From NCBI GenBank assembly GCA_035529075.1, contig DATKXK010000012.1:62001-126000 (forward strand): a DNA stretch of 64,000 bases, written 5' to 3'. Of the stretch, positions 1 to 64,000 are shown in pieces (position 1 is the stretch's first letter; the number at the start of each line of letters is the position of its first letter). The DNA comes from Acidobacteriota bacterium (GTDB lineage Bacteria > Zixibacteria > MSB-5A5 > GN15 > FEB-12). The notes beneath the pieces are model-generated. The model ran no database searches. It saw only the letters and a list, made by a program, of their open reading frames with translations, and had not been told where the DNA came from. The position numbers were made by a program, and so were the translations under genes.

Positions 1-2
1 TT

Positions 3-1280
3 CTTGAGAGTCAGAAGGAATACGCCCGGGCTGCCGCCGAGTACGTGCCGTTGCTGGCCGCAGATACGGCCGCCGCCGCGCGCGCGGCGGAACGGCGGCT
101 GCTGGCGCTTTTGTCCTTCGCCGAATCATCCCCCGCCGTCGAGCAGGTTCTCCTGGTTGAAGCAGGCAGAACCGATAACGTCCGCACCTTGAGGTTGCTG
201 TCCCTGCACTACCTGAACGGCGGCCGTTTCGAGGATGCGTTCGGGACGGCGCTGCGGCTGGATTCGATGGAGAACCGTGACGGCCTGGCTCTGGTTCAGT
301 ACCTGCGGCAGTGCCGGGAGCACAAATCCTGGTCGCAGGTTGTGATGATGGGCGAGTATATAGGGCAGCGATATCCCGAGAGCCCCTTTGTTTCGGAGGT
401 ACTTTTCCAGTATGCTGACGGGCTGACCCGCACCGGAAACGTCCGGCAGGCGATTGCGACGTACCGGCGGATCATCGGGTCCTACCCGGATACCGAAAGG
501 GTGACCCAGGCCCTTTACGCCATCGGTGCCATCTACTTCGACTATCTCAACGAATGCGATACGGCGCTGGACTATTTCGACTCAATCGTGGCCGGGCCGG
601 TCCGCGATATCAGCTTCCTGAAGGCGCTGCAGGCAATGCCCCGTTGCCATGTAAGGCTCGGCCGGCTCGACCGGGCAAAGGAGGGATTCGAAGAACTGCT
701 GCGGCTCAACGTCAACGACGACATTTCCGAGGAGGCCGACTACCACCTGGCCCTGATCGGGTTCTACGAGAAGCAATATGATTCGGCCGAGGTGGCCCTT
801 CGCAGGCTGATGGTCGACTACCCGAGGGGTTTCTTCGTGAACGACGCCCTGCACCTGCTGCTGGTGCTGGATGCGGCAGAGGGGTCGGAGGACGTCCTGT
901 ACGACTACTCGAACGCGCTGTACTTCGAGGAACGGCTGATGAACGATTCGGCGCGCGTGCGCCTGGAGAGGCTCTCGGGTATGGAAGGCGGGGTCCTGGC
1001 GGACCTTGCCCTGTTCCGGCTGGCAGAACTGGACCTCGCCCGGAGCGACACGGCGGTCGCAGTTCAGAACATCGACCTGCTGGCCGAGCGGTTTCCCGAC
1101 TCGTACTACCTGCCGTACGGGATGAAGATCAAGGCTGACATACTGGCGTTGGATCCTGAAACGCTGGATGAGGCCAGGGCGCTGTACGCGCTCCTGCTGG
1201 AAAATTACCCCGACTGTCCGTTCGTGTCCGACGTCCGTCGCCGCCTGCGGGAACTGGACGTCGATCGGAAGATCGGCTAA
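3..1280 (+). CDS. TPR-repeat protein, 5' end cut off by window edge
   Basis: The reading frame is open from the first bases of the window, so the true start lies upstream and only the C-terminal ~425 residues are seen. The visible part is a run of helix-turn-helix repeats of the tetratricopeptide type, with recurring patterns such as AxxxYxxxxxxYPDTxxxxxALYxxGxIYF and AxxxFxxLLxxYPxxxxxxxAL. No catalytic motif is visible. Such proteins are scaffolds for protein-protein contact, often in the periplasm as BamD/YfgC-like or gliding-type factors. The TPR gene at 58 kb is built in a similar style. The stop overlaps the stop of the convergent small membrane-protein gene by four bases. Confidence 0.8.
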   Translation, partial: LESQKEYARAAAEYVPLLAADTAAAARAAERRLLALLSFAESSPAVEQVLLVEAGRTDNVRTLRLLSLHYLNGGRFEDAFGTALRLDSMENRDGLALVQYLRQCREHKSWSQVVMMGEYIGQRYPESPFVSEVLFQYADGLTRTGNVRQAIATYRRIIGSYPDTERVTQALYAIGAIYFDYLNECDTALDYFDSIVAGPVRDISFLKALQAMPRCHVRLGRLDRAKEGFEELLRLNVNDDISEEADYHLALIGFYEKQYDSAEVALRRLMVDYPRGFFVNDALHLLLVLDAAEGSEDVLYDYSNALYFEERLMNDSARVRLERLSGMEGGVLADLALFRLAELDLARSDTAVAVQNIDLLAERFPDSYYLPYGMKIKADILALDPETLDEARALYALLLENYPDCPFVSDVRRRLRELDVDRKIG

Positions 1281-1525
1281 TACTCCGCCAGTTTTTTCTG
1301 TCCCTGCTTCAGGGTATTGACTTCCTGCTCCAGGGAGAATATGCGTTTTTCGTAGTTCTCGAACTTCTGTTGCTTCATCTTGGTAGTCGTCCTGATCAGC
1401 AAGCCGAGCGAAATCAACATGAACACGACCGAGTTCACCTTGCGGAAGATTTCACCCATGCTGACAAGGGAGTCCACGAAGGCCAGTATTCCCAGGGCCA
1501 GCAATACTGCGCACCAGATAAGCAT
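1277..1525 (-). CDS. small membrane protein with C-terminal coiled coil
   Basis: An 82-residue product preceded by a good ribosome-binding site, GGAGG about eight bases before ATG. Two hydrophobic segments (around residues 2-20 and 32-46) are followed by a charged, heptad-like helix (around 50-80, KRIFSLEQEVNTLKQGQKK). This is the layout of a small inner-membrane protein with a cytoplasmic or periplasmic coiled coil, somewhat like phage-shock or FtsB-type small proteins, but I do not recognise the family. It converges on the TPR gene and is divergent from the DUF2723 gene, with about 150 bp between them that could carry both promoters. Confidence 0.7.
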   Translation of the reverse strand: MLIWCAVLLALGILAFVDSLVSMGEIFRKVNSVVFMLISLGLLIRTTTKMKQQKFENYEKRIFSLEQEVNTLKQGQKKLAEY

Positions 1526-1679
1526 AGGTAGCGCCTCCGTTTTTTTGAGCCGGTGGCACGGCCCGCCGGTAAAATTATCACTGGTCTTGCCGTACCATTT
1601 GTTATATCTTCCGCTTCGCTGTCGCGGAAGGTTTATCCAGGGTATCGGAAGGGTGTGGCACTTGCTTTAGGAGGAGACG

Positions 1680-4430
1680 TTGCCCAACAGTATGCCGGTT
1701 GTCAGCAGGAGCTTCGATAGGACGAATGCCGTCCTGGCGGGCCTGGTGTTCGTGGCCGCCTTTGTCGTCTATTCGCTCACCGTGCAGCGGTCCCTCTCGT
1801 TCTGGGATTGCGGCGAATTTATAGCGTGTTCCTATACTCTCGGTATCCCTCACCCCCCCGGGACGCCGCTGTACATTCTGCTGGGGCGGGTTTTTTCGCT
1901 GATACCGATTGTCGGGGACATATCCTGGCGGGTAAACTACCTGTCGGTGCTCTCGTCGTCGTTCACGGCCATGTTCAGTTACCTGCTGGCAGTGCGATTG
2001 ACCAGGCATTTCTCTGACCAGCGCGAGGACCACCGGCTTGGCCGGTACATCGCATACATCGGCGGCGTTGCCGGCGGTCTGTTTGTCGCCTTTTCCTACA
2101 CCAACTGGACCAACTCGGTGGAGGCCGAGCCGCGCGCCGTGGCCGTGGCCTTCGCCGTGGCGATTGTCTGGATGGCGCTCCGCTACTTCGATCAGCGGGG
2201 AACCCTGAGGGCCACTCGGACCATGGTGCTGGCCATGTATCTGGCCCTGCTGGCCATCGGCGTGCACATGACCGTCTTTCTGGTGGTGCCGGTGTGCGCG
2301 ATTTTCTTTGTCCTGAAACGGGAGGCTGAAGGCAAGCACTACCTGGCCATCTGCGGCTTTGCGATTCTGGAACTGTTGATGGTCACGCTGTTTGCCAACG
2401 GTCGCGGCGGTTTCCCGGTATTCCTGTCGCTGACGGCCCTGCTGACGGTTGTGCTCCTGGTCCTGCTTTACCGCAAGATCAACTGGGGCATTCTGATCGC
2501 CATCGGCTCAGCCTTCCCCATCATGCTGTCGTATAATCAGTACCTGAAACTGGGCCTCCCGCTCGGATTGGCAGCCATGATCGCACTGGCCTTCCTCTGC
2601 CGGTGGAAGGGGTGGAAGCTGCAGTGGAAGACGGGCCTGGTTATCATACTGCTCAGCTTTATCGGTCTGTCGGTGCACCTGTATGTCCCCATTCGCTCCG
2701 CGCATAATCCCCGTATCGACGAGAACAACCCCTCCCGCGACTTTCGGACCCTGATCGACTTCTTTGACCGTCGGCAGTACGGGCAGCAGTCGATGGCGGA
2801 GCGCATGTTCCATCGGCGCGGTGCCTGGGAGAACCAGTTGGGGCGGCACGCCAACATAGGCTTCTGGTCGTATTTTGAGATACAGTATTCGTCGGGTCGA
2901 TGGGTCTTCGTGCCGTTTTTGCTGCTGGGGTTGATCGGGCTGTACGTGGCAATCAGCAAGCGGCTTGAGCTTGGCATGCCGTACCTGACGTTGTTTCTGC
3001 TGGCCTCGCTGGGGCTGGTGCTGTACATGAATTTCGCCGACGGCACCCGCTATGACGTAGCCACCAACGACGCCTACCTGGAGGTTCGCAACCGCGACTA
3101 CTTCTTTACGCCGGCCTTCGTCTTTTTCGGCGTCGCCATGGGCATGGGCTTGTCGGCAGTGATTCGTTACCTCAGGGACCAGTTGGCGGGCCGGAACAGG
3201 AGTCGACAGAGAACGGTGGTGTACGCATGCGCGGTCCTGGCGCTGCTCCCGGCCATATCGCTGGCCAACAACTACCACTCGCGGGACCGGTCGAAAAACT
3301 TCATTCCGTACAACTACTCGTTCAACATTTTGAACTCCTGTCCGCCGAACGCGATTCTCTTTACGTCCGGTGACAATGACACTTTTCCCGTTTGGTGCGT
3401 CCAGGAGGTGTACAACTACCGCAAAGACGTTCGGGTCGTCAACCTGTCACTGCTGAACACCGACTGGTACGTCGAGCAGATGAAGAACCGGTACAATGTC
3501 CCGATGTCGCTGACCGATGAGCAGATCCTGTGGTACCCGGTGACGATCCGCGGCCGGGAGGTCAGCCTGCCCCGCAAGAGGTTCCACGATCGTCCTCGCG
3601 GACGGTACACCTACCTGCAGCGAATAGAGGGAGCGCGGGTGCAGGATATGATGGTCGATGAGATCGTCCTCGAGAATAAGTGGAAAGACCCGATCTGTTT
3701 CAGTTCTCTGCCCTACGCGGAGTCGCCGCTGAAGCTGAGGGATTATTCCGTGCTGCGCGGGCTGGTCTATATACTCAAACCGCCGCCCGTGGACACGCTG
3801 ATAGACGCCGAAACGGGCTATGATCTGTACATGAACACGTACCGTTTTGACGGGTACGCGAACTCCGATGTCTATCGTGATGAGAACACGAGCGGTGTGT
3901 TCCAGGCGGTGGGTGTCAGCGCCGTGCGCATTCATGACGAGTTGTTGCTGCAGGGTGATACGACTCGCGCCGTCGCCGTTCTTGAACGCATGGTCGACGC
4001 CTACCCTGAGTACTGGCAAACGGGCATCACGCTGGCGGATTTCGCCTATGTCACGGGTGACACCGCCCGGGGCGACTCGCTTTTCTGGATGTTGCACGAC
4101 ACGCTGGAAGCGTTCCGGGCATCGAACCGTGAAAGCCTGTTTTACCTTCAGGATCTGGGCCTGGTGAAAGCCGAGCTTGGCCGCCGCAAGGGGGACGAAC
4201 AGATGGTACAGGACGGGTTGCAACTGATGTGGGAGGCGTTTCGCGGCAATCTCAACAGTGCTATAGCCTTCCGGAAACTGGTTACTGCGCTGTCGCAGAA
4301 CCGACGCTACGCGGAAATGCAGCAGGCCGCCCGGTTGTTCTCCGAATACAAAATCAACCTGACCGATCCGATATTGCGGCAACTGCTCGGGACAGCCGCG
4401 CCTCCGGGCAATCCGCGACCGGGCGGATAA
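1680..4430 (+). CDS. DUF2723 family multi-pass membrane protein with TPR-like C-terminus
   Basis: The N-terminal half has about 10-12 transmembrane helices and carries the DUF2723 signature FWDCGEF (residues 41-47) and HPPGTPLY (58-65). That Asp/Glu pair in the first extracytoplasmic loop is the hallmark of GT-C type glycosyltransferases, and the eukaryotic relative TMEM260 is an O-mannosyltransferase. The last ~270 residues are soluble and look like TPR helices (AVLERMVDAYPEYWQTG, DTARGDSLFWML). Function is probably transfer of a lipid-linked sugar to exported protein, by homology only. The start is TTG because AGGAGGAG lies a few bases upstream; the ATG four codons on is too far from it. 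A terminator follows the stop. Confidence 0.88.
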   Translation: MPNSMPVVSRSFDRTNAVLAGLVFVAAFVVYSLTVQRSLSFWDCGEFIACSYTLGIPHPPGTPLYILLGRVFSLIPIVGDISWRVNYLSVLSSSFTAMFSYLLAVRLTRHFSDQREDHRLGRYIAYIGGVAGGLFVAFSYTNWTNSVEAEPRAVAVAFAVAIVWMALRYFDQRGTLRATRTMVLAMYLALLAIGVHMTVFLVVPVCAIFFVLKREAEGKHYLAICGFAILELLMVTLFANGRGGFPVFLSLTALLTVVLLVLLYRKINWGILIAIGSAFPIMLSYNQYLKLGLPLGLAAMIALAFLCRWKGWKLQWKTGLVIILLSFIGLSVHLYVPIRSAHNPRIDENNPSRDFRTLIDFFDRRQYGQQSMAERMFHRRGAWENQLGRHANIGFWSYFEIQYSSGRWVFVPFLLLGLIGLYVAISKRLELGMPYLTLFLLASLGLVLYMNFADGTRYDVATNDAYLEVRNRDYFFTPAFVFFGVAMGMGLSAVIRYLRDQLAGRNRSRQRTVVYACAVLALLPAISLANNYHSRDRSKNFIPYNYSFNILNSCPPNAILFTSGDNDTFPVWCVQEVYNYRKDVRVVNLSLLNTDWYVEQMKNRYNVPMSLTDEQILWYPVTIRGREVSLPRKRFHDRPRGRYTYLQRIEGARVQDMMVDEIVLENKWKDPICFSSLPYAESPLKLRDYSVLRGLVYILKPPPVDTLIDAETGYDLYMNTYRFDGYANSDVYRDENTSGVFQAVGVSAVRIHDELLLQGDTTRAVAVLERMVDAYPEYWQTGITLADFAYVTGDTARGDSLFWMLHDTLEAFRASNRESLFYLQDLGLVKAELGRRKGDEQMVQDGLQLMWEAFRGNLNSAIAFRKLVTALSQNRRYAEMQQAARLFSEYKINLTDPILRQLLGTAAPPGNPRPGG

Positions 4431-4455
4431 GGGACAAGAGCCGCTCAACTGATTC

Positions 4456-4490
4456 AGCCCGCTTCACCGCATCCGGTGGGGCGGGTTTTT
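4456..4490 (+). terminator. intrinsic terminator after the DUF2723 gene
   Basis: A GC-rich imperfect hairpin (arms around CCCGC..CACC and GGTG..GCGGG) is followed directly by five Ts. It sits 26 bases after the stop codon. Confidence 0.65.
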
Positions 4491-4561
4491 GCTGTAGCGT
4501 GGGTACACGTTCCGCGTGATTGTCGGCACGTCGTTGTAAGGCCGGCTCAGAGTCTTTGGCT

Positions 4562-5035
4562 TCAGTCGGAGAAGCGGTAGCCGGTGCGCCGGCGATACTT
4601 CCCGTCGAGGCGGTCCATCATCTTCTCAAGAACGAATTCCCTGCGCACGGTGCAGACGTCCGCATGGTGCCGGGTGACAATCCGGTTGACCTCGTCCTCG
4701 GTATAGACCCGGTTGGGTTCGAATTGCGCGAGAATGTATTCAAGCAGGTATTTGCGTTTGGAACGCTGGGCCGGGAGCCGCTCGACGTGGTCGTTCTTGA
4801 CAAAGGCCGAAAGAACCTTGTCTTTCTTGCCCGCGGGCCGGGTGTTGGCGTGTTTCTGCAGCCATTGGAATACCGACTGTTCCGGTATCCGCCATTCTTT
4901 GCCCAGCTTGTAGGCGGATATCTCACCTGACTGAACCTTTCGGGCAATGACCTGCACGTTCATCTTGAGCTTTTGGGCCAGCTCCGCAGTCGTAAAGAAC
5001 TCCGTCTCCTTGATCACACCTGCCGTGTATTCCAT
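4562..5035 (-). CDS. HTH (excisionase/MerR-like) protein with DUF2087 domain
   Basis: 157 residues. Residues ~12-60 form an excisionase-type winged helix (FFTTAELAQKLKMNVQVIARKVQSGEISAYKLGKEWRI), a DNA-binding module that reads a short site. Residues ~92-152 match the DUF2087 pattern (KRKYLLEYILAQF, YTEDEVNRIV, VRREFVLEKMMDR, KYRRRTGYRF), a winged-helix-like domain common in small regulators. A basic linker joins them. The product is therefore likely a transcription regulator, target unknown. A GGGAGA box precedes the ATG. It is divergent from the EamA exporter gene, which may be its target, but nothing in the sequence proves that. Confidence 0.8.
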   Translation of the reverse strand: MEYTAGVIKETEFFTTAELAQKLKMNVQVIARKVQSGEISAYKLGKEWRIPEQSVFQWLQKHANTRPAGKKDKVLSAFVKNDHVERLPAQRSKRKYLLEYILAQFEPNRVYTEDEVNRIVTRHHADVCTVRREFVLEKMMDRLDGKYRRRTGYRFSD

Positions 5036-5220
5036 CCTGGATTCTCCCTGTTGTTACATGGATGACGGTCAATAAGCGGTCATTGGCCGTAGGATCAAGT
5101 ATTTTTCAGTATTCTGTGGTAGTATGTTCACGGTTTTCGGAGTTCCGGCCTGGTTGCGTTGTTGGTGCCGGCCGGACCGAAGCATTGACACCGGCGCGTC
5201 CGTCGCCGTTATTCCCCGGT

Positions 5221-6075
5221 ATGGCTGTCCTGATGTTCATCCTGCTGTGCCTGATCTGGGGTTCCACGTGGCTGGCCATCAAGATCGGTCTGACCGACGC
5301 TCCCCCTCTGGCCACGGCGGCGATTCGGTTTCTGGTCGCGCTCTTCATTCTCACCGGGCTGGTGGTGGTCCGAAGGCGGCCCTACCCTCGGCAGATCAGG
5401 ACTATCGTGAGGCTGGGTTATCCAGGGGTTTACATGTACGGGTGCAGTTATGCGTTCGTGTACCTGGCCGAGCAGCACATAAGTTCGGCCCTGACAGCCG
5501 TGCTGTTCGGGTCGTTCCCGTTCTTTGTAGCGTTTCTATCGTGGGTAAGGTACCGGGCGGAACGATTGATTCCTGCGGCCTGGGTGGGGCTGGCCGTTGG
5601 CTTAGCGGGCGTAGTGTTGATCTCGTATGATTCGCTGCGGGTGTCCGGTGACCTTTTGCTCGGCACCGTTCTGGCCGTCGGAGGGGCCTTTGCGGCAGCC
5701 TACGGCGTGGTGATTCACAAGCGCTATCACGCCGGCCGCGACATCGTCGTGGCGGCTCACATCCAGATGATCTTCGGCGGGGTGCTGCTGATCCTGGCGT
5801 CGCTCCTGTTCGAGAACATAGGTGATTTCAGCCCCACACTCGCCACGGTCGGTTCGATTGTCTACCTCGCCGTAATTGGCACGGTGGTGGCCTTTCTGGC
5901 GTACTACTGGTTGCTGGCCCGTATCCGCGCCGTGAGCTTGTCGCTCATCGCGTTTGTCTCACCGCTTGTGGCCATCTTGCTGGGGGTTGTAGTCGCCGGT
6001 GAGACGCTGTCTCCGGTGATCGTTGTCGGCACCCTGTTCATTCTCTCAGGCATTATTCTGGTCGTGAGGAAATAA
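5221..6075 (+). CDS. EamA/DMT family permease
   Basis: About 284 residues with ten predicted membrane helices in two EamA repeats; the first repeat begins ILLCLIWGSTWLAIKIG, which is typical of the family. Members export amino acids, purines or other metabolites from the cytoplasm; the substrate cannot be told from sequence. I start it at the ATG at 5221 because the family begins right at the first helix. The open frame extends upstream to 5062 but that part is not membrane-like. No strong ribosome-binding site is seen before 5221. The gene is divergent from the HTH-DUF2087 gene. Confidence 0.85.
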   Translation: MAVLMFILLCLIWGSTWLAIKIGLTDAPPLATAAIRFLVALFILTGLVVVRRRPYPRQIRTIVRLGYPGVYMYGCSYAFVYLAEQHISSALTAVLFGSFPFFVAFLSWVRYRAERLIPAAWVGLAVGLAGVVLISYDSLRVSGDLLLGTVLAVGGAFAAAYGVVIHKRYHAGRDIVVAAHIQMIFGGVLLILASLLFENIGDFSPTLATVGSIVYLAVIGTVVAFLAYYWLLARIRAVSLSLIAFVSPLVAILLGVVVAGETLSPVIVVGTLFILSGIILVVRK

Positions 6076-6123
6076 CCGCAGCCGGCCCGACGGTGCCTGA
6101 TGACGGTATCCGCCGGGCGGCGT

Positions 6124-8049
6124 TCAGCGGTCTATGCCGACACCGATTTCGAAGGTGCTGGGGTGGTCGGCGTCGGAAGCCGGACCGATCCAGCGCGTGC
6201 GGTTACCGGCATAGGCCTCCCGGTAGGTGTCGTTGCCGCCGCCGTCGACAAAGATACCCATCACGTGCAGGAACCGGCGCGCGCCGGCTGCCGAGGCGTT
6301 GGCCCGGCCAAGGGTGACTCCTGCCTGCGTGTTGTATACGTCATCGCCTGCATGATCCAGGAAGAGACCGATGCCGTTGGCGTTGCCGCCGCCGAGCGAC
6401 AGATTGGGAACCGTGTACGTATCATCGCCCCCGCGCTCATTGAGGCATCCCACGGTGAAATCATGTCCGGCCCCTGCCGCCATGTTGTGAGTGGCCGTGT
6501 AAGAGTCGTTACCGCCGAAATCGTCAAGGTAACCCACACCGAAATGGGCGCCGGACCCCTGGACGTACCAGACACCCGAATAGTCGTCGTCGCCGCCCCC
6601 GTCAAGGAGCATGCCGACGGCAAACCAGTACGCGCATCCCTGGGCAAACAGCCCGGCGGAGTAACGGTCGTTGCCGGTTCCGTCGCAGAGAATGCCGACG
6701 CCGCCCGCCCAGCTGTGGCCGTCGATGTAATCGGCCCTCTTGCCGAACCCGACCCCCTGAGCCAGCGAGGCGTTATGCTCGGCTGTCTGCGGCGAGGGGT
6801 TGACAATGTCGGCGTCGTCCGCGACGTATCGGTCATCACCCTCGTAATTCACCAGCAGGCCGCACCCCCTGGTGTAGCCGAAGCCCTGTGACGACGAGAG
6901 GCAGAAAAGGGAATCGTTGCCGCTGCTGTCGGCCAGGATACCGATGCCGAACGCCGCCGCGCCCTGGCTGAACGTACGTGCCGCGTAGACGTCGTTGCCC
7001 TGAAGGTCCATGACGGCTCCGATACCGAACAGCCCGGCCCCCTGGGCCAGGTTTACCGCCTGGTAGTAATCATCTCCGGACAGATCAATCAGGACGGACA
7101 TGCCGATGACGGCCCCGCCGATACCGGGTTTTGTGCTGTCGTTCGAGATATAGCGGTCGTTGCCGGCGACGTCGATGATGACCGTCAGCGGGTACTTGTC
7201 CGGGTAACCCGCCAGCCGGTAAACGTCGTTACCTCCGCCGTCGAAAATGATCAGCGGCGGGGCAAGGTAGTCGTATGTATCGTCGCCGGAGGTTCCGACC
7301 ACGATCAGCCCCTTGCGGGTCTTGATCTCCACCTTGAAGGCCGGGAATGAGAGCAGTTCTACCGAATCCACCGCCCGCCGGGCAGCTTCGGCTATATCCT
7401 GAGCGCCCGCTATCATCCGGTTGAAATCAATCTTGTCGGCGAGTTCGTAGACGAGATCGTGGTACTCCGGCTCGTCCTCAACGAAGTACTCGTAGAGCCC
7501 CTGCCGGTACTTGCCCTTGTCGACCGGTTTCAATCCCCGTTTGAAGAAGGACTCGTCGTCGTCGGCGATCCGGTAGATCAGGTCGATGCGGCGGCGCAAA
7601 GCCCGGTACTGTGCGCCGACCAGGACGTTTTTGCTGCCGGTAATCGAGGGAACGGGAACCGAGTCCGGGTAGATAAGGTACGATGACAGTTGGTCCCCGA
7701 TAAGGGAGCGAGAGATGGGGTGGTCTATCAGTCGGGCGGCGCGGGTAACCAGCGATGTGATATCGGTCACGTCATCGGTGAGCGCCTCGAGGTTGACTTC
7801 TCCGTGCCGCAGCAGCTTCAAGGGGTGCCGGTGGAACAGGGTGAAACAGGTAAGCCGCCACCGATCGCCTCCCCAGGTGGCCATCTCGTCCTGGTCGAAC
7901 CGGATATCCTCGGCCGTTTTCCCTACCTGTTGCAGAGCACTGTCCAACAGGGGCAGGAGTGCATCCGAAGCTGAGGTTGTCGTCAGGTCACCGCTGTGAA
8001 GGCTGGCGGCGGCCAGAAGCAGAGCCAGGCCGGTCAATAAACGTCTCAT
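6124..8049 (-). CDS. secreted protein with thirteen GNDxY-type repeats
   Basis: 641 residues with a signal peptide (MRRLLTGLALLLAAASLHSG). Residues ~25-245 form a mostly helical region I do not recognise. From ~254 to the end, a motif of the form [DN]xxG[ND]DxY recurs at about 256, 270, 293, 322, 348, 374, 401, 456, 483, 510, 537, 565 and 602, mostly 26-29 residues apart. Between motifs is a second conserved element, often xxQGaaxxFGxGxLxD. The G-N/D-D core is like the RTX calcium nonapeptide (GGxGxDxUx), but the period is about three times longer, so it is not a standard RTX protein. A beta-solenoid binding calcium along one edge is a reasonable guess. GGGGGA precedes the ATG. Divergent from glnA. 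Confidence 0.8.
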   Translation of the reverse strand: MRRLLTGLALLLAAASLHSGDLTTTSASDALLPLLDSALQQVGKTAEDIRFDQDEMATWGGDRWRLTCFTLFHRHPLKLLRHGEVNLEALTDDVTDITSLVTRAARLIDHPISRSLIGDQLSSYLIYPDSVPVPSITGSKNVLVGAQYRALRRRIDLIYRIADDDESFFKRGLKPVDKGKYRQGLYEYFVEDEPEYHDLVYELADKIDFNRMIAGAQDIAEAARRAVDSVELLSFPAFKVEIKTRKGLIVVGTSGDDTYDYLAPPLIIFDGGGNDVYRLAGYPDKYPLTVIIDVAGNDRYISNDSTKPGIGGAVIGMSVLIDLSGDDYYQAVNLAQGAGLFGIGAVMDLQGNDVYAARTFSQGAAAFGIGILADSSGNDSLFCLSSSQGFGYTRGCGLLVNYEGDDRYVADDADIVNPSPQTAEHNASLAQGVGFGKRADYIDGHSWAGGVGILCDGTGNDRYSAGLFAQGCAYWFAVGMLLDGGGDDDYSGVWYVQGSGAHFGVGYLDDFGGNDSYTATHNMAAGAGHDFTVGCLNERGGDDTYTVPNLSLGGGNANGIGLFLDHAGDDVYNTQAGVTLGRANASAAGARRFLHVMGIFVDGGGNDTYREAYAGNRTRWIGPASDADHPSTFEIGVGIDR

Positions 8050-8171
8050 GCCGATTCCCCCGGGTTTGAGTTTGCGGCCGCAAGATAGACGATCGGGCCG
8101 TCAGCCGGAAACACTTTTTGCGCACGGGGCGCCGTAACCCCTTGCCTTACCGGCGGGAAGTAGTACATTAT

Positions 8172-8185
8172 GTGAAATCGTTCAC
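8172..8185. promoter_or_regulatory. inverted repeat upstream of glnA
   Basis: A dyad GTGAA-ATCG-TTCAC lies 46 bases before the glnA start and on the upstream side of the divergent repeat-protein gene. The size and place suit an operator for a dimeric regulator. No known regulator site is matched. Confidence 0.35.
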
Positions 8186-8231
8186 TTGTACGTTTCTCCG
8201 GTGAGCGGCGGAATCGGCATGGGAGGATGAA

Positions 8232-9644
8232 ATGAAACTGGATACACTTCGCAGGATGGTCAAAGACAGAGAGATCGAGTTTCTGGATCTGAAATTCTGT
8301 GACCTGCCCGGCCGCTGGCATCACCTGACGCTGCCGGCTTCGTCGTTAAAGGCCAGCCTGTTCTCGGACGGGGTGGGAGTCGACGGTTCCTCGGTGCCGG
8401 GCTGGGCCTCTATTGAGCGCGGCGACATGATTATGCGGCCGGACCCGGCGACCGCGTTCGTCGACCCGTTCTTCGAGCGTCCGACGCTGTCGATGATCGG
8501 CAACATCGTGGCCACGGGAAAGAAGATGGAACCCTATTCTCGCGATCCGCGACGAGTGGCAGCCGACGCCGAGAGATTCCTGGCGAAAACGCTGAAGGGA
8601 AGCACAATAGTTCTTGGGCCTGAGTTCGAGTTCTACGTTTTTGATCGGGTGAATTTCTTTCAGGGTTCGGCGGCGGGATTCTACGAACTGTACTCAGATG
8701 AAGCGCAGTGGCACCCGGGCGAGGACGAAGAGAATCTCGGATACAAGATTCCATACAAGAAAGGATACCACGCGGCTCCACCGAGGGACCGAACGTACAA
8801 CCTCCGCTCAGAGATCTGTGCCCTTCTGGCCGACGTCGGTATTCCCATAAAATATCACCATCACGAGGTTGGCGGCGGCGGGCAGCATGAGATCGAGGTG
8901 GACTTTGACACCCTGCTGAGAATGGCAGACAAGTCGATGCTGGTCAAATACGTGGTGAAGAACTACACCTTCAGCCAGAACCAGTCGGCTACGTTCATGC
9001 CCAAACCGCTGTTCGACGAGCCGGGGTCCGGCCTGCACGTTCACCAGTACCTGGCCGGTGCCGGGGGTTCGCTTTTTTACGGGAAAACGGGCCCGGCGCA
9101 GCTATCCGAGCTTGGCCGGCACTACATCGGCGGCCTGCTCAAACACGTCGATTCCATGGTGGCGTTCTCAAATCCTTCCACCAATTCCTTCAAACGCCTG
9201 ATCCCCGGTTTCGAAGCCCCGGTGGCCGGTACGTACTCGGTGGCCAACCGGACCGCCTGTGTTCGTATTCCGGGTTACCAGCGCGACCCTAAAACGATGC
9301 GCATCGAGTTTCGGACCGGCGACGGAACGATGAACGCCTACCTGGCCTATGCGGCTATGCTCATGGCCGGTCTGGATGGGATCCGCAACAAGATAGACCC
9401 CGGTCTGCCCCTGGACAAGAATCTCGATGCTATGTCTGCTGAAGCGCTGGCCCGGATTCATCACCTGCCCGCTTCACTTGAAGAGGCCCTGGACGCCCTG
9501 GAGGCCGACCACGATTACCTGCTAAAGGGAGGCGTGTTTACCGAGGATCTGGTTGAAAGCTGGGTGGCCATCAAGCGACGGGAGATTCTCGACATCAACA
9601 AACGGCCCACCCCGTACGAGTTCGAGAGATACTACGACGCCTGA
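8232..9644 (+). CDS. glnA: glutamine synthetase, type I
   Basis: 470 residues, normal GSI length. It makes glutamine from glutamate, ammonia and ATP in the cytoplasm as a dodecamer. Family blocks are present: DGSSVPGW (51-58), FMPKPLFDEPGSGLHVHQ, and NPSTNSFKRLIPGFEAPV. Two departures stand out. The tyrosine that is adenylylated in GSI-beta enzymes (KNLYxLPPEE) is absent: the site reads KNLDAMSAEA at 396-405. The usual RxPDxSxNPY block reads RTGDGTMNAY (361-370). Control by GlnE is therefore unlikely. GGGAGG precedes the ATG. A dyad symmetry element lies upstream. The 3' end overlaps the convergent SDR gene by 13 bases. Confidence 0.93.
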   Translation: MKLDTLRRMVKDREIEFLDLKFCDLPGRWHHLTLPASSLKASLFSDGVGVDGSSVPGWASIERGDMIMRPDPATAFVDPFFERPTLSMIGNIVATGKKMEPYSRDPRRVAADAERFLAKTLKGSTIVLGPEFEFYVFDRVNFFQGSAAGFYELYSDEAQWHPGEDEENLGYKIPYKKGYHAAPPRDRTYNLRSEICALLADVGIPIKYHHHEVGGGGQHEIEVDFDTLLRMADKSMLVKYVVKNYTFSQNQSATFMPKPLFDEPGSGLHVHQYLAGAGGSLFYGKTGPAQLSELGRHYIGGLLKHVDSMVAFSNPSTNSFKRLIPGFEAPVAGTYSVANRTACVRIPGYQRDPKTMRIEFRTGDGTMNAYLAYAAMLMAGLDGIRNKIDPGLPLDKNLDAMSAEALARIHHLPASLEEALDALEADHDYLLKGGVFTEDLVESWVAIKRREILDINKRPTPYEFERYYDA

Positions 9645-10405
9645 TCCGGTCGCCGGTGGACCACCCCGCACGAAGCCTGGGCTTTCGGCAGCACGATCAC
9701 CTCGGCGATGTTGACGTGCGCGGGGCGACCGGCAACCCATAGTACCGCCTCGGCAATGTCGTCTCCGGACAAGGGAACCAGCCCGTCGTAGACCTTCCCG
9801 GCCCGGGCGGCATCACCACGGAACCTGACGAGCGAGAACTCCGTCTCGACCATGCCGGGATCGACGGTTGAAACACGGATGGGGGTATCGACGAGGTCAA
9901 TCATCATTGCCTTGGTGAGCGCCGTCACCGCGTACTTGGTGGCGCAGTATACGTTGCCGCCGGGGTATACCTCGTGACCGGCGATCGATCCGATGTTGAT
10001 GACGTGTCCCCTGCCCCTCCTGACCATGCCGGGGATAACGGCCCTGCTGACGTAAAGCAACCCCTTGACGTTGGTGTCAATCATTTCCTCCCAGCTCTCC
10101 GGGTTGCCTTCGTGCAGCTTCTCCAGGTCACGTGACAAGCCGGCGTTGTTCACGAGGACGTCGATGGCGGCCCAGGGTTCCGGCAGTTGCGCCACGGTTT
10201 TCTCCACCGTCGCCCGGTTCCGGACGTCGAGTTGCACCAGATGACTTTCGGTCGGCAGCCTGGAGGCCAGTGATTCAAGGCGGTCCATGCGCCGTGCCGC
10301 CAGAATAAGCCTGGCCCCTGCCTCGGCGAACTTGCGTGCCGTGGCCTCACCGATACCGGACGAAGCGCCTGTGATAAGAATAATCTTGTCGCGCAGTGCG
10401 GTCAT
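9632..10405 (-). CDS. short-chain dehydrogenase/reductase
   Basis: 257 residues with the classical SDR layout: nucleotide-binding TGASSGIG (12-19), NNAG (86-89), catalytic Ser140 and the YxxxK pair Tyr153/Lys157 (YCATK). It resembles the YdfG/serine 3-dehydrogenase-like branch (SSGIGEATARKFAEAGARLILAARR), which reduces hydroxy acids or malonic semialdehyde with NADP. Arg at 39 after the second strand favours NADP over NAD. The substrate is not known. AAAGGAAA precedes the ATG. It is convergent with glnA. Confidence 0.9.
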   Translation of the reverse strand: MTALRDKIILITGASSGIGEATARKFAEAGARLILAARRMDRLESLASRLPTESHLVQLDVRNRATVEKTVAQLPEPWAAIDVLVNNAGLSRDLEKLHEGNPESWEEMIDTNVKGLLYVSRAVIPGMVRRGRGHVINIGSIAGHEVYPGGNVYCATKYAVTALTKAMMIDLVDTPIRVSTVDPGMVETEFSLVRFRGDAARAGKVYDGLVPLSGDDIAEAVLWVAGRPAHVNIAEVIVLPKAQASCGVVHRRPDQAS

Positions 10406-10712
10406 CGCGTTTCCTTTCCACTTTGAACGTTGGCCGGAATGTATGAGCCGGGCGGCATGATGTCAATTCGCGAGACCGCGGTGATCAGCAAGCCGGCGCT
10501 GACGATGCGGACCCGGCTGCGCGCCGGTTAATCATCTGTTCAAACTTTGCACAACCGCCCAGTAGACCCTGCCCCAGTACCTGTAGAGGCGTAACCATAT
10601 TCTGCACCGGATTTGCGTTTTTGGGTCCGGCGGACGTCGGCGCGTGCTTCGTAACACATTGTGAGAGAACAAAATAAGGTTAGTCAAAGATGCTGTCTAC
10701 CGGTTCGGGTGA

Positions 10713-10729
10713 CTGGCATACATTCTGCA
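10713..10729 (+). promoter_or_regulatory. possible sigma54-type -24/-12 promoter
   Basis: CTGGCATACATTCTGCA has GG and GC dinucleotides with the ten-base gap of the sigma54 consensus (TGGCAC-N5-TTGC), with mismatches at two or three less conserved positions. It points to the small ORF at 10844. Weak evidence alone. Confidence 0.3.
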
Positions 10730-10781
10730 ATATGCAGCTCGGAGAACCTGTAAACATCCGGCCGTTTCTGCCCGATACATA

Positions 10782-10797
10782 GTCATGACGTCATGAC
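10782..10797. promoter_or_regulatory. 16-bp perfect palindrome, likely operator
   Basis: GTCATGACGTCATGAC is its own reverse complement and also a tandem pair of GTCATGAC. It lies 46 bases before the small ORF at 10844 and about 55 bases after the sigma54-like site. The form suits binding of a dimeric regulator. Confidence 0.4.
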
Positions 10798-10843
10798 CTT
10801 GATCATTGGCTGTCGGGCAACCGGGCCGGGAAAGGGACAGGCA

Positions 10844-10984
10844 ATGACCAAGAGCAGGAAGAAGAAAAACGGGTTGCCCAAGAAGACGTACTGGCACCTG
10901 TACAGTCTGCAGGGTGTGGCCTCGGACAAGCTGGTACGAATTGTGAACAAGGTGCTCAGAAGGGAATATATCCTGATAAAGTAG
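10844..10984 (+). CDS. small basic protein, unrecognised
   Basis: A 46-residue frame starting MTKSRKKKNGLPKKTYW and ending RREYILIK. The N-terminus is strongly basic; the rest alternates hydrophobic and charged residues as in a short amphipathic helix. Codons end mostly in G or C as in neighbouring genes, and AAAGGGA lies near the ATG, so it looks like a real gene rather than chance. The family is unknown; a nucleic-acid-binding role would fit the charge but is only a guess. Confidence 0.5.
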   Translation: MTKSRKKKNGLPKKTYWHLYSLQGVASDKLVRIVNKVLRREYILIK

Positions 10985-10999
10985 CCGGGCACTTTTTCC

Positions 11000-11029
11000 T
11001 TGACAGTCGGTACGATGAGCCGGTACCAT
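11000..11029 (+). promoter_or_regulatory. putative promoter for the M23 peptidase gene
   Basis: TTGACA and TACCAT separated by 18 bases, about 75 bases before the peptidase ATG. A second -10-like TATAAT lies at 11096-11101, only three bases before the ATG. Confidence 0.4.
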
Positions 11030-11105
11030 TGGCAACGATAGTCAACCGGTCCTTCAGGGTACCCGATGTTTTTGTCTCTTGGTGCCGCCTGTCGGATATA
11101 ATAGT

Positions 11106-12008
11106 ATGCGCAGTAAGAAGTTAACATTCATGGTCATCCCGGATTCCTCCGGGACATCCAGAGAACTCCAGGTCCCGGTCGTACTCCTGTACGCCGCCGG
11201 AGCCTTTGTCGCGGTTCTCCTCGTGGTGAGTTTCTTCCTGGCGGGCGAGTTTTTCGGAGATCGTGTCACTCAGGAAGAACTGGCCCAGTTGCGTACGGAG
11301 AACCGTCAACTGATGACCAAGTACGAACAACTGCGCTGGGATCTGGCCGAAACGGACGCGCGCTATGGCGAACTCGTGGAAAAGGAGATCATGATCAGAA
11401 CGATGTTCGATCTCCCGGACATCAGCGTCGAGGAGCGGCAGCTGGGTATCGGCGGTCCAACCTCACCATCGTTTGCCGAGATGAGTGAGTCGCAGCAGGA
11501 GGCCTACGGCACCGAGGTGGAGGTAGATCGCCTGCTGCGCGTTTCCCGGTTTGAGTTGGAGAAATTCGGCGAAGTGGAGAAAGAACTCAGGGGTCTCAAG
11601 GATCGGCTTGACCATACTCCGTCCATTTGGCCCACAAAGGGCTGGAATTCCCGCGGGTACGGGATGAAGTACGACCCGTTCACCGGCTACAAGCAGTTCC
11701 ACCGAGGTATAGATGTCGCCAACCGTACCGGCACCGCCATCATAGCAGCCGCCGACGGTAAGATTCGAAGCGCCGGCCGGGCGGGCGGCATGGGCAAGAT
11801 GATTGTGGTCGATCACGGTTACGGTTTCGTGTCGAGGTATGCGCACCTTTCCGAGATCGCGACCCAACGGGGGACCAGAATCAAGCGCGGCGATGTCATC
11901 GGGTATATGGGCTCGACCGGATATTCCACCGGCCCCCACCTGCACTACGAGGTCTGGCGTAACGGTAAGGCGCTGAACCCCCGCGACTTCATCCTCAACG
12001 ACATGTAG
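11106..12008 (+). CDS. M23 family metallopeptidase (LytM-like), membrane-anchored
   Basis: 300 residues. A short basic N-terminus is followed by one membrane helix (~24-46), a coiled coil (~55-100), a linker, and a LytM/peptidase M23 domain (~180-295). Zinc ligands are His199 and Asp203 (FHRGID) and His280 in HLHYEVW (278-284); His247 (YAHLSE) is also conserved. The ligands suggest an active endopeptidase that cuts peptidoglycan cross-links, or an activator if inactive in vivo. I start at the ATG at 11106, since MRSKKLTFMVIPDSSG is the usual opening of this group; an upstream GTG in frame adds nine unlikely residues. A strong terminator follows the stop. Confidence 0.9.
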   Translation: MRSKKLTFMVIPDSSGTSRELQVPVVLLYAAGAFVAVLLVVSFFLAGEFFGDRVTQEELAQLRTENRQLMTKYEQLRWDLAETDARYGELVEKEIMIRTMFDLPDISVEERQLGIGGPTSPSFAEMSESQQEAYGTEVEVDRLLRVSRFELEKFGEVEKELRGLKDRLDHTPSIWPTKGWNSRGYGMKYDPFTGYKQFHRGIDVANRTGTAIIAAADGKIRSAGRAGGMGKMIVVDHGYGFVSRYAHLSEIATQRGTRIKRGDVIGYMGSTGYSTGPHLHYEVWRNGKALNPRDFILNDM

Positions 12009-12035
12009 ACCGCCGACGGTCGGTGGTTACTCTGC

Positions 12036-12060
12036 AACGCCCGATCGGGCGTTTTTTTTT
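12036..12060 (+). terminator. intrinsic terminator after the M23 peptidase gene
   Basis: Perfect palindromic stem AACGCCCGATCGGGCGTT ending in a run of nine Ts. Confidence 0.9.
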
Positions 12061-12102
12061 GCCCCGGGGGCAATAATCGACTTGCCAACGCTCCCGGATA
12101 TT

Positions 12103-12120
12103 ACTACTTAATAGAGTAGT
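12103..12120. promoter_or_regulatory. inverted repeat upstream of the sigma factor gene
   Basis: ACTACT-TAATAG-AGTAGT, AT-rich and close to a TTGCCA hexamer at 12082. It lies about 50 bases before the sigma factor start and could be an operator overlapping its promoter. Confidence 0.35.
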
Positions 12121-12169
12121 TTACTCCATTTTGTGTCGCCGGGGCGGACCGTGAGCGGAGGATAAGATT

Positions 12170-12799
12170 ATGACAACGGGAAACGAGGCATTGGGCCGGG
12201 CCGAAGAGACGGGGCGGGTCGACGACGAGGTTTGTGTCCGGAGGCTGATCGCGCGCTTCAAGGAAGGTGACAAGGGAGCCTTCGACGAGATTGTCAAGCA
12301 GTATCGCAAGCAGGTGGCGGCGCTGGCGTACCGGGTCGTCGGTGATTACGATGAAGCGGCCGACGTCGTGCAGACCGTGTTTGTCAAGATGGCCCGCAAT
12401 ATCTCGCGATATGACGAGAGGAAGAAATTCTACACGTGGCTGTACCGGATCACGGTAAACGCGTCAATTGACCATATGCGTAAGCATCAGCGACATCGAC
12501 ACGAGTCGATCGAGAACCTGCACGACAGCCTGGAGAGCTCTGCGGCGGATCCGGAATGGTCCCATCGCCGCCGTCAGCTGAAGGCCCACATCGAGAGGGC
12601 CGCCGGCACTCTCAATGAGAAACAGCTCTCGGCCTTTATGCTCCGCGACGTGGAAGGCTGCACGGTGGACGACGTGGCCAGCATCATGGAAATGCCTGAG
12701 GCGACCGTCCGCTGGTATCTGCATCGCGCCAGGGCCAAGATCCGCAAGGAACTGCTGCGCCGCTGCCCCCAGTTGCTCATTCTGATGGGTATCAGATAG
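12170..12799 (+). CDS. ECF-like RNA polymerase sigma factor
   Basis: 209 residues. Region 2 is at ~30-105 ([43 protein letters not shown].. [18 protein letters not shown]) and region 4 at ~140-200 ([48 protein letters not shown]). Regions 1.1, 1.2 and 3 are lacking, which marks an extracytoplasmic-function group sigma. It would redirect RNA polymerase to a small regulon. No anti-sigma gene lies next to it; the copper-type P-ATPase gene follows after 50 bases. GGAGGATAAGATT precedes the ATG. The acidic N-terminal 25 residues are extra. Confidence 0.9.
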
Positions 12800-12849
12800 G
12801 CTGGTCTTTTGCTGAACCGGTTGCGACCGGAAGTGTTATATTGGCAATC

Positions 12850-15054
12850 ATGACCAAGAGCGGTGAAGTGACTCTCAGAATTGAGGGTATGCATTGTGCC
12901 GGCTGCGTTCGCAGCATCGAGCACGGAATCTCCCAACTGCCCGGGGTAAGCGAGTGCCGTGTCAATCTGGCTATTGGTTCGGCAGCCGTGGTCTATGACG
13001 TCGACCGCTTGGATGAGAAGGCAATCATCGGGCGCGTCGCGGAGCTTGGGTACTCGGCCACCGCCGGCAAATTCGATCTTCTGCGTGCCAATGAGCAGGA
13101 GGCGGAATCCGCCCGGCGGAGCTTTGTGCTGGCGGCGGTTTTATCCGCGCCCCTGGTTGTATTGGCGATGTGGCCCATGTTTACCGGCGGGCCGGTTCAC
13201 TCCCTGCCTGTAGATACGCTGGCCCAGGCGCTTCTGGCAGCCGTCGTTCTGCTGTACGCGGGGCGAGGCATCCTTGCCGACGCCATTCGCCAGGCGATCC
13301 GTTTCCGGGTAAACATGAATTCGCTCATTGCCATGGGGACTTTGGCGGCCTACGGGTGGTCGATTTACGCCTTCACACAGGTGTCCGCCGGCAGACCGGC
13401 ACCGTTGTATTTCGAGTCGGCCGGGATGATCGTAACGCTGATTCTGCTGGGCCGTTACCTGGAAGCCCGGGCCAGGCGGAAAGCCGGTGCGGCAATCCAG
13501 TCTTTACTAAGGCTTCGCCCGGCGGCGACTACCGCGATCATTGACGGTGCTGAGGTCCAGATGGCTGCAGCCGACGTTGGGCCGGGCATGGTGCTGCTGG
13601 TCAGGCCGGGCGAGCGGCTGCCGGCCGATGGCTCGGTGCTCGAAGGCAATCCATCCGTTGACGAGTCGTTGTTGACCGGGGAATCTATGCCCGTGGAAAA
13701 GCGGGCTGGAGATGGAGTCCTTGGGGGAGCGCTTAACGGTAACAGCCCGTTTAAAATGACGGTAACCTCGGTCGGCGAGGACAGTTTCCTGGCGAACGTG
13801 ATCCAGCTGGTCGCCGAGGCGCAGTCAAAAAAGGCCCCGGTGCAAAAGCTGGCTGACCGGGTGGCGGCGGTATTTGTGTTGGCCGTAATGGGCGTGGCTC
13901 TTATTACGCTCGCGCTCTGGCTCTGGCTGGCTCCGGGGCATCCGATGCTGGTGCAGTCGGTAATCTCGGTGCTGATCATCGCCTGTCCCTGCGCTCTCGG
14001 TCTGGCCACTCCGACGGCCGTGCTGGCCGGTACCGGCCGTGCCGCCCGCGAGGGAATTATTATCAAAGGCGGCGACGTCCTCGAAAGGCTGACCACGATT
14101 GACACCGTTGTGTTTGACAAGACCGGTACTCTCACTGACGGTCGGCCGGACGTCGTGGCGGTACGGACCTTTGGACACCTCTCGGAGCAAAGCATGATAC
14201 GGGTCGCCGGTTCGCTGGAAGCAGGCTCGGAGCATCCGGTGGGAGCGGCGATTGCAAGGTACATGAGGGGGCGGCAGGTCGAGCCGTGCGTGATCAGGAA
14301 CGCCTTAGCCAGACCGGGGTACGGCATGACCGGCGAGTTTGACGGACACCGGGTAGTCCTGGGCAGCCGCTCGCTGATGGACGCGGAAGGTGTCAATTTC
14401 GGACCATCGCTGCTTCCCGGCACCCGCGAAATGGAACTGGGGCGAACGGTGGTCTACGCTGCGATAGACGGCAACGTGGTGGGCACGATTTCGCTGGCTG
14501 ACCGGCTCAGGGGGGACGCGCGGGAGCTGATCGCGCACCTCAAGGACGGCCGCAGGCGCGTGAGTATGATCACCGGCGATAACCGCCGGACGGCCGAGGG
14601 AATCGCCCGTTCGCTCGGTCTGGAAGAGTATGAGGCAGAGATCAAACCGGACCAGAAAAAGCTGATCGTGCAATCCTACCGCCGGGCCGGGTATCGGGTA
14701 GCGATGGTCGGAGACGGCATTAACGACGCTCCGGCCCTGGCCGAAGCCGACGTCGGGGTGGCCATCGGCAGCGGCGCCGACGTGGCCATGGAAACGGCCG
14801 ACGTGGTTCTGGTAAGGGACGATCTGATGTCGATCCAGAAAATGTTCACCCTGGCCCGGCTGAGCCTTCGAGTAATCAAACAGAATCTGTTCTGGGCCTT
14901 CTTTTACAACTCCGTGGCTATCCCGGTGGCGGCGGGAGTGTTTTATCCCCTGATAGGCCTGACGCTCTCGCCGATGATCGCGGCGGCTGCGATGAGCCTG
15001 TCGTCGGTCTTTGTCGTCCTGAATTCAGTACGCCTCAACACGGTAGAGTTATGA
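12850..15054 (+). CDS. copA: heavy-metal (Cu+-type) P1B ATPase
   Basis: 734 residues. One heavy-metal-associated domain carries GMHCAGC (Cys16, Cys19). About eight membrane helices follow. The intramembrane CPC motif (379-381) marks the Cu+/Ag+ branch. Catalytic motifs are the actuator TGES, phosphorylated DKTGT (Asp423), SEHP, and GDGINDAP. It exports monovalent copper from the cytoplasm. I start at the ATG at 12850; the TTG three codons earlier is less likely. TATATT sits seven bases before the ATG and there is no clear Shine-Dalgarno, so the mRNA may be leaderless. The sigma gene just upstream might respond to metal. Confidence 0.93.
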
Positions 15055-15215
15055 TCCCCGGGGTCGGCAAGCCACGCCCGTCCGACGGTACACTCAATAC
15101 GCACCCGGGGCCTCCTGCGGAGCGGAATTGCCCCGGCATGGCATCAGCCCGGTTGCGCCGCGCCGCGCTGAATGGTACCATATCCTCGGCAAACTGAAGA
15201 AGAGACGTATTTTTT

Positions 15216-16211
15216 ATGCCCTTTAAGTTATCGCCCAAGACGGCCCTCGGTCTGTTCATCGCCATGGTCGTTTTCCTGCTGGCCCAGGCTGTCTGGTGGG
15301 TGGTGTTCATGGCCCGCCTGGTCGACGAGAAGGTCCTTCTGGCCGAGGAACTCGGTGCGTCAGGGCAGTTCGTTGACAGCCTGCATCAGGAAGAGATTTC
15401 CAGGCAGGTCATGGTAGGCCTGGAGGGGGTTGTCTTTCTGCTTCTGATATTTGCCGGCATCTGGCTGATCTACCGGTCGCTGGTGAAAACCGAGGAGCTG
15501 AAGTTCCATCAACAGAATTTTCTCCTGGCCGTAACGCATGAACTGAAGACGCCCCTTTCGTCGATCAAGGTATATCTTGATACTCTCACGTCGCAGAAGA
15601 TACCGGACGCCAAAAAGCAGGCGGTCATTCCGAAGATGAAAGAGGACGTCAGCCGGCTGGAGAAGCATGTGGAGAAGATTCTTGAGGCAGGACGGTTTGA
15701 GCGCGCGGGGTACACGCTCAATCTTGAATACTTCGACTTGACCCGTCTTGTTCAGGAACGCATTGCGGCCCTCGAGCGTATCACCACCCGGGTGCCCATT
15801 GCCGTCAAGCCGAACCTGGAAAAAGACGTGACGTTCCATGGTGATGAGATGGCGCTGGGACGCGCGATCGACGCGATTCTTGAAAACTCTCTGAAATACC
15901 ACGTCGCCGGGGGAATCGAGATCGATGTCAGCCTTTCGGTGCGGGACTCTAGGATCGTGCTTGAAATCGCCGACCGTGGTATCGGGCTGGAAAGAAAAGA
16001 GCTGGAAACGATTTTCGAGCGCTTCTACCGCGTAGGCGACGAGCTGACGCGGGGCTCGGAAGGAACAGGGTTGGGGCTGTACCTTTGCCGGGAGATCGTC
16101 AGGGCGCTCGGTGGCGACGTCACCGCCCGCTCGGACGGTCCGGGCAAAGGTGCGAGGTTCACCATAACCCTGAAACAGAGCAAAGTACGTGAAAACGATA
16201 TTGCTGGTTGA
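15216..16211 (+). CDS. sensor histidine kinase
   Basis: 331 residues. Two membrane helices (~10-30 and ~65-85) frame a short extracytoplasmic loop. Then come a HisKA dimerisation region with phospho-accepting His108 (AVTHELKTPLSS) and a HATPase_c domain with N box (ILENSLKYHV), G1 (DRGIGLE), F box (IFERFYRV) and G2 (GTGLGLYLC). The sensing loop is only ~35 residues, so the signal is likely membrane-linked or comes from a partner. A dozen or so bases before the ATG lies GAAGAAGAGA. The 3' end overlaps the response regulator gene by 23 bases, so the two form a coupled two-component pair. Confidence 0.93.
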   Translation: MPFKLSPKTALGLFIAMVVFLLAQAVWWVVFMARLVDEKVLLAEELGASGQFVDSLHQEEISRQVMVGLEGVVFLLLIFAGIWLIYRSLVKTEELKFHQQNFLLAVTHELKTPLSSIKVYLDTLTSQKIPDAKKQAVIPKMKEDVSRLEKHVEKILEAGRFERAGYTLNLEYFDLTRLVQERIAALERITTRVPIAVKPNLEKDVTFHGDEMALGRAIDAILENSLKYHVAGGIEIDVSLSVRDSRIVLEIADRGIGLERKELETIFERFYRVGDELTRGSEGTGLGLYLCREIVRALGGDVTARSDGPGKGARFTITLKQSKVRENDIAG

Positions 16212-16902
16212 AGACGACCTGCACCTGGCCGACGGCCTGACTATGAACCTCGAGGCTGAAGGCTACCAGGTGGTGCACGCGGCCGACGGTCACCTGGTGC
16301 TCGAGGAGTTCGACAAGGGCATGTTTGATCTCGTTCTGCTGGACATCATGCTGCCCGGGACCGACGGTCTGACTATCTGCAAGGAGATCCGCAGTCGGGG
16401 GGATACTGTGCCGATCCTCTTTCTTACCGCTCGCGATCAGGCGGAGCAGAAGGTGGAGGGCCTTCTGGCCGGAGGGGACGATTACCTCACCAAGCCGTTC
16501 GACACGGCCGAATTGCTGGCGCGGATCCAGGGGATTTTTCGCAGGCAGGCCTGGCTGGCGGCCGAGGGATCGGTCGATGACGAGTATGAGTTTGACGGCC
16601 GGCGAGTCAATTTCCGTACGTTCGAAGCCGCGGGTCCGCGAGGCGGGTCCAGGCTTACCCGTAAAGAATGCATGGTAATCAAGTACCTGGTGGAACGTGA
16701 GGGGGAAGTCGTCAGCCGGGACCAGCTCCTCGATGCCGTTTGGGGGTATCACATCTACCCGACCAACCGGACTATCGACAATTTCGTCCTGAAGATCCGC
16801 AAGATATTCGAGGATGACCCGAAGAAACCGAGATATTTCGAGACAATCAGGGGGACCGGCTACCGGTTTTCACTCGACCGCTATGCGCCTGACCAGGAAT
16901 AG
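16189..16902 (+). CDS. OmpR-family response regulator
   Basis: 237 residues. The receiver domain (1-120) has the acidic pair at 9-10, phospho-acceptor Asp52 (LLDIMLPG) and the conserved Lys in LTKPF (~102). The C-terminal winged helix (~140-232) ends with the OmpR-type signature TNRTIDNFVLKIRKIFEDD..YFETIRGTGYRF. It binds DNA when phosphorylated by the kinase gene it overlaps. The start is GTG at 16189, inside the kinase gene, which points to translational coupling. Targets are unknown. Confidence 0.94.
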   Translation: MKTILLVEDDLHLADGLTMNLEAEGYQVVHAADGHLVLEEFDKGMFDLVLLDIMLPGTDGLTICKEIRSRGDTVPILFLTARDQAEQKVEGLLAGGDDYLTKPFDTAELLARIQGIFRRQAWLAAEGSVDDEYEFDGRRVNFRTFEAAGPRGGSRLTRKECMVIKYLVEREGEVVSRDQLLDAVWGYHIYPTNRTIDNFVLKIRKIFEDDPKKPRYFETIRGTGYRFSLDRYAPDQE

Positions 16903-17053
16903 GCGGGGCGGACCATTGCCGGGGCACTGCCGCTGTCGCCGAAATGTTCGGTGTGACTCTGTGCCGGCCGGCCTTACCGCGGTATCCTTGACTTTCCGGG
17001 ACGAGACGTTACTTTCCGAAGCTTCTGCCCGTAAATGCAGTTGATGGAGCAAC

Positions 17054-17647
17054 GTGATTTCTTTGATTGCAGGCCTGGGCAACCCGGGTGATCGGTACGC
17101 CGGTACACGGCATAATATCGGTTTCGAGGTGGTGGACCGGGTATGCCGGGAGTTGAATGCGTCGGCCGGGCCGGACGCTGATCTGTACCAGTGGTCGGTC
17201 GCCGAGTTGCCGGCCGGAAAGATCTACCTGGCCAAGCCCGGCACGTCTGTGAATCGCGCCGGGCTGGCCGTGCATCAGCTGCTCGCCGACAGCAGCCTTG
17301 AGATAAGCAGGCTGCTGGTTGTGCTCGATGACTTCCAACTGCCGCTGGGGGCGGTTCGCATTCGAGCTTTCGGTTCCGACGGCGGGCATAACGGGCTGGC
17401 GTCAATAATCGACGAATTGGGAACCCAGGATTTTGCGAGGCTCCGCCTGGGTATCGGCCCGCCTCAGGATACTTCGCCAGCCACAGACTTCGTCCTGGCG
17501 CGGTTTGAGCCGGAGGAAGAAGAAACCGTCGAAGAAATGGTTGCCATAGCGTCTCAGGCGGTTATATTTGCTGCCGGTCATCCCCTCGATGAGGTGATGT
17601 CAAAATACAACAAGAGCCCTGCTCCCCCGAACGGCACGAGGCAGTGA
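17054..17647 (+). CDS. pth: peptidyl-tRNA hydrolase
   Basis: 197 residues, normal length. It frees tRNA from peptidyl-tRNA that drops off the ribosome. Catalytic residues are at the same numbers as in E. coli: Asn10 (GLGNPG) and His20 (TRHNIGF); the DD pair in VVLDDFQLPLG and the SDGGHNGL block also match. The usual KPxTxMN block reads KPGTSVNRAG. Start is GTG with GGAGCAAC before it. It heads a block of translation genes (rpsF, rpsR, rplI), a common order in bacteria. Confidence 0.95.
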   Translation: MISLIAGLGNPGDRYAGTRHNIGFEVVDRVCRELNASAGPDADLYQWSVAELPAGKIYLAKPGTSVNRAGLAVHQLLADSSLEISRLLVVLDDFQLPLGAVRIRAFGSDGGHNGLASIIDELGTQDFARLRLGIGPPQDTSPATDFVLARFEPEEEETVEEMVAIASQAVIFAAGHPLDEVMSKYNKSPAPPNGTRQ

Positions 17648-17699
17648 GTTTCAGGGGAGCCGTTGAACCTTTAACCAACGTCCGAAGGGAGGTCTGCAC

Positions 17700-18272
17700 G
17701 TGAAGACCTACGAGACAACGTTCATTATCAATCCCCAGGTGGATGATGCCACGATTGACCGGCAGGTCAAGGCGGTGCTGGATATCATTACCGGCAACGG
17801 AGGCACGATTCTGCGCCAAAACCGGATGGGGACGCGCCGCCTGGCCTACGAGATCAAGGGACTTACCCAGGGCTACTACGCCGACGTCGTTTTTGAAGGC
17901 TCCCCCGAGGTCCTGTCGTTGCTGACTCGCCACTACAGGCTTGAAGAACCCTACGTCCGCTACCTGACCATCCTCTTTGAAGGCTCGCTCACGGAAGAGG
18001 GGGAGAGGCCGGAAACCGCAGGGGCAACCGAGAGAGAGTCGCGACGCCCGGCTGAGCCGGAAGTGACCGCGAAACCTGTAGAGAAACTCGAGCCAGTCGC
18101 CGAGGCCTCGACGACCGAGAGCCCGGCGGAAGAGGCCGTGACTGGTGAGGAAGCTCCGGTCGAGGAGCCGTCTGAGAAGCCGCTCACGCCTGAAGACCAG
18201 GCTGAGGCGGAGCCCGCCCCTGAACCGGAGCCGGTCGCTAAGCCGGTTGAGGAGGAGGAAGAGGAGCTTTAG
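17700..18272 (+). CDS. rpsF: ribosomal protein bS6 with long acidic C-terminal tail
   Basis: Residues 1-97 form a standard S6 fold (YETTFIINPQVDD, LRQNRMGTRRLAYEIKGLTQGYY), which binds S18 and 16S rRNA in the platform. Residues ~98-190 are a low-complexity tail rich in Glu, Pro and Ala (for example APVEEPSEKPLTPEDQAEAEP). Tails on S6 are known, but this one nearly doubles the protein. GGGAGG precedes the GTG start. The rpsR gene follows after 216 bases with no ssb in between. Confidence 0.95.
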   Translation: MKTYETTFIINPQVDDATIDRQVKAVLDIITGNGGTILRQNRMGTRRLAYEIKGLTQGYYADVVFEGSPEVLSLLTRHYRLEEPYVRYLTILFEGSLTEEGERPETAGATERESRRPAEPEVTAKPVEKLEPVAEASTTESPAEEAVTGEEAPVEEPSEKPLTPEDQAEAEPAPEPEPVAKPVEEEEEEL

Positions 18273-18488
18273 GGCCGTGCCGCAAGGACGGATACCGGCT
18301 GATTGGGCCGGTCCGAAAGCGGGTCTCGTGAGGCGGCTGTGCCAGTGGGGTCGTTGCTCGTCATCGATTTGCGGCACTGCCTGCAACAGACGTCGTCAGG
18401 TACGGGCACCCTTTATTTCGGCGGACGGGGGGCAGTTAGCGGCTGGCAGGTCCGGCTTATAACGGGAACTCAAGACACAGGAATTATC

Positions 18489-18740
18489 ATGTATCCAGAT
18501 CGCAAACGCAGCATGTACGGAGGCCGACGGAGGAAAATCTGTCGCTTCTGTGAAAACCGCATCGATTACATTGACTTCAAAGAAGACCGCGTGTTAAGGC
18601 GGTTTGTGACGGAGCGCGGCAAGATCGTGCCCCGCCGGATCTCCGGCAACTGCGCCAGGCACCAGCGCAAACTGACCCGGGCCATCAAGCGGAGCCGCCA
18701 TATGGCAATCACGCCCTATGTGAGCGAGTCGTTCCGCTAA
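18489..18740 (+). CDS. rpsR: ribosomal protein bS18
   Basis: 83 residues. Core motifs are [51 protein letters not shown]. Cys18 and Cys21 (CRFC) with Cys55 and His58 (CARH) suggest the zinc-binding (C+) form of S18. An AGGA box precedes the ATG at 18489. The frame runs back to 18303, but the upstream part does not resemble S18. S18 pairs with S6 on the small subunit platform. Confidence 0.96.
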
Positions 18741-18770
18741 AAGGAATGTCTCGCGGAATCGCAGGGTCCA

Positions 18771-19742
18771 GTGACTTCGAGGCCGAGCCCGACTGTCTGG
18801 CCCGTGCCGGCCGGTATGCTTGTGTATTCCGGGCTGAAGTACGGTGTCGGTGGCATGACGCGGGATCTTCTGCCCTCTGTCCTGGTGCTGGCAGCGGCAT
18901 ACGCGCTGGCCGTGTATCTGTACTACGGCATTGCCAGGCAGGCCCATAACCGACGGTTCTATCTGCTCTGGGCCGGTTTCCTGGGGGCGTTAGCGATCGG
19001 CTACTTGCTCTCGGGTCGGGTCGAGGGGTGGGACCTGCTATGTGACTTAGCCATGATTTTCGGTGCCGGGCTTGTGGTCGGAAGGCTTGCGGAGGCCCGG
19101 GCCGGGTACCGGACCTGCTATCTTGGCGGTCTTTTCGTGGTGGTTCTTTTCAGTCTTATGTGGATAATCCCACGCTGGCCCCAGATGCACGCGGCCGCTT
19201 CTGCGGCGGCCAGGGACGTTATAGCCGGGCTGCAACAGGGGGCGTCTCCGGGCCTGCTCGGCGGCGGCCTGGCCGCGAAGTACGGGGAATCGCTGGAGAG
19301 GATATTCAGGACCTTCGTCCGGCTTTTGCCGGCGTCGGTTGTGATGAGTGCCGTGGCTCAGTATTCGATCGGGTTTCTCTGGTTCGCCGAAATTAAGCAG
19401 CGCGAGACGGGCGAGGTTTCGTTGCTGAAGTCGTTCGTTCACTGGGGAATGCCGCGGGCACTGACGCTTCTGGTGCTTGCGGGCGTCGGCGCCAGGGTGT
19501 TTTTTGGGGGAACCGCACAGCTTGCGGCCGACAACGTCCTGGCGGCCCTTTCGGTTTTTTATTGCCTGGCAGGTCTGGCGGTAGTGGAGTTCTACCTGCG
19601 ACGATTCAGGATCCATTGGGGCCTGAGACTGGTTATCTACCTGCTGCTTGCCCCGACCGGAGTCGCCGGGTACCTTGTGCTGGCCCTTGTGGGATTCCTG
19701 ACCGGCCTGCATGACTGGCGGCCCCGGTTTGCCTCGGATTGA
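18771..19742 (+). CDS. DUF2232 (YybS-like) multi-pass membrane protein
   Basis: Up to 323 residues with about eight predicted membrane helices and an amphipathic middle region (KYGESLERIFRTFVRLLPASVVM). The size and its position between rpsR and rplI match the DUF2232/YybS family, whose role is not established. The start is uncertain: GTG at 18771, ATG at 18816 and ATG at 18855 are all in frame, and the membrane part begins only after 18855. Confidence 0.75.
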   Translation: MTSRPSPTVWPVPAGMLVYSGLKYGVGGMTRDLLPSVLVLAAAYALAVYLYYGIARQAHNRRFYLLWAGFLGALAIGYLLSGRVEGWDLLCDLAMIFGAGLVVGRLAEARAGYRTCYLGGLFVVVLFSLMWIIPRWPQMHAAASAAARDVIAGLQQGASPGLLGGGLAAKYGESLERIFRTFVRLLPASVVMSAVAQYSIGFLWFAEIKQRETGEVSLLKSFVHWGMPRALTLLVLAGVGARVFFGGTAQLAADNVLAALSVFYCLAGLAVVEFYLRRFRIHWGLRLVIYLLLAPTGVAGYLVLALVGFLTGLHDWRPRFASD

Positions 19743-19743
19743 C

Positions 19744-19771
19744 TTGGCAACGGGTTAAAATTGTGTATATT
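19744..19771 (+). promoter_or_regulatory. putative promoter for rplI
   Basis: TTGGCA and TATATT with a 16-base spacer, overlapping the end of the DUF2232 gene. The -10 box ends 21 bases before the rplI ATG. Confidence 0.5.
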
Positions 19772-19792
19772 GATTGACGCGAGAGGTAACAT

Positions 19793-20239
19793 ATGAAAGT
19801 GATACTGCGTGAAGACGTGCCGGACGTGGGATCAGCCGGCGAGACGATTGAGGTTAAAGACGGATTTGGGCGCAACTACCTGATCCCGCGCAACCTTGCG
19901 ATTCCGGCGACGAAGGCAACCCTGCAAGCCATCGCGGAGATCGAAAAGCAACGGCAGATACAGGAAAAGAAAAAGCGCCGGGGGGCGGAGATTATCAAGG
20001 ACAAGATCGAGAAACTCTCCCTCTCGACCGAAGTCCTGGTCGGGGAGGAGGAGAGAGTGTTTGGCTCGGTGACGAGCCGGGAAATAGCAGGCCTTCTTGA
20101 AAAGGAAGGCATCACGATCGACCGGCGGGCGATTGAGCTGGAGCAGCCGATCAAGTCACTGGGTGTGTACACCGTCCCGATTAAGGTGGAGAAAGAAGTC
20201 GTCGCACAGTTGAAACTGTGGGTCATCAAGAAATCGTAA
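19793..20239 (+). CDS. rplI: ribosomal protein bL9
   Basis: 148 residues, normal length. The N-terminal domain (MKVILREDVPDVGSAGETIEVKDGFGRNYLIPRNLA) binds 23S rRNA at the base of the L1 stalk. A long connecting helix (around 45-75, EKQRQIQEKKKRRGAEIIKDK) leads to the C-terminal domain (VFGSVTSREIAGLLEKEGITIDRRAIEL). GAGAGGTAAC precedes the ATG. A promoter is visible just upstream. Confidence 0.97.
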   Translation: MKVILREDVPDVGSAGETIEVKDGFGRNYLIPRNLAIPATKATLQAIAEIEKQRQIQEKKKRRGAEIIKDKIEKLSLSTEVLVGEEERVFGSVTSREIAGLLEKEGITIDRRAIELEQPIKSLGVYTVPIKVEKEVVAQLKLWVIKKS

Positions 20240-20242
20240 TCC

Positions 20243-20737
20243 ATGGCCATGATCGAAGTAAAACTCGAGGGGCTGGCTCTGGACATGACCACCAATACAC
20301 CGGTGGTGATACTGGTCCCGAAAGAGCTGGAGAAGGTGTTGCCGATCTGGATCGGCCACGCGGAGGCCTGGGCCATCGCCATGGAGCTCTCCGGTGTCGG
20401 CCCCAAGCGGCCGCTGACTCACGATTTGATCAAGCACGTGATCGAGTCGCTGGGTGCCCAGGTGGATCGGGTTGAGATCACCGAGTTGCGTGAACAGACG
20501 TTCTATGCCCTGATCCATGTATCACGTGACGGCGAGTTATACAAGATCGATGCCCGGCCCTCCGACTCGATTGCACTGGCGCTCAAGTCCGGCAGCGCGA
20601 TTTACGTCAATGAGGACCTGTTTACGATCGACGCCCAGGGGTCTGCCGGAAGCCCCTCGATGCCGACTGATCCGGAATCATTGCGCGAACGGCTGCGGAA
20701 GATCAATCCTGAAGATTTCGGAAAATACACGCTCTAG
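20243..20737 (+). CDS. bifunctional nuclease (BFN/DUF151) family protein
   Basis: 164 residues. The BFN core is recognisable: LPIWIGHAEAWAIAMELSGVGPKRPLTHDLIKHVIESLGAQVDRVEI, FYALIHV and DARPSDSIALALKSGSAIYV. Plant and bacterial relatives have been reported with RNase and DNase activity; the exact role in bacteria is unclear. It starts three bases after rplI and its stop touches the next start, so the three genes are likely one transcript. Confidence 0.88.
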   Translation: MAMIEVKLEGLALDMTTNTPVVILVPKELEKVLPIWIGHAEAWAIAMELSGVGPKRPLTHDLIKHVIESLGAQVDRVEITELREQTFYALIHVSRDGELYKIDARPSDSIALALKSGSAIYVNEDLFTIDAQGSAGSPSMPTDPESLRERLRKINPEDFGKYTL

Positions 20738-22525
20738 ATGCGCCTCGCTACTGCCGCCATAGTGCTGCTGCTGATCTCGGGTAACGCGGCACATGTCGCC
20801 GGTGAATCTCTCGACGATGTTCCCGAGGCTGTCTCCCTGTACGCGCAGGGGAAGCGTATGCTTCGCCAGGGCGACTGGCTGCAAGCGGCGAGGATCTTCG
20901 AAGAACTGACCGGCAGGTTCCCTCGTTCCAGGAACATCGACCTGTTTCTGTTCAACCGCGCCAAGGCCGAGTACTACTTCGGTGAGTACGATGAAGCCCT
21001 GGCCGGCTTCAACAGCTTTGCGCTGCGGTTCATGGGTTCTCCTTACTGTGCCCACGCCCGGTTCTTTGCGGGGAATATATATCATCACCGGGGCAATCTC
21101 AGTCGTGCGCTGGCCAGCTACATCGACGCGTTCGGTCTGTCGGGTGACGCCGCCCTGGATGAGCTGGTGATCGGCTCCATTCGCGCGCTCCTGGATCGTG
21201 CCGGCACGGTGAGTGTCGGTCCGGCGGACTTTACCGAGCTTCAGGCGGAGAAACGGTGCCGCCTGATCAGGTCGGTGGCCGAGGTGCTGGTGAAGCGCAA
21301 CGAAGTCTATTCGGCGAAGACGCTGCTTGCGATGTGCGGCGAGAAGCTCGATCCCGCGGTGGTTCAGCAGGCTCGGGACGACGACTTGAGCCGGGAGCTG
21401 GAAGTGGCCGTGGTGTTGCCGTTGTCCGGCGAGATGCAGGCGTTCGGAGACGAGATTTACAACGGGGCGGTCATCGCGGCGGAACTGTACCGTCGGGAGA
21501 CCGGCAAGGCGGTCAAGCTGGTACCTTACGATACCAAGCGCGACCCGATCAACGCGGCTCGGATCATCCGGGAGCTGGCCAACTCGTCCACCGACGCGGT
21601 AATCGGCCCGCTGACGTCCGACGAGGCGGCCGTTGTCTCGGCCGTGCTCAGTTGCGAGAACCTTCCGTTGATCGCGCCGGCGGCAACCCAGGCCGGGTTG
21701 ACGGGACTAAACCGAAGCGCCTTCCAGCTTTCGCCCAACATTGAACTGCAGGCGGTGCAGATGGCCGAGTACGCCGTCATGAATCTGCATGCCGACACGG
21801 CGGCGATCATTACTTCCACCTCCACCGATCATCTCCAGATGTCCCGGGCCTTTGCCAAGCGGTTCGCGGAGTCCGGCGGTACGATAATCGCGGTTGAGTA
21901 CTACCGACCGAGGGACAAGGACTTCGGTCCGTACGTGCAGGACATCAAGACCGCGCTGCTGGGTGTGCCGTCTGATTCCGTGTACTTCGTGGACGTTTCG
22001 GGTGACACGCTGGAAGTTGACGGCATCCCGGCGCACGTGGATTGCCTGTATCTCCCGGGGACGGCCAGTCAGCTCAGGCTTCTGCTTCCCCAGATTCATT
22101 TTTACAACCTCAGCGCCGTATATCTTGGTTCCGACGGCTGGGGTGATGAGGCGATCTACCGGCTGGGAGACGACATCACCAAAGAGGCGGTATTCCCCTC
22201 GCCCTTTCTTCAGACGTCCGCCGGCCGGGAGTACACGAGTTTTTCAACGGCCTACGATACACGCTACGGCAAGCCGCCGCAACGGCTGGCGGCGCTTGGA
22301 TACGACGCCGTTCGTTGCATCACGCGGGCGGTTCTTGACGGCGGCGTGACGCGCGAAAAGCTGATCGAAAAACTGCGGCAGGTTCGGGGCTACGACGGCG
22401 CCGCCGCCCGGGTGACTTTCGGCGAGAACCGTGAGAACATCGAAATGCCCATCTATCGCATCCAGGACGCCGCACCCGTCCAGGTGGGGATCGCGCTGCC
22501 CGCTTCAGACGCGCAGGCTCCATAG
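20738..22525 (+). CDS. exported TPR plus periplasmic-binding-fold protein (LpoA/Leu-Ile-Val receptor-like)
   Basis: 595 residues. A signal peptide (MRLATAAIVLLLISGNAAHVAG) is followed by TPR-like helices (~30-150) and a two-lobed type I periplasmic binding domain (~220-590: VAVVLPLSGEMQAFGDEIYNGAVIAAELY, DAVIGPLTSDEAAVVSAVLSCENLPLIAPAAT). TPR plus this fold is the layout of LpoA, the activator of penicillin-binding protein 1A; solute receptors of ABC importers share the second domain only. No ABC transporter genes are nearby, which favours the LpoA-like role. The ATG directly follows the stop of the nuclease gene. Confidence 0.8.
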   Translation: MRLATAAIVLLLISGNAAHVAGESLDDVPEAVSLYAQGKRMLRQGDWLQAARIFEELTGRFPRSRNIDLFLFNRAKAEYYFGEYDEALAGFNSFALRFMGSPYCAHARFFAGNIYHHRGNLSRALASYIDAFGLSGDAALDELVIGSIRALLDRAGTVSVGPADFTELQAEKRCRLIRSVAEVLVKRNEVYSAKTLLAMCGEKLDPAVVQQARDDDLSRELEVAVVLPLSGEMQAFGDEIYNGAVIAAELYRRETGKAVKLVPYDTKRDPINAARIIRELANSSTDAVIGPLTSDEAAVVSAVLSCENLPLIAPAATQAGLTGLNRSAFQLSPNIELQAVQMAEYAVMNLHADTAAIITSTSTDHLQMSRAFAKRFAESGGTIIAVEYYRPRDKDFGPYVQDIKTALLGVPSDSVYFVDVSGDTLEVDGIPAHVDCLYLPGTASQLRLLLPQIHFYNLSAVYLGSDGWGDEAIYRLGDDITKEAVFPSPFLQTSAGREYTSFSTAYDTRYGKPPQRLAALGYDAVRCITRAVLDGGVTREKLIEKLRQVRGYDGAAARVTFGENRENIEMPIYRIQDAAPVQVGIALPASDAQAP

Positions 22526-22631
22526 TGCGAGCGGGCGGACTTTTTCTGCGAGTCTCCTTTCCCGATACACCCCCGTTGCCTATATTGGTGTGGCGCTCAG
22601 ATTGACTCCAGCAAAGACCGGAGATGGGAGA

Positions 22632-22832
22632 ATGGTTGAAAAGAAAATCGCCCTGAAGATGGTGGTCAACGGCAAGGAGAGGGACATTACGTACGAGGAG
22701 CTTGCCCTGTCGAATAACCTTGCACAGGAAGCCTTGGTGCGGTTGTTGATCGAAAAGAAACTGATCGAGCCCGACGAACTCCTGAAAATGATGGAGCGGG
22801 TCAAGAAGGAGCGATACCGGCAGCCGGAATGA
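22632..22832 (+). CDS. small helical protein, unrecognised
   Basis: 66 residues, MVEKKIALKMVVNGKERDI..., with GGAGATGGGAGA just before the ATG. Highly charged and probably all helical after a short beta N-terminus (IALKMVVNGKERDITYEEL). The pattern LAQEALVRLLIEKKLIEPDELLKMMERVKKERY is like a short dimerisation helix pair. The frame extends further upstream, but the good ribosome-binding site fixes this start. Family unknown. It leads two further genes of unknown function on the same strand. Confidence 0.65.
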   Translation: MVEKKIALKMVVNGKERDITYEELALSNNLAQEALVRLLIEKKLIEPDELLKMMERVKKERYRQPE

Positions 22833-22845
22833 GTCGGGGCAGGTC

Positions 22846-23376
22846 GTGGCATACAACGAGACATCGAAACCCGGGCAGACGGACAGCCAGGCAACCGGCG
22901 GCGGCGAGTCTCTTCAGTGGACGAGCCATCCGCTCAAGCGGCGACCGGCGGTTTCCGCTGTGGTGAGCGGCTTTATTATCGTCGTGGCAATCCTGATCTA
23001 CTATTCCACCGCGTCGACGGGTTTTGCCCTGCTCGGCCTGGTAATCCTGTTTGCCTCGCTGGCCAGGTTCTATTTTCCCACGTCATACCGGCTCAGCGAC
23101 AGGGAAATCATGGTCAAGACGGTAACTCAGACGTTGCATAAGGACTGGTCGCTTTACCGGAGCTGTTACCCGGACGGCAACGGCATTCTCCTGTCTCCCT
23201 TCACGGGACCGTCCCGGCTCGAGAACTTCAGGGGTCTGTATATGCTGTTTTCCGACAATCGCGACGAGGTCACGGCCTTTGTTCGGCGGCGTCTGGGGCG
23301 GACGGTGCCCGTCGACGCTGAATCAGCGCCGGAGAGACCGCCGGCCGGCAGCGGCCAGAAGGGGAATCGAGAGTGA
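22846..23376 (+). CDS. membrane protein of unknown function, PH-like
   Basis: 176 residues. A polar N-terminus (~1-35) is followed by two close membrane helices (~38-55 and ~58-75) and then a beta-rich segment (PTSYRLSDREIMVKTVTQTLHKDWSLYRSCYPDGNGILLSPF...RGLYMLFSDNRDEVTAFVRRRLG). Two helices followed by this kind of small beta domain resemble bacterial PH-domain (YdbS/YdbT) proteins; the match is by pattern only. Start is GTG. The end overlaps the next gene by four bases (GTGA). Confidence 0.65.
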   Translation: MAYNETSKPGQTDSQATGGGESLQWTSHPLKRRPAVSAVVSGFIIVVAILIYYSTASTGFALLGLVILFASLARFYFPTSYRLSDREIMVKTVTQTLHKDWSLYRSCYPDGNGILLSPFTGPSRLENFRGLYMLFSDNRDEVTAFVRRRLGRTVPVDAESAPERPPAGSGQKGNRE

Positions 23377-23858
23377 GTTTTCTCAAGGGCGGCATAAACC
23401 TGCCTGAGTCCGAGAAGAACCCGTTTCCTGAAGAGGAGCAGGCGGTTCTGGAGAAGCTGGCGCGGAAAACTATAGAGAAAGGCATGACCGTGCCGGCCAT
23501 TCTGTTTCTGGAGTCCGTCAAGCCGCTCAACTTCATCGGTTCGCAAATACTGATCTTCTTCGAGCCGATCGTACAGACAATATTCAATTTCAAGGACTAC
23601 AATACCTTCCGCTCCGCGCTGGAGAAGCGCGAGTCAATCGAGTTCCTGATTACCAGGATCGAGGCCTTCGACGCCGTCGCGGCCAGACGCGACAAAGCCG
23701 TCAAGAAGTGGTACAAGCAGGAAAAGAAGAACTGGAAGTGGTACCAGCGGTACATCGGTGTTTTCAGGCCGAAAGTCAGGATACCCGAGGAGATCCTGAA
23801 TCCTCCGGCGGAAGAGTCCGGCGAGATTCCTTCCGGCCCCGGCCGCAGTGGCGACTGA
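23373..23858 (+). CDS. conserved-looking protein of unknown function
   Basis: 161 residues, GTG start overlapping the previous stop. It contains an amphipathic or weakly hydrophobic stretch (TVPAILFLESVKPLNFIGSQILIFFEPIV, ~38-66) and a basic, tryptophan-rich helix (KKWYKQEKKNWKWYQRYIG). The first feature suggests attachment to the membrane surface. I do not recognise a family. Coupled translation with the PH-like gene suggests they act together. Confidence 0.65.
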   Translation: MSFLKGGINLPESEKNPFPEEEQAVLEKLARKTIEKGMTVPAILFLESVKPLNFIGSQILIFFEPIVQTIFNFKDYNTFRSALEKRESIEFLITRIEAFDAVAARRDKAVKKWYKQEKKNWKWYQRYIGVFRPKVRIPEEILNPPAEESGEIPSGPGRSGD

Positions 23859-23924
23859 GTCGGCCTGCACGGCACTTTCGCACGTCAGCCGCGAGCGAGC
23901 GTAACCTTCGGAACCGGATATCCC

Positions 23925-26211
<2,287 letters not shown>

Positions 26212-26505
26212 AATCTTAGTCCAATTATCAGTATAAAATAATAACCATTTCTACATCTGTTCGCAAGCAAAAAACACATGCTATCTCTTTGAAAAATAGA
26301 AGGTTAGGATCACATTTCGAGATCAAAAACCAGCGATCATGCATGCCGGCAGCCACCTGCCGGCCGTTCGATCACAGGCCTCTCTCAGGGCAGGCAGAAC
26401 TCGGGAATATGTGATAACGGGCAGGCCTGTGAACGCCCGCCCGTGTGACTTTACCCGCAATCATCGGCTTTATTCGGTTCGTTCCCCGCTGCAGCGAAGA
26501 AGCGA
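26212..26505. other. AT-rich promoter region and hairpins upstream of dciA-gyrB
   Basis: No gene seen. The part next to dciA (26215-26340) is much richer in A and T than the rest of the window and contains TATACT-like -10 boxes on the minus strand. Farther out are a perfect 8-bp stem with 4-base loop at 26345-26364 (GCCGGCAG / CTGCCGGC) and a near-perfect 9-bp stem at 26418-26443. Neither is followed by a T run. No DnaA boxes were recognised. Confidence 0.45.
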
Positions 26506-27192
26506 TCACCTTTTGTGCCGGATATCCCCCGAGCCGTATACCTTCGTGTGGGCGGGATCAGGATTACCATAATAGTAAATGTCCCCACTGCCGTAGACGC
26601 GGGCATCGAGGCTTTCGCCGGCGTACACGTGCACGTCGCCCGATCCCCTGATCGTGACGCAGGCAACCTTGGCAATCAGATCGCGCGCGTCGACGTCGCC
26701 GGAGCCGGATACGTTGATCTCCACCTCGTCGACTTCACCCTCTGCTCGGAGGTCGCCTGATCCGGAGACCGAGTAGCTGAAATCGCCGCCCTCGAGGTGC
26801 TCGATTGTGACGTCCCCGGAACCCGACACCTTGACGGATTCAAGTATCGGTACGGTTATTTCCACGAGACAGCCGCGGTGCGAGGAGTATGAACCTTCGG
26901 AATAGACTTCCAGGGTACGTCCGTGAACCTCGGTGATTATATAGTCGATCAGGTTGTCGTCGAACGCGACCGTTACTTTCTTCCCGGAACCTACGGTTAC
27001 GAGAAGGTCGCACGAGCCGCTGCTCTTGATGCGCGTGAAGTCGTCGACCCGGCGCTCTTCTTCTACCACCCGGCCTGATCCCCTTTCGCTTCTGTGGCCA
27101 AGGGGCCACCAGCCGCCCAGGGCCGGCCCGCTTGTCAACATAATCAGCGCCAGCGCGGCCGCGGCGCACGATACGCGTGATCCTCCCGTCAT
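26506..27192 (-). CDS. exported GIN-domain (DUF2807) protein
   Basis: 228 residues with a signal peptide (~1-26). The remainder is a repeating beta pattern with GSGD or SGSGDV turns (at least seven copies), which is the head GIN domain of putative autotransporter adhesins: a right-handed beta-helix displayed outside the cytoplasm. It lacks any barrel or sorting signal in this gene, so it may stay periplasmic or be released. GGAGGGCATC precedes the ATG. The function of the family is not established. Confidence 0.85.
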   Translation of the reverse strand: MTGGSRVSCAAAALALIMLTSGPALGGWWPLGHRSERGSGRVVEEERRVDDFTRIKSSGSCDLLVTVGSGKKVTVAFDDNLIDYIITEVHGRTLEVYSEGSYSSHRGCLVEITVPILESVKVSGSGDVTIEHLEGGDFSYSVSGSGDLRAEGEVDEVEINVSGSGDVDARDLIAKVACVTIRGSGDVHVYAGESLDARVYGSGDIYYYGNPDPAHTKVYGSGDIRHKR

Positions 27193-27271
27193 GATGCCCT
27201 CCAGTGAAATATAAACAAGCTATTCCTATAAGAGAATACGGGGGGTCGTCGCTGAAGTTGCACCGGCCATC

Positions 27272-28246
27272 TCAGCGCAGGCAGACCTCGTCAAGGAACA
27301 CCGAGAGCGTGTCCGATAGGTCGGCGGCAAAAAGCGATACAGCCGCCAGTGACCGCATATCGAGCCGTCTGCCAACCGGGGCGTACTCGATTTCGTTCAA
27401 CGAGATCGTTACGACGTTCTCGCCCGGGCTGAGAGACAGGGTTTTGTTGTAACGATCGTGGTACTGGTTGTTGTGCCGGCGGTCGTGGATGCGCAGATCA
27501 AGGGTAACTGCCGTGTCCCGGGGGTTGAACAGGGTCATGGCCAGGCTGCGGTAACCCGTCCAGTCGGGGTAGGGTTCCACCAGGGCAACCGTGGAGTAGG
27601 GCGCCGGCTTGAAGAGCACGTGAGCGGTCTTTGAGGTCTTCTCGCGCCGCCAGTAAGTCGGTGACGGGGTGATTTCCAGATCGGCGTGCGCGGCGGCCAG
27701 GAAACGGTTTTCCCAGAAGGACTCGAACCGGCACAGGCAGGGCAGGTTTGCGCTGCGATACGCATATGAGCCGAGCCACAGGCCGGTGGGAATGAATCCG
27801 GCCAGCACGAGCAACACCGCCGCCGCGCGGATGGCCCGGGCCGGTGCACGTCCCCACGGCCGGTCGCCTTCCGACAGGTGACGGTCAAACGTGGCAACGA
27901 CGGCCAGGAATACCAGTGAGCCGACAGCGTCAAGGGCGAGATCCCAGAGGTCGGCATCACGCGGCCCGAAATACTGGACCAACTCCACCAGCCCGCCCGA
28001 GACTATCGAAGCCGCCAGCGCCAGGCGGTAATGGTTCAGTCTGGTGCGAAGTCCGGCACCGAGCAGGCGCCGGGACAGGTTCAGGAAGACCAGGGAAAGA
28101 AGGCCGAACAGCGGCAGGTGGCCGAAACTGCCCGCCTCCCTCCACAGGTTGGTATGCTCGGGCAGCTTTACAAGAAAGAGACTCCCCAGGATGATCAGCG
28201 CGAGAATGACCGGGGCGGCTAAGGAAATACGGGAATAGGCAGGCAT
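27272..28246 (-). CDS. VanZ-like membrane domain fused to a beta-sandwich-like domain
   Basis: 324 residues. The N-terminal ~125 residues carry four membrane helices with VanZ features (HLPLFGLLSLVFLNLSRR, GGLVELVQYFGPRDADLWDLALDAVGSLVFL). A fifth helix near 140-160 leads to an exported C-terminal domain (~170-324: TSKTAHVLFKPAPYSTVALVEPYPDWTGYRSLAMTLFNPRDTAVTLDLRIHD, SLSPGENVVTISLNEI) that reads like a carbohydrate-binding jelly roll. VanZ proteins are linked to envelope or glycan resistance; the fused domain suggests glycan binding. The precise role is unknown. Confidence 0.78.
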   Translation of the reverse strand: MPAYSRISLAAPVILALIILGSLFLVKLPEHTNLWREAGSFGHLPLFGLLSLVFLNLSRRLLGAGLRTRLNHYRLALAASIVSGGLVELVQYFGPRDADLWDLALDAVGSLVFLAVVATFDRHLSEGDRPWGRAPARAIRAAAVLLVLAGFIPTGLWLGSYAYRSANLPCLCRFESFWENRFLAAAHADLEITPSPTYWRREKTSKTAHVLFKPAPYSTVALVEPYPDWTGYRSLAMTLFNPRDTAVTLDLRIHDRRHNNQYHDRYNKTLSLSPGENVVTISLNEIEYAPVGRRLDMRSLAAVSLFAADLSDTLSVFLDEVCLR

Positions 28247-28355
28247 CTCAACCCTGGCCGGTCCGGCCGGCGGCGTTCATGGTGATCATGCCGGTAATGT
28301 ATGTGGCGGCGGCGAGGACTGCAATCACGTTTGCGCGTGACCCCGCCCGACAACG

Positions 28356-28805
28356 TCACAGGTAGTTGCGGTGGGTGACGGCCTTGAGCTTTTTCCGGCC
28401 GGGGTGTTTGTGTGAGGGGATGAAAAAATCCCGGCCTTCGGGCCTGAGCATCCGAATGGTATAATCCTGACAGCCCTGACAGCGGCGTATCTTGCCCAGC
28501 GCCTCGCGCCTGATCCTGCGTCTCCGCGCATGGGTAGGGGCGAACACCGGCTCCTTGATTATCCGGTATCCCTTGAGAGGGTCGTCCTCATCGAGAAACT
28601 CGACGCCGGCCGTCACCTTGCGCGTGCCCGGTTCGTAGAGGGTAGCGCCGGGGCATTCGATAAAGACGTACTCGTCCGAATCCGACGGTTCAAAGAACGG
28701 CTGGGCGTAGACGCCGGAGTCAGGGTTGCAGTTTTCGCACAACCAGACACCGTCTCTGCTGGCCAGCATATGTCCGCAGTTGATGCAGGTCTTCTTTTCG
28801 TGCAT
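28356..28805 (-). CDS. protein with two zinc-ribbon-like Cys pairs, unrecognised
   Basis: 149 residues from the ATG at 28805 (MHEKKTCINCGHML). The N-terminal CxxC...CxxC (CINCGHMLASRDGVWLCENC) is a classic zinc ribbon. A second CxxC (CQGC) lies in the basic C-terminal third (RRRRIRREALGKIRRCQGCQDYTIRML). The charge suggests contact with nucleic acid. The frame extends upstream to a TTG, but homology-like features start only at the zinc ribbon. No clear ribosome-binding site is seen. Family unknown. Confidence 0.65.
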   Translation of the reverse strand: MHEKKTCINCGHMLASRDGVWLCENCNPDSGVYAQPFFEPSDSDEYVFIECPGATLYEPGTRKVTAGVEFLDEDDPLKGYRIIKEPVFAPTHARRRRIRREALGKIRRCQGCQDYTIRMLRPEGRDFFIPSHKHPGRKKLKAVTHRNYL

Positions 28806-28976
28806 TAGAGTTGTTTTTGTTTCGCGTGTTTCTTCCCCGGTAAGAGCAAGGGGACTGCCGACGGCTCCGGCGGCATGTATGTCCGCCAAGCACAACCCGT
28901 TGCGGTGTTTCAGCGCAGAGTTGCGTTTTGAAAGAACGCCCGCCGGAAATGGGAGGCGCCCGACTGGTGTGGGATT

Positions 28977-29315
28977 CTATCCCCTGAACAGCAGAAACAA
29001 CGAGCAGAAGGTCACCGTGACCGGCAAGGCCACCAGGAATGAACAATGAAGAAACAGGGTGGCCAGAAAAGCCAGGGCCAGGGCCGGAACCACCAGGTAC
29101 TTGAGCGTCGAGAAGGTGAGCTTGGCCACCTTGGACAGGAGCAGGACGGCCACGATGAACAGGACGGCGTAAGTGGCAATCAGCCCGTTCTGGCCGAAGT
29201 GCTCGACAATGAACGCCTTGATCGAGCTGACGACGCCCGAGTATTCTTCGGCCTTGAGGGAGGCCTGATCAGCCGCCTGCTTGATCTGGCTGAGTAGCTC
29301 AATATTCGACATCAT
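28977..29315 (-). CDS. small membrane protein, unrecognised
   Basis: 112 residues. A polar helical N-terminus (MMSNIELLSQIKQAADQASLKAEEYSGVVSSIKAF) is followed by three hydrophobic segments (around 46-60, 72-86, 90-110). The gene overlaps the end of the gene before it by 17 bases, so the two are likely co-translated. No family is recognised. Confidence 0.65.
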   Translation of the reverse strand: MMSNIELLSQIKQAADQASLKAEEYSGVVSSIKAFIVEHFGQNGLIATYAVLFIVAVLLLSKVAKLTFSTLKYLVVPALALAFLATLFLHCSFLVALPVTVTFCSLFLLFRG

Positions 29316-29532
29316 GGGCCTCTTCGAGTGGTTCGATGGTCAGCGAGGACTCCCCAACCCGGGTCAATCCGAGCATCCTGTTGGTGAGGAAGTTCTGGGT
29401 GGTAATCCACTTGTGGGAAACCTCCATAATCTCCTCCTGGTCGACTTCGCTGACCCAGTCGAGAACAATCTGGTCAATCCGCTTCTCTTCGACCGTGACG
29501 TCATCCATCGTCAGTACGAACTTTACTTTCAT
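29299..29532 (-). CDS. small acidic soluble protein, unrecognised
   Basis: 77 residues from ATG at 29532 (MKVKFVLTMDDVTVEEKRID...). It is acidic, likely alpha/beta, and contains VLDWVSEVDQEEIMEVSHKWITTQNFLTNRMLG. An AGGG stands before the ATG. The frame goes back to 29640 but the added part is rich in Gly, Ala and Thr and looks non-coding. It is followed at once by the overlapping membrane-protein gene, suggesting a two-gene unit. A long upstream gap holds the putative RNA gene. Confidence 0.6.
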   Translation of the reverse strand: MKVKFVLTMDDVTVEEKRIDQIVLDWVSEVDQEEIMEVSHKWITTQNFLTNRMLGLTRVGESSLTIEPLEEAHDVEY

Positions 29533-29744
29533 ACCAGCGTGCCCTGCGGTTGTGTTGTTCGTTCCGGAGGCACAGACTGCAACGGCAGTGCCGCGTGGAT
29601 GGGAGGGATTGCCGGGCCGCCTTAACACATTGCCTACCAATGAGTTAGTCTGTATTTTGTCGGCGTGTTGAACAACCGGGAAGTGTTTTCCGGGCGGTTT
29701 TTGGCCGGAGAGTATGGGGAGTTGCCCACTGGTTGTGGGTCAAG

Positions 29745-29776
29745 CAAAAGCCTGGCAGCCGGTTAGGCTGCCAGGC
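29745..29776 (-). terminator. intrinsic terminator, minus strand
   Basis: Perfect 11-bp stem GCCTGGCAGCC / GGCTGCCAGGC with a 5-base loop, followed on the minus strand by TTTTG. No protein gene ends here, so it is the 3' end of the putative RNA or an attenuator. Confidence 0.75.
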
Positions 29777-30206
29777 CGGTCGTATTGCGAAGTCTGCACC
29801 GGCGTCCAAAGGCACCGGTACTTCTCTTCCGGATCAGCGGTTTCTGCCGGGCGCCGTGCCCGCGAATAAGGCCGCGGGCTGATCTTGTCAGCCGGCCTGA
29901 TCGACCGGAGGCGCCTCGTCCCTGAATGAATCCAAACCTACCCGGAAGAGGGCAAAGGATGCTCTCCTTTGCGTTGAGGTTTCTGCAAGTGGTTCTTTCC
30001 CGGTCATTCGCCGCCGACCCGTGCATCCGGGCAACAGAGTACCGGCGGACGACCGACTATCATACACGTTCCTCCACGTTAGTGTTTTCCCTCAGACGAT
30101 GGAGGTGCGAGACGGGCTTTTTGCTACTGACCTTACTTAAGAAAAGATCAGCGCATGTGAGGTTTGCGCCGATTGATTACGAGGAAGTCGCCACTACCAT
30201 TCCTCG
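29746..30206 (-). ncRNA. putative structured non-coding RNA, about 460 nt
   Basis: A promoter-to-terminator unit without a credible protein frame. From the predicted start near 30205 the transcript begins with a perfect 8-bp hairpin (30179-30186 with 30200-30207). Other pairings in order: 30071-30076 with 30100-30105; a three-layer stem 30001-30005/30051-30055, 30011-30016/30043-30048 and 30018-30021/30028-30031; AAACCT/AGGTTT (29934-29939, 29977-29982) enclosing GCAAAGGA/TCCTTTGC (29952-29959, 29965-29972); GGCTGA/TCAGCC (29877-29882, 29888-29893), which competes with a CCCGCG/CGCGGG stem (29859-29864, 29873-29878). GCAGAAACC occurs twice, as if a loop motif were repeated. It ends at the terminator. 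I looked for signature blocks of RNase P, tmRNA, SRP, 6S RNA and common riboswitches and found none. Alternatively it is a long leader of the small gene at 29532. Confidence 0.6.
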
Positions 30207-30211
30207 TTAAC

Positions 30212-30240
30212 AGTATAACCCCGGAACCCATCCGCGTCAA
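30212..30240 (-). promoter_or_regulatory. strong sigma70-type promoter of the putative RNA
   Basis: Minus strand reads TTGACG, a 17-base spacer, then TATACT: five of six matches to each consensus hexamer and ideal spacing. It lies just downstream of the patatin gene and points away from it, so it does not serve that gene. Confidence 0.65.
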
Positions 30241-30361
30241 GACAAAATGGCTCCAATGTGACCCGGAGCGTTCCTCGTCGGGCGCAATTCGTGCGATTAC
30301 GCGAGCGTCTGACGACAGGTCGGTCCGTTCGGACGTTTCGCAGTTCGGAGTCGGACGCTGC

Positions 30362-32986
30362 TCAGAACGCCAGTCCGGCGTTGAAGTGGAAACGGTCGGT
30401 GTCGCGGTTGACCACACCGTAACCGAATTCAAAGGGGCCGATCGGCGTGCTCAGCGCGACCGCGAAACCGTATCCGTGGCGAAGGTTGCGCAGTTTCATC
30501 TGGTCGGCGCTGCCGTAGACCTCGCCTATGTCGTACCGGGCGAACAGGTACAACCGCAGCGGCAGTCTGAGACGCACTTCCTGGTTAAGCAGCAACATCT
30601 TGTCGCCCGAAAGCTGGTCGCTGCGAAAACCCGAAAAGGAATCAGCGCCGCCGACATAGAACTTCTCCGAAGCGGGCAAGCCGGTACGGGAGATGCCCAC
30701 TGACAACCGGGGGTGATAGTTCAGGCGCGAGCCGAGGGGCAGGTAGACCTCCAGAGATGAGAAGAGCCGTGTGAATTCGATGTCGCCGCCGAGCGCCTTA
30801 CCGGCCATTCGTACCTCCAGGAGATGTTTGTTGCCGGTTTCGGGGAACGGTATTCGATTGAATGTCTCGAGGACCGACTGCAGACTGAGAGTGCGCAGTC
30901 CGAATCGGTTCCGGTTGCCGGTACGTTGGTCGGTGAGCCTGATCTCCTCGAATGACAGGGTGCCCGTCACGGTGCCGAGCCGGGCGATCTGCTGCCCCAG
31001 CCCTGCGGCGGCCCCGAACCGCTCCTCATTGCGGGTGCCGATCTCATCGTTGCCGCCGTCGAAGACAACACGGTCCCTTTGGTCGTAGTGCAGTCTCAGG
31101 TGAGTCGTCAGGTAGGTGGAGAAGATGCGGTGGGCCTGCAGTTCGGTAAAGTACCGTTGTCGTTCGTTGCCGTACTGAGCGTGGTTGAGGAATTCCATTC
31201 CGATTCCAAGGACGTTGTCGTCCAGCAGTTCGACAAACTGCTCGGAGTCGTATTCGTCGTGCCAGTGCCAGCCCAGACGGACCTGCGTATATTTCTTTTC
31301 CACCACGCCGATCCTGAGGATGACCCCGTCGTCCGTGGGTTCGAGGTGCAACGTCACCCGCTCGAACAGGTCGGTGGCGTAAACGTTGTCAATACCCCTG
31401 GAGGCCTTTTGCGTGGAGTACGGGTCGCCTCGTTGCAACGGGAAGTACGATCTGACGAGCCAGTCCTTGGTGCGCTCGTTCAGGTCGACGTCGGTACGCC
31501 GGATCCGCGCTTCGTCGATGACGATAGTGAAGTTGCTGCATTCCGGATCGATGCGGACGTCGCGGATGCGGGCCAGGTCGTAGCCTGCCGAGGCGTATAC
31601 GTCGACGATCCGATTGAGGCCTTCCCTGAGTTCGTGCGCGGTGACGACCGAATCGGTAAAGCTCAGTTGCGCGGCGAGCGTGGAGTCATCGAATATGCTG
31701 TCTCCCTCGAAGCGGAATACCACGTCGGCGAGCCTGCACGCTTCACGCGGTATTACCGTGAGGGAGACCGGCCCCTCGGTGAGCTTTATGTCCGTTTCTT
31801 CGTCACTGGTCGGCCCGATGTCGACCACCGTCTCAAAGAGGTTGAGGTCAAGGCTAAGGCGTTTGAGTTCGTCGAGCAACTGGCGGCGGGTGAAGCGGCG
31901 GCCGAGCAGGCCGGCGGTGATCCGATCGGCCAGCCGGCGGTCGGCGGTCGCGACCTGGACCTCGTCTATCCGTCGCGACAGCGTGTCGCGGCGGCGGTGC
32001 AGCAGGATTGCAATGCTGTCCGCGGCCTCGAGGCCGGCCCGATACCCAAGCTCGATGAGGGAATCCCGATGCTTGAAGTCCATGGTCGTGAACTCGTCGG
32101 GGCAGGGCTCGATGACGATATCAGCGCGACTGAGCTGGTCGGCCAGTTTATCGGCGGTCATGATCGTCGTCACCTGGCCGGCGATATCGACCGGGGTCAC
32201 GAGTTCTTCCCTGGCCACCAGCGGAGTGGTCGTGTTCACGGCCACGACCAGCGCCGATGTGTCACCCATGCGGCGGACGATGTCAACCGGCACCGGTGTC
32301 ACCATGCCCCCATCCATCAGGAGACGCGGTCCCTGCTCGACGCCGGTGAAGGCCAGGGGAAACGCCATGGTGGCCCGCATCGCATTGATGACGGACCCGC
32401 TGTCCAGGACTACCTCCTGGCCGCTGACAACGTCGGTGGCAATCGTTTTAAAGGGTATGGGGAAGCGGCCGAAGTCATTCCCGGCCACGTAACTCGCTCT
32501 GTTGGTCAACGAGGTCAGCAGGGTGGTGACTTCCTGCCCCGTTGTCAGGCCTCTGGGGATGTACGGGGTAAAACCGTCAAAGCGCACGGCCAGGATATGG
32601 TGCTCCCGGCCCTGACGCTTGGTGAGAAACATGGACGTACGATTGGGTTCGTTGCTGAGCAGCGACCCGAAATCGATCTTGCCGATTTCCTCGGTGAGCG
32701 CGGCCGAACTGTAGCCACAGGCGTACAGGCCGCCGACAATGCCGCCAATGGATGTCCCGGCTATGGCGGTTATGCAGATGTTGCGCTGCTCGAAGGCTCG
32801 CAGTATACCGACGGCCGCGAGCCCGCGAGCCCCGCCGCCCGAGAGAGCCAGTTTGATGCTCAAAGGTTCGCTGTCAGAATGGAGATCGGTACCGTGCAGA
32901 CCGCCGATGACGATCCGCTCGGCGGCGGCGGGTCCGCAAACCGCAAGCAGTAAGACTAAAAGGAGCCTGCCAGCGACAGATTTCAC
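30362..32986 (-). CDS. patatin-like phospholipase with POTRA and outer-membrane beta-barrel (PlpD/type Vd-like)
   Basis: About 874 residues. A signal peptide starts at the GTG at 32986 (MKSVAGRLLLVLLLAVCGPAAA); an earlier in-frame GTG at 33034 adds 16 polar residues before it. The patatin domain (~43-300) has the oxyanion SGGGARG (49-55), nucleophile Ser79 in GTSIGG, and the DGG of the Ser-Asp dyad (LLMDGGMVTPV). Next come a POTRA-like region (~390-560) and a C-terminal surface-antigen barrel (~570-874) ending in Phe (FHFNAGLAF). This is the architecture of type Vd autotransporters, which place or release a lipase at the surface. Downstream lies the putative RNA gene. Confidence 0.9.
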   Translation of the reverse strand: MKSVAGRLLLVLLLAVCGPAAAERIVIGGLHGTDLHSDSEPLSIKLALSGGGARGLAAVGILRAFEQRNICITAIAGTSIGGIVGGLYACGYSSAALTEEIGKIDFGSLLSNEPNRTSMFLTKRQGREHHILAVRFDGFTPYIPRGLTTGQEVTTLLTSLTNRASYVAGNDFGRFPIPFKTIATDVVSGQEVVLDSGSVINAMRATMAFPLAFTGVEQGPRLLMDGGMVTPVPVDIVRRMGDTSALVVAVNTTTPLVAREELVTPVDIAGQVTTIMTADKLADQLSRADIVIEPCPDEFTTMDFKHRDSLIELGYRAGLEAADSIAILLHRRRDTLSRRIDEVQVATADRRLADRITAGLLGRRFTRRQLLDELKRLSLDLNLFETVVDIGPTSDEETDIKLTEGPVSLTVIPREACRLADVVFRFEGDSIFDDSTLAAQLSFTDSVVTAHELREGLNRIVDVYASAGYDLARIRDVRIDPECSNFTIVIDEARIRRTDVDLNERTKDWLVRSYFPLQRGDPYSTQKASRGIDNVYATDLFERVTLHLEPTDDGVILRIGVVEKKYTQVRLGWHWHDEYDSEQFVELLDDNVLGIGMEFLNHAQYGNERQRYFTELQAHRIFSTYLTTHLRLHYDQRDRVVFDGGNDEIGTRNEERFGAAAGLGQQIARLGTVTGTLSFEEIRLTDQRTGNRNRFGLRTLSLQSVLETFNRIPFPETGNKHLLEVRMAGKALGGDIEFTRLFSSLEVYLPLGSRLNYHPRLSVGISRTGLPASEKFYVGGADSFSGFRSDQLSGDKMLLLNQEVRLRLPLRLYLFARYDIGEVYGSADQMKLRNLRHGYGFAVALSTPIGPFEFGYGVVNRDTDRFHFNAGLAF

Positions 32987-33046
32987 TTGCCAAATCAGCC
33001 TGACCGTAAATTCATTGTGCTCGTCGTCACGCACGGGAAATAAAAC

Positions 33047-33835
33047 GTGTCCATCACGCGAGCGGAATTAAAAAATCTGAAATCGCTCGGCACCAGGAAG
33101 GGACGGGCCGAAAACCGACTGTTTGCCGCCGACGGGGTCAGGCTGCTGGAAGAGGCGTTGCGGCACCGGTTCCGGCCGCGGACACTGTACTATGCTCCCG
33201 CTCTGCTCTCCGAGAGAGCAAGGCGGCTGGTCGACGATTTCGCTTCGGTGGGCGTGCCCACCGTGATACTGTCCGCCCGGGAGATGCAATCGGCTGCGGC
33301 GACGCGGGCCCCACAGGGTGTTCTCGGCGTTTTTGATCTGCCTGAGCAAGGATACGCACAACTTCAGAGGCCGTATCCTCGTAGGATTCTACTGGTCGAA
33401 GGCCTGTCCGACCCTGGCAACCTCGGCACCCTGATGCGTTCAGCCCTGGCTTTCAAGTTCGAGTTGTTGCTTCTGGCCGGGGCCTCGGCTGAAGCGTACG
33501 CTCCGAAGGTGGTACGGGCTTCGGCGGGCGCGATTTTTGGCCTTCCCGTGATGCGCCTTTCGCCGGACGAGGTGTGGGCGCTGATGCGAGCGGGGCGGTT
33601 TACGTTGATAGGCACGGCACAACAGGGTTGTGGGGAGTTCAAAAAGTTGGAATCGGCGGTGAAACATCGCAGGTTCATTGTCGCTGTCGGGTCGGAAGCC
33701 GAGGGTTTGTCAGCGGATACCCTGGGGCATTCCGACCTGTTGTGGCGCGTCAGCCATTCGACGGCGGTGGAATCGTTAAACGCGGCCGTGGCCGGGTCGA
33801 TAGTAATGAAGCAGGTGTATGATGTCTGGCAGTGA
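33047..33835 (+). CDS. TrmH/SpoU-family RNA methyltransferase
   Basis: 262 residues. An N-terminal substrate-binding domain (ENRLFAADGVRLLEEAL...) precedes the SPOUT knot with the three SpoU motifs: DPGNLGTLMRSALAF, VVAVGSEAEGLS-type block (IVAVGSEAEGL), and STAVESLNAAVAGSIVMKQ. It is a 2'-O-methylase of tRNA or 23S rRNA (RlmB/TrmH type); the exact nucleotide cannot be told. Start is GTG. It is divergent from the patatin gene with about 60 bp between, and overlaps the next gene by 17 bases. Confidence 0.9.
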   Translation: MSITRAELKNLKSLGTRKGRAENRLFAADGVRLLEEALRHRFRPRTLYYAPALLSERARRLVDDFASVGVPTVILSAREMQSAAATRAPQGVLGVFDLPEQGYAQLQRPYPRRILLVEGLSDPGNLGTLMRSALAFKFELLLLAGASAEAYAPKVVRASAGAIFGLPVMRLSPDEVWALMRAGRFTLIGTAQQGCGEFKKLESAVKHRRFIVAVGSEAEGLSADTLGHSDLLWRVSHSTAVESLNAAVAGSIVMKQVYDVWQ

Positions 33836-34901
33836 GACAGCAGTGCGTATTGCAGGAATCTTCAGCCTTGTCGCTTTGATCGGGCTGTTGGCGGCCGACC
33901 GGGGGGCGGCCCAGGAAGTCGTCGAGAAAAGCAAGGGGCTTTATGCTACGAGAGAGTTAACGACGCGGGCGCCGATGGGGCCGGATGACCGGCTGCTGGT
34001 GCGATCGGCGGTGCATTTGAGCGGCTCGATTGTCCTTAAGGCGGCGGAGCAGGACGAGGTTGTCATCAGGTATACGATACAGGCTAAAACGGATACCCGC
34101 TCCAAGGCCATGGACTACATTGATCTCATCTCGGTCTCGCTTGACCAGTTACCGAATCAAATCCGGCTGGATATGCGGTCACCCAACCCGGCGCCGTGGC
34201 ACCCCCAGTATGAGTCGGGCATCGTAGAGATGGAGGTCGCCCTGCCGAAGCGCTGTTTCGTCGAGGTGGAGGCTAGCTACTTCGACATCACGGCGCGGGG
34301 CCCGTTCAAAGGTTTCGTGGTGCTGTCATCTCTGGGGAGGATGGATATCTCCGACGTGACGGAACGGTTGGAGTTGTCCACCGCCAACCGTCGCGTAAAC
34401 GTCGAGCGCATCACCGGCTTTGTAAGTGTGGCCACAACCAACTCCCTGCTCCAGGCGAACGATATCGTGGGGGAAGGGGCACAGGCGAAATTCCGCAACG
34501 ACGGCGGGGACATCAAGATCGTCGGCTTCAGGGGGTCGATCAACGTCAGGAACCGGTACGGCCGCATCAGCGTCTCTGACTTCCAGCCTCGCGGCACGGG
34601 TAACTTCATACGCGGATCTTCAGGCCCCATTATCCTCGACATTGTCGACATGCCCTCCGGCCAGCTCGTTGTCAACAATCGTCATGAAGACATCGAGATT
34701 ACGATACCGGATACGCTCCAGGCCTTTCTTTCGCTCGCCGTTGGTGAAGACGGTGTGATTGAGGCCACCAGCTTTCCCTTCACCACTGACCTGGTACAGC
34801 GCAATCGGCTTAACCTGCTCTCGGGCGACGGCCGGGTTGAAATCAGCAGTTCGATACGGGGACAGGGTAACATTTACATCAGAGGCGTCAAGGGAGAGTA
34901 G
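33819..34901 (+). CDS. exported DUF4097-like beta-helical protein
   Basis: 360 residues with a signal peptide (around 9-31). The mature part is a chain of short beta strands with turns such as GRMDISDVTERLELSTANRRVNVERITGFVSVATTNSLLQANDIVGEG and RNRYGRISVSDF, typical of the DUF4097 putative-adhesin group, a beta-helix or roll. Function is unknown. It is read in one unit with the TrmH gene (overlap 17 bases) and the SppA fusion gene (gap of two bases). It is a second such exported adhesin-like protein in this window beside the GIN-domain one. Confidence 0.75.
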   Translation: MMSGSETAVRIAGIFSLVALIGLLAADRGAAQEVVEKSKGLYATRELTTRAPMGPDDRLLVRSAVHLSGSIVLKAAEQDEVVIRYTIQAKTDTRSKAMDYIDLISVSLDQLPNQIRLDMRSPNPAPWHPQYESGIVEMEVALPKRCFVEVEASYFDITARGPFKGFVVLSSLGRMDISDVTERLELSTANRRVNVERITGFVSVATTNSLLQANDIVGEGAQAKFRNDGGDIKIVGFRGSINVRNRYGRISVSDFQPRGTGNFIRGSSGPIILDIVDMPSGQLVVNNRHEDIEITIPDTLQAFLSLAVGEDGVIEATSFPFTTDLVQRNRLNLLSGDGRVEISSSIRGQGNIYIRGVKGE

Positions 34902-34903
34902 GC

Positions 34904-37330
34904 ATGCACATGCTGGCGGGAGCGGCGGTTCAGGTGCTGACGTCGCTGGTTTTGCTGGCGACGGCACCATTGCCGCCGGAAAAAGTCGATCGCATAATGG
35001 CCCTGGACGGTGTGTTCTATTACCAGCCGGCGGCGTCGGTGTTCGGTGCGGAAGCGGCGTGGGTGAATCCAGGGGCTTTGGGCCGGTACCGTTCCTCCAG
35101 CCTGCTGCTGATGGCCGACTACCACGAAGGCCGCTACGGCCGGAGTTGGGGGACATGTCTCAGCCGTGACGGACTGGCGGTCGCCTACCGCACCGTCTAC
35201 AACCCTTCGGGCAGCGACGTCAGGGAGTGGATCTTCTCCGGCGGTGTGCCCATCGGCCAGCGCGTGCATCTGGGGGTCTCGTACCGGTACTTCACGGGTG
35301 GTCCCGACTATTACAACAACCGGCATCTGTGGAACGTCGGCGTTGTTGGCCTGGCGCGGGGGCCGTTTGCCTTTGGCGCGGTCCTTTCCAACCTCAACCG
35401 GGGCAGAGTGGCCGGATCGCGCACCGAGATCGAGCAGCGGTACTCAGTTGCGTATCGGCCGTTCGGCCCCAAGCTGACGGCTGCGGTCGACCTTACGCTC
35501 TCGACCGGAACGCGCCTGGGCAACGCCGATTACGTGTATCACGCCGAGTACACGCCGATCCCGGGACTGTACCTCAACGCCGCGGCGGATTCCGACAGGA
35601 ACTTCCAGTTCGGGTTTCGGGCCAATCTGCTCAAGTATTTTGTGGCTCAGAGGAGCCGTTTTGACAATCGCGGCCACGGCGGTCGCACCACGGCCATCCT
35701 CGGGCTGGTCCAGCATCGCCAGCCGTCGCTGATTCCGGAACCCCGGCGACGGCTTTTCCTGGGCGTGGCCGGTCGGCCCGCCGAGAACCCCCCTCGGCCC
35801 GTCTTTGGACGGAAGGAAATCGCCTTCGCACAACTGATCACGACCATATACCGGGCGGCTGACGACCCGTCCGTCGGCGAGTTCGTCATCGCCCTCCGCG
35901 GCCTGGCAGTCGGCTTTGGTCAGGCGCAGGAGCTCCGCCGCGCGCTGTCGTTCTTCAGGTCGAGGGGCAAGCGCGTAGTCTGCCATGTAACCTCACCGAA
36001 CAACATCGGGTACTACGTGGCCTCGGCGGCGAATCAGATACTCATCCCGCCGGTGAGCCGGCTGCATCTGGTCGGTCTCAGGGCGGAGTTGACTTTTTAT
36101 GCCGGCACCCTGGACAAGCTTGGCGTTTCCGTCGAGTTGCTGAAAGTGGGTGAATACAAGACAGCCGCTGAACGGTACGCTGGTTCGGCCTCGAGCCCGG
36201 AGAACCGTCAGCAGGTCAACCGCCTGCTGGATGATCTGTACGAGCAGTTGGTTGAGGCCATCGCCCTCGGTCGCGGCCTGACTCCCGATTCGGTGAGACG
36301 GATCATAGACAACGGACCGTTTACATCGGCTGAGGCGCTGCAGTACGGCCTGGTGGACGGGCTGAGCTACCGGGAGGACCTGGCGGCGAACTACCTGCAT
36401 CCCGTGCCGGCTGTCTCGTTTCGAGGTTACGTGGCCGACACGGTGATGAACGACGGCTGGGAGCCGGTTCCGGTTCTGGCACTGGTGGTGGCGGAGGGTG
36501 AGATTTCCTCGGATGCCGGTGATACTTCCCCGCTGGGAGTGCCCCGGGACATAACCCCGGCAAAGATGAAGAAGGCCTTCACGAGTGCCCGTGGCAACCG
36601 TGACGCTAGGGCCATCGTCTTTCGCCTGAACTCGCCGGGCGGCTCGGCCCTGGCCAGTGATGCTATCCTGTTTGAGGCCGGGCGTGCGGCAGAGGACAAG
36701 CCGCTGTTCGTGTCCATGAGCAACGTTGGTGCGTCCGGCGCCTATTATGCCAGCATGTCAGCCGACCGCATTTTCGCCAACCCCGCGACCATCACCGGTT
36801 CGATCGGTATCTATGGCGGCAAGGCGGACTTCAGCCGGTTGTACGAGAAGATCGCCCTTGGCCGGGAACTGTATACAAGGGGGAAATTCGCCGGGATGCT
36901 GAGCACGACACGCCCGTTTACGGAAGAAGAGCGAGTCAGGTTTCGTTCGCACCTGAGTGCGTTCTACGATCATTTCCTGGAGTTGGTCGCAGAGAACCGT
37001 CGCCTGGCCATTGACTCGGCGGACGTCATCGCTCGCGGCCTGGTCTGGACCGGTCGGGAGGCGCTGGCCAACGGGTTGGTCGACGAACTTGGCGGCCTGC
37101 ATGAGTCTCTGGAGTATGCCGCCGAGAGGCTCGGCCTGTCCGACTACCGGATAGCCATTTACCCGCGGATACGGCCGCTGTTCACCCTGCCCGGCGGCTC
37201 TTTGCTCAGGAGACTGGTCGAGTTCTTCGGCCTGCGTTCACCCGCAGAGACATTGACGAGAGACCTGGAGATGGTCTCCGGCGGCGAGTACCTTCTGGCC
37301 AGGATGCCGTTTGACATTGAGATAGAGTGA
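34904..37330 (+). CDS. sppA: signal peptide peptidase SppA (S49) fused to N-terminal beta-barrel-like domain
   Basis: 808 residues. After a signal-like N-terminus, residues ~30-280 read as an outer-membrane-type beta region (AAWVNPGALGRYRSSSLLLMADYHEGRYGRSW.., HLGVSYRYFTGGPDYYNNRHLWNVGVVG, LYLNAAADSDRNFQFGFRANLLKY). Residues ~300-780 contain two S49 domains as in long SppA. The catalytic Lys is Lys419 (GEYKTAAERY) and the Ser is Ser611 (GASGAYY). SppA normally sits in the inner membrane and cuts leftover signal peptides; the added beta domain suggests a periplasmic or outer-membrane location. It ends just before a bidirectional terminator. Confidence 0.82.
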   Translation: MHMLAGAAVQVLTSLVLLATAPLPPEKVDRIMALDGVFYYQPAASVFGAEAAWVNPGALGRYRSSSLLLMADYHEGRYGRSWGTCLSRDGLAVAYRTVYNPSGSDVREWIFSGGVPIGQRVHLGVSYRYFTGGPDYYNNRHLWNVGVVGLARGPFAFGAVLSNLNRGRVAGSRTEIEQRYSVAYRPFGPKLTAAVDLTLSTGTRLGNADYVYHAEYTPIPGLYLNAAADSDRNFQFGFRANLLKYFVAQRSRFDNRGHGGRTTAILGLVQHRQPSLIPEPRRRLFLGVAGRPAENPPRPVFGRKEIAFAQLITTIYRAADDPSVGEFVIALRGLAVGFGQAQELRRALSFFRSRGKRVVCHVTSPNNIGYYVASAANQILIPPVSRLHLVGLRAELTFYAGTLDKLGVSVELLKVGEYKTAAERYAGSASSPENRQQVNRLLDDLYEQLVEAIALGRGLTPDSVRRIIDNGPFTSAEALQYGLVDGLSYREDLAANYLHPVPAVSFRGYVADTVMNDGWEPVPVLALVVAEGEISSDAGDTSPLGVPRDITPAKMKKAFTSARGNRDARAIVFRLNSPGGSALASDAILFEAGRAAEDKPLFVSMSNVGASGAYYASMSADRIFANPATITGSIGIYGGKADFSRLYEKIALGRELYTRGKFAGMLSTTRPFTEEERVRFRSHLSAFYDHFLELVAENRRLAIDSADVIARGLVWTGREALANGLVDELGGLHESLEYAAERLGLSDYRIAIYPRIRPLFTLPGGSLLRRLVEFFGLRSPAETLTRDLEMVSGGEYLLARMPFDIEIE

Positions 37331-37344
37331 CCGGCCGTATAGCG

Positions 37345-37380
37345 GGCAAAAAAAACCCGCCGTTTCCGGCGGGTTTCTGA
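37345..37380 (-). terminator. bidirectional intrinsic terminator between sppA fusion and pilin operon
   Basis: A 10-bp stem AAACCCGCCG / CGGCGGGTTT with TTTC loop. On the minus strand it is followed by eight Ts, so it mainly ends the pilin operon; on the plus strand the arm itself ends TTT, so it can also serve the SppA fusion gene. Confidence 0.85.
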
Positions 37381-37384
37381 ATCC

Positions 37385-39031
37385 TCAACCGTCGAAGCCG
37401 ACATATTTCTGCTGCCAGCCGGTGCGTTGGAACACTCTCACGGCCGGAGTTTCCGGCGGCATATTGGCCGGGTTGTCAAGGTCGGTGTCGTAGCTCCAGT
37501 TACGGATCGGTGGTGAGTAGTAGGTGCCGTTCCAGAGGCCGTCGGCCTGTGCCGACGTCCACAGGTTGACCATTGATCCCGACCAGTTGAAGGCCGTGCC
37601 CGTCCAGGTTTCCAGAAAGCGCGGAAGGTTCTCGAAACCGCCGCTGTAGTCGGAGGCCGTGGTTTCCACGTTCCCCGTCATGATCGAGGCGTTGACGGTT
37701 GTACTCACCGCCACTCGGGCGTCCTTTGAGCCTGTGCTCAGGCCATCCGCCCACGACCCGGAGAGAAACGTAACGGCATCGCCCATAATAGCCGCGGGTT
37801 GCTTGCTGACCGAGTTGAAATCCCCCTCCGTGTAGACGGGATTCTCCGAGGCAATCGTCAGGCCGGCGCCCAGTTGCGACCCGTTCTGAATCCGCAGGGC
37901 GGGGAAGTCGTTGGTGCCGGTGATCTTCTCCGAGCAATAGATGACACCGTTGGCCGGAGCGTAACCCTCGGCGTACAGCTTCTGTATGTCCAGTTCGGTG
38001 GCGTCGACCCACGAGGCCTCGCGCTGGTCATAAAAGGCGTCACTGGTGAACGTGATAATCCCCTTGGAGGTCATGTCAGCCGTCACGTCCACCCAGAGGC
38101 CGGCAAGGTACTGAAAGGCTTTGTTGTCAATAACTTTCAGGCTTGCCTTGTGCTCGTACGAGTCCGGGTTGCTGCCGCCCGGTTCGATGATCTTATGCGG
38201 GTCACCGCCGGTGGTGCTCAACGGAAGGTTCAGGTCGGTCTGCCCATGGGCCGCGTCCTGAACCCGGCCCTGCCAGCGGGCCACGGAAGAGTCGTACCAG
38301 TGTGCGTCGCTCGATTCCAGCCAGCCCGCTCCCTCCTGCATGGAAACGTAGTTACCGTAGGCATCCTTGACCTGTACGTCGCCGGTGCCCACTGCGCCCG
38401 GTCCTTTTCGACCGTGGAGTATATTCCCCGATGCGGTAACGTAGCTGTCCATCCGGAGAAGCGAGTTGGCCTGAAGATACATGTCTCCGTTGCAATGCAC
38501 GCGGCCGATCAGCGACATGTCGGGTCCGGGAGCGATCTCCAGGTCATTGCCGTAGAAGACGGCGAACTGAAAGATGGGCACGAGGGCCGTTTCGAACGAC
38601 TGGGTCATGATGAGCTTGGCGCGCTCGATGGCGCTGCTGGCGACCGAGTTGACGGTAAAGGACTTGACGAGGGCGTGCAGGCCGGCCAGGGAGCCCGTCC
38701 CGAGCCTTCGCTGGGCGGCGGGTCCGTCGTCCACCGTCATATAAGTCACTCGGCAGTGGTTTACCGAGTCCGTTCCGGACGGCATGGTCGTCGGCGGAAC
38801 CCCGGTGGTTTCATACTGAGACTGCAGGTTGGCGGCGGCGCACTCCAGGCCGGTCTCGGCCGCGTAGAACGCGCGCATCTCCTGCATTTCGTTGCTGGCG
38901 ACCTGTACCTCGTCATCGGACGTCGACAGGGCCGCGAGCCCGATCAGAGTCAGCATGCCTACCATGATCAGCGCAATCAGAGTGGCAAACCCACGCTGCG
39001 AACACAAACGAGTCGATTTCATTGTCTTCAC
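37385..39031 (-). CDS. PilX-type type IV pilus minor pilin/assembly protein
   Basis: 548 residues. The N-terminus (SQRGFATLIALIMVGMLTLIGLAALSTSDDEVQVASNEMQEMRAFYAAETGLECAAANL) is the PilX_N pattern: basic leader, hydrophobic helix and the FYAAE(A/T)G segment. A long exported part (~130-548) is rich in Gly, Ser, Thr and Asp; its function is unknown, but its length is well above that of typical PilX (~200 residues). It lies last in a four-gene set of prepilin-like genes, seven bases after the upstream PilW-type gene. Confidence 0.85.
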   Translation of the reverse strand: MKTMKSTRLCSQRGFATLIALIMVGMLTLIGLAALSTSDDEVQVASNEMQEMRAFYAAETGLECAAANLQSQYETTGVPPTTMPSGTDSVNHCRVTYMTVDDGPAAQRRLGTGSLAGLHALVKSFTVNSVASSAIERAKLIMTQSFETALVPIFQFAVFYGNDLEIAPGPDMSLIGRVHCNGDMYLQANSLLRMDSYVTASGNILHGRKGPGAVGTGDVQVKDAYGNYVSMQEGAGWLESSDAHWYDSSVARWQGRVQDAAHGQTDLNLPLSTTGGDPHKIIEPGGSNPDSYEHKASLKVIDNKAFQYLAGLWVDVTADMTSKGIITFTSDAFYDQREASWVDATELDIQKLYAEGYAPANGVIYCSEKITGTNDFPALRIQNGSQLGAGLTIASENPVYTEGDFNSVSKQPAAIMGDAVTFLSGSWADGLSTGSKDARVAVSTTVNASIMTGNVETTASDYSGGFENLPRFLETWTGTAFNWSGSMVNLWTSAQADGLWNGTYYSPPIRNWSYDTDLDNPANMPPETPAVRVFQRTGWQQKYVGFDG

Positions 39032-39037
39032 CTGCCT

Positions 39038-39859
39038 TTATACCCCGACGTTTCGAAGGTTGACGGACGAGGTGTAGGTTCTGGTCCGGTAGGGGTCTTG
39101 AGCGTTATCCTGGTTAGGCTGATCGGATCGGGCCGTAACTGAAATGATGACCTCGCGGATGTGTTTTGACAGCAGCGGTGTCATCACGACCACTCCGTTG
39201 CTCAGCCGGTATGTAAACTGCAAATCGGCGATATTCTCGGCATACACCTGAGGGCTCTGGTTCCCGTGCTGAATCATCAGGTCGGGGTGGTCCGGATCCG
39301 TAGTCTGGTCGACGAAGAACTTCACTTCATTCATGTCCAGGACGACGGAGTTGGCCCCGTACGCCCTGGAAAGCACCATGGTGTTGTGCTGAAGGTGCAG
39401 TGATCCGGTCTGTACCTCGGTCAGCTGGAACCATTCACCGCCTCCGAAATCGGGGTCGAACATATACACCCACTGGCCGTCGAAGAAGCAGGAGACGTCC
39501 CCGGCGCACTTCAGTTCGGAGGACGGCTGCGGCATGGCCTCGGACAGGCGGGTGGCACAGCCGGAGGCGACGTAGCGGACGGTAATGGTGTCCGGGTTGG
39601 AATTGGCCGCGACGACGGATTCCAGGCTTGCCGGCATGCCGTGGCCGGCCATGCGGATATGGCGCGTCAGTTCGTCGATTGAGGCCCGGGCGTTCTGCTG
39701 TATGGTAGTAATGTTGTCCTGCACGAGATAGTTCTCGTGCTGCGTCAAATACAGCTTCATGATGGCCATGGTGACGATTCCGGTTATGGCCAGGGCGATC
39801 AGCGCCTCGAGCAGCGTCGCGCCCCTCATGCCGTTGTGATTGTTCACTTCTGCCTTCAT
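39038..39859 (-). CDS. PilW-type minor pilin, copy 2
   Basis: 273 residues. Type IV prepilin leader and cleavage region: MRG followed by ATLLEALIALAITGIVTMAIMKLY, where Glu in the fifth position of the mature part is present. Further features are IQQNARASIDELTRHIRMAGHGMPASLE, typical of PilW. It is a tandem paralogue of the gene just upstream (39907-40734) along its full length. It takes part in pilus priming or a pseudopilus. Confidence 0.88.
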   Translation of the reverse strand: MKAEVNNHNGMRGATLLEALIALAITGIVTMAIMKLYLTQHENYLVQDNITTIQQNARASIDELTRHIRMAGHGMPASLESVVAANSNPDTITVRYVASGCATRLSEAMPQPSSELKCAGDVSCFFDGQWVYMFDPDFGGGEWFQLTEVQTGSLHLQHNTMVLSRAYGANSVVLDMNEVKFFVDQTTDPDHPDLMIQHGNQSPQVYAENIADLQFTYRLSNGVVVMTPLLSKHIREVIISVTARSDQPNQDNAQDPYRTRTYTSSVNLRNVGV

Positions 39860-39906
39860 AGTATCTCTCGCGCCGGGTCAGTTGCCTCCGGCTGCACTGT
39901 CCGGTG

Positions 39907-40734
39907 TTACACTCCGAGGTTTCTCAGGCTCACGGACGAAGTATACAGCCTCGTTCGATACGGGTCGCCCGGCTTATCCGGGTCCGGATCATCAGACCTG
40001 GCCGTTACGGTGATAATGACCTCATGTATATCGTTGACCAGTATCGGCTCATCGACGAGCATGCCGTTGGCCAGCCGATACCTGAACTGCAGGTCGACGA
40101 CGTCCTCGGCGTACACCTGCGGGTTATGCCCGATCGGCTGCACCATCAGGCACGGGTGATCGGGATCGGTGGTGTTGTCAATGAAGAATTTCATCTGCGT
40201 GAGCGCCAGCAGGATGGCGTTGGCATCGTAAGCCCTGGAGAGGGCCATCGTATTATGCTGAATATGGTATGCCGGGCCCTGGACTTCGGTAATTTCGAAC
40301 CATTCGCCGCCGCCGGAGTCGGGGTCATAGATGTAGACCCACTGGCCGTCGTGAAAACACGTTATGTCAAGACCGACGGCGGTCTTGAGCTCGGCGGACG
40401 GCAGCGGCATCGCGGAGGCGAGATAGGTGTCGCAGTTGCCGGCCTTGTACGAGATCGTGATCGTGTCGGGGTTGGTGTTGGCCGCCGTGATAGCTTTCAG
40501 CCCGGCCGGTAGCTCATTGCCGGCCATGCGGATCTGCCGTGTCAGTTCGTCGATCGAGGCCCGTGCGTTTTGCTGGATCGTGGTGATGTCATCCTGGGTC
40601 AGGTAATTCTCGTGCTGTGTCAGGTACAGCTTCATAATGGCCATCGTGACAACGCCCGTGATGGCCAGAGCGATGAGCATCTCGAGGAGCGCCGCCCCCC
40701 GTCGCTCGAGCGGGATTCTGTACAATCTTTTCAT
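39907..40734 (-). CDS. PilW-type minor pilin, copy 1
   Basis: 275 residues. Leader MKRLYRIPLERRG, then AALLEMLIALAITGVVTMAIMKLYLTQHENYL, so cleavage after Gly with Glu5 kept. Segments LTQHENYL, TTIQQNARASIDELTR and TDPDHPxLM are shared almost word for word with the next gene, marking a tandem duplication. The two copies differ mainly around ~70-130 (CDTYLASAMPLPSAELK versus CATRLSEAMPQPSSELK). Eight bases separate it from the PilV-type gene upstream. Confidence 0.88.
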   Translation of the reverse strand: MKRLYRIPLERRGAALLEMLIALAITGVVTMAIMKLYLTQHENYLTQDDITTIQQNARASIDELTRQIRMAGNELPAGLKAITAANTNPDTITISYKAGNCDTYLASAMPLPSAELKTAVGLDITCFHDGQWVYIYDPDSGGGEWFEITEVQGPAYHIQHNTMALSRAYDANAILLALTQMKFFIDNTTDPDHPCLMVQPIGHNPQVYAEDVVDLQFRYRLANGMLVDEPILVNDIHEVIITVTARSDDPDPDKPGDPYRTRLYTSSVSLRNLGV

Positions 40735-40742
40735 GGCGTCAC

Positions 40743-41114
40743 CTATACCGAGTCGGTTCTGATTTTCGTCGTCATGGAGTTGACGTGCTGCTGCGCCCGG
40801 ATGTCTTCCCAGTGGATCTGCACGCGTACTTCTCTAAGGTGGGTTCCGGCGTTGCTGACCGTCCAGTTGCGAACGAAGCCCTGCGCCGTGTCACTGCCGT
40901 CGGTCAGGCTACTGTCCTTGATGCTGCGCAGTTGTTCGAGTTTCTCCTGGAGCAACTGGGTGGCTATGGTGGTTTTGTTGGACCAGTCGTTGCCGTCCAG
41001 AGCGACCATGGCCATGTTCAGAAGCAGCAGTAGCGCAAAGCTCAGGATTATCATGGCAATGAGAACTTCGAGCAAAGTAACGCCGCGCTGACTTTTAAGG
41101 ACCGTCGTTTTCAT
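40743..41114 (-). CDS. PilV-type minor pilin
   Basis: 123 residues. Leader MKTTVLKSQRG followed by VTLLEVLIAMIILSFALLLLLNMAMVAL, the typical prepilin N-methylation and cleavage region. The rest (ATQLLQEKLEQLRSIKDSSLTDGSDTAQGFVRNWTVSNAG) resembles PilV. First gene of the operon; GAGGATATG lies before the ATG. No gene for the major pilin, assembly ATPase or PilC is in this window, so those parts must be elsewhere. Confidence 0.88.
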   Translation of the reverse strand: MKTTVLKSQRGVTLLEVLIAMIILSFALLLLLNMAMVALDGNDWSNKTTIATQLLQEKLEQLRSIKDSSLTDGSDTAQGFVRNWTVSNAGTHLREVRVQIHWEDIRAQQHVNSMTTKIRTDSV

Positions 41115-41576
41115 AGGCTCATATCCTCTTTTCCGGGCTGGATGAATGTAAACGGTCTGCCGTGCCGCAGAAAATCGGCAGGATTGGTAGACAATAGTGA
41201 TAACCGGCTGTGCGGCAGGAAGTTAGGCTCGATCGCCGACCACCGCGGAGAAGCCCTCAGCGGCGGCTGGCCAGCCCCGCCGAAAGGTTAGGGCCGCTCT
41301 TTCATCGACCGTTCGCTACACCTGTGGGGAAGCCCCCATATGTCGACGGGTTCCGGCGGGTCCGGGGAAGGCGTCGGATCGCCGTGCGACCGGTCCCTTT
41401 TCCCTTGGTCCGACCGGGGCTCCATTGTATTATCGCACTGGGTCGTCGTTTAGCGACCAACCGACCTTATCAAGTGGAAACAGCTGCCCGGTGGACTACA
41501 CGGAGAACGTAAAAACTGACCGAGCGACTCGGATCGCTGGTCTGTCCGATATAGCACGTTCATACTTCGGAGTTAG
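41115..41576. other. gene-free intergenic region
   Basis: About 460 bases between divergent pilin and aldehyde dehydrogenase genes. I see no protein-like frame. There are GC-rich dyads near 41262-41283 and a small stem GGTCG/CGACC at 41441-41457, but nothing that matches a known riboswitch; the c-di-GMP aptamer core was looked for and not found. It must hold the promoters of both units. Confidence 0.45.
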
Positions 41577-43004
41577 ATGATGGCAAAGCACTATAAGATG
41601 TACCTGGGCGGCAGGTGGGTAGACCGCAAGAACCGAATCACGGTCATCAATCCGTACGACAACTCGCCTGTGGGTACCGTTGCGGCCGCATCCAAAGCGG
41701 ATTATACGAAGGCAATCGGTATTGCGCACGAGACTTTTGCTCTTACCCGCGAGTTGCCGGCATACAAGCGTGAGGAGGCGCTTCTCGGCATCGCCGCCGG
41801 GCTGGAGAAGAACGTCGACAAGTTCGCCGCGATGATGTGCCGGGAGCTTGGCAAGGCCTATCGTGATTCGCGCGGCGAGGTAATGCGTTCGGTCGGCGTC
41901 TTCCGCGCTTCGGCCGAGGAGGCCAAGCGTATCGGCGGCGATATCATGGATCTGGACTGGTCGCCGGGTTCCGAGACGCGCCTGGGCCTGGTGCGGCGGT
42001 TTCCACGAGGGGTCATCGCCGGCATATCGCCGTTCAACTTTCCGCTGAACCTGGTAGCCCACAAGGTCGGACCGGCCATTGCCTCGGGCAATACGATCGT
42101 CATCAAGCCGGCCTCGGCAACGCCGATCGTGGCGCTCATGCTGGCCGAACTTATCGACCGGACCGATCTGCCCAAGGGGGCGGTGTCGATTCTGCCCGGC
42201 TCCGCGAGTGAATCGTCACCCCTTCTGGAAGACGACCGCGTCAAGCTCATCACCTTTACCGGCTCGATGGATGTAGGCTGGTGGATCAAGGCCCGCAGCG
42301 GCAAGAAGCCGGTGGTGCTGGAACTCGGCGGGAACGCCGGGGTGGTCGTGGCCGACGACGCCGACCTGGAGTACGCCGCCACGCGCATTCTTTACGGCGC
42401 GTTTGCTTCGGCGGGGCAATCCTGCATATCCGTGCAGCGGATTTTCCTGCACGAGGACGTTTACGACAGGTTCGTCAAGACCTTTGTGACCAGGCTCAGG
42501 AAGCTCAAGGTGGGCGATCCTCTTGATCCCGAGACCGACATCGGCACCATGATCGACGCCAAAGCGGTGCAAAACACCCTGGCCATGATAGACGAGGCGG
42601 TCGCCCAGGGAGCGACCGTGCTGGCCGGCGGCAAGGCCAAAGGCAGCAGCATGCAGCCGACTTTGCTCGGAAACGTCAGACCCGACATGGGGGTGTGCTC
42701 GAAAGAGGTGTTCGCACCGCTGGCGGTGCTGCTGAAGTACCGGGATTTCAAGGCCGTTATCGACGAAGTGAACAATTCGTCTTACGGCCTGCAGGCGGGG
42801 ATTTTTACCAACCGCCTCAAAGACGCCTTTTACGCCTTCAAGTACACGGAGGTCGGGGGGGTGGTCATCAATGATATCCCCACCTTCCGAGCCGATCACC
42901 AGCCTTACGGGGGCGTCAAGGATTCCGGCCTGGGCCGCGAGGGCATCCGGTACACCATTGAGGACATGACGGAGCTAAAGATCCTGTCACTGAATCTCAA
43001 GTAG
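41577..43004 (+). CDS. NAD(P)+-dependent aldehyde dehydrogenase
   Basis: 475 residues, standard ALDH superfamily length. Coenzyme part: SPFNFPLNLVAHKVGPAIASGNTIVIKPA. Catalytic residues: Glu in LELGGN (~250) and Cys283 in SAGQSCIS. The C-terminal HQPYGGVKDSGLGREGIRYTIEDMTELK is typical of the succinate-semialdehyde, lactaldehyde and non-phosphorylating glyceraldehyde-phosphate group. The substrate is not clear. Either of two adjacent ATGs may be the start. It stands alone as a plus-strand gene before nfo. Confidence 0.92.
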   Translation: MMAKHYKMYLGGRWVDRKNRITVINPYDNSPVGTVAAASKADYTKAIGIAHETFALTRELPAYKREEALLGIAAGLEKNVDKFAAMMCRELGKAYRDSRGEVMRSVGVFRASAEEAKRIGGDIMDLDWSPGSETRLGLVRRFPRGVIAGISPFNFPLNLVAHKVGPAIASGNTIVIKPASATPIVALMLAELIDRTDLPKGAVSILPGSASESSPLLEDDRVKLITFTGSMDVGWWIKARSGKKPVVLELGGNAGVVVADDADLEYAATRILYGAFASAGQSCISVQRIFLHEDVYDRFVKTFVTRLRKLKVGDPLDPETDIGTMIDAKAVQNTLAMIDEAVAQGATVLAGGKAKGSSMQPTLLGNVRPDMGVCSKEVFAPLAVLLKYRDFKAVIDEVNNSSYGLQAGIFTNRLKDAFYAFKYTEVGGVVINDIPTFRADHQPYGGVKDSGLGREGIRYTIEDMTELKILSLNLK

Positions 43005-43170
43005 CAACCGAACCGGGCGGACGACTCGTCGGCGGGCCGGGGACGCTGCCACATCGCTATTCGGGACGTGGAAGTACGAGAACTCGCGTGCTGATTTCTC
43101 CTTTGTGCTCGGCGGGGGACCGGGTTATTATGACGAGGGTAGCCACGAATTCAAATCTGACAGAGGTACC

Positions 43171-44019
43171 ATGCAGTTCGGAGCACATGAATCGATAGAG
43201 GGGGGCGTGTTCAACGCCATCGTGCGGGGGCGGCAAGCCACCTGTGACACGATTCAGATGTTCAACAAGTCCAACAACCAGTGGCGGGCCAGGAAACTGG
43301 GAAAAGAAGAGCTGGATGAGTACTTCCGGCTGATCGAGGAGACCGGGGTTACCGTTTCAGTCTCGCATACCAGCTACCTGATAAACATCGCCTCGCCGGA
43401 CAAAGCCCTGAACGAGAAATCGTACCTGTCCCTCAGGGAAGAGTTGGAACGCTGCGAGGTGCTCAAAATTCCGAACCTGGTCATGCACCCGGGTTCGCAC
43501 GTCGGGTCCGGTGAGCAGGCCGGGCTTGACCAGATCGCCCGGAACGTCAACCGGCTCTTCGATGACCTTCCGCAGAACACTTGCACGCTGCTGATGGAGA
43601 CGACGGCCGGGCAGGGCAGCAATCTCGGGTACACCTTCGAGCAACTGGCCTACCTGATCGACAAGACGGAAGACAAGGACCGCATCGGCGTTTGTCTGGA
43701 CACGTGCCACATCTTTTCCGCCGGGTATCCGATCACGACGGTGAAGGATTACCGTCAGACCATGAAGACGTTCGACGAGGTGATCGGCCTGGATCGGCTG
43801 CGCATCATTCACGCCAACGACAGTCTGAGGAAGTTCGGCGACCGCAAGGACCGTCACGAGGATATCGGCAAGGGGCATATCGGGCTGGACGGCTTCGCCA
43901 ACTTCGTCAACGACAAGCGCCTGAAGGACGTGCCCATGATTCTCGAAACCCCGAAGGGGGAGGACCTGGCAGAGGATATTGAGAACCTGAAGGTGCTCAG
44001 GGGTCTGGTCACGAAGTAG
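43171..44019 (+). CDS. nfo: deoxyribonuclease IV (endonuclease IV)
   Basis: 282 residues, right for the family. It cuts DNA 5' to abasic sites in base excision repair. Zinc-cluster motifs are present: GAHESIEGG at the start, VMHPGSH, LLMETTAGQG, VCLDTCHIFSAGY, RIIHANDSLRKFGDRKDRHEDIGKGHIG and PMILETPKG. AGAGGTACC lies before the ATG at 43171. The frame continues upstream to 43105 but the leading 22 residues do not fit the fold. Confidence 0.95.
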   Translation: MQFGAHESIEGGVFNAIVRGRQATCDTIQMFNKSNNQWRARKLGKEELDEYFRLIEETGVTVSVSHTSYLINIASPDKALNEKSYLSLREELERCEVLKIPNLVMHPGSHVGSGEQAGLDQIARNVNRLFDDLPQNTCTLLMETTAGQGSNLGYTFEQLAYLIDKTEDKDRIGVCLDTCHIFSAGYPITTVKDYRQTMKTFDEVIGLDRLRIIHANDSLRKFGDRKDRHEDIGKGHIGLDGFANFVNDKRLKDVPMILETPKGEDLAEDIENLKVLRGLVTK

Positions 44020-44065
44020 GCGGCATCCGGGGGCCGACGGGGCATGGTCCTCAACGGAGGAGCGT

Positions 44066-44740
44066 ATCGGCGGTTACTACGACGAGAAGCTGGCGGCGAT
44101 GCAGCTGAAACGCTGCTACGAGATCGCCCCGCCACGGGTCCGGCAATACCTTGAAGCCGAAGTACAGCACGTGCTGGGTTACCTCCGCGAGGATCATCTG
44201 GTACTGGAGACGGGGTGCGGTTACGGGCGCATCCTGCCGGCCCTGGCGTCCCGGGCGGCCACGGTGGTCGGCATCGACACCTCGCTCTCCAGCCTGCTTC
44301 TCGGCAGGGAGATGCTTGCCGACCTGCCCGATTGTCACCTGGCCTGCATGGATGCGGCCCGGATGGCTTTTCGCGACGACGTCTTTGATTGCGTGGTCTG
44401 CATTCAGAACGGTATCTCAGCTTTTCACGTGGACCGGGAAACGCTCATCCGCGAGTGCGTTCGCGTCACCCGGCCCGGGGGGATGGTCCTTTTCTCCAGT
44501 TATGCGGACAGCTTTTGGGCCGATCGCCTGGCCTGGTTTGAGCTTCAGGCCGAGGCGGGGCTGCTGGGCGAGATTGACCGGGAGCGAACGGGTGATGGCC
44601 AGATCGTCTGCAAGGACGGGTTCACGGCGACAACCGTGCGGCCGGCCCGGTTCAGGTCACTGGCCGGGCAGCTCGGCCTGCGGGCGCAGATTGTCGAAGT
44701 GGACGGCTCCAGCCTGTTCTTCGAGATTATGGTTGGTTGA
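44066..44740 (+). CDS. class I SAM-dependent methyltransferase, possible AUC start
   Basis: Motif I is LVLETGCGYGRILPALASRAATVVGID, then LACMDAARMAFRDDVFDCVVCIQNGIS and VTRPGGMVLFSS. The first ATG in frame is at 44099, yet the residues before it (GGYYDEKLAAMQLKRCYEIAPPRVRQYLEAE) look like the natural start of this family. In that upstream stretch there is no ATG, GTG or TTG back to the stop at 43988. A perfect GGAGGAG (44056-44062) is placed five bases from an ATC codon at 44066. Thus translation may start at AUC, or a sequence error hides the start. Substrate is unknown. Confidence 0.75.
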   Translation: MGGYYDEKLAAMQLKRCYEIAPPRVRQYLEAEVQHVLGYLREDHLVLETGCGYGRILPALASRAATVVGIDTSLSSLLLGREMLADLPDCHLACMDAARMAFRDDVFDCVVCIQNGISAFHVDRETLIRECVRVTRPGGMVLFSSYADSFWADRLAWFELQAEAGLLGEIDRERTGDGQIVCKDGFTATTVRPARFRSLAGQLGLRAQIVEVDGSSLFFEIMVG

Positions 44741-44827
44741 TCCGGCCTTTGTGACGCCTGCCGGATACGGGTCCGGCCAACATCGTCCTTGCGACGGCCG
44801 GGGAATTCCCCTATCTATTAAGTGGAT

Positions 44828-45880
44828 ATGAAACTCGGGATTATCGGCAAGCCGCAGTCCGGCAAGACGACCGTCTTTAACGCCGCGTCAGGGCAGCAGG
44901 CGACGGTGGGAGACTATTCACAGGCCGTACACCGGGCAGTGATCAAGGTGCCCGACGAGCGTCTGGGCAAACTGGCCGAGATCGTCCAGCCACAGAGAGT
45001 TACGCCCGCCGAAATCGAGTTTCTGGATGCCGCCGGTTTCACCGGCAAAGGCAAGCAGGCGACCGACCTGGAGATCACCCAGGACCTTCGCCAGATGGAA
45101 GCCTTTGTCATGGTGGTGGACGCCTTCTCCCCGGACGCCAATCCGGAAACGGACATCCGGAATCTGATCGATGAAATGATCCTGCTCGATCAGGCCCTGG
45201 TCGAAGGCATCATCGCCAAGCACGAGCGCAAGGCCAAACTTACGGGTGACAAGTCTGAAGCTCGTCACGTGGAACTGCTCCACCGATGCCTGGCCGCGCT
45301 TGAGGAAGAACGGCTTCTGATCGAGATGGATTTCGCTGATAATGAGGACAGGATACTGCGGGGATATCAGTTCCTCACCCGTAAACCGGTACTGATAGTG
45401 TTGAACATAGTCGAACAATCCTTGCCCGAGACCGAGCGAGTACTCGAGCAGTATCGCCATTTCGCCGCTGCGGGCAGGCGTGACCTGGCCGTGCTGTGCG
45501 GCGAGATTGAGATGGAGCTGGCGGCCCTCGAGAATGCCGAACGGCAGGCCTTCCTAAATGATCTGGGGATTGCGACACCGGCCGTACAGCAGGTAATTCA
45601 GAAATCATACTCGCTGCTGGGGCTTATCTCGTTTTTGACGGTGGACGGTCCCGAGGTGCGTGCCTGGCCGGTCAGGAAGGGGACTATCGCTCACCGGGCG
45701 GCTGGTGTGGTTCACTCGGACATGGAACGCGGTTTTATTCGCGCCGAGGTGGTGCCGTTCGAAGATTTTGTGCAGTACAAGACGCCGCAGACGCTCAAGG
45801 CGGCCGGTAAAATGCGCCTGGAGGGTAAGGAATACGTGGTTCAGGACGGCGATGTAATTTTCTTTCGTTTTAACGTGTGA
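44828..45880 (+). CDS. divergent YchF/OLA1-like P-loop NTPase (DUF933 C-terminus)
   Basis: 350 residues. The P-loop is GKPQSGKTT (in YchF proper GLPNVGKST). A G3-like DAAGF and NIVE, in the place of the YchF NxxE specificity motif, follow. The C-terminal ~85 residues match the YchF TGS/DUF933 domain: LISFLTVDGPEVRAWPVRKGTIAHRAAGVVHSDMERGFIRAEVVPFEDF. YchF proteins bind ATP, associate with ribosomes and affect stress responses. The changed P-loop and shortened G3 area suggest a paralogue rather than YchF itself. Start is ATG at 44828, or GTG two codons earlier. Confidence 0.82.
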   Translation: MKLGIIGKPQSGKTTVFNAASGQQATVGDYSQAVHRAVIKVPDERLGKLAEIVQPQRVTPAEIEFLDAAGFTGKGKQATDLEITQDLRQMEAFVMVVDAFSPDANPETDIRNLIDEMILLDQALVEGIIAKHERKAKLTGDKSEARHVELLHRCLAALEEERLLIEMDFADNEDRILRGYQFLTRKPVLIVLNIVEQSLPETERVLEQYRHFAAAGRRDLAVLCGEIEMELAALENAERQAFLNDLGIATPAVQQVIQKSYSLLGLISFLTVDGPEVRAWPVRKGTIAHRAAGVVHSDMERGFIRAEVVPFEDFVQYKTPQTLKAAGKMRLEGKEYVVQDGDVIFFRFNV

Positions 45881-46019
45881 ACGGCGCGCAACTCCGGGGG
45901 CCGACACGCGTTAGATCGAGTGGCGGCATGTGTGTGCGACCACACCCTGCCGGTGGTCAAATTTTGAGCAGATCAGCCGATAGATACTGCAAAAGCGATT
46001 GTCACGTAACGAGGGTGTT

Positions 46020-48416
46020 TTGACTGATATTCTTGAGAAATCGGGAGTAGACGAAACCGTCGAGACCCGTGTGCTGCCGGTTCTCCCGCTCCGGGGAGCC
46101 GTGGTCTATCCGTTCCTGGTCGTGCCCCTGATGATTCAGGAGGCGCAACAGGCTCGCCTGGTGGATGAAGCCCTGATGCGCGGTTCCCGGATCGGAATGT
46201 TCCTGCAGAAGGATGCCTCGGTGGAAACGCCCGGTCCGGAGGACCTGAACCTGGTCGGCACCGCCGGTAACATCCTGAAAATGCTCCGTTTTCCGGACGG
46301 TACGGTACGCTTCCTGATTCAGGGACTGGAGCGTATACGGATAGTGCGATTCATCACGGATGCGCCTCACCTGATGGCTGAGGTCGAGCCGCTGGAGGAG
46401 GTCGGCGGCCACAGTCTGCGCACCGAGGCGCTTCAGCGGAACCTGCTCGATCACGTCAAGCAACTGGTTGAACTGGCTCCGTACCTGAACGAGGAGTTCC
46501 ACGTTTCGGCGGTCAACCAGGACACACCCTCCAAGCTGGCCGACCTGGTGGCGTCCAATCTGAATATCTCCATCGAGAAGAAACAGGAGATTCTCGAACA
46601 GCTTGACGTATCCGGTCGGCTGGAGAGCCTGTACCATGCGGTCAAGAAAGAGATCGAGGTTCTCGAGCTGTCGCAGAAGATTCAGTCCCGGGCGGCCAGC
46701 GAACTGGGCAAGTCGCAGCGCGACTATATCCTGCGCGAGCAACTCAAGGCGATCAGGCGGGAACTGGGCGACACCGACGAGTCCTCGGAGATCGAGGAGT
46801 TCGAACGCCGCATCAAGCAGGCCAAGATGCCCGAGGTGGCTGAGCAGGCGGCCTATCGGGAGGTTGACCGCCTCTCACACATGTCGCCTTCGTCGGCCGA
46901 GTATACGGTCGCCCGCACCTACCTGGACTGGCTGGTGAACCTGCCGTGGTCCGTTTCGACAAACGACATTCTCGATCTCGACAAGGCCAAGAAGGTGCTT
47001 GACGAGGATCACTATAATCTTACCCGGGTCAAGGAGCGCATTCTCGAACACCTGGCCGTGCGAAAGCTCAAATCAGACATCAAGGGGCCGATCCTGTGCT
47101 TTGTCGGTCCTCCCGGGGTAGGCAAGACGTCGCTCGGGAAATCAATCGCACGCGCCATGGGGCGCAAATTCGCACGCGTGTCGCTGGGCGGTATGCGCGA
47201 CGAGGCCGAGATTCGTGGTCACCGCCGGACGTACATCGGCTCCATGCCGGGCCGGATCATCCAGTCCATCAAACGCTGCGGGTCGAACAATCCCGTCATT
47301 ATGCTCGACGAGGTCGACAAGATCGGGTCGGACTTTCGGGGCGACCCGGCCTCGGCCCTCCTGGAGGTGCTCGATCCCGAGCAGAACGATTCCTTCAGTG
47401 ACCTCTATCTCGACCTGCCGTTTGACCTGTCCCGGGTGATGTTTATTACGACCGCCAACTGGACGGAACCGATATCACACGTCCTGCGCGACCGCATGGA
47501 GTTGATCAGGCTGCCCGGCTACACCGACATGGAAAAACTGGCCATCGCCAAGAAATTCCTGGTCCCCAAACAGCTTGAGAACCACGGGCTGACGAAAAGC
47601 AATCTGTTTTTCGGGGAGACGGCCCTTAAGGCGCTGATCGAGGATTACACGCGGGAGGCCGGGCTGAGAAACCTGGAACGGGAAATCGCGTCCGTGACGC
47701 GGAAAGTGGCCCGCAAGGTGGCCGGCGGCCGTCGCCAGAGGGTTAAGGTCGAAGCCCGGGACCTTGCGAGGATGCTGGGGCCGAAGCGGTTTACGCGCGA
47801 AACTCTCAGCCGCCAGCCGCGAGTCGGCGTCGTCCCCGGGCTGGCCTACACCTCGGCCGGAGGCGAGTTGCTGTTTGTCGAGGTGACCTCGATGCCCGGC
47901 AAGGATCGCCTGACGCTGACCGGGCAGCTCGGCGACGTCATGAAGGAATCGGCACAGGCGGCCCTGTCGTTCGTCCGATCCAACAGCAGCGAACTGAAAA
48001 TCCCCGGCTCGGTGTTCGAGCAAAGAGACATCCATATACACGTCCCGATGGGAGCCACGCCGAAGGACGGGCCTTCTGCAGGAATCACCATAGCCGTTGC
48101 CCTGGCCTCGCTTCTGACCGGGTGTCCGGTGAAATCCTGCATGGCCATGACCGGTGAGATCACCCTGCGCGGCGAGATGCTGCCGGTCGGCGGATTGAAG
48201 GAGAAGCTGCTCTCGGCGGTGCGTCTCGGCGTCAAGACCGTTGTCCTGCCGGCTGACAACCGTAAGGACATCACCGAGGTCCCGCCGGAAGTCAGGAAGA
48301 AGATCAAGTTTAAGTTCTTTACGGACGTTATTTCCGCCATTAGATTTGCTCTCGAAAAGCCCGTGAAAGACGGTCGCCGCAGGAGCGCGGCGCCGGCCGA
48401 GAAATGCAAGGCATAA
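46020..48416 (+). CDS. lon: ATP-dependent protease Lon
   Basis: 798 residues. LonA order: substrate-binding N domain (LPVLPLRGAVVYPFLVVPL..), helical linker (KSQRDYILREQLKAIRRELG), AAA+ domain with Walker A GPPGVGKTSLGKSIA and GGMRDEAEIRGHRRTYIGSMPG, and the protease domain with Ser686 (PKDGPSAG) and Lys in GGLKEKLLSAVR. It degrades misfolded and regulatory proteins in the cytoplasm. I prefer the TTG at 46020, which has GAGGG about five bases before it; another TTG at 45999 lacks one. Confidence 0.95.
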   Translation: MTDILEKSGVDETVETRVLPVLPLRGAVVYPFLVVPLMIQEAQQARLVDEALMRGSRIGMFLQKDASVETPGPEDLNLVGTAGNILKMLRFPDGTVRFLIQGLERIRIVRFITDAPHLMAEVEPLEEVGGHSLRTEALQRNLLDHVKQLVELAPYLNEEFHVSAVNQDTPSKLADLVASNLNISIEKKQEILEQLDVSGRLESLYHAVKKEIEVLELSQKIQSRAASELGKSQRDYILREQLKAIRRELGDTDESSEIEEFERRIKQAKMPEVAEQAAYREVDRLSHMSPSSAEYTVARTYLDWLVNLPWSVSTNDILDLDKAKKVLDEDHYNLTRVKERILEHLAVRKLKSDIKGPILCFVGPPGVGKTSLGKSIARAMGRKFARVSLGGMRDEAEIRGHRRTYIGSMPGRIIQSIKRCGSNNPVIMLDEVDKIGSDFRGDPASALLEVLDPEQNDSFSDLYLDLPFDLSRVMFITTANWTEPISHVLRDRMELIRLPGYTDMEKLAIAKKFLVPKQLENHGLTKSNLFFGETALKALIEDYTREAGLRNLEREIASVTRKVARKVAGGRRQRVKVEARDLARMLGPKRFTRETLSRQPRVGVVPGLAYTSAGGELLFVEVTSMPGKDRLTLTGQLGDVMKESAQAALSFVRSNSSELKIPGSVFEQRDIHIHVPMGATPKDGPSAGITIAVALASLLTGCPVKSCMAMTGEITLRGEMLPVGGLKEKLLSAVRLGVKTVVLPADNRKDITEVPPEVRKKIKFKFFTDVISAIRFALEKPVKDGRRRSAAPAEKCKA

Positions 48417-48432
48417 CTGGCAGGTTTCCTTC

Positions 48433-49974
48433 ATGAAGCTGGTCACATCGGCCCAGATGCGGCAGGTTGACCGCGAGAGCATCGACAACCGCAAGATCCC
48501 CGGCGAGCAACTAATGGAGAACGCCGGCCGGGGCATCGCTATCGCCATCCTCGACGAAGTCATCACCAGCCCCTCGCAGAGCAGCGTCGCGGTTCTGTGC
48601 GGCAAAGGGAACAACGGCGGGGACGGCTTCGTGGTGGCGCGCTACCTGCACCAGGCCGGCGTGCACGCTGACGTCTACTTCATCGGGCCGATTCAAAGTC
48701 TTTCCGAGGATGCCCGGCTGAACTTCGACCGCGCCGCCGGTGCCGATGTCGACCTCCACGAACTGAGGACGGCCGGTGATCTGCCGGAGGATACGGCCTG
48801 CGACTTCGTCATCGATGCCGTTTTCGGCACCGGTTTCACCGGGGAACCGCAAGGGCTGGCCGCCGATATCATTGAGTATATCAACCGGCAGGACGCCCAA
48901 ATAATTGCCGTCGACCTCCCCTCGGGTCTGAACGCCGATACCGGCCGGTACGAGGGAGCGGTGGTTCAGGCCGATTATACCTTCACGCTGGCCCTGCCCA
49001 AGTACGGCCTGTACGTCTCGCCCGGGCGAGAACTGGCCGGTCGAGTGAAGGTGATACCGATCGGGGTTCCCGACGACGTTATCGACGGCTTTGACTTGAA
49101 CAACGAGTTGATCACCGAGGAATGGGTCACGGAGCGGTTGCCGGTGCGCAAGCCCGACGGCCACAAGGGGGATTTCGGGCGGTTGCTGGTCCTGGCCGGA
49201 TCGACCGGCATGACCGGAGCGGCTTCCATGGCGGCGCTGAGCGCCCTGAGAGCCGGATGCGGCCTGGTCAAAGTCGGCTGCCCGCAGAGTGTCCAGCCGG
49301 TCCTGGCCGTCAAGCTCACCGAGGCGATGACGCATCCGCTGCCCGACGTTGCCCGCCGCGGGAAACTCGCCCTGCGCGGACTCGGCGAGATACGCAAGCT
49401 GCTCGATGAGAACGACGCCGTGGTCATCGGTCCGGGCATCGGCCGGAACCACCAGACGTTTGAACTTATCCGGCGCCTCGTGGCCAAGCTCGACAAACCG
49501 GCCATAATCGACGCTGATGGGCTGAACGCACTGGCGGGTCACACCGAAGCGATCAAAGAGTGCCCGTCCATGCCCGTGCTGACGCCGCATCCGGGCGAGT
49601 TCGCGCGGCTTGTCGGAAGCACTGTGCCTGAGGATATCCAGGAGCGGGCCGAGCTTGTGCGCACGGTGGCGACGGAACTGGACGTCGTGCTCGTGCTGAA
49701 AGGTTCACCCACGCTGGTCGCGGCACCGGGCGAGTGCTGCTACCTGAATCCGACCGGAAACCACGGCATGGCCAGCGGCGGGTCGGGTGACGTGCTCTCA
49801 GGGATAATCGGTTCGTTTCTGGCGCAGGGTATGGACCCGCTGGATGCGGCCGTGGCCGGGGTTTACGTGCACGGCCTGGCCGGTGATTTCGCTGCGGATA
49901 TAGTCACGCCCCGCTCAATGATCCCCGGCGACATGATCGAGACGCTTCCGGAAGTGTTTGAAGTGCTGGAATAG
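48433..49974 (+). CDS. nnr: bifunctional NAD(P)H-hydrate epimerase / ADP-dependent NAD(P)H-hydrate dehydratase
   Basis: 513 residues. The N-terminal YjeF_N epimerase (~1-215) has GKGNNGGDGFVVARYL and the DAVFGTGF block. The C-terminal carbohydrate-kinase-like dehydratase (~230-505) has GDFGRLLVLAGSTGMTGAASMAALSALRAGCGLV, VLTPHPGEFARL and the NPTGNHGMASGGSGDVLSGIIGSFLAQG phosphate loop. It repairs damaged NADHX and NADPHX. It starts 16 bases after lon on the same strand. Confidence 0.95.
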   Translation: MKLVTSAQMRQVDRESIDNRKIPGEQLMENAGRGIAIAILDEVITSPSQSSVAVLCGKGNNGGDGFVVARYLHQAGVHADVYFIGPIQSLSEDARLNFDRAAGADVDLHELRTAGDLPEDTACDFVIDAVFGTGFTGEPQGLAADIIEYINRQDAQIIAVDLPSGLNADTGRYEGAVVQADYTFTLALPKYGLYVSPGRELAGRVKVIPIGVPDDVIDGFDLNNELITEEWVTERLPVRKPDGHKGDFGRLLVLAGSTGMTGAASMAALSALRAGCGLVKVGCPQSVQPVLAVKLTEAMTHPLPDVARRGKLALRGLGEIRKLLDENDAVVIGPGIGRNHQTFELIRRLVAKLDKPAIIDADGLNALAGHTEAIKECPSMPVLTPHPGEFARLVGSTVPEDIQERAELVRTVATELDVVLVLKGSPTLVAAPGECCYLNPTGNHGMASGGSGDVLSGIIGSFLAQGMDPLDAAVAGVYVHGLAGDFAADIVTPRSMIPGDMIETLPEVFEVLE

Positions 49975-50005
49975 AGGGCTGCTGCTTTTTCCGCCAACGT
50001 CCGTT

Positions 50006-52987
<2,982 letters not shown>

Positions 52988-52993
52988 AGCCGG

Positions 52994-53024
52994 ATTATAC
53001 CCTGTTTTCGCATCAACCTTGCAA
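52994..53024 (-). promoter_or_regulatory. secA promoter with -10 box six bases from the start codon
   Basis: On the minus strand TTGCAA, a 19-base spacer and a perfect TATAAT, then CCGGCT and ATG. Transcription would start at or near the A of ATG. Confidence 0.5.
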
Positions 53025-53150
53025 AATACACAATCGGACTCTCAAAGGCAATTTAAGTCTTGAACCCAGCGCCGGCCCCGTGAGCGTTCCGCCGCGACGC
53101 CTTTGCATATCGAGCTTGGATGTGCCCGCGCGTCTCCGTACATTGCTCGC

Positions 53151-54059
53151 GTGACGGAGTCGGAACGCGGAATAGTGGTAGCCAGTCGCGCTCGGCGGTT
53201 CGAGGTTAGGACTGCCGACGGCGCCCGCCTCCAGTGCGAGGTGCGCCGCAAAGTCAAAAGTGAGGCCGACAACGCGACGCCGGTGGCGGTGGGCGATGAC
53301 GTCCTTTTGACGCGCTCGCGCGGCAATGTGGGTGCCATCGAAAAGGTGCTGCCCCGCCGGACGGCGTTTTTCCGGCCGGCCACAGGCATGCAGACACGGC
53401 AGCAGGTTATCGCGGCCAATCTCGACCAGTTGGCCATCGTAGCGTCGGCCCAGTCTCTGCCGCTAAAGACCGGGCTGATCGATCGCTTCCTGATCGCCGC
53501 CTGGAACGGAAGCCTTGTTCCGCTGATAGTGATCAACAAGATCGATCTGGGGAAACCGGCCGGCTTTGACCACACGGCAGCTGCGTACGAGTCGATTGGG
53601 TTTGACGTACTTGCGACCTCGGCCGTGACGGGTGCCGGCCTGGATAAACTGATGGCACGCCTGAGCGACCACCGCACACTCTTCGCCGGCCATTCCGGGG
53701 TCGGCAAATCCACCCTCCTGAACAGGCTGATTCCCGGTCTGGACATCAAAACGCGGGAAGTATCCCGATACTCCCAGCGCGGAAAGCACGCCACGACCAG
53801 CATCGAACTGTATGAGCTTCCCTCGGGCGGTTTTCTGGTCGATTCCCCGGGGCTGAAGGTGATGGGCCTGTGGGACGTCGAGAAATCAGAGTTGCCTGAT
53901 TACTATCCGGATTTTGAACCGTACCGGGGACAATGTCGTTTTGCACCGTGCAGTCACACTCACGAGCCGGATTGTGCGGTCAAGGCGGCGGTCGAAAGAG
54001 GCGACATCTCCCGGTTTCGGTATGACAATTACGTATCTATCGCCGACTCACTCGAGTAA
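53151..54059 (+). CDS. rsgA: ribosome biogenesis GTPase RsgA
   Basis: 302 residues from GTG at 53151. An OB fold opens the protein ([30 protein letters not shown]). The GTPase is circularly permuted as usual in RsgA: INKID (G4), then TSAVTGAG (G5), then [15 protein letters not shown] (G1) and DSPGL (G3). The zinc-binding helical end has [14 protein letters not shown]. It tests maturation of the small ribosomal subunit. A TACATT lies six bases before the GTG; the frame is open further up to a TTG at 53103, but those residues are not RsgA-like. Confidence 0.93.
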
Positions 54060-54110
54060 GTTTGGTAAGTTAAGACTTGTCAGTTAGTTACCGATAAAGC
54101 TGGTGACACT

Positions 54111-55016
54111 ATGGCCTCACAGAACAATATCGAATTCCGAGTCGGCGTAATCGTTCTCATCTGCCTGATCGTGCTGGCCGGGTCGCTGTACTGGCTGCAG
54201 GGCTATAAGCTGGAGCGCAACGCCCAGGTGATTCGGGTGAGATTTCGCGACGTCGGCACGCTGGCGGTGGGCGACCGGGTAACGGTATCGGGCGTACATC
54301 GCGGGAAAGTCAACGATCTGCGGCTGACCGAAGACGGCGTCCTGGTAGAGCTGCTGGTCTACCGCGATGTCGTTCTGAAGCGTGACGCCTCGTTCACCAT
54401 AAAGAACCTGGGAGTCATGGGTGACCGCTTCGTGGCCATAGACCCGGGTCGGGATTCGCTCAGGCTGGAGGCCGGACAGGTTGTCGACGGCTACTACGAC
54501 ATCGGCATCCCCGAGGTGGTGGGACGGCTCGGCGAAGTGATTACGGAGCTTCGGAATCTCGTAGCCTCGGTCAAGACGACGTTTGCCTCCGATACATCGA
54601 TGGCCAAGCTCAACCGCACCATCGACAACGTCGAGCGCCTGTCATCCTCGCTGGCCCGTTACCTGGAAAGGAATGAGAACAAGCTCGACCGGACAGTGCA
54701 GAATTTCCTTGCGGCGTCGCGCGAGCTTGACCGGCTGCTGACGCGGAACGCCGACAGGATCGATTCGTCGATGTCACGGTTCGACCGCCTGAGCGTCGGC
54801 ATGGAATTCTTCGTGCAACAGCTCGACACGCTGGCGTTGTCGGCGCGCGGTTTTGCGGAGATGCTCGACAACGAGGAAGGCACGTTGCAGTTGTTGCTGG
54901 AAGACCGCCGCCTGTATGACGACCTGCGGCGGACCGCGGACAATATCGATGACCTCGTGAAGGATATCCGCGAAAACCCCCGCAAGTACATCAACCTGAA
55001 AGTGGAGTTGTTCTGA
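54111..55016 (+). CDS. MCE-domain lipid transport protein, MlaD-like
   Basis: 301 residues. One N-terminal membrane helix (~12-30) is followed by an MCE domain (~38-115: VIRVRFRDVGTLAVGDRVTVSGVHRGKVNDLRL, GVMGDRFVAIDPG) and a long helical region (~140-301) of hydrophobic heptads. MCE proteins form hexameric periplasmic rings that carry phospholipids between membranes with an MlaFE-type ABC transporter. No mlaE or mlaF is adjacent, so the rest of the system must lie elsewhere. The GH57 gene starts two bases after its stop. Confidence 0.9.
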   Translation: MASQNNIEFRVGVIVLICLIVLAGSLYWLQGYKLERNAQVIRVRFRDVGTLAVGDRVTVSGVHRGKVNDLRLTEDGVLVELLVYRDVVLKRDASFTIKNLGVMGDRFVAIDPGRDSLRLEAGQVVDGYYDIGIPEVVGRLGEVITELRNLVASVKTTFASDTSMAKLNRTIDNVERLSSSLARYLERNENKLDRTVQNFLAASRELDRLLTRNADRIDSSMSRFDRLSVGMEFFVQQLDTLALSARGFAEMLDNEEGTLQLLLEDRRLYDDLRRTADNIDDLVKDIRENPRKYINLKVELF

Positions 55017-55018
55017 GC

Positions 55019-57190
55019 ATGACCAAGTTCCAGCTGGCTTTCGGCGTTCACAACCACCAGCCGGTAGGCAACTTTGAATCGGTGTTCGAGGAGGCGCACA
55101 AGAACGCCTACCTGCCGTTTCTTCGCCTGCTGGAGAAGCACGAAGGGGTGTCGATTTCCCTGCACCAGTCGGGAATCCTCTGGGAGTGGCAGCGGACGCA
55201 CCAGCCGGAATTCTTCGAACTGGTCAGGCGACTGATCGCGAGCGGACGCGTGGAGCTGATGACGGGGGGATTCTACGAACCGATACTCGTGGCCGTTCCC
55301 GAACGCGACGCGCTCGGCCAGATCGCCATGCTGACGGACTATCTCGGGGAGCAGTTCAATTCCCGGCCGACCGGACTGTGGCTGACCGAGCGGATCTGGG
55401 AGCCACACCTTCCCAAGTTGCTGGCCGCGGCCGGTGTTACGTACCTGCCGATAGACGACACGCACTTCATATACTCGGGGTTCGAAGAAGACCAGTTGAC
55501 CGGTCCGTTTGTCACGGAAAGCGAAGGGCATGCGATCGTCCTGCTGCCGATCCAGAAGCGGCTTCGCTACCTCGTACCGTTCGGCACGGTGGACGAGGTG
55601 ATGGCCCACCTGCGAGCGCAGGCGGAACGGAGTCCGTCCGGAATGGCCGTGTACGCTGACGACGGTGAGAAGTTCGGCAGCTGGCCCAACACACACAAGC
55701 ACTGCTACGTCGACGGGTGGCTGGACAGCCTTTTCGAGGCGCTGGAGGAGAACAGTGACTGGCTCGAAGTGATTCCGCTCAGCCGTGCGGCCGGCAGGAA
55801 ACCGGTCGGCCGCGCCTACCTTCCGTCGGCATCGTACGAGGAGATGCTGCACTGGTCGCTGCCGCCGGAGGCCTTTGTCAGGTACGAGGAGTTCGAGAAG
55901 TGGCTCAAAGCGCAGAAACGGTGGGACCGGTATGGCCGCTTTGTGCGGGGCGGTCACTGGCGGGCGTTCCTGGCCAAGTACGAAGATGCCAACCTCATGC
56001 ACAAGAAAATGCTGCGCGTCTCCCGGCGGCTCGAGGAGTTTGAACGCCGCTTGCCCGACCGGCGCGACGAGACAGCCAGCGTTCGAGACAGGCTGTACAC
56101 TTCCCAGTGCAACTGTCCGTACTGGCACGGTGTGTTCGGCGGCCTGTACCTGTCCCATATCCGCCAGGCGGTGTTCAGCAGCATGATTGCGGCCGAGCGA
56201 GGGCTGCGTCAATTGCTCGGTGAAAAGGGTGTTTCGGCCGAAGTATACGACTTTGACGCCGACGGGTGTGCGGAAGTGCTGGTTGCCAATGACGGGTACA
56301 CGGCGGTCTTCCGGCCCGGCAGCGGCGGTATGTTGCTGGACTTTTCGCTTAACGAGTTTGATTTCGCGCTGACCGACACGTTGACGCGGCGGCGTGAAGG
56401 ATATCACCTCAAGCTCACCGGGGCGGTGACGCAGGCCGCGGGCGGTAAAACCACGTCGATTCACGAGCAGGTGTTGGCGAAGGAAGACGGGCTGGAGCAG
56501 TATCTGGTCGAGGACTGGTATCTCAAGCGCTGCTTTATCGATCACTTCTTCTCCAGGGACACGACCATCGAGTCTTTCAACTCCGGACGATACGATGAAG
56601 AGGGGGACTTCATTCTGGAGGCTTACGAACACTCATGGCATCGCCGTGAGGGCCGCCTTTCGATGTGGCGGGACGGCCATTTATGGCGGCCGGAGGGAAT
56701 TATCCCCGTACGAGTCGAAAAGCACTTCGACTTCGAGCCGGGAAGCGACCGTGTCGTCGTGACCTACCGTCTCGCCAGTGGTGACGGCCGCGAGGCAGAG
56801 GTGAATTTTGCGGTCGAGAACAATTTCAACTTCCTGGCCGGTCACGCGAGCGACCGGTATCACGTTATCGACAACCGGCGGCCCGCCGACTCTTACCTGG
56901 ATTCTATCGGGCGGCACGATTCGGCCAGAGTGCTGGCGATGGTCGATGACTATCGCGGTCTGGCCGTCGCCGTCGGCTCGGAGCGTCCCGCCGAAATCTG
57001 GCATCTCCCGATATTCACCGTCTCGCTTTCCGAGGGCGGGTTCGAGAAAGTTTACCAGGGAACGACCATCGTCCACCTCTACCGCGTGCGTCTCGCGGCG
57101 CAGCCCGTTCAGATCAGGTTCAGCCTGATCGCCGGTGCCAGGGACAAGGTGCTTGAACAGGCATTTGTCGTTCCGGCGGTCAGCGACTGA
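55019..57190 (+). CDS. GH57 4-alpha-glucanotransferase/alpha-amylase-like enzyme
   Basis: 723 residues, close to the length of the archaeal 4-alpha-glucanotransferase family. GH57 motifs in order: HNHQP (11-15), GGFYEPIL, WLTERIWEP with the nucleophile Glu124, and YADDGEKFG (212-220) with the acid/base Asp at 214-215. The C-terminal half has DUF1925/DUF1926-type beta regions. It likely remodels glycogen or maltodextrin inside the cell; no signal peptide is present. It follows the MCE gene with a two-base gap, although no functional link is evident. Confidence 0.92.
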   Translation: MTKFQLAFGVHNHQPVGNFESVFEEAHKNAYLPFLRLLEKHEGVSISLHQSGILWEWQRTHQPEFFELVRRLIASGRVELMTGGFYEPILVAVPERDALGQIAMLTDYLGEQFNSRPTGLWLTERIWEPHLPKLLAAAGVTYLPIDDTHFIYSGFEEDQLTGPFVTESEGHAIVLLPIQKRLRYLVPFGTVDEVMAHLRAQAERSPSGMAVYADDGEKFGSWPNTHKHCYVDGWLDSLFEALEENSDWLEVIPLSRAAGRKPVGRAYLPSASYEEMLHWSLPPEAFVRYEEFEKWLKAQKRWDRYGRFVRGGHWRAFLAKYEDANLMHKKMLRVSRRLEEFERRLPDRRDETASVRDRLYTSQCNCPYWHGVFGGLYLSHIRQAVFSSMIAAERGLRQLLGEKGVSAEVYDFDADGCAEVLVANDGYTAVFRPGSGGMLLDFSLNEFDFALTDTLTRRREGYHLKLTGAVTQAAGGKTTSIHEQVLAKEDGLEQYLVEDWYLKRCFIDHFFSRDTTIESFNSGRYDEEGDFILEAYEHSWHRREGRLSMWRDGHLWRPEGIIPVRVEKHFDFEPGSDRVVVTYRLASGDGREAEVNFAVENNFNFLAGHASDRYHVIDNRRPADSYLDSIGRHDSARVLAMVDDYRGLAVAVGSERPAEIWHLPIFTVSLSEGGFEKVYQGTTIVHLYRVRLAAQPVQIRFSLIAGARDKVLEQAFVVPAVSD

Positions 57191-57277
57191 GCGGCAGGGG
57201 AATCCGCTTTATTCCCACCGGCTTTCGGTTTCCCGTTAGAGAGAATTGGTTTGGTAATTTTCCGGAGGATGGCTATC

Positions 57278-58030
57278 TTGCCGGCGATGCTAACGGACGT
57301 GGCCAGGATAATCGCCGGCGCCTCGCGCGGCGCGGTGCTGACCGGGGCCGGCATTTCTGCCGAGTCCGGTGTCCCGACCTTCAGGGGCAAGGAAGGGTTG
57401 TGGGGCAAGTTTCGACCCGAGGAACTGGCCACCATGGACGCCTTTCTGTCAAACCCGAAAATCGTCTGGGAGTGGTACAACTGGCGCCGGGAGTTGATGG
57501 CCGGGGTGGAGCCCAATCCGGGTCACTACGCCCTGCGGGACCTGGCCGGCTACTTTGACCGGTTCACGATCATCACGCAGAACGTCGACAATCTTCACCG
57601 CCTGGCCGGTTCCGAGGACGTTCTCGAGCTGCACGGCAACATTTACCGAAACAAGTGCGCCGACTGCAACCGTCAGCACGACATGGATGCCGACGTCGAT
57701 CCGGAGACTATCCCGTCATGCGCCTTTTGCGGGGGCAAGATTCGTCCCGATGTAGTCTGGTTTGGAGAGATGCTTCCCGCCGAGGCAATTGACCGGGCCT
57801 TCGCCGAGGCCGAACAGTCCGAGGTATTCCTGTCCGTCGGCACGTCGGCGCTGGTGCATCCGGCGGCGTCTTTGCCCGTGGCTGCCAAGCGCCGCGGCGC
57901 CACGCTGGTGGAGATAAACCCGGACGAGACACCGCTGACCTCGCTGGCTGACTATTATTTCCCGGCCTGCGCCGGTGGGGTGTTGCCGGATTTGGTGGCG
58001 GCCGTGAGAAACGCCGCCGGCACGCCGTAG
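57278..58030 (+). CDS. cobB: NAD-dependent protein deacylase, sirtuin class III-like
   Basis: About 250 residues. Rossmann motif GAGISAESGVPTFRG, the TQNVDNLHRLAGS block, catalytic His in LELHGN, and a zinc site formed by CADC and CAFC. WEWYNWRRE holds the Tyr and Arg (YxxR) that in class III enzymes such as SIRT5 and CobB bind acidic acyl groups. So removal of succinyl or malonyl groups from lysine is likely. Start is uncertain: TTG at 57278 suits the GGAGG at 57264-57268; ATGs at 57269 and 57287 are options. Confidence 0.9.
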   Translation: MPAMLTDVARIIAGASRGAVLTGAGISAESGVPTFRGKEGLWGKFRPEELATMDAFLSNPKIVWEWYNWRRELMAGVEPNPGHYALRDLAGYFDRFTIITQNVDNLHRLAGSEDVLELHGNIYRNKCADCNRQHDMDADVDPETIPSCAFCGGKIRPDVVWFGEMLPAEAIDRAFAEAEQSEVFLSVGTSALVHPAASLPVAAKRRGATLVEINPDETPLTSLADYYFPACAGGVLPDLVAAVRNAAGTP

Positions 58031-58076
58031 TCGAGTGAAACGGCCCGGGGACGCAAGCGTATAAGCTCTGACGGAC

Positions 58077-60233
58077 ATGATTCAGCGCATGAATGCCTAT
58101 AACCGACGCAGCACCTCGTTTCTACCGGCAGTCCTCGTTGCGGGGCTGTTGATTTGCACCGTCGGTTGCGGCGTCTACTTCAATACTTTTTTCAACGCCA
58201 GGAAAGCGTTTAACACCGCTGAAAAGGCTCGCCGCGAGAGCGCCAGCGGGCGCGGCGGTCTCAATGACTACCAAACGGCCATCGAAAAATCCCGTAAGGT
58301 CGTCGATAACCACCCCAATTCGAAATACTATGACGACGCCCTGTTCATCCTGGGCGTCTCGTACTACCACACGGAGCAATATGTGAGGGCGGAACGGCGC
58401 TTCAGGGAACTGCTGGCCAACTACGGGGACGCCGAGTTTGCGTCGGAAGCCCGGGTCTACCTGGCCAAGACCAAGCTGGAACTCAGCGACGTCGACGAGG
58501 CCATGGTCCTGTTCGAGGAGATCTTCGAATCGGCCTATGACAAGGGCTACAAAGCGCAGGCGGCGCTGGCGCTGGGCGAGTTCCGTTTTGACGACGACCA
58601 GTTCGCGCCGTCGCGGTCATACTTCATGGCGGTACGTGATTCGCTTGGCGACGAGAACGAGGCGAAACAAGCTCAGATGTACATTGCCGACGGTTACTTT
58701 AAATCGTTCCGGTTCGGCGAGGCTCTGGGTGCCTACCTGCAGGTGCTCGGCATGACTCCTGACAAGAACGAGGAGTATCACGCACTGTTCCGGTCTGCGA
58801 TATGCTCCTATCGCCTGCTCAAGATCGAGGACGGCATGGCCTACCTGCAGCGCCTGATGGACAATGAGCTGTACTATGATTCGCTCAGCGTGTTGCAACT
58901 GATGGTAGCCGAGGGGTACGAGTTCGAGGATGACCTGGCCCTGGCCGAGGAGACGTACAGAGAGGTGGCGACCGGCGCGGAAAACAAGGCGGCCAAGGGT
59001 AAGGCTTACTACCGGCTGGGGCTGATCTACCAGTACGACTACGATGACCTGAAGAAGGCCAAGGAATACTACGACGAGGCCGTCGGAGCTTACCGGGGCT
59101 CCGAATGGGGCCGGGAGGCGCTCCAGAAGTCCTCCGATATCGGCAAGCTCGAGACTTTCACCCGCTCCTCGGAGCTGGATTCCACCGCCACCCAGGACGA
59201 CATCGACGCGGTCGCCTACGCGCAGTATCTTCTGGCCGAACTGTACTGGTTCCAGTTGAACAAGGCCGATTCGGCCATACTTGAGATGCAGTACCTGATC
59301 GACTCGTTTCCAACGGCGTATGATGCGCCGCAGGCCATGATCGGTCTTTCGCAGATGTACCGGGAGAACTATGAGGACGATGAGGCGGCGGACTCCATCC
59401 TGAAGGCCATGCTCGAAAGGTATCCGCATTCGGACTTTGTGCCGGATGCCCTGGACATTCTCGGCCTGCGCGGCACGGCGGCCGACACCGGGTATGCCGC
59501 GCTTTACATTCACCGCGCGGAGGACTTCCTGGTCGATGAGGAGGAGTATGACTCGGCGCAGCTCTACTACCAGTACGTCATCGACAGCTTCCCTGACTCC
59601 AGGTACTATTTGCAGGCGCGGTTCAACCACATCTGGGCGACCGAGATGTACCGGGCGCCGGGCGATTCGTCGGTGGTTCTGGCCTATCGGGAGCTGATTG
59701 ATTCCTTCCCCCGCACGGACCAGGCGGATGAGGCGCGTAAACGTCTGCAGGTCCGCCCGACTGGGAGCCAGGCTCGGCAGCGGCAGGAGCAGCAACCTGA
59801 AGAAGGCACGGAAGTGCTCGATACGGTCGGGACGCCCGTCGAGGACACGGCCGGGGACTACATGGATCCGCGAGTGACGCTCTACATCGGTCCCGAGGGA
59901 GATACGCTGACCGACATCGTGGGAGCGCCTACGCTGATAGAGGAGCCTTTTGAGTTGCCGACCGAAGCCTACACGATGCAGGACGAGGCCTTTTACCTCT
60001 ATTTCCAAATCCTGGTTGATTTTTCGGGCAAAGTTATCGATCATGTCATGAAAATCCCCTCGCAATTCGAGGAGGTCAACCGGCGGGCGTCGGAAACGGT
60101 GGCGTCCATGACGTTTGATGCCCTGCAAGTGTCCGAGTTGGTGGCCCGATTCGATCTGAAGCAGACTTCCGACGGACGGGGATACTGGCTGGTTTATAAA
60201 TTCCTGGTGGAGAAGCCGGAATTCCTGCGATGA
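58077..60233 (+). CDS. TPR lipoprotein-like protein with TonB-like C-terminal domain
   Basis: 718 residues. The N-terminus has a hydrophobic stretch ending LLICTVGCG, a plausible lipobox with Cys31. Then comes a long series of TPR-type repeats (~45-560; SKYYDDALFILGVSYYHTEQYVRAERRFRELLANY and similar), a Pro/Glu-rich linker, and a C-terminal domain (~640-718; FYLYFQILVDFSGKVIDHVMKIPSQFEEVNRRASETVASMTFDALQ) that follows the TonB C-terminal pattern. A role in outer-membrane assembly or signal passing is possible. The stop overlaps the pyrK start by four bases. Confidence 0.8.
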   Translation: MIQRMNAYNRRSTSFLPAVLVAGLLICTVGCGVYFNTFFNARKAFNTAEKARRESASGRGGLNDYQTAIEKSRKVVDNHPNSKYYDDALFILGVSYYHTEQYVRAERRFRELLANYGDAEFASEARVYLAKTKLELSDVDEAMVLFEEIFESAYDKGYKAQAALALGEFRFDDDQFAPSRSYFMAVRDSLGDENEAKQAQMYIADGYFKSFRFGEALGAYLQVLGMTPDKNEEYHALFRSAICSYRLLKIEDGMAYLQRLMDNELYYDSLSVLQLMVAEGYEFEDDLALAEETYREVATGAENKAAKGKAYYRLGLIYQYDYDDLKKAKEYYDEAVGAYRGSEWGREALQKSSDIGKLETFTRSSELDSTATQDDIDAVAYAQYLLAELYWFQLNKADSAILEMQYLIDSFPTAYDAPQAMIGLSQMYRENYEDDEAADSILKAMLERYPHSDFVPDALDILGLRGTAADTGYAALYIHRAEDFLVDEEEYDSAQLYYQYVIDSFPDSRYYLQARFNHIWATEMYRAPGDSSVVLAYRELIDSFPRTDQADEARKRLQVRPTGSQARQRQEQQPEEGTEVLDTVGTPVEDTAGDYMDPRVTLYIGPEGDTLTDIVGAPTLIEEPFELPTEAYTMQDEAFYLYFQILVDFSGKVIDHVMKIPSQFEEVNRRASETVASMTFDALQVSELVARFDLKQTSDGRGYWLVYKFLVEKPEFLR

Positions 60234-61024
60234 CAAGACTTGCGTGCCAAGACACGTTCCTCATAAAGCATCGGGATCTCAAGAATAATTACCATTCTCT
60301 TACGCTGGGTCCTTACGGCCCGGCGGCTCGATGCCGGCCGGGTAGTTTTGTCCATCTGCGGCTGCCGTGTCCCGAGGTCTACTTCCGCCGTGCCATGTCG
60401 GTAGCCGACGTCGATCCCTCCCGCAGGGAGATTGAGATCATATTCAAGGTTGTGGGGCGCGGCACGGCCATTCTGGCCGGCTATCGCAAGCGGGCATCCA
60501 TCGACGTTCTCGGACCGCTCGGCAACAGTTTCCGCTTCCCCGGCAAAGATGAGGCGGCGTTGCTGGTGGCCGGCGGTGTGGGCTTCCCGCCGCTGCTTTA
60601 CCTGGCGGCCGAGATGGTCCGGCGGGGCCGTGACCCGAAGCGCATTGCGTTCTTTTACGGCGGGCGCACGCGCGGGGACGTCGTCGAACGGTCCCGGATC
60701 AGGCGCCTGGGAGTGCGTTTCTATCCCGTTACCGAAGACGGCAGCCTGGGCCGGCGGGGCCTGGTAACGGACGCCGTGCAGGAGTACATCGGCGCTCACG
60801 CCGGGGAGAAAATGCGTCTGTACGGCTGCGGTCCGGAGGGCATGCTGAAGGCGACGGATGACCTTGGCCTGAGGTACCGCCTTGCGGGGCAGTTGTCGCT
60901 CGAGGCGCCGATGCCCTGCGGGTTTGGCGTGTGCCTGGGATGCGTCGTCCCGCTTCGCGCGGGCGGTCACGCGCGCGTCTGCTGTGAAGGCCCCGTGTTC
61001 AATATCGGCGAGGTGCTGCTGTGA
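60230..61024 (+). CDS. pyrK: dihydroorotate dehydrogenase electron transfer subunit
   Basis: 264 residues. An FAD-binding barrel (RPGSFVHLRLP, RAMSVADVD) leads to an NAD-binding domain (VAGGVGFPPLLYLA), then a C-terminal four-cysteine [2Fe-2S] site (CGFGVCLGCVVPL..RVCCEGPVF). PyrK passes electrons from PyrD to NAD. The ATG overlaps the previous stop (ATGA) and its own stop overlaps the pyrD start by four bases, so the genes are coupled. Confidence 0.94.
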   Translation: MTRLACQDTFLIKHRDLKNNYHSLTLGPYGPAARCRPGSFVHLRLPCPEVYFRRAMSVADVDPSRREIEIIFKVVGRGTAILAGYRKRASIDVLGPLGNSFRFPGKDEAALLVAGGVGFPPLLYLAAEMVRRGRDPKRIAFFYGGRTRGDVVERSRIRRLGVRFYPVTEDGSLGRRGLVTDAVQEYIGAHAGEKMRLYGCGPEGMLKATDDLGLRYRLAGQLSLEAPMPCGFGVCLGCVVPLRAGGHARVCCEGPVFNIGEVLL

Positions 61025-61938
61025 CGCCGTCCCTGAAGGTCAACATCGCCGGGGTCGAGTTTGCCAATCCCGTCATGACGGCATCCGGGTGTTGCGGCTA
61101 CGGCGAAGAGCTGTCCCGCCTTTACCCTCTGTCAAGACTCGGGGCTCTTGTTACCAAAACGATCACGCCGGAACCCCGGCTGGGGCACCCGCCGCCGCGC
61201 ACCGCCGAGACCCGGGCCGGAATGCTGAACGCCATCGGCCTGGCCAACGTCGGTATCGACTGCTTCATAGCCGAAAAGCTGCCGTTCCTGGACAACCAGA
61301 AGACGAGAGTCATCGTGAACGTCGGGGGCAGGACGGTTCAGGAGTATGTCGACCTCTGTGCGCGGCTGGAGGACTGCCGGCGGGTGGACATGATCGAACT
61401 GAACCTTGGTTGTCCCAACGTCAACGAAGGAGGCATGCAGTTCGGCGCTGATCCGCGGATGACCGAGCGCACCCTGCGAGAGGTCAGGAAGGTGTGTTCG
61501 CGGCCGGTGATCGCCAAACTTACTCCCAACGTGACTGATATCACCGTTACCGCCAGAGCCGCCGAACAGGGGGGAGCCGATGGTCTGTCGCTGGTCAATT
61601 CGGTCGTGGGGATGACGGTCGACGTGGAGACCTGGCGCCCTACGCTAAGCTTCAACAGGGGCGGTCTGACGGGCCCGGCGATCAAGCCGATTGCTCTGGC
61701 CCAGGTTGATGCCGTGTACAACGCGTGCCGGCTGCCCATCATCGGCATCGGGGGCATCTCGGAATACCGGGACGTAGTGGAGTTCCTGCTGGTGGGGGCC
61801 GTCGCGGTGCAGGTGGGAACCGCGCTGTTCGTTGACCCCAACACCCCGCTGCATATCGTCAACGGGCTGAGGGACTACATGAAGTCCAGACGCATTGCCC
61901 GCGTCGCTGACATGATCGGGAAAGTGAGGAAGTACTGA
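61021..61938 (+). CDS. pyrD: dihydroorotate dehydrogenase, catalytic subunit (class 1B)
   Basis: 305 residues. FMN-barrel enzyme with NPVMTASGCCGYG, TKTITPEPRLGHPPPR, MLNAIGLANVG, LNLGCPNVNEGG (catalytic Cys region), and VKLTPN-like AKLTPNVTDI, GGLTGPAIKPIAL, GIGGI. It oxidises dihydroorotate to orotate in pyrimidine synthesis. The presence of PyrK next door marks the class 1B, NAD-linked form. Start is GTG in the overlap GTGA. Confidence 0.95.
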   Translation: MTPSLKVNIAGVEFANPVMTASGCCGYGEELSRLYPLSRLGALVTKTITPEPRLGHPPPRTAETRAGMLNAIGLANVGIDCFIAEKLPFLDNQKTRVIVNVGGRTVQEYVDLCARLEDCRRVDMIELNLGCPNVNEGGMQFGADPRMTERTLREVRKVCSRPVIAKLTPNVTDITVTARAAEQGGADGLSLVNSVVGMTVDVETWRPTLSFNRGGLTGPAIKPIALAQVDAVYNACRLPIIGIGGISEYRDVVEFLLVGAVAVQVGTALFVDPNTPLHIVNGLRDYMKSRRIARVADMIGKVRKY

Positions 61939-62819
61939 TGGCTGCAGTGAAGAACCTTCGGAAGATACAGCAGAAGAATCGATCGATAATTTGTCTGGGA
62001 CTTGATCTCGATCCGAAGAGAATGCCCCCTGAATACAGCAACTCGGTCAAGGCGATGTTTGACTTCACCCGCCGCGTCATCGACGCCACCGCGGATCTGG
62101 TGTGCGCATACAAGCCGAACATGGCGTTCTACGAGAGTCTCGGGGCTGACGGCTGGTCACTTCTGCGTCTCATAACCGAGCGGATCCCCGAAGAGATCCC
62201 GGTCATCGTTGACGGCAAGCGCGGCGATATCGGCAACACGGCGTCGCATTATGCCAGATCACTGTTCGAGATGCTCCGGGCCGATTGGGTGACGTTAAAC
62301 CCGTACATGGGATATGATTCACTGCGGCCGTTTCTGGAGCACAAAGATAAGGGCGTGTTTGTCCTGTGTTTGACGTCGAATTCCGGGGCCAAGGATTTCC
62401 AGCTACTGACCGTCGAGGGGAAACCACTGTACGAGGTCGTGGCCGAGAAAGTGATCTACTGGAACAAGGATCATAACTGCGGTCTTGTTGTGGGGGCGAC
62501 GCACCCTGATGTGCTCAAGGAGTTGCGCGCGCTGGCCGGTGACATGCCCCTGTTGATTCCGGGCGTGGGCGCCCAGGGCGGCTCACTCGAACAGGCGGTT
62601 CTCAACGGTACGGACAACTTCCGCAAGCCGGCCGTGATCAACGTCTCCAGGTCAGTCCTGTACGCCTCTACCGGTGCGGATTTCGCCGAGCGGGCTCGCG
62701 CCGAACTTGAGAAACTCAACGCCACGGTCAACTCGCTTCGACCGGGGGCCAGGCCGGCCGACGACGTGTCGGGCGAGGCCGGCAGTGACGAGCCGGCTGG
62801 TGAGCAGCCTTCAGGCTGA
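61938..62819 (+). CDS. pyrF: orotidine 5'-phosphate decarboxylase, type 2
   Basis: 293 residues. The active-site block DGKRGDIGNTASHYA is the type 2 (PyrF-2) form, and CLGLDLDPKRMP, YKPNMAFYESLGADGW and GVGAQGGSLEQAV also match. It converts OMP to UMP. ATG overlaps the pyrD stop by one base. The last ~30 residues (RPGARPADDVSGEAGSDEPAGEQPSG) are an added disordered tail. Confidence 0.95.
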   Translation: MAAVKNLRKIQQKNRSIICLGLDLDPKRMPPEYSNSVKAMFDFTRRVIDATADLVCAYKPNMAFYESLGADGWSLLRLITERIPEEIPVIVDGKRGDIGNTASHYARSLFEMLRADWVTLNPYMGYDSLRPFLEHKDKGVFVLCLTSNSGAKDFQLLTVEGKPLYEVVAEKVIYWNKDHNCGLVVGATHPDVLKELRALAGDMPLLIPGVGAQGGSLEQAVLNGTDNFRKPAVINVSRSVLYASTGADFAERARAELEKLNATVNSLRPGARPADDVSGEAGSDEPAGEQPSG

Positions 62820-62872
62820 AGAGTGAAACAAACTTCCGCGGATCGCCCGCCGCGTCACCTCTGGCTTCGATC

Positions 62873-63430
62873 TTACCGCTGGGCCTCGAAACGCAGCAGG
62901 GAGTACAAGCTGCCGTCCTCGTACTCGCCCTTGTAGAAGTAGTGGCGGCGCAGGGTGCCGTCACGCTGGAAACCCGCCTTCTTAAGAAGCGAAACCATGG
63001 CCTGGTTGCGGTCAGCGATTCGGGCGTAAACCTTGTTCAGGCCGCGATACTCGAACAAGTACCGGCAGAGTATCCGCATGGCCTCGATCCCGTGACCCTT
63101 CTTGCGTTCGTCGGGATCAATCACCACCTCGAGCGCGGCCGAGCGGTTGTGCGGGTTCAGGTCGAAGAAGCGGACCCAGCCGACGGGGGTCTTGTCTTTC
63201 AGTCGAATGACCGTAAACCGCTCGTGAGCGGACGACCTCTCCTGTTTTCGGAAGGCCTCGGCGGCCTCGGCCGGTGTCAGGAATGTCGGAGCCTCCGGGC
63301 TGAGCAGGTGCGGGTCGCTGAGAAGGTACCAGTGGTGCGTGTTGGCGACGTCTTCGGCGGTCGCGAAGCGCAGGTAGACTTTGTCTCCGATCAGCCCCGG
63401 CAAGGTCGGCGGCTTTTTGTCATCGGCCAT
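62873..63430 (-). CDS. GNAT acetyltransferase, RimJ/RimL type
   Basis: 185 residues from ATG at 63430 (MADDKKPPTLPGLIGDKVYLRFATAEDVANTHHWYLL). The acetyl-CoA loop is DPDERKKGHGIEAMRILCRYLFEYRGLNKVYARI. It transfers an acetyl group to an amino-terminus or small amine; the target is unknown. GGAAGGGAG precedes the ATG. It overlaps the end of ppa by 11 bases, so the two are co-expressed. Confidence 0.88.
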   Translation of the reverse strand: MADDKKPPTLPGLIGDKVYLRFATAEDVANTHHWYLLSDPHLLSPEAPTFLTPAEAAEAFRKQERSSAHERFTVIRLKDKTPVGWVRFFDLNPHNRSAALEVVIDPDERKKGHGIEAMRILCRYLFEYRGLNKVYARIADRNQAMVSLLKKAGFQRDGTLRRHYFYKGEYEDGSLYSLLRFEAQR

Positions 63431-63980
63431 CGGTTTCTCCCTTCCTGATATCCGGCAGGCATTCACGGTACAGCCGCAGGCTGTCCCTGATCGTGTTCAC
63501 GGCGTCGATTCGTCCCCGGAAATCCTCCACGACCACCTCTTTGTGCTCCAGGACCTTGTAATCGAGGAAGAATCGCTGCAGCTCGTTGATGACGTGGCGG
63601 GGGAGGGCGGAGATGTCGTCGTAGGCGTTGTATGCCGGGTCCGTCGCGTGGACGGCAAGAATCTTGTCATCCTGCCCTTTTTCGTCACGCATTGACATCA
63701 TCCCGATCGCTTTGCAGGCTACGATGCACATCGGCGAGAGCGGCTCCTGGCAGAGCACGAGCACGTCGAGCGGGTCACCGTCATCGCAATACGACCGCGG
63801 GATGAAACCGTAGTTGGCCGGGTAGTGAACGGCACTGTACAGGACGCGATCGGCCATCAACAGGCCGGTTTTCTTGTCAAGCTCGTACTTGTTCTTGCTT
63901 CCCTTGGATATTTCGATAACGCTGAAAAAGAGTTCCTCAACGTTGCCGCCCGGGTCGACGTCGTGCCACGGGTGAGCCAT
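63420..63980 (-). CDS. ppa: inorganic pyrophosphatase, family I
   Basis: 186 residues. It hydrolyses pyrophosphate to phosphate in the cytoplasm. Family I residues: KNKYELDKKTG, YPANYGFIPRSYCDDGDPLDVLVL with the metal-binding Asp cluster, and DDKILAVHATDP. GGGAGGAAAC precedes the ATG. First gene of a two-gene minus-strand unit with the acetyltransferase. Confidence 0.95.
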   Translation of the reverse strand: MAHPWHDVDPGGNVEELFFSVIEISKGSKNKYELDKKTGLLMADRVLYSAVHYPANYGFIPRSYCDDGDPLDVLVLCQEPLSPMCIVACKAIGMMSMRDEKGQDDKILAVHATDPAYNAYDDISALPRHVINELQRFFLDYKVLEHKEVVVEDFRGRIDAVNTIRDSLRLYRECLPDIRKGETDGR

Positions 63981-64000
63981 GTTTCCTCCCTGCCACGGTA

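Follow-up and report, generated by a model that had tools for sequence, protein, structure and literature searches.

The window analysed here, a stretch of 64,000 nucleotides, contains a gap of 827 bp, flanked by a gene for a patatin-Omp85 fusion (30362-33034) and by the small gene p29299 (29299-29535), and this gap holds a unit on the minus strand running from 30240 to 29744. An earlier note on this DNA, made by inspection of the letters, had described the unit as a putative structured RNA with its own promoter and terminator. In the direction of transcription, the features of the locus are:

30362-33034, minus strand: gene for a fusion of a patatin-like phospholipase with POTRA and Omp85 barrel domains; its synteny is kept in many Zixibacteria.
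30212-30240, minus strand: sigma-70-type promoter, TTGACG (30240-30235), 17 bp, TATACT (30217-30212); the same promoter is found in nearly all homologues.
30179-30208, minus strand: hairpin P1 at the expected start of the transcript, from folding and sequence inspection.
30147-30174, minus strand: hairpin P2 with AACCUCACA in its loop; the stem is compensated in three homologues (L152, L031, L162).
30095-30107, minus strand: CU-rich stretch CACCUCC, predicted partner of the Shine-Dalgarno (SD) sequence; homologues are slightly above shuffled controls.
30061-30075, minus strand: SD sequence GGAGG, 7 nt, AUG; conserved in ~48 homologues.
30004-30063, minus strand: short ORF opened by the conserved AUG, with 19 codons in the window copy and just two in 17 of the 47 homologues.
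30001-30055, minus strand: hairpin beginning 8 nt past the AUG, covarying in homologues.
29953-29971, minus strand: stem-loop CAAAGGAGAGCAUCCUUUG, with a similar element in L152.
29780-29792, minus strand: conserved 3' motif CUUCGCAAUACGA (consensus UCCGYAAUACGA), from the comparison of homologues.
29744-29777, minus strand: intrinsic terminator, a 12-bp stem with 9 GC pairs followed by the U-tract TTTTG (stem and tract at 29777-29749).
29299-29535, minus strand: p29299, a conserved protein of 78 aa present in 114 of 132 Zixibacteria genomes.

The promoter lies on the minus strand where the earlier note had placed it, and is the sole sigma-70-like match across 2 kb, with 0.5 expected. The terminator is likewise in its proposed location, its stem measuring 12 bp instead of the 11 bp then given. 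The predicted transcript of the unit amounts to ~460 nt in the window copy and to roughly 310-510 nt in relatives. The minus strand folds at -200 kcal/mol with a z of -5.3 against dinucleotide shuffles, which it beats in 100 cases out of 100; several strong hairpins are found, including the one noticed earlier at the 5' end (30208-30179), in agreement with the structured RNA then claimed. The plus strand of the unit also reaches a z of -4.2, because inverted repeats score on both strands, and the strand was therefore assigned from the promoter, the terminator, and the SD-AUG and motif features. The unit is very probably a genuine RNA gene.

Rfam 15 (4227 models) gave no gathering-level match in the window, the unit, or its homologues. 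For the unit itself nothing was found at E<1, and a limit of E 10 let in chance matches alone; the homologues yielded sub-threshold chance matches plus one ordinary tRNA (in L090). The unit belongs to no known family tested, and the novelty that the earlier note had made dependent on such a search stands. Its reading by eye that RNase P and tmRNA signatures are missing was correct as well: neither RNase P RNA (RF00010) nor tmRNA (RF00023) matches at the locus, and both genes were located elsewhere in the genome, the former at G000:C21 (285 bits) and a full copy of the latter at G000:C3 (186 bits). Phage records gave no match to the unit, and the literature searched yielded no described RNA from this lineage.

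A DNA similarity search with the RNA over 132 Zixibacteria genomes returned no convincing homologue outside its own genome. Since BLAST found no relatives even within the family, homologues were located by synteny through the neighbouring protein p29299. Among genomes with names, the search with this protein gave 25 loci, almost exclusively from Candidatus Zixiibacteriota, and the gene order patatin-Omp85 / p29299 with a gap of ~0.6-0.85 kb is kept in most loci. To these, 60 further upstream regions were added, and all were reduced to 68 distinct regions. About 50 distinct homologues share the same layout in sequences that are no longer alignable, and the layout is present in two families, f1 and f4, as well as in a single genome of f3. 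It starts with a promoter of the TTGACA-16/18-TATAAT type, with 96-163 nt from the expected start to the SD GGAGG; it continues with the AUG, a hairpin from about 6-14 nt past the AUG, and a structured centre; and it ends with UCCG(C/U)AAUACGA and a GC-rich terminator ~245 nt before p29299. A promoter followed 85-185 nt further on by an SD-AUG occurs in 36 of the 59 regions with enough sequence, versus 0.02 in shuffles. Among the inspected R2 matches lying apart from p29299, the full layout is found in L162 only; L151, L153, L154, and L157-L161, considered as RNA copies, look like ordinary terminators. The SD-hairpin model R1 separated true from chance matches only moderately. The unit appears to be a previously undescribed RNA gene, common to many Zixibacteria.

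The RNA, p29299, and the patatin-Omp85 gene adjoin in most genomes, and a short ORF with a terminator is the layout of an attenuator. The unit might accordingly serve p29299 (78 aa), which lies downstream, as a leader or attenuator, or else be a 3' UTR belonging to the patatin-Omp85 gene; a very long leader was also among the possibilities named in the earlier note. We consider this quite improbable. The RNA is equipped with a promoter and a terminator of its own, a separate sigma-54-like promoter serves p29299, and p29299 is present without the RNA in several other families. In G020 the p29299 locus is without the RNA, and the RNA is found in full on another contig, away from both p29299 and patatin, with its promoter, the hairpin with the CCUCAC loop, the SD-AUG, the next hairpin, AUCCGCAAUAC, and the terminator; judged by their translations, the flanking genes resemble PAPS reductases and M3 peptidases. 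This relocated copy, together with the occurrence of p29299 without the RNA elsewhere, points to a stand-alone gene that is neither leader nor 3' UTR; the fixed linkage to one downstream gene that would mark a leader or attenuator is not found. Of the earlier proposal, the stand-alone structured RNA is upheld by ~50 homologues, two covarying helices, the promoter, the terminator, and the relocated copy, whereas neither the long leader nor a catalytic role is supported. As for p29299 itself, it matches no family in Pfam or NCBIfam. Its upstream region (29576-29739, minus strand) carries the sigma-54-like promoter (TGGCA-N6-TTGCA type) and a TATGGG-N-CCCATA palindrome, probably the site of an enhancer-binding protein; both elements occupy the same place in most loci from L031 to L120, also where the RNA is absent.

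The structure of the RNA is conserved beyond the window. Whole RNAs from 48 homologues have a mean fold z of -4.0, with 44 of the 48 below -2, and the 60-nt hairpin window has a mean z of -2.4 versus -0.3 for control windows. The three-layer stem described earlier is indeed layered and lies exactly at 30055-30001; its counterparts past the AUG of the homologues have unrelated sequences with compensatory changes. Over 28 sequences 92.4% of the cells in this hairpin are paired and both sides change in 8 of 8 pairs, in an alignment built from helices folded per sequence, a choice that works in favour of the hairpin. Its covariation score is 1.13 versus 0.26 in shuffles, and far lower with the partner slid. 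When the same helix picking was applied to real and shuffled windows, a helix was obtained in 0.98 versus 0.77-0.86, the outer-pair fraction was 0.88 versus 0.70-0.77, and the score was -0.81 versus -0.49 to -0.55. In the terminator helix 100% of the cells are paired and both sides change in 7 of 8 pairs, with the pairing count flattered by the selection of the rows as good stems. Compensatory changes among homologues, the kind of evidence proposed in the earlier note as a check, are present in two helices, the post-AUG hairpin and the terminator. The motif GCAGAAACC, then reported as repeated, does occur twice in the unit (29986-29978 and 29847-29839); its conservation was looked for in the homologues and is absent.

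Two conserved elements had been overlooked: the 3' motif at 29792-29780 and the GGAGG-N7-AUG at 30075-30061. The latter, a ribosome-binding site with a minimal ORF, is the most informative feature of the unit. The distance from SD to AUG in the ~48 homologues is 5-10 nt, mostly 7-8. Of the 47 homologues, 17 have a stop right behind codon 2, at offset 6 counted from the AUG (10 TGA, 4 TAA, and 3 TAG), and 23 have one within three codons (these 17, one directly past the AUG, and five past codon 3), counts that do not represent independent events, as several of the 47 are related and a number of the ATGGAGTGA cases may go back to a common ancestor. The out-of-frame offsets from 4 to 11 have 0-3 stops each. 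Codon 2 itself is variable (GAG, GAA, AAG, ATC, AGA, ACA, GAT), and L088, which lies outside the SD search pattern, also reads UAUGGAGUAA. An SD and an AUG with a stop within about 2-6 codons, the arrangement of a minigene, are found in about half of the homologues and not in the window copy with its 19 codons. Among the sequences compared, the predicted docking site is a general feature, and a stop directly behind it is common without being general. Structure or protein binding would not favour stops in one frame, and we therefore take the early in-frame stops as evidence that ribosomes read the site. Docking of ribosomes on the RNA is probably functional.

No other sequence of the unit is as well conserved as the SD-AUG, and some homologues have frames longer than the 19 codons of the window copy, some of them of at least 50 codons and several without a stop in the stretch examined. 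This might suggest a gene for a small protein, flanked by long untranslated regions, in which the short frames would code for a rapidly evolving peptide. Such a gene is very improbable, since the peptides of the 47 homologues are alike only in their first residues, with no conserved peptide from the AUG and nothing common further on, nearly half of them end within three codons, and the conserved signal downstream is RNA structure. The reading frames inside the unit also lack any Pfam match.

The 5' region invites comparison with antisense regulators. The RNA might act in trans like Staphylococcus RNAIII, with C-rich loops (CCUCAC, CACCURUCAUCC) pairing to the SDs of target mRNAs, while its own SD and AUG would be incidental or belong to a fast-evolving peptide. 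CCUCAC is found in 25 of 43 RNAs versus 4 in shuffles, and an ACCURUCAUC-like sequence in 10 of 43 versus 0. CCUCAC is mostly unpaired and located in the 5' region, where in four RNAs (the window copy, L152, L031, and L162) the AACCUCACA-type loop of P2 remains constant while the stem is swapped. RNAIII targets ribosome-binding sites with such C-rich loops (PMC2837412). The complement GUGAGG, however, is not in excess at the ribosome-binding sites of the 1.64 Mb examined from this genome (ratio 0.79), and antisense action leaves the frame-specific stop codons unexplained. Hfq was not found in 13 genomes (G000 and 12 relatives), a point to be read with the caution that RNAIII-type regulation may not need it. 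On balance, a purely antisense RNA is possible but unlikely.

The GGA triplets near the start site bring to mind a protein sponge, i.e., a CsrA-binding RNA of the CsrB/RsmZ kind that would use the GGA in the SD and past the AUG as sites. The unit is stand-alone like those RNAs, has GGA elements, and belongs to a CsrA-containing genome; CsrA was found in 12 of the 13 genomes searched, the SD GGAGGA already provides a GGA site, and many homologues continue with AUGGA. We nevertheless give this little credence, for GGA is not enriched (391 versus 365 in shuffles), the window copy reads AUGAUA at its start site, and a sponge predicts neither early in-frame stops nor a hairpin at a fixed distance; the conserved SD-AUG-stop layout further distinguishes the unit from CsrB/RsmZ. 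Apart from the nature of the unit, the finding of CsrA in 12 genomes and of Hfq in none of the 13 indicates that the small-RNA biology of these bacteria may not rely on Hfq.

On the best reading of the unit, its mode of action is closest to that of a regulatory RNA with a minigene inside. Minigenes, or two-codon ORFs, are known in the leaders of axe-txe (mg2), B. subtilis ycbK, and the EHEC LEE operons, and the ribosome docked on them shields the RNA from nucleases or affects the next cistron (PMC8708949). Like many copies of the unit, they consist of a strong SD, an AUG, one further codon, and a stop. They act in cis ahead of a protein gene, whereas the minimal ORF of the unit is found inside a terminated stand-alone RNA with no cistron behind it. 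As known minigenes affect RNA stability or the next cistron, and as there is no next cistron here, we read the docking as control of a trans-acting RNA. The combination of a minigene with such a regulatory RNA is not described in the literature searched, a scope that leaves most subscription journals outside.

The RNA would be transcribed from its own sigma-70 promoter and ended at its own terminator, and its conserved core would be a ribosome-docking module made of a strong SD and AUG, often with a near-immediate stop. Ribosomes would start and stop at this site and yield no functional peptide. The front of an initiating ribosome stands at about +13 to +15, and the post-AUG hairpin would be positioned at this front edge. 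Docked ribosomes may stabilise the RNA or fix one of two folds, with the SD either free or paired with the upstream CU-rich stretch. Predictions place most of the SD in pairs (mean 0.79), often with this stretch; upstream pairing is 0.80 in the homologues versus 0.69 in shuffled controls, a slight excess that gives no more than a weak signal for sequestration of the SD by the CU-rich stretch. The RNA may then regulate in trans, by way of conserved elements that are exposed, CCUCAC and UCCGYAAUACGA among them. Sequence comparison establishes the gene with its limits, the conservation of structure and of the SD-AUG, and the early stops specific to one frame; the binding of ribosomes, its switching or protective effect, and the action in trans are inferred. 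We lean towards such a stand-alone regulatory RNA, with ribosomes that dock and soon terminate controlling its fold or lifetime; any specific downstream role is proposed with low confidence. More tentatively, the unit might represent a new class of translation-sensing stand-alone RNAs, on which a ribosome loads and ends within 1-2 codons, its occupancy setting the fold or lifetime of a regulator of other genes. It is unusual for an otherwise non-coding RNA with its own terminator to contain a conserved ribosome-binding site and early stops under selection, and this raises the testable question of the ribosome as a ligand, not a translator, of a regulatory RNA.

Among known RNAs, RNAIII of S. 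aureus is similarly long and multi-hairpin with C-rich loops. It contains an internal ORF that encodes a real peptide. The unit has no sequence or Rfam relation to it, and target sites were not found for the unit. To our knowledge, a ribosome landing site is not a defining feature of raiA motif RNA, OLE, ROOL, or GOLLD. These RNAs (for raiA motif RNA, or ModT, see PMC11706538) are lineage-restricted, stand-alone, and highly structured like the unit, which differs in having no Rfam match and constitutes an apparently undescribed family; the phylum itself is known for the most part through genomes assembled from metagenomes. Its layout and helices persist while the sequence drifts past the reach of BLAST, and sequence-based searches would miss RNAs of this kind. 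The 3' motif UCCGYAAUACGA presumably bears a likeness, possibly by chance, to the GGUAAUACGG stretch in the 530 loop of 16S rRNA.
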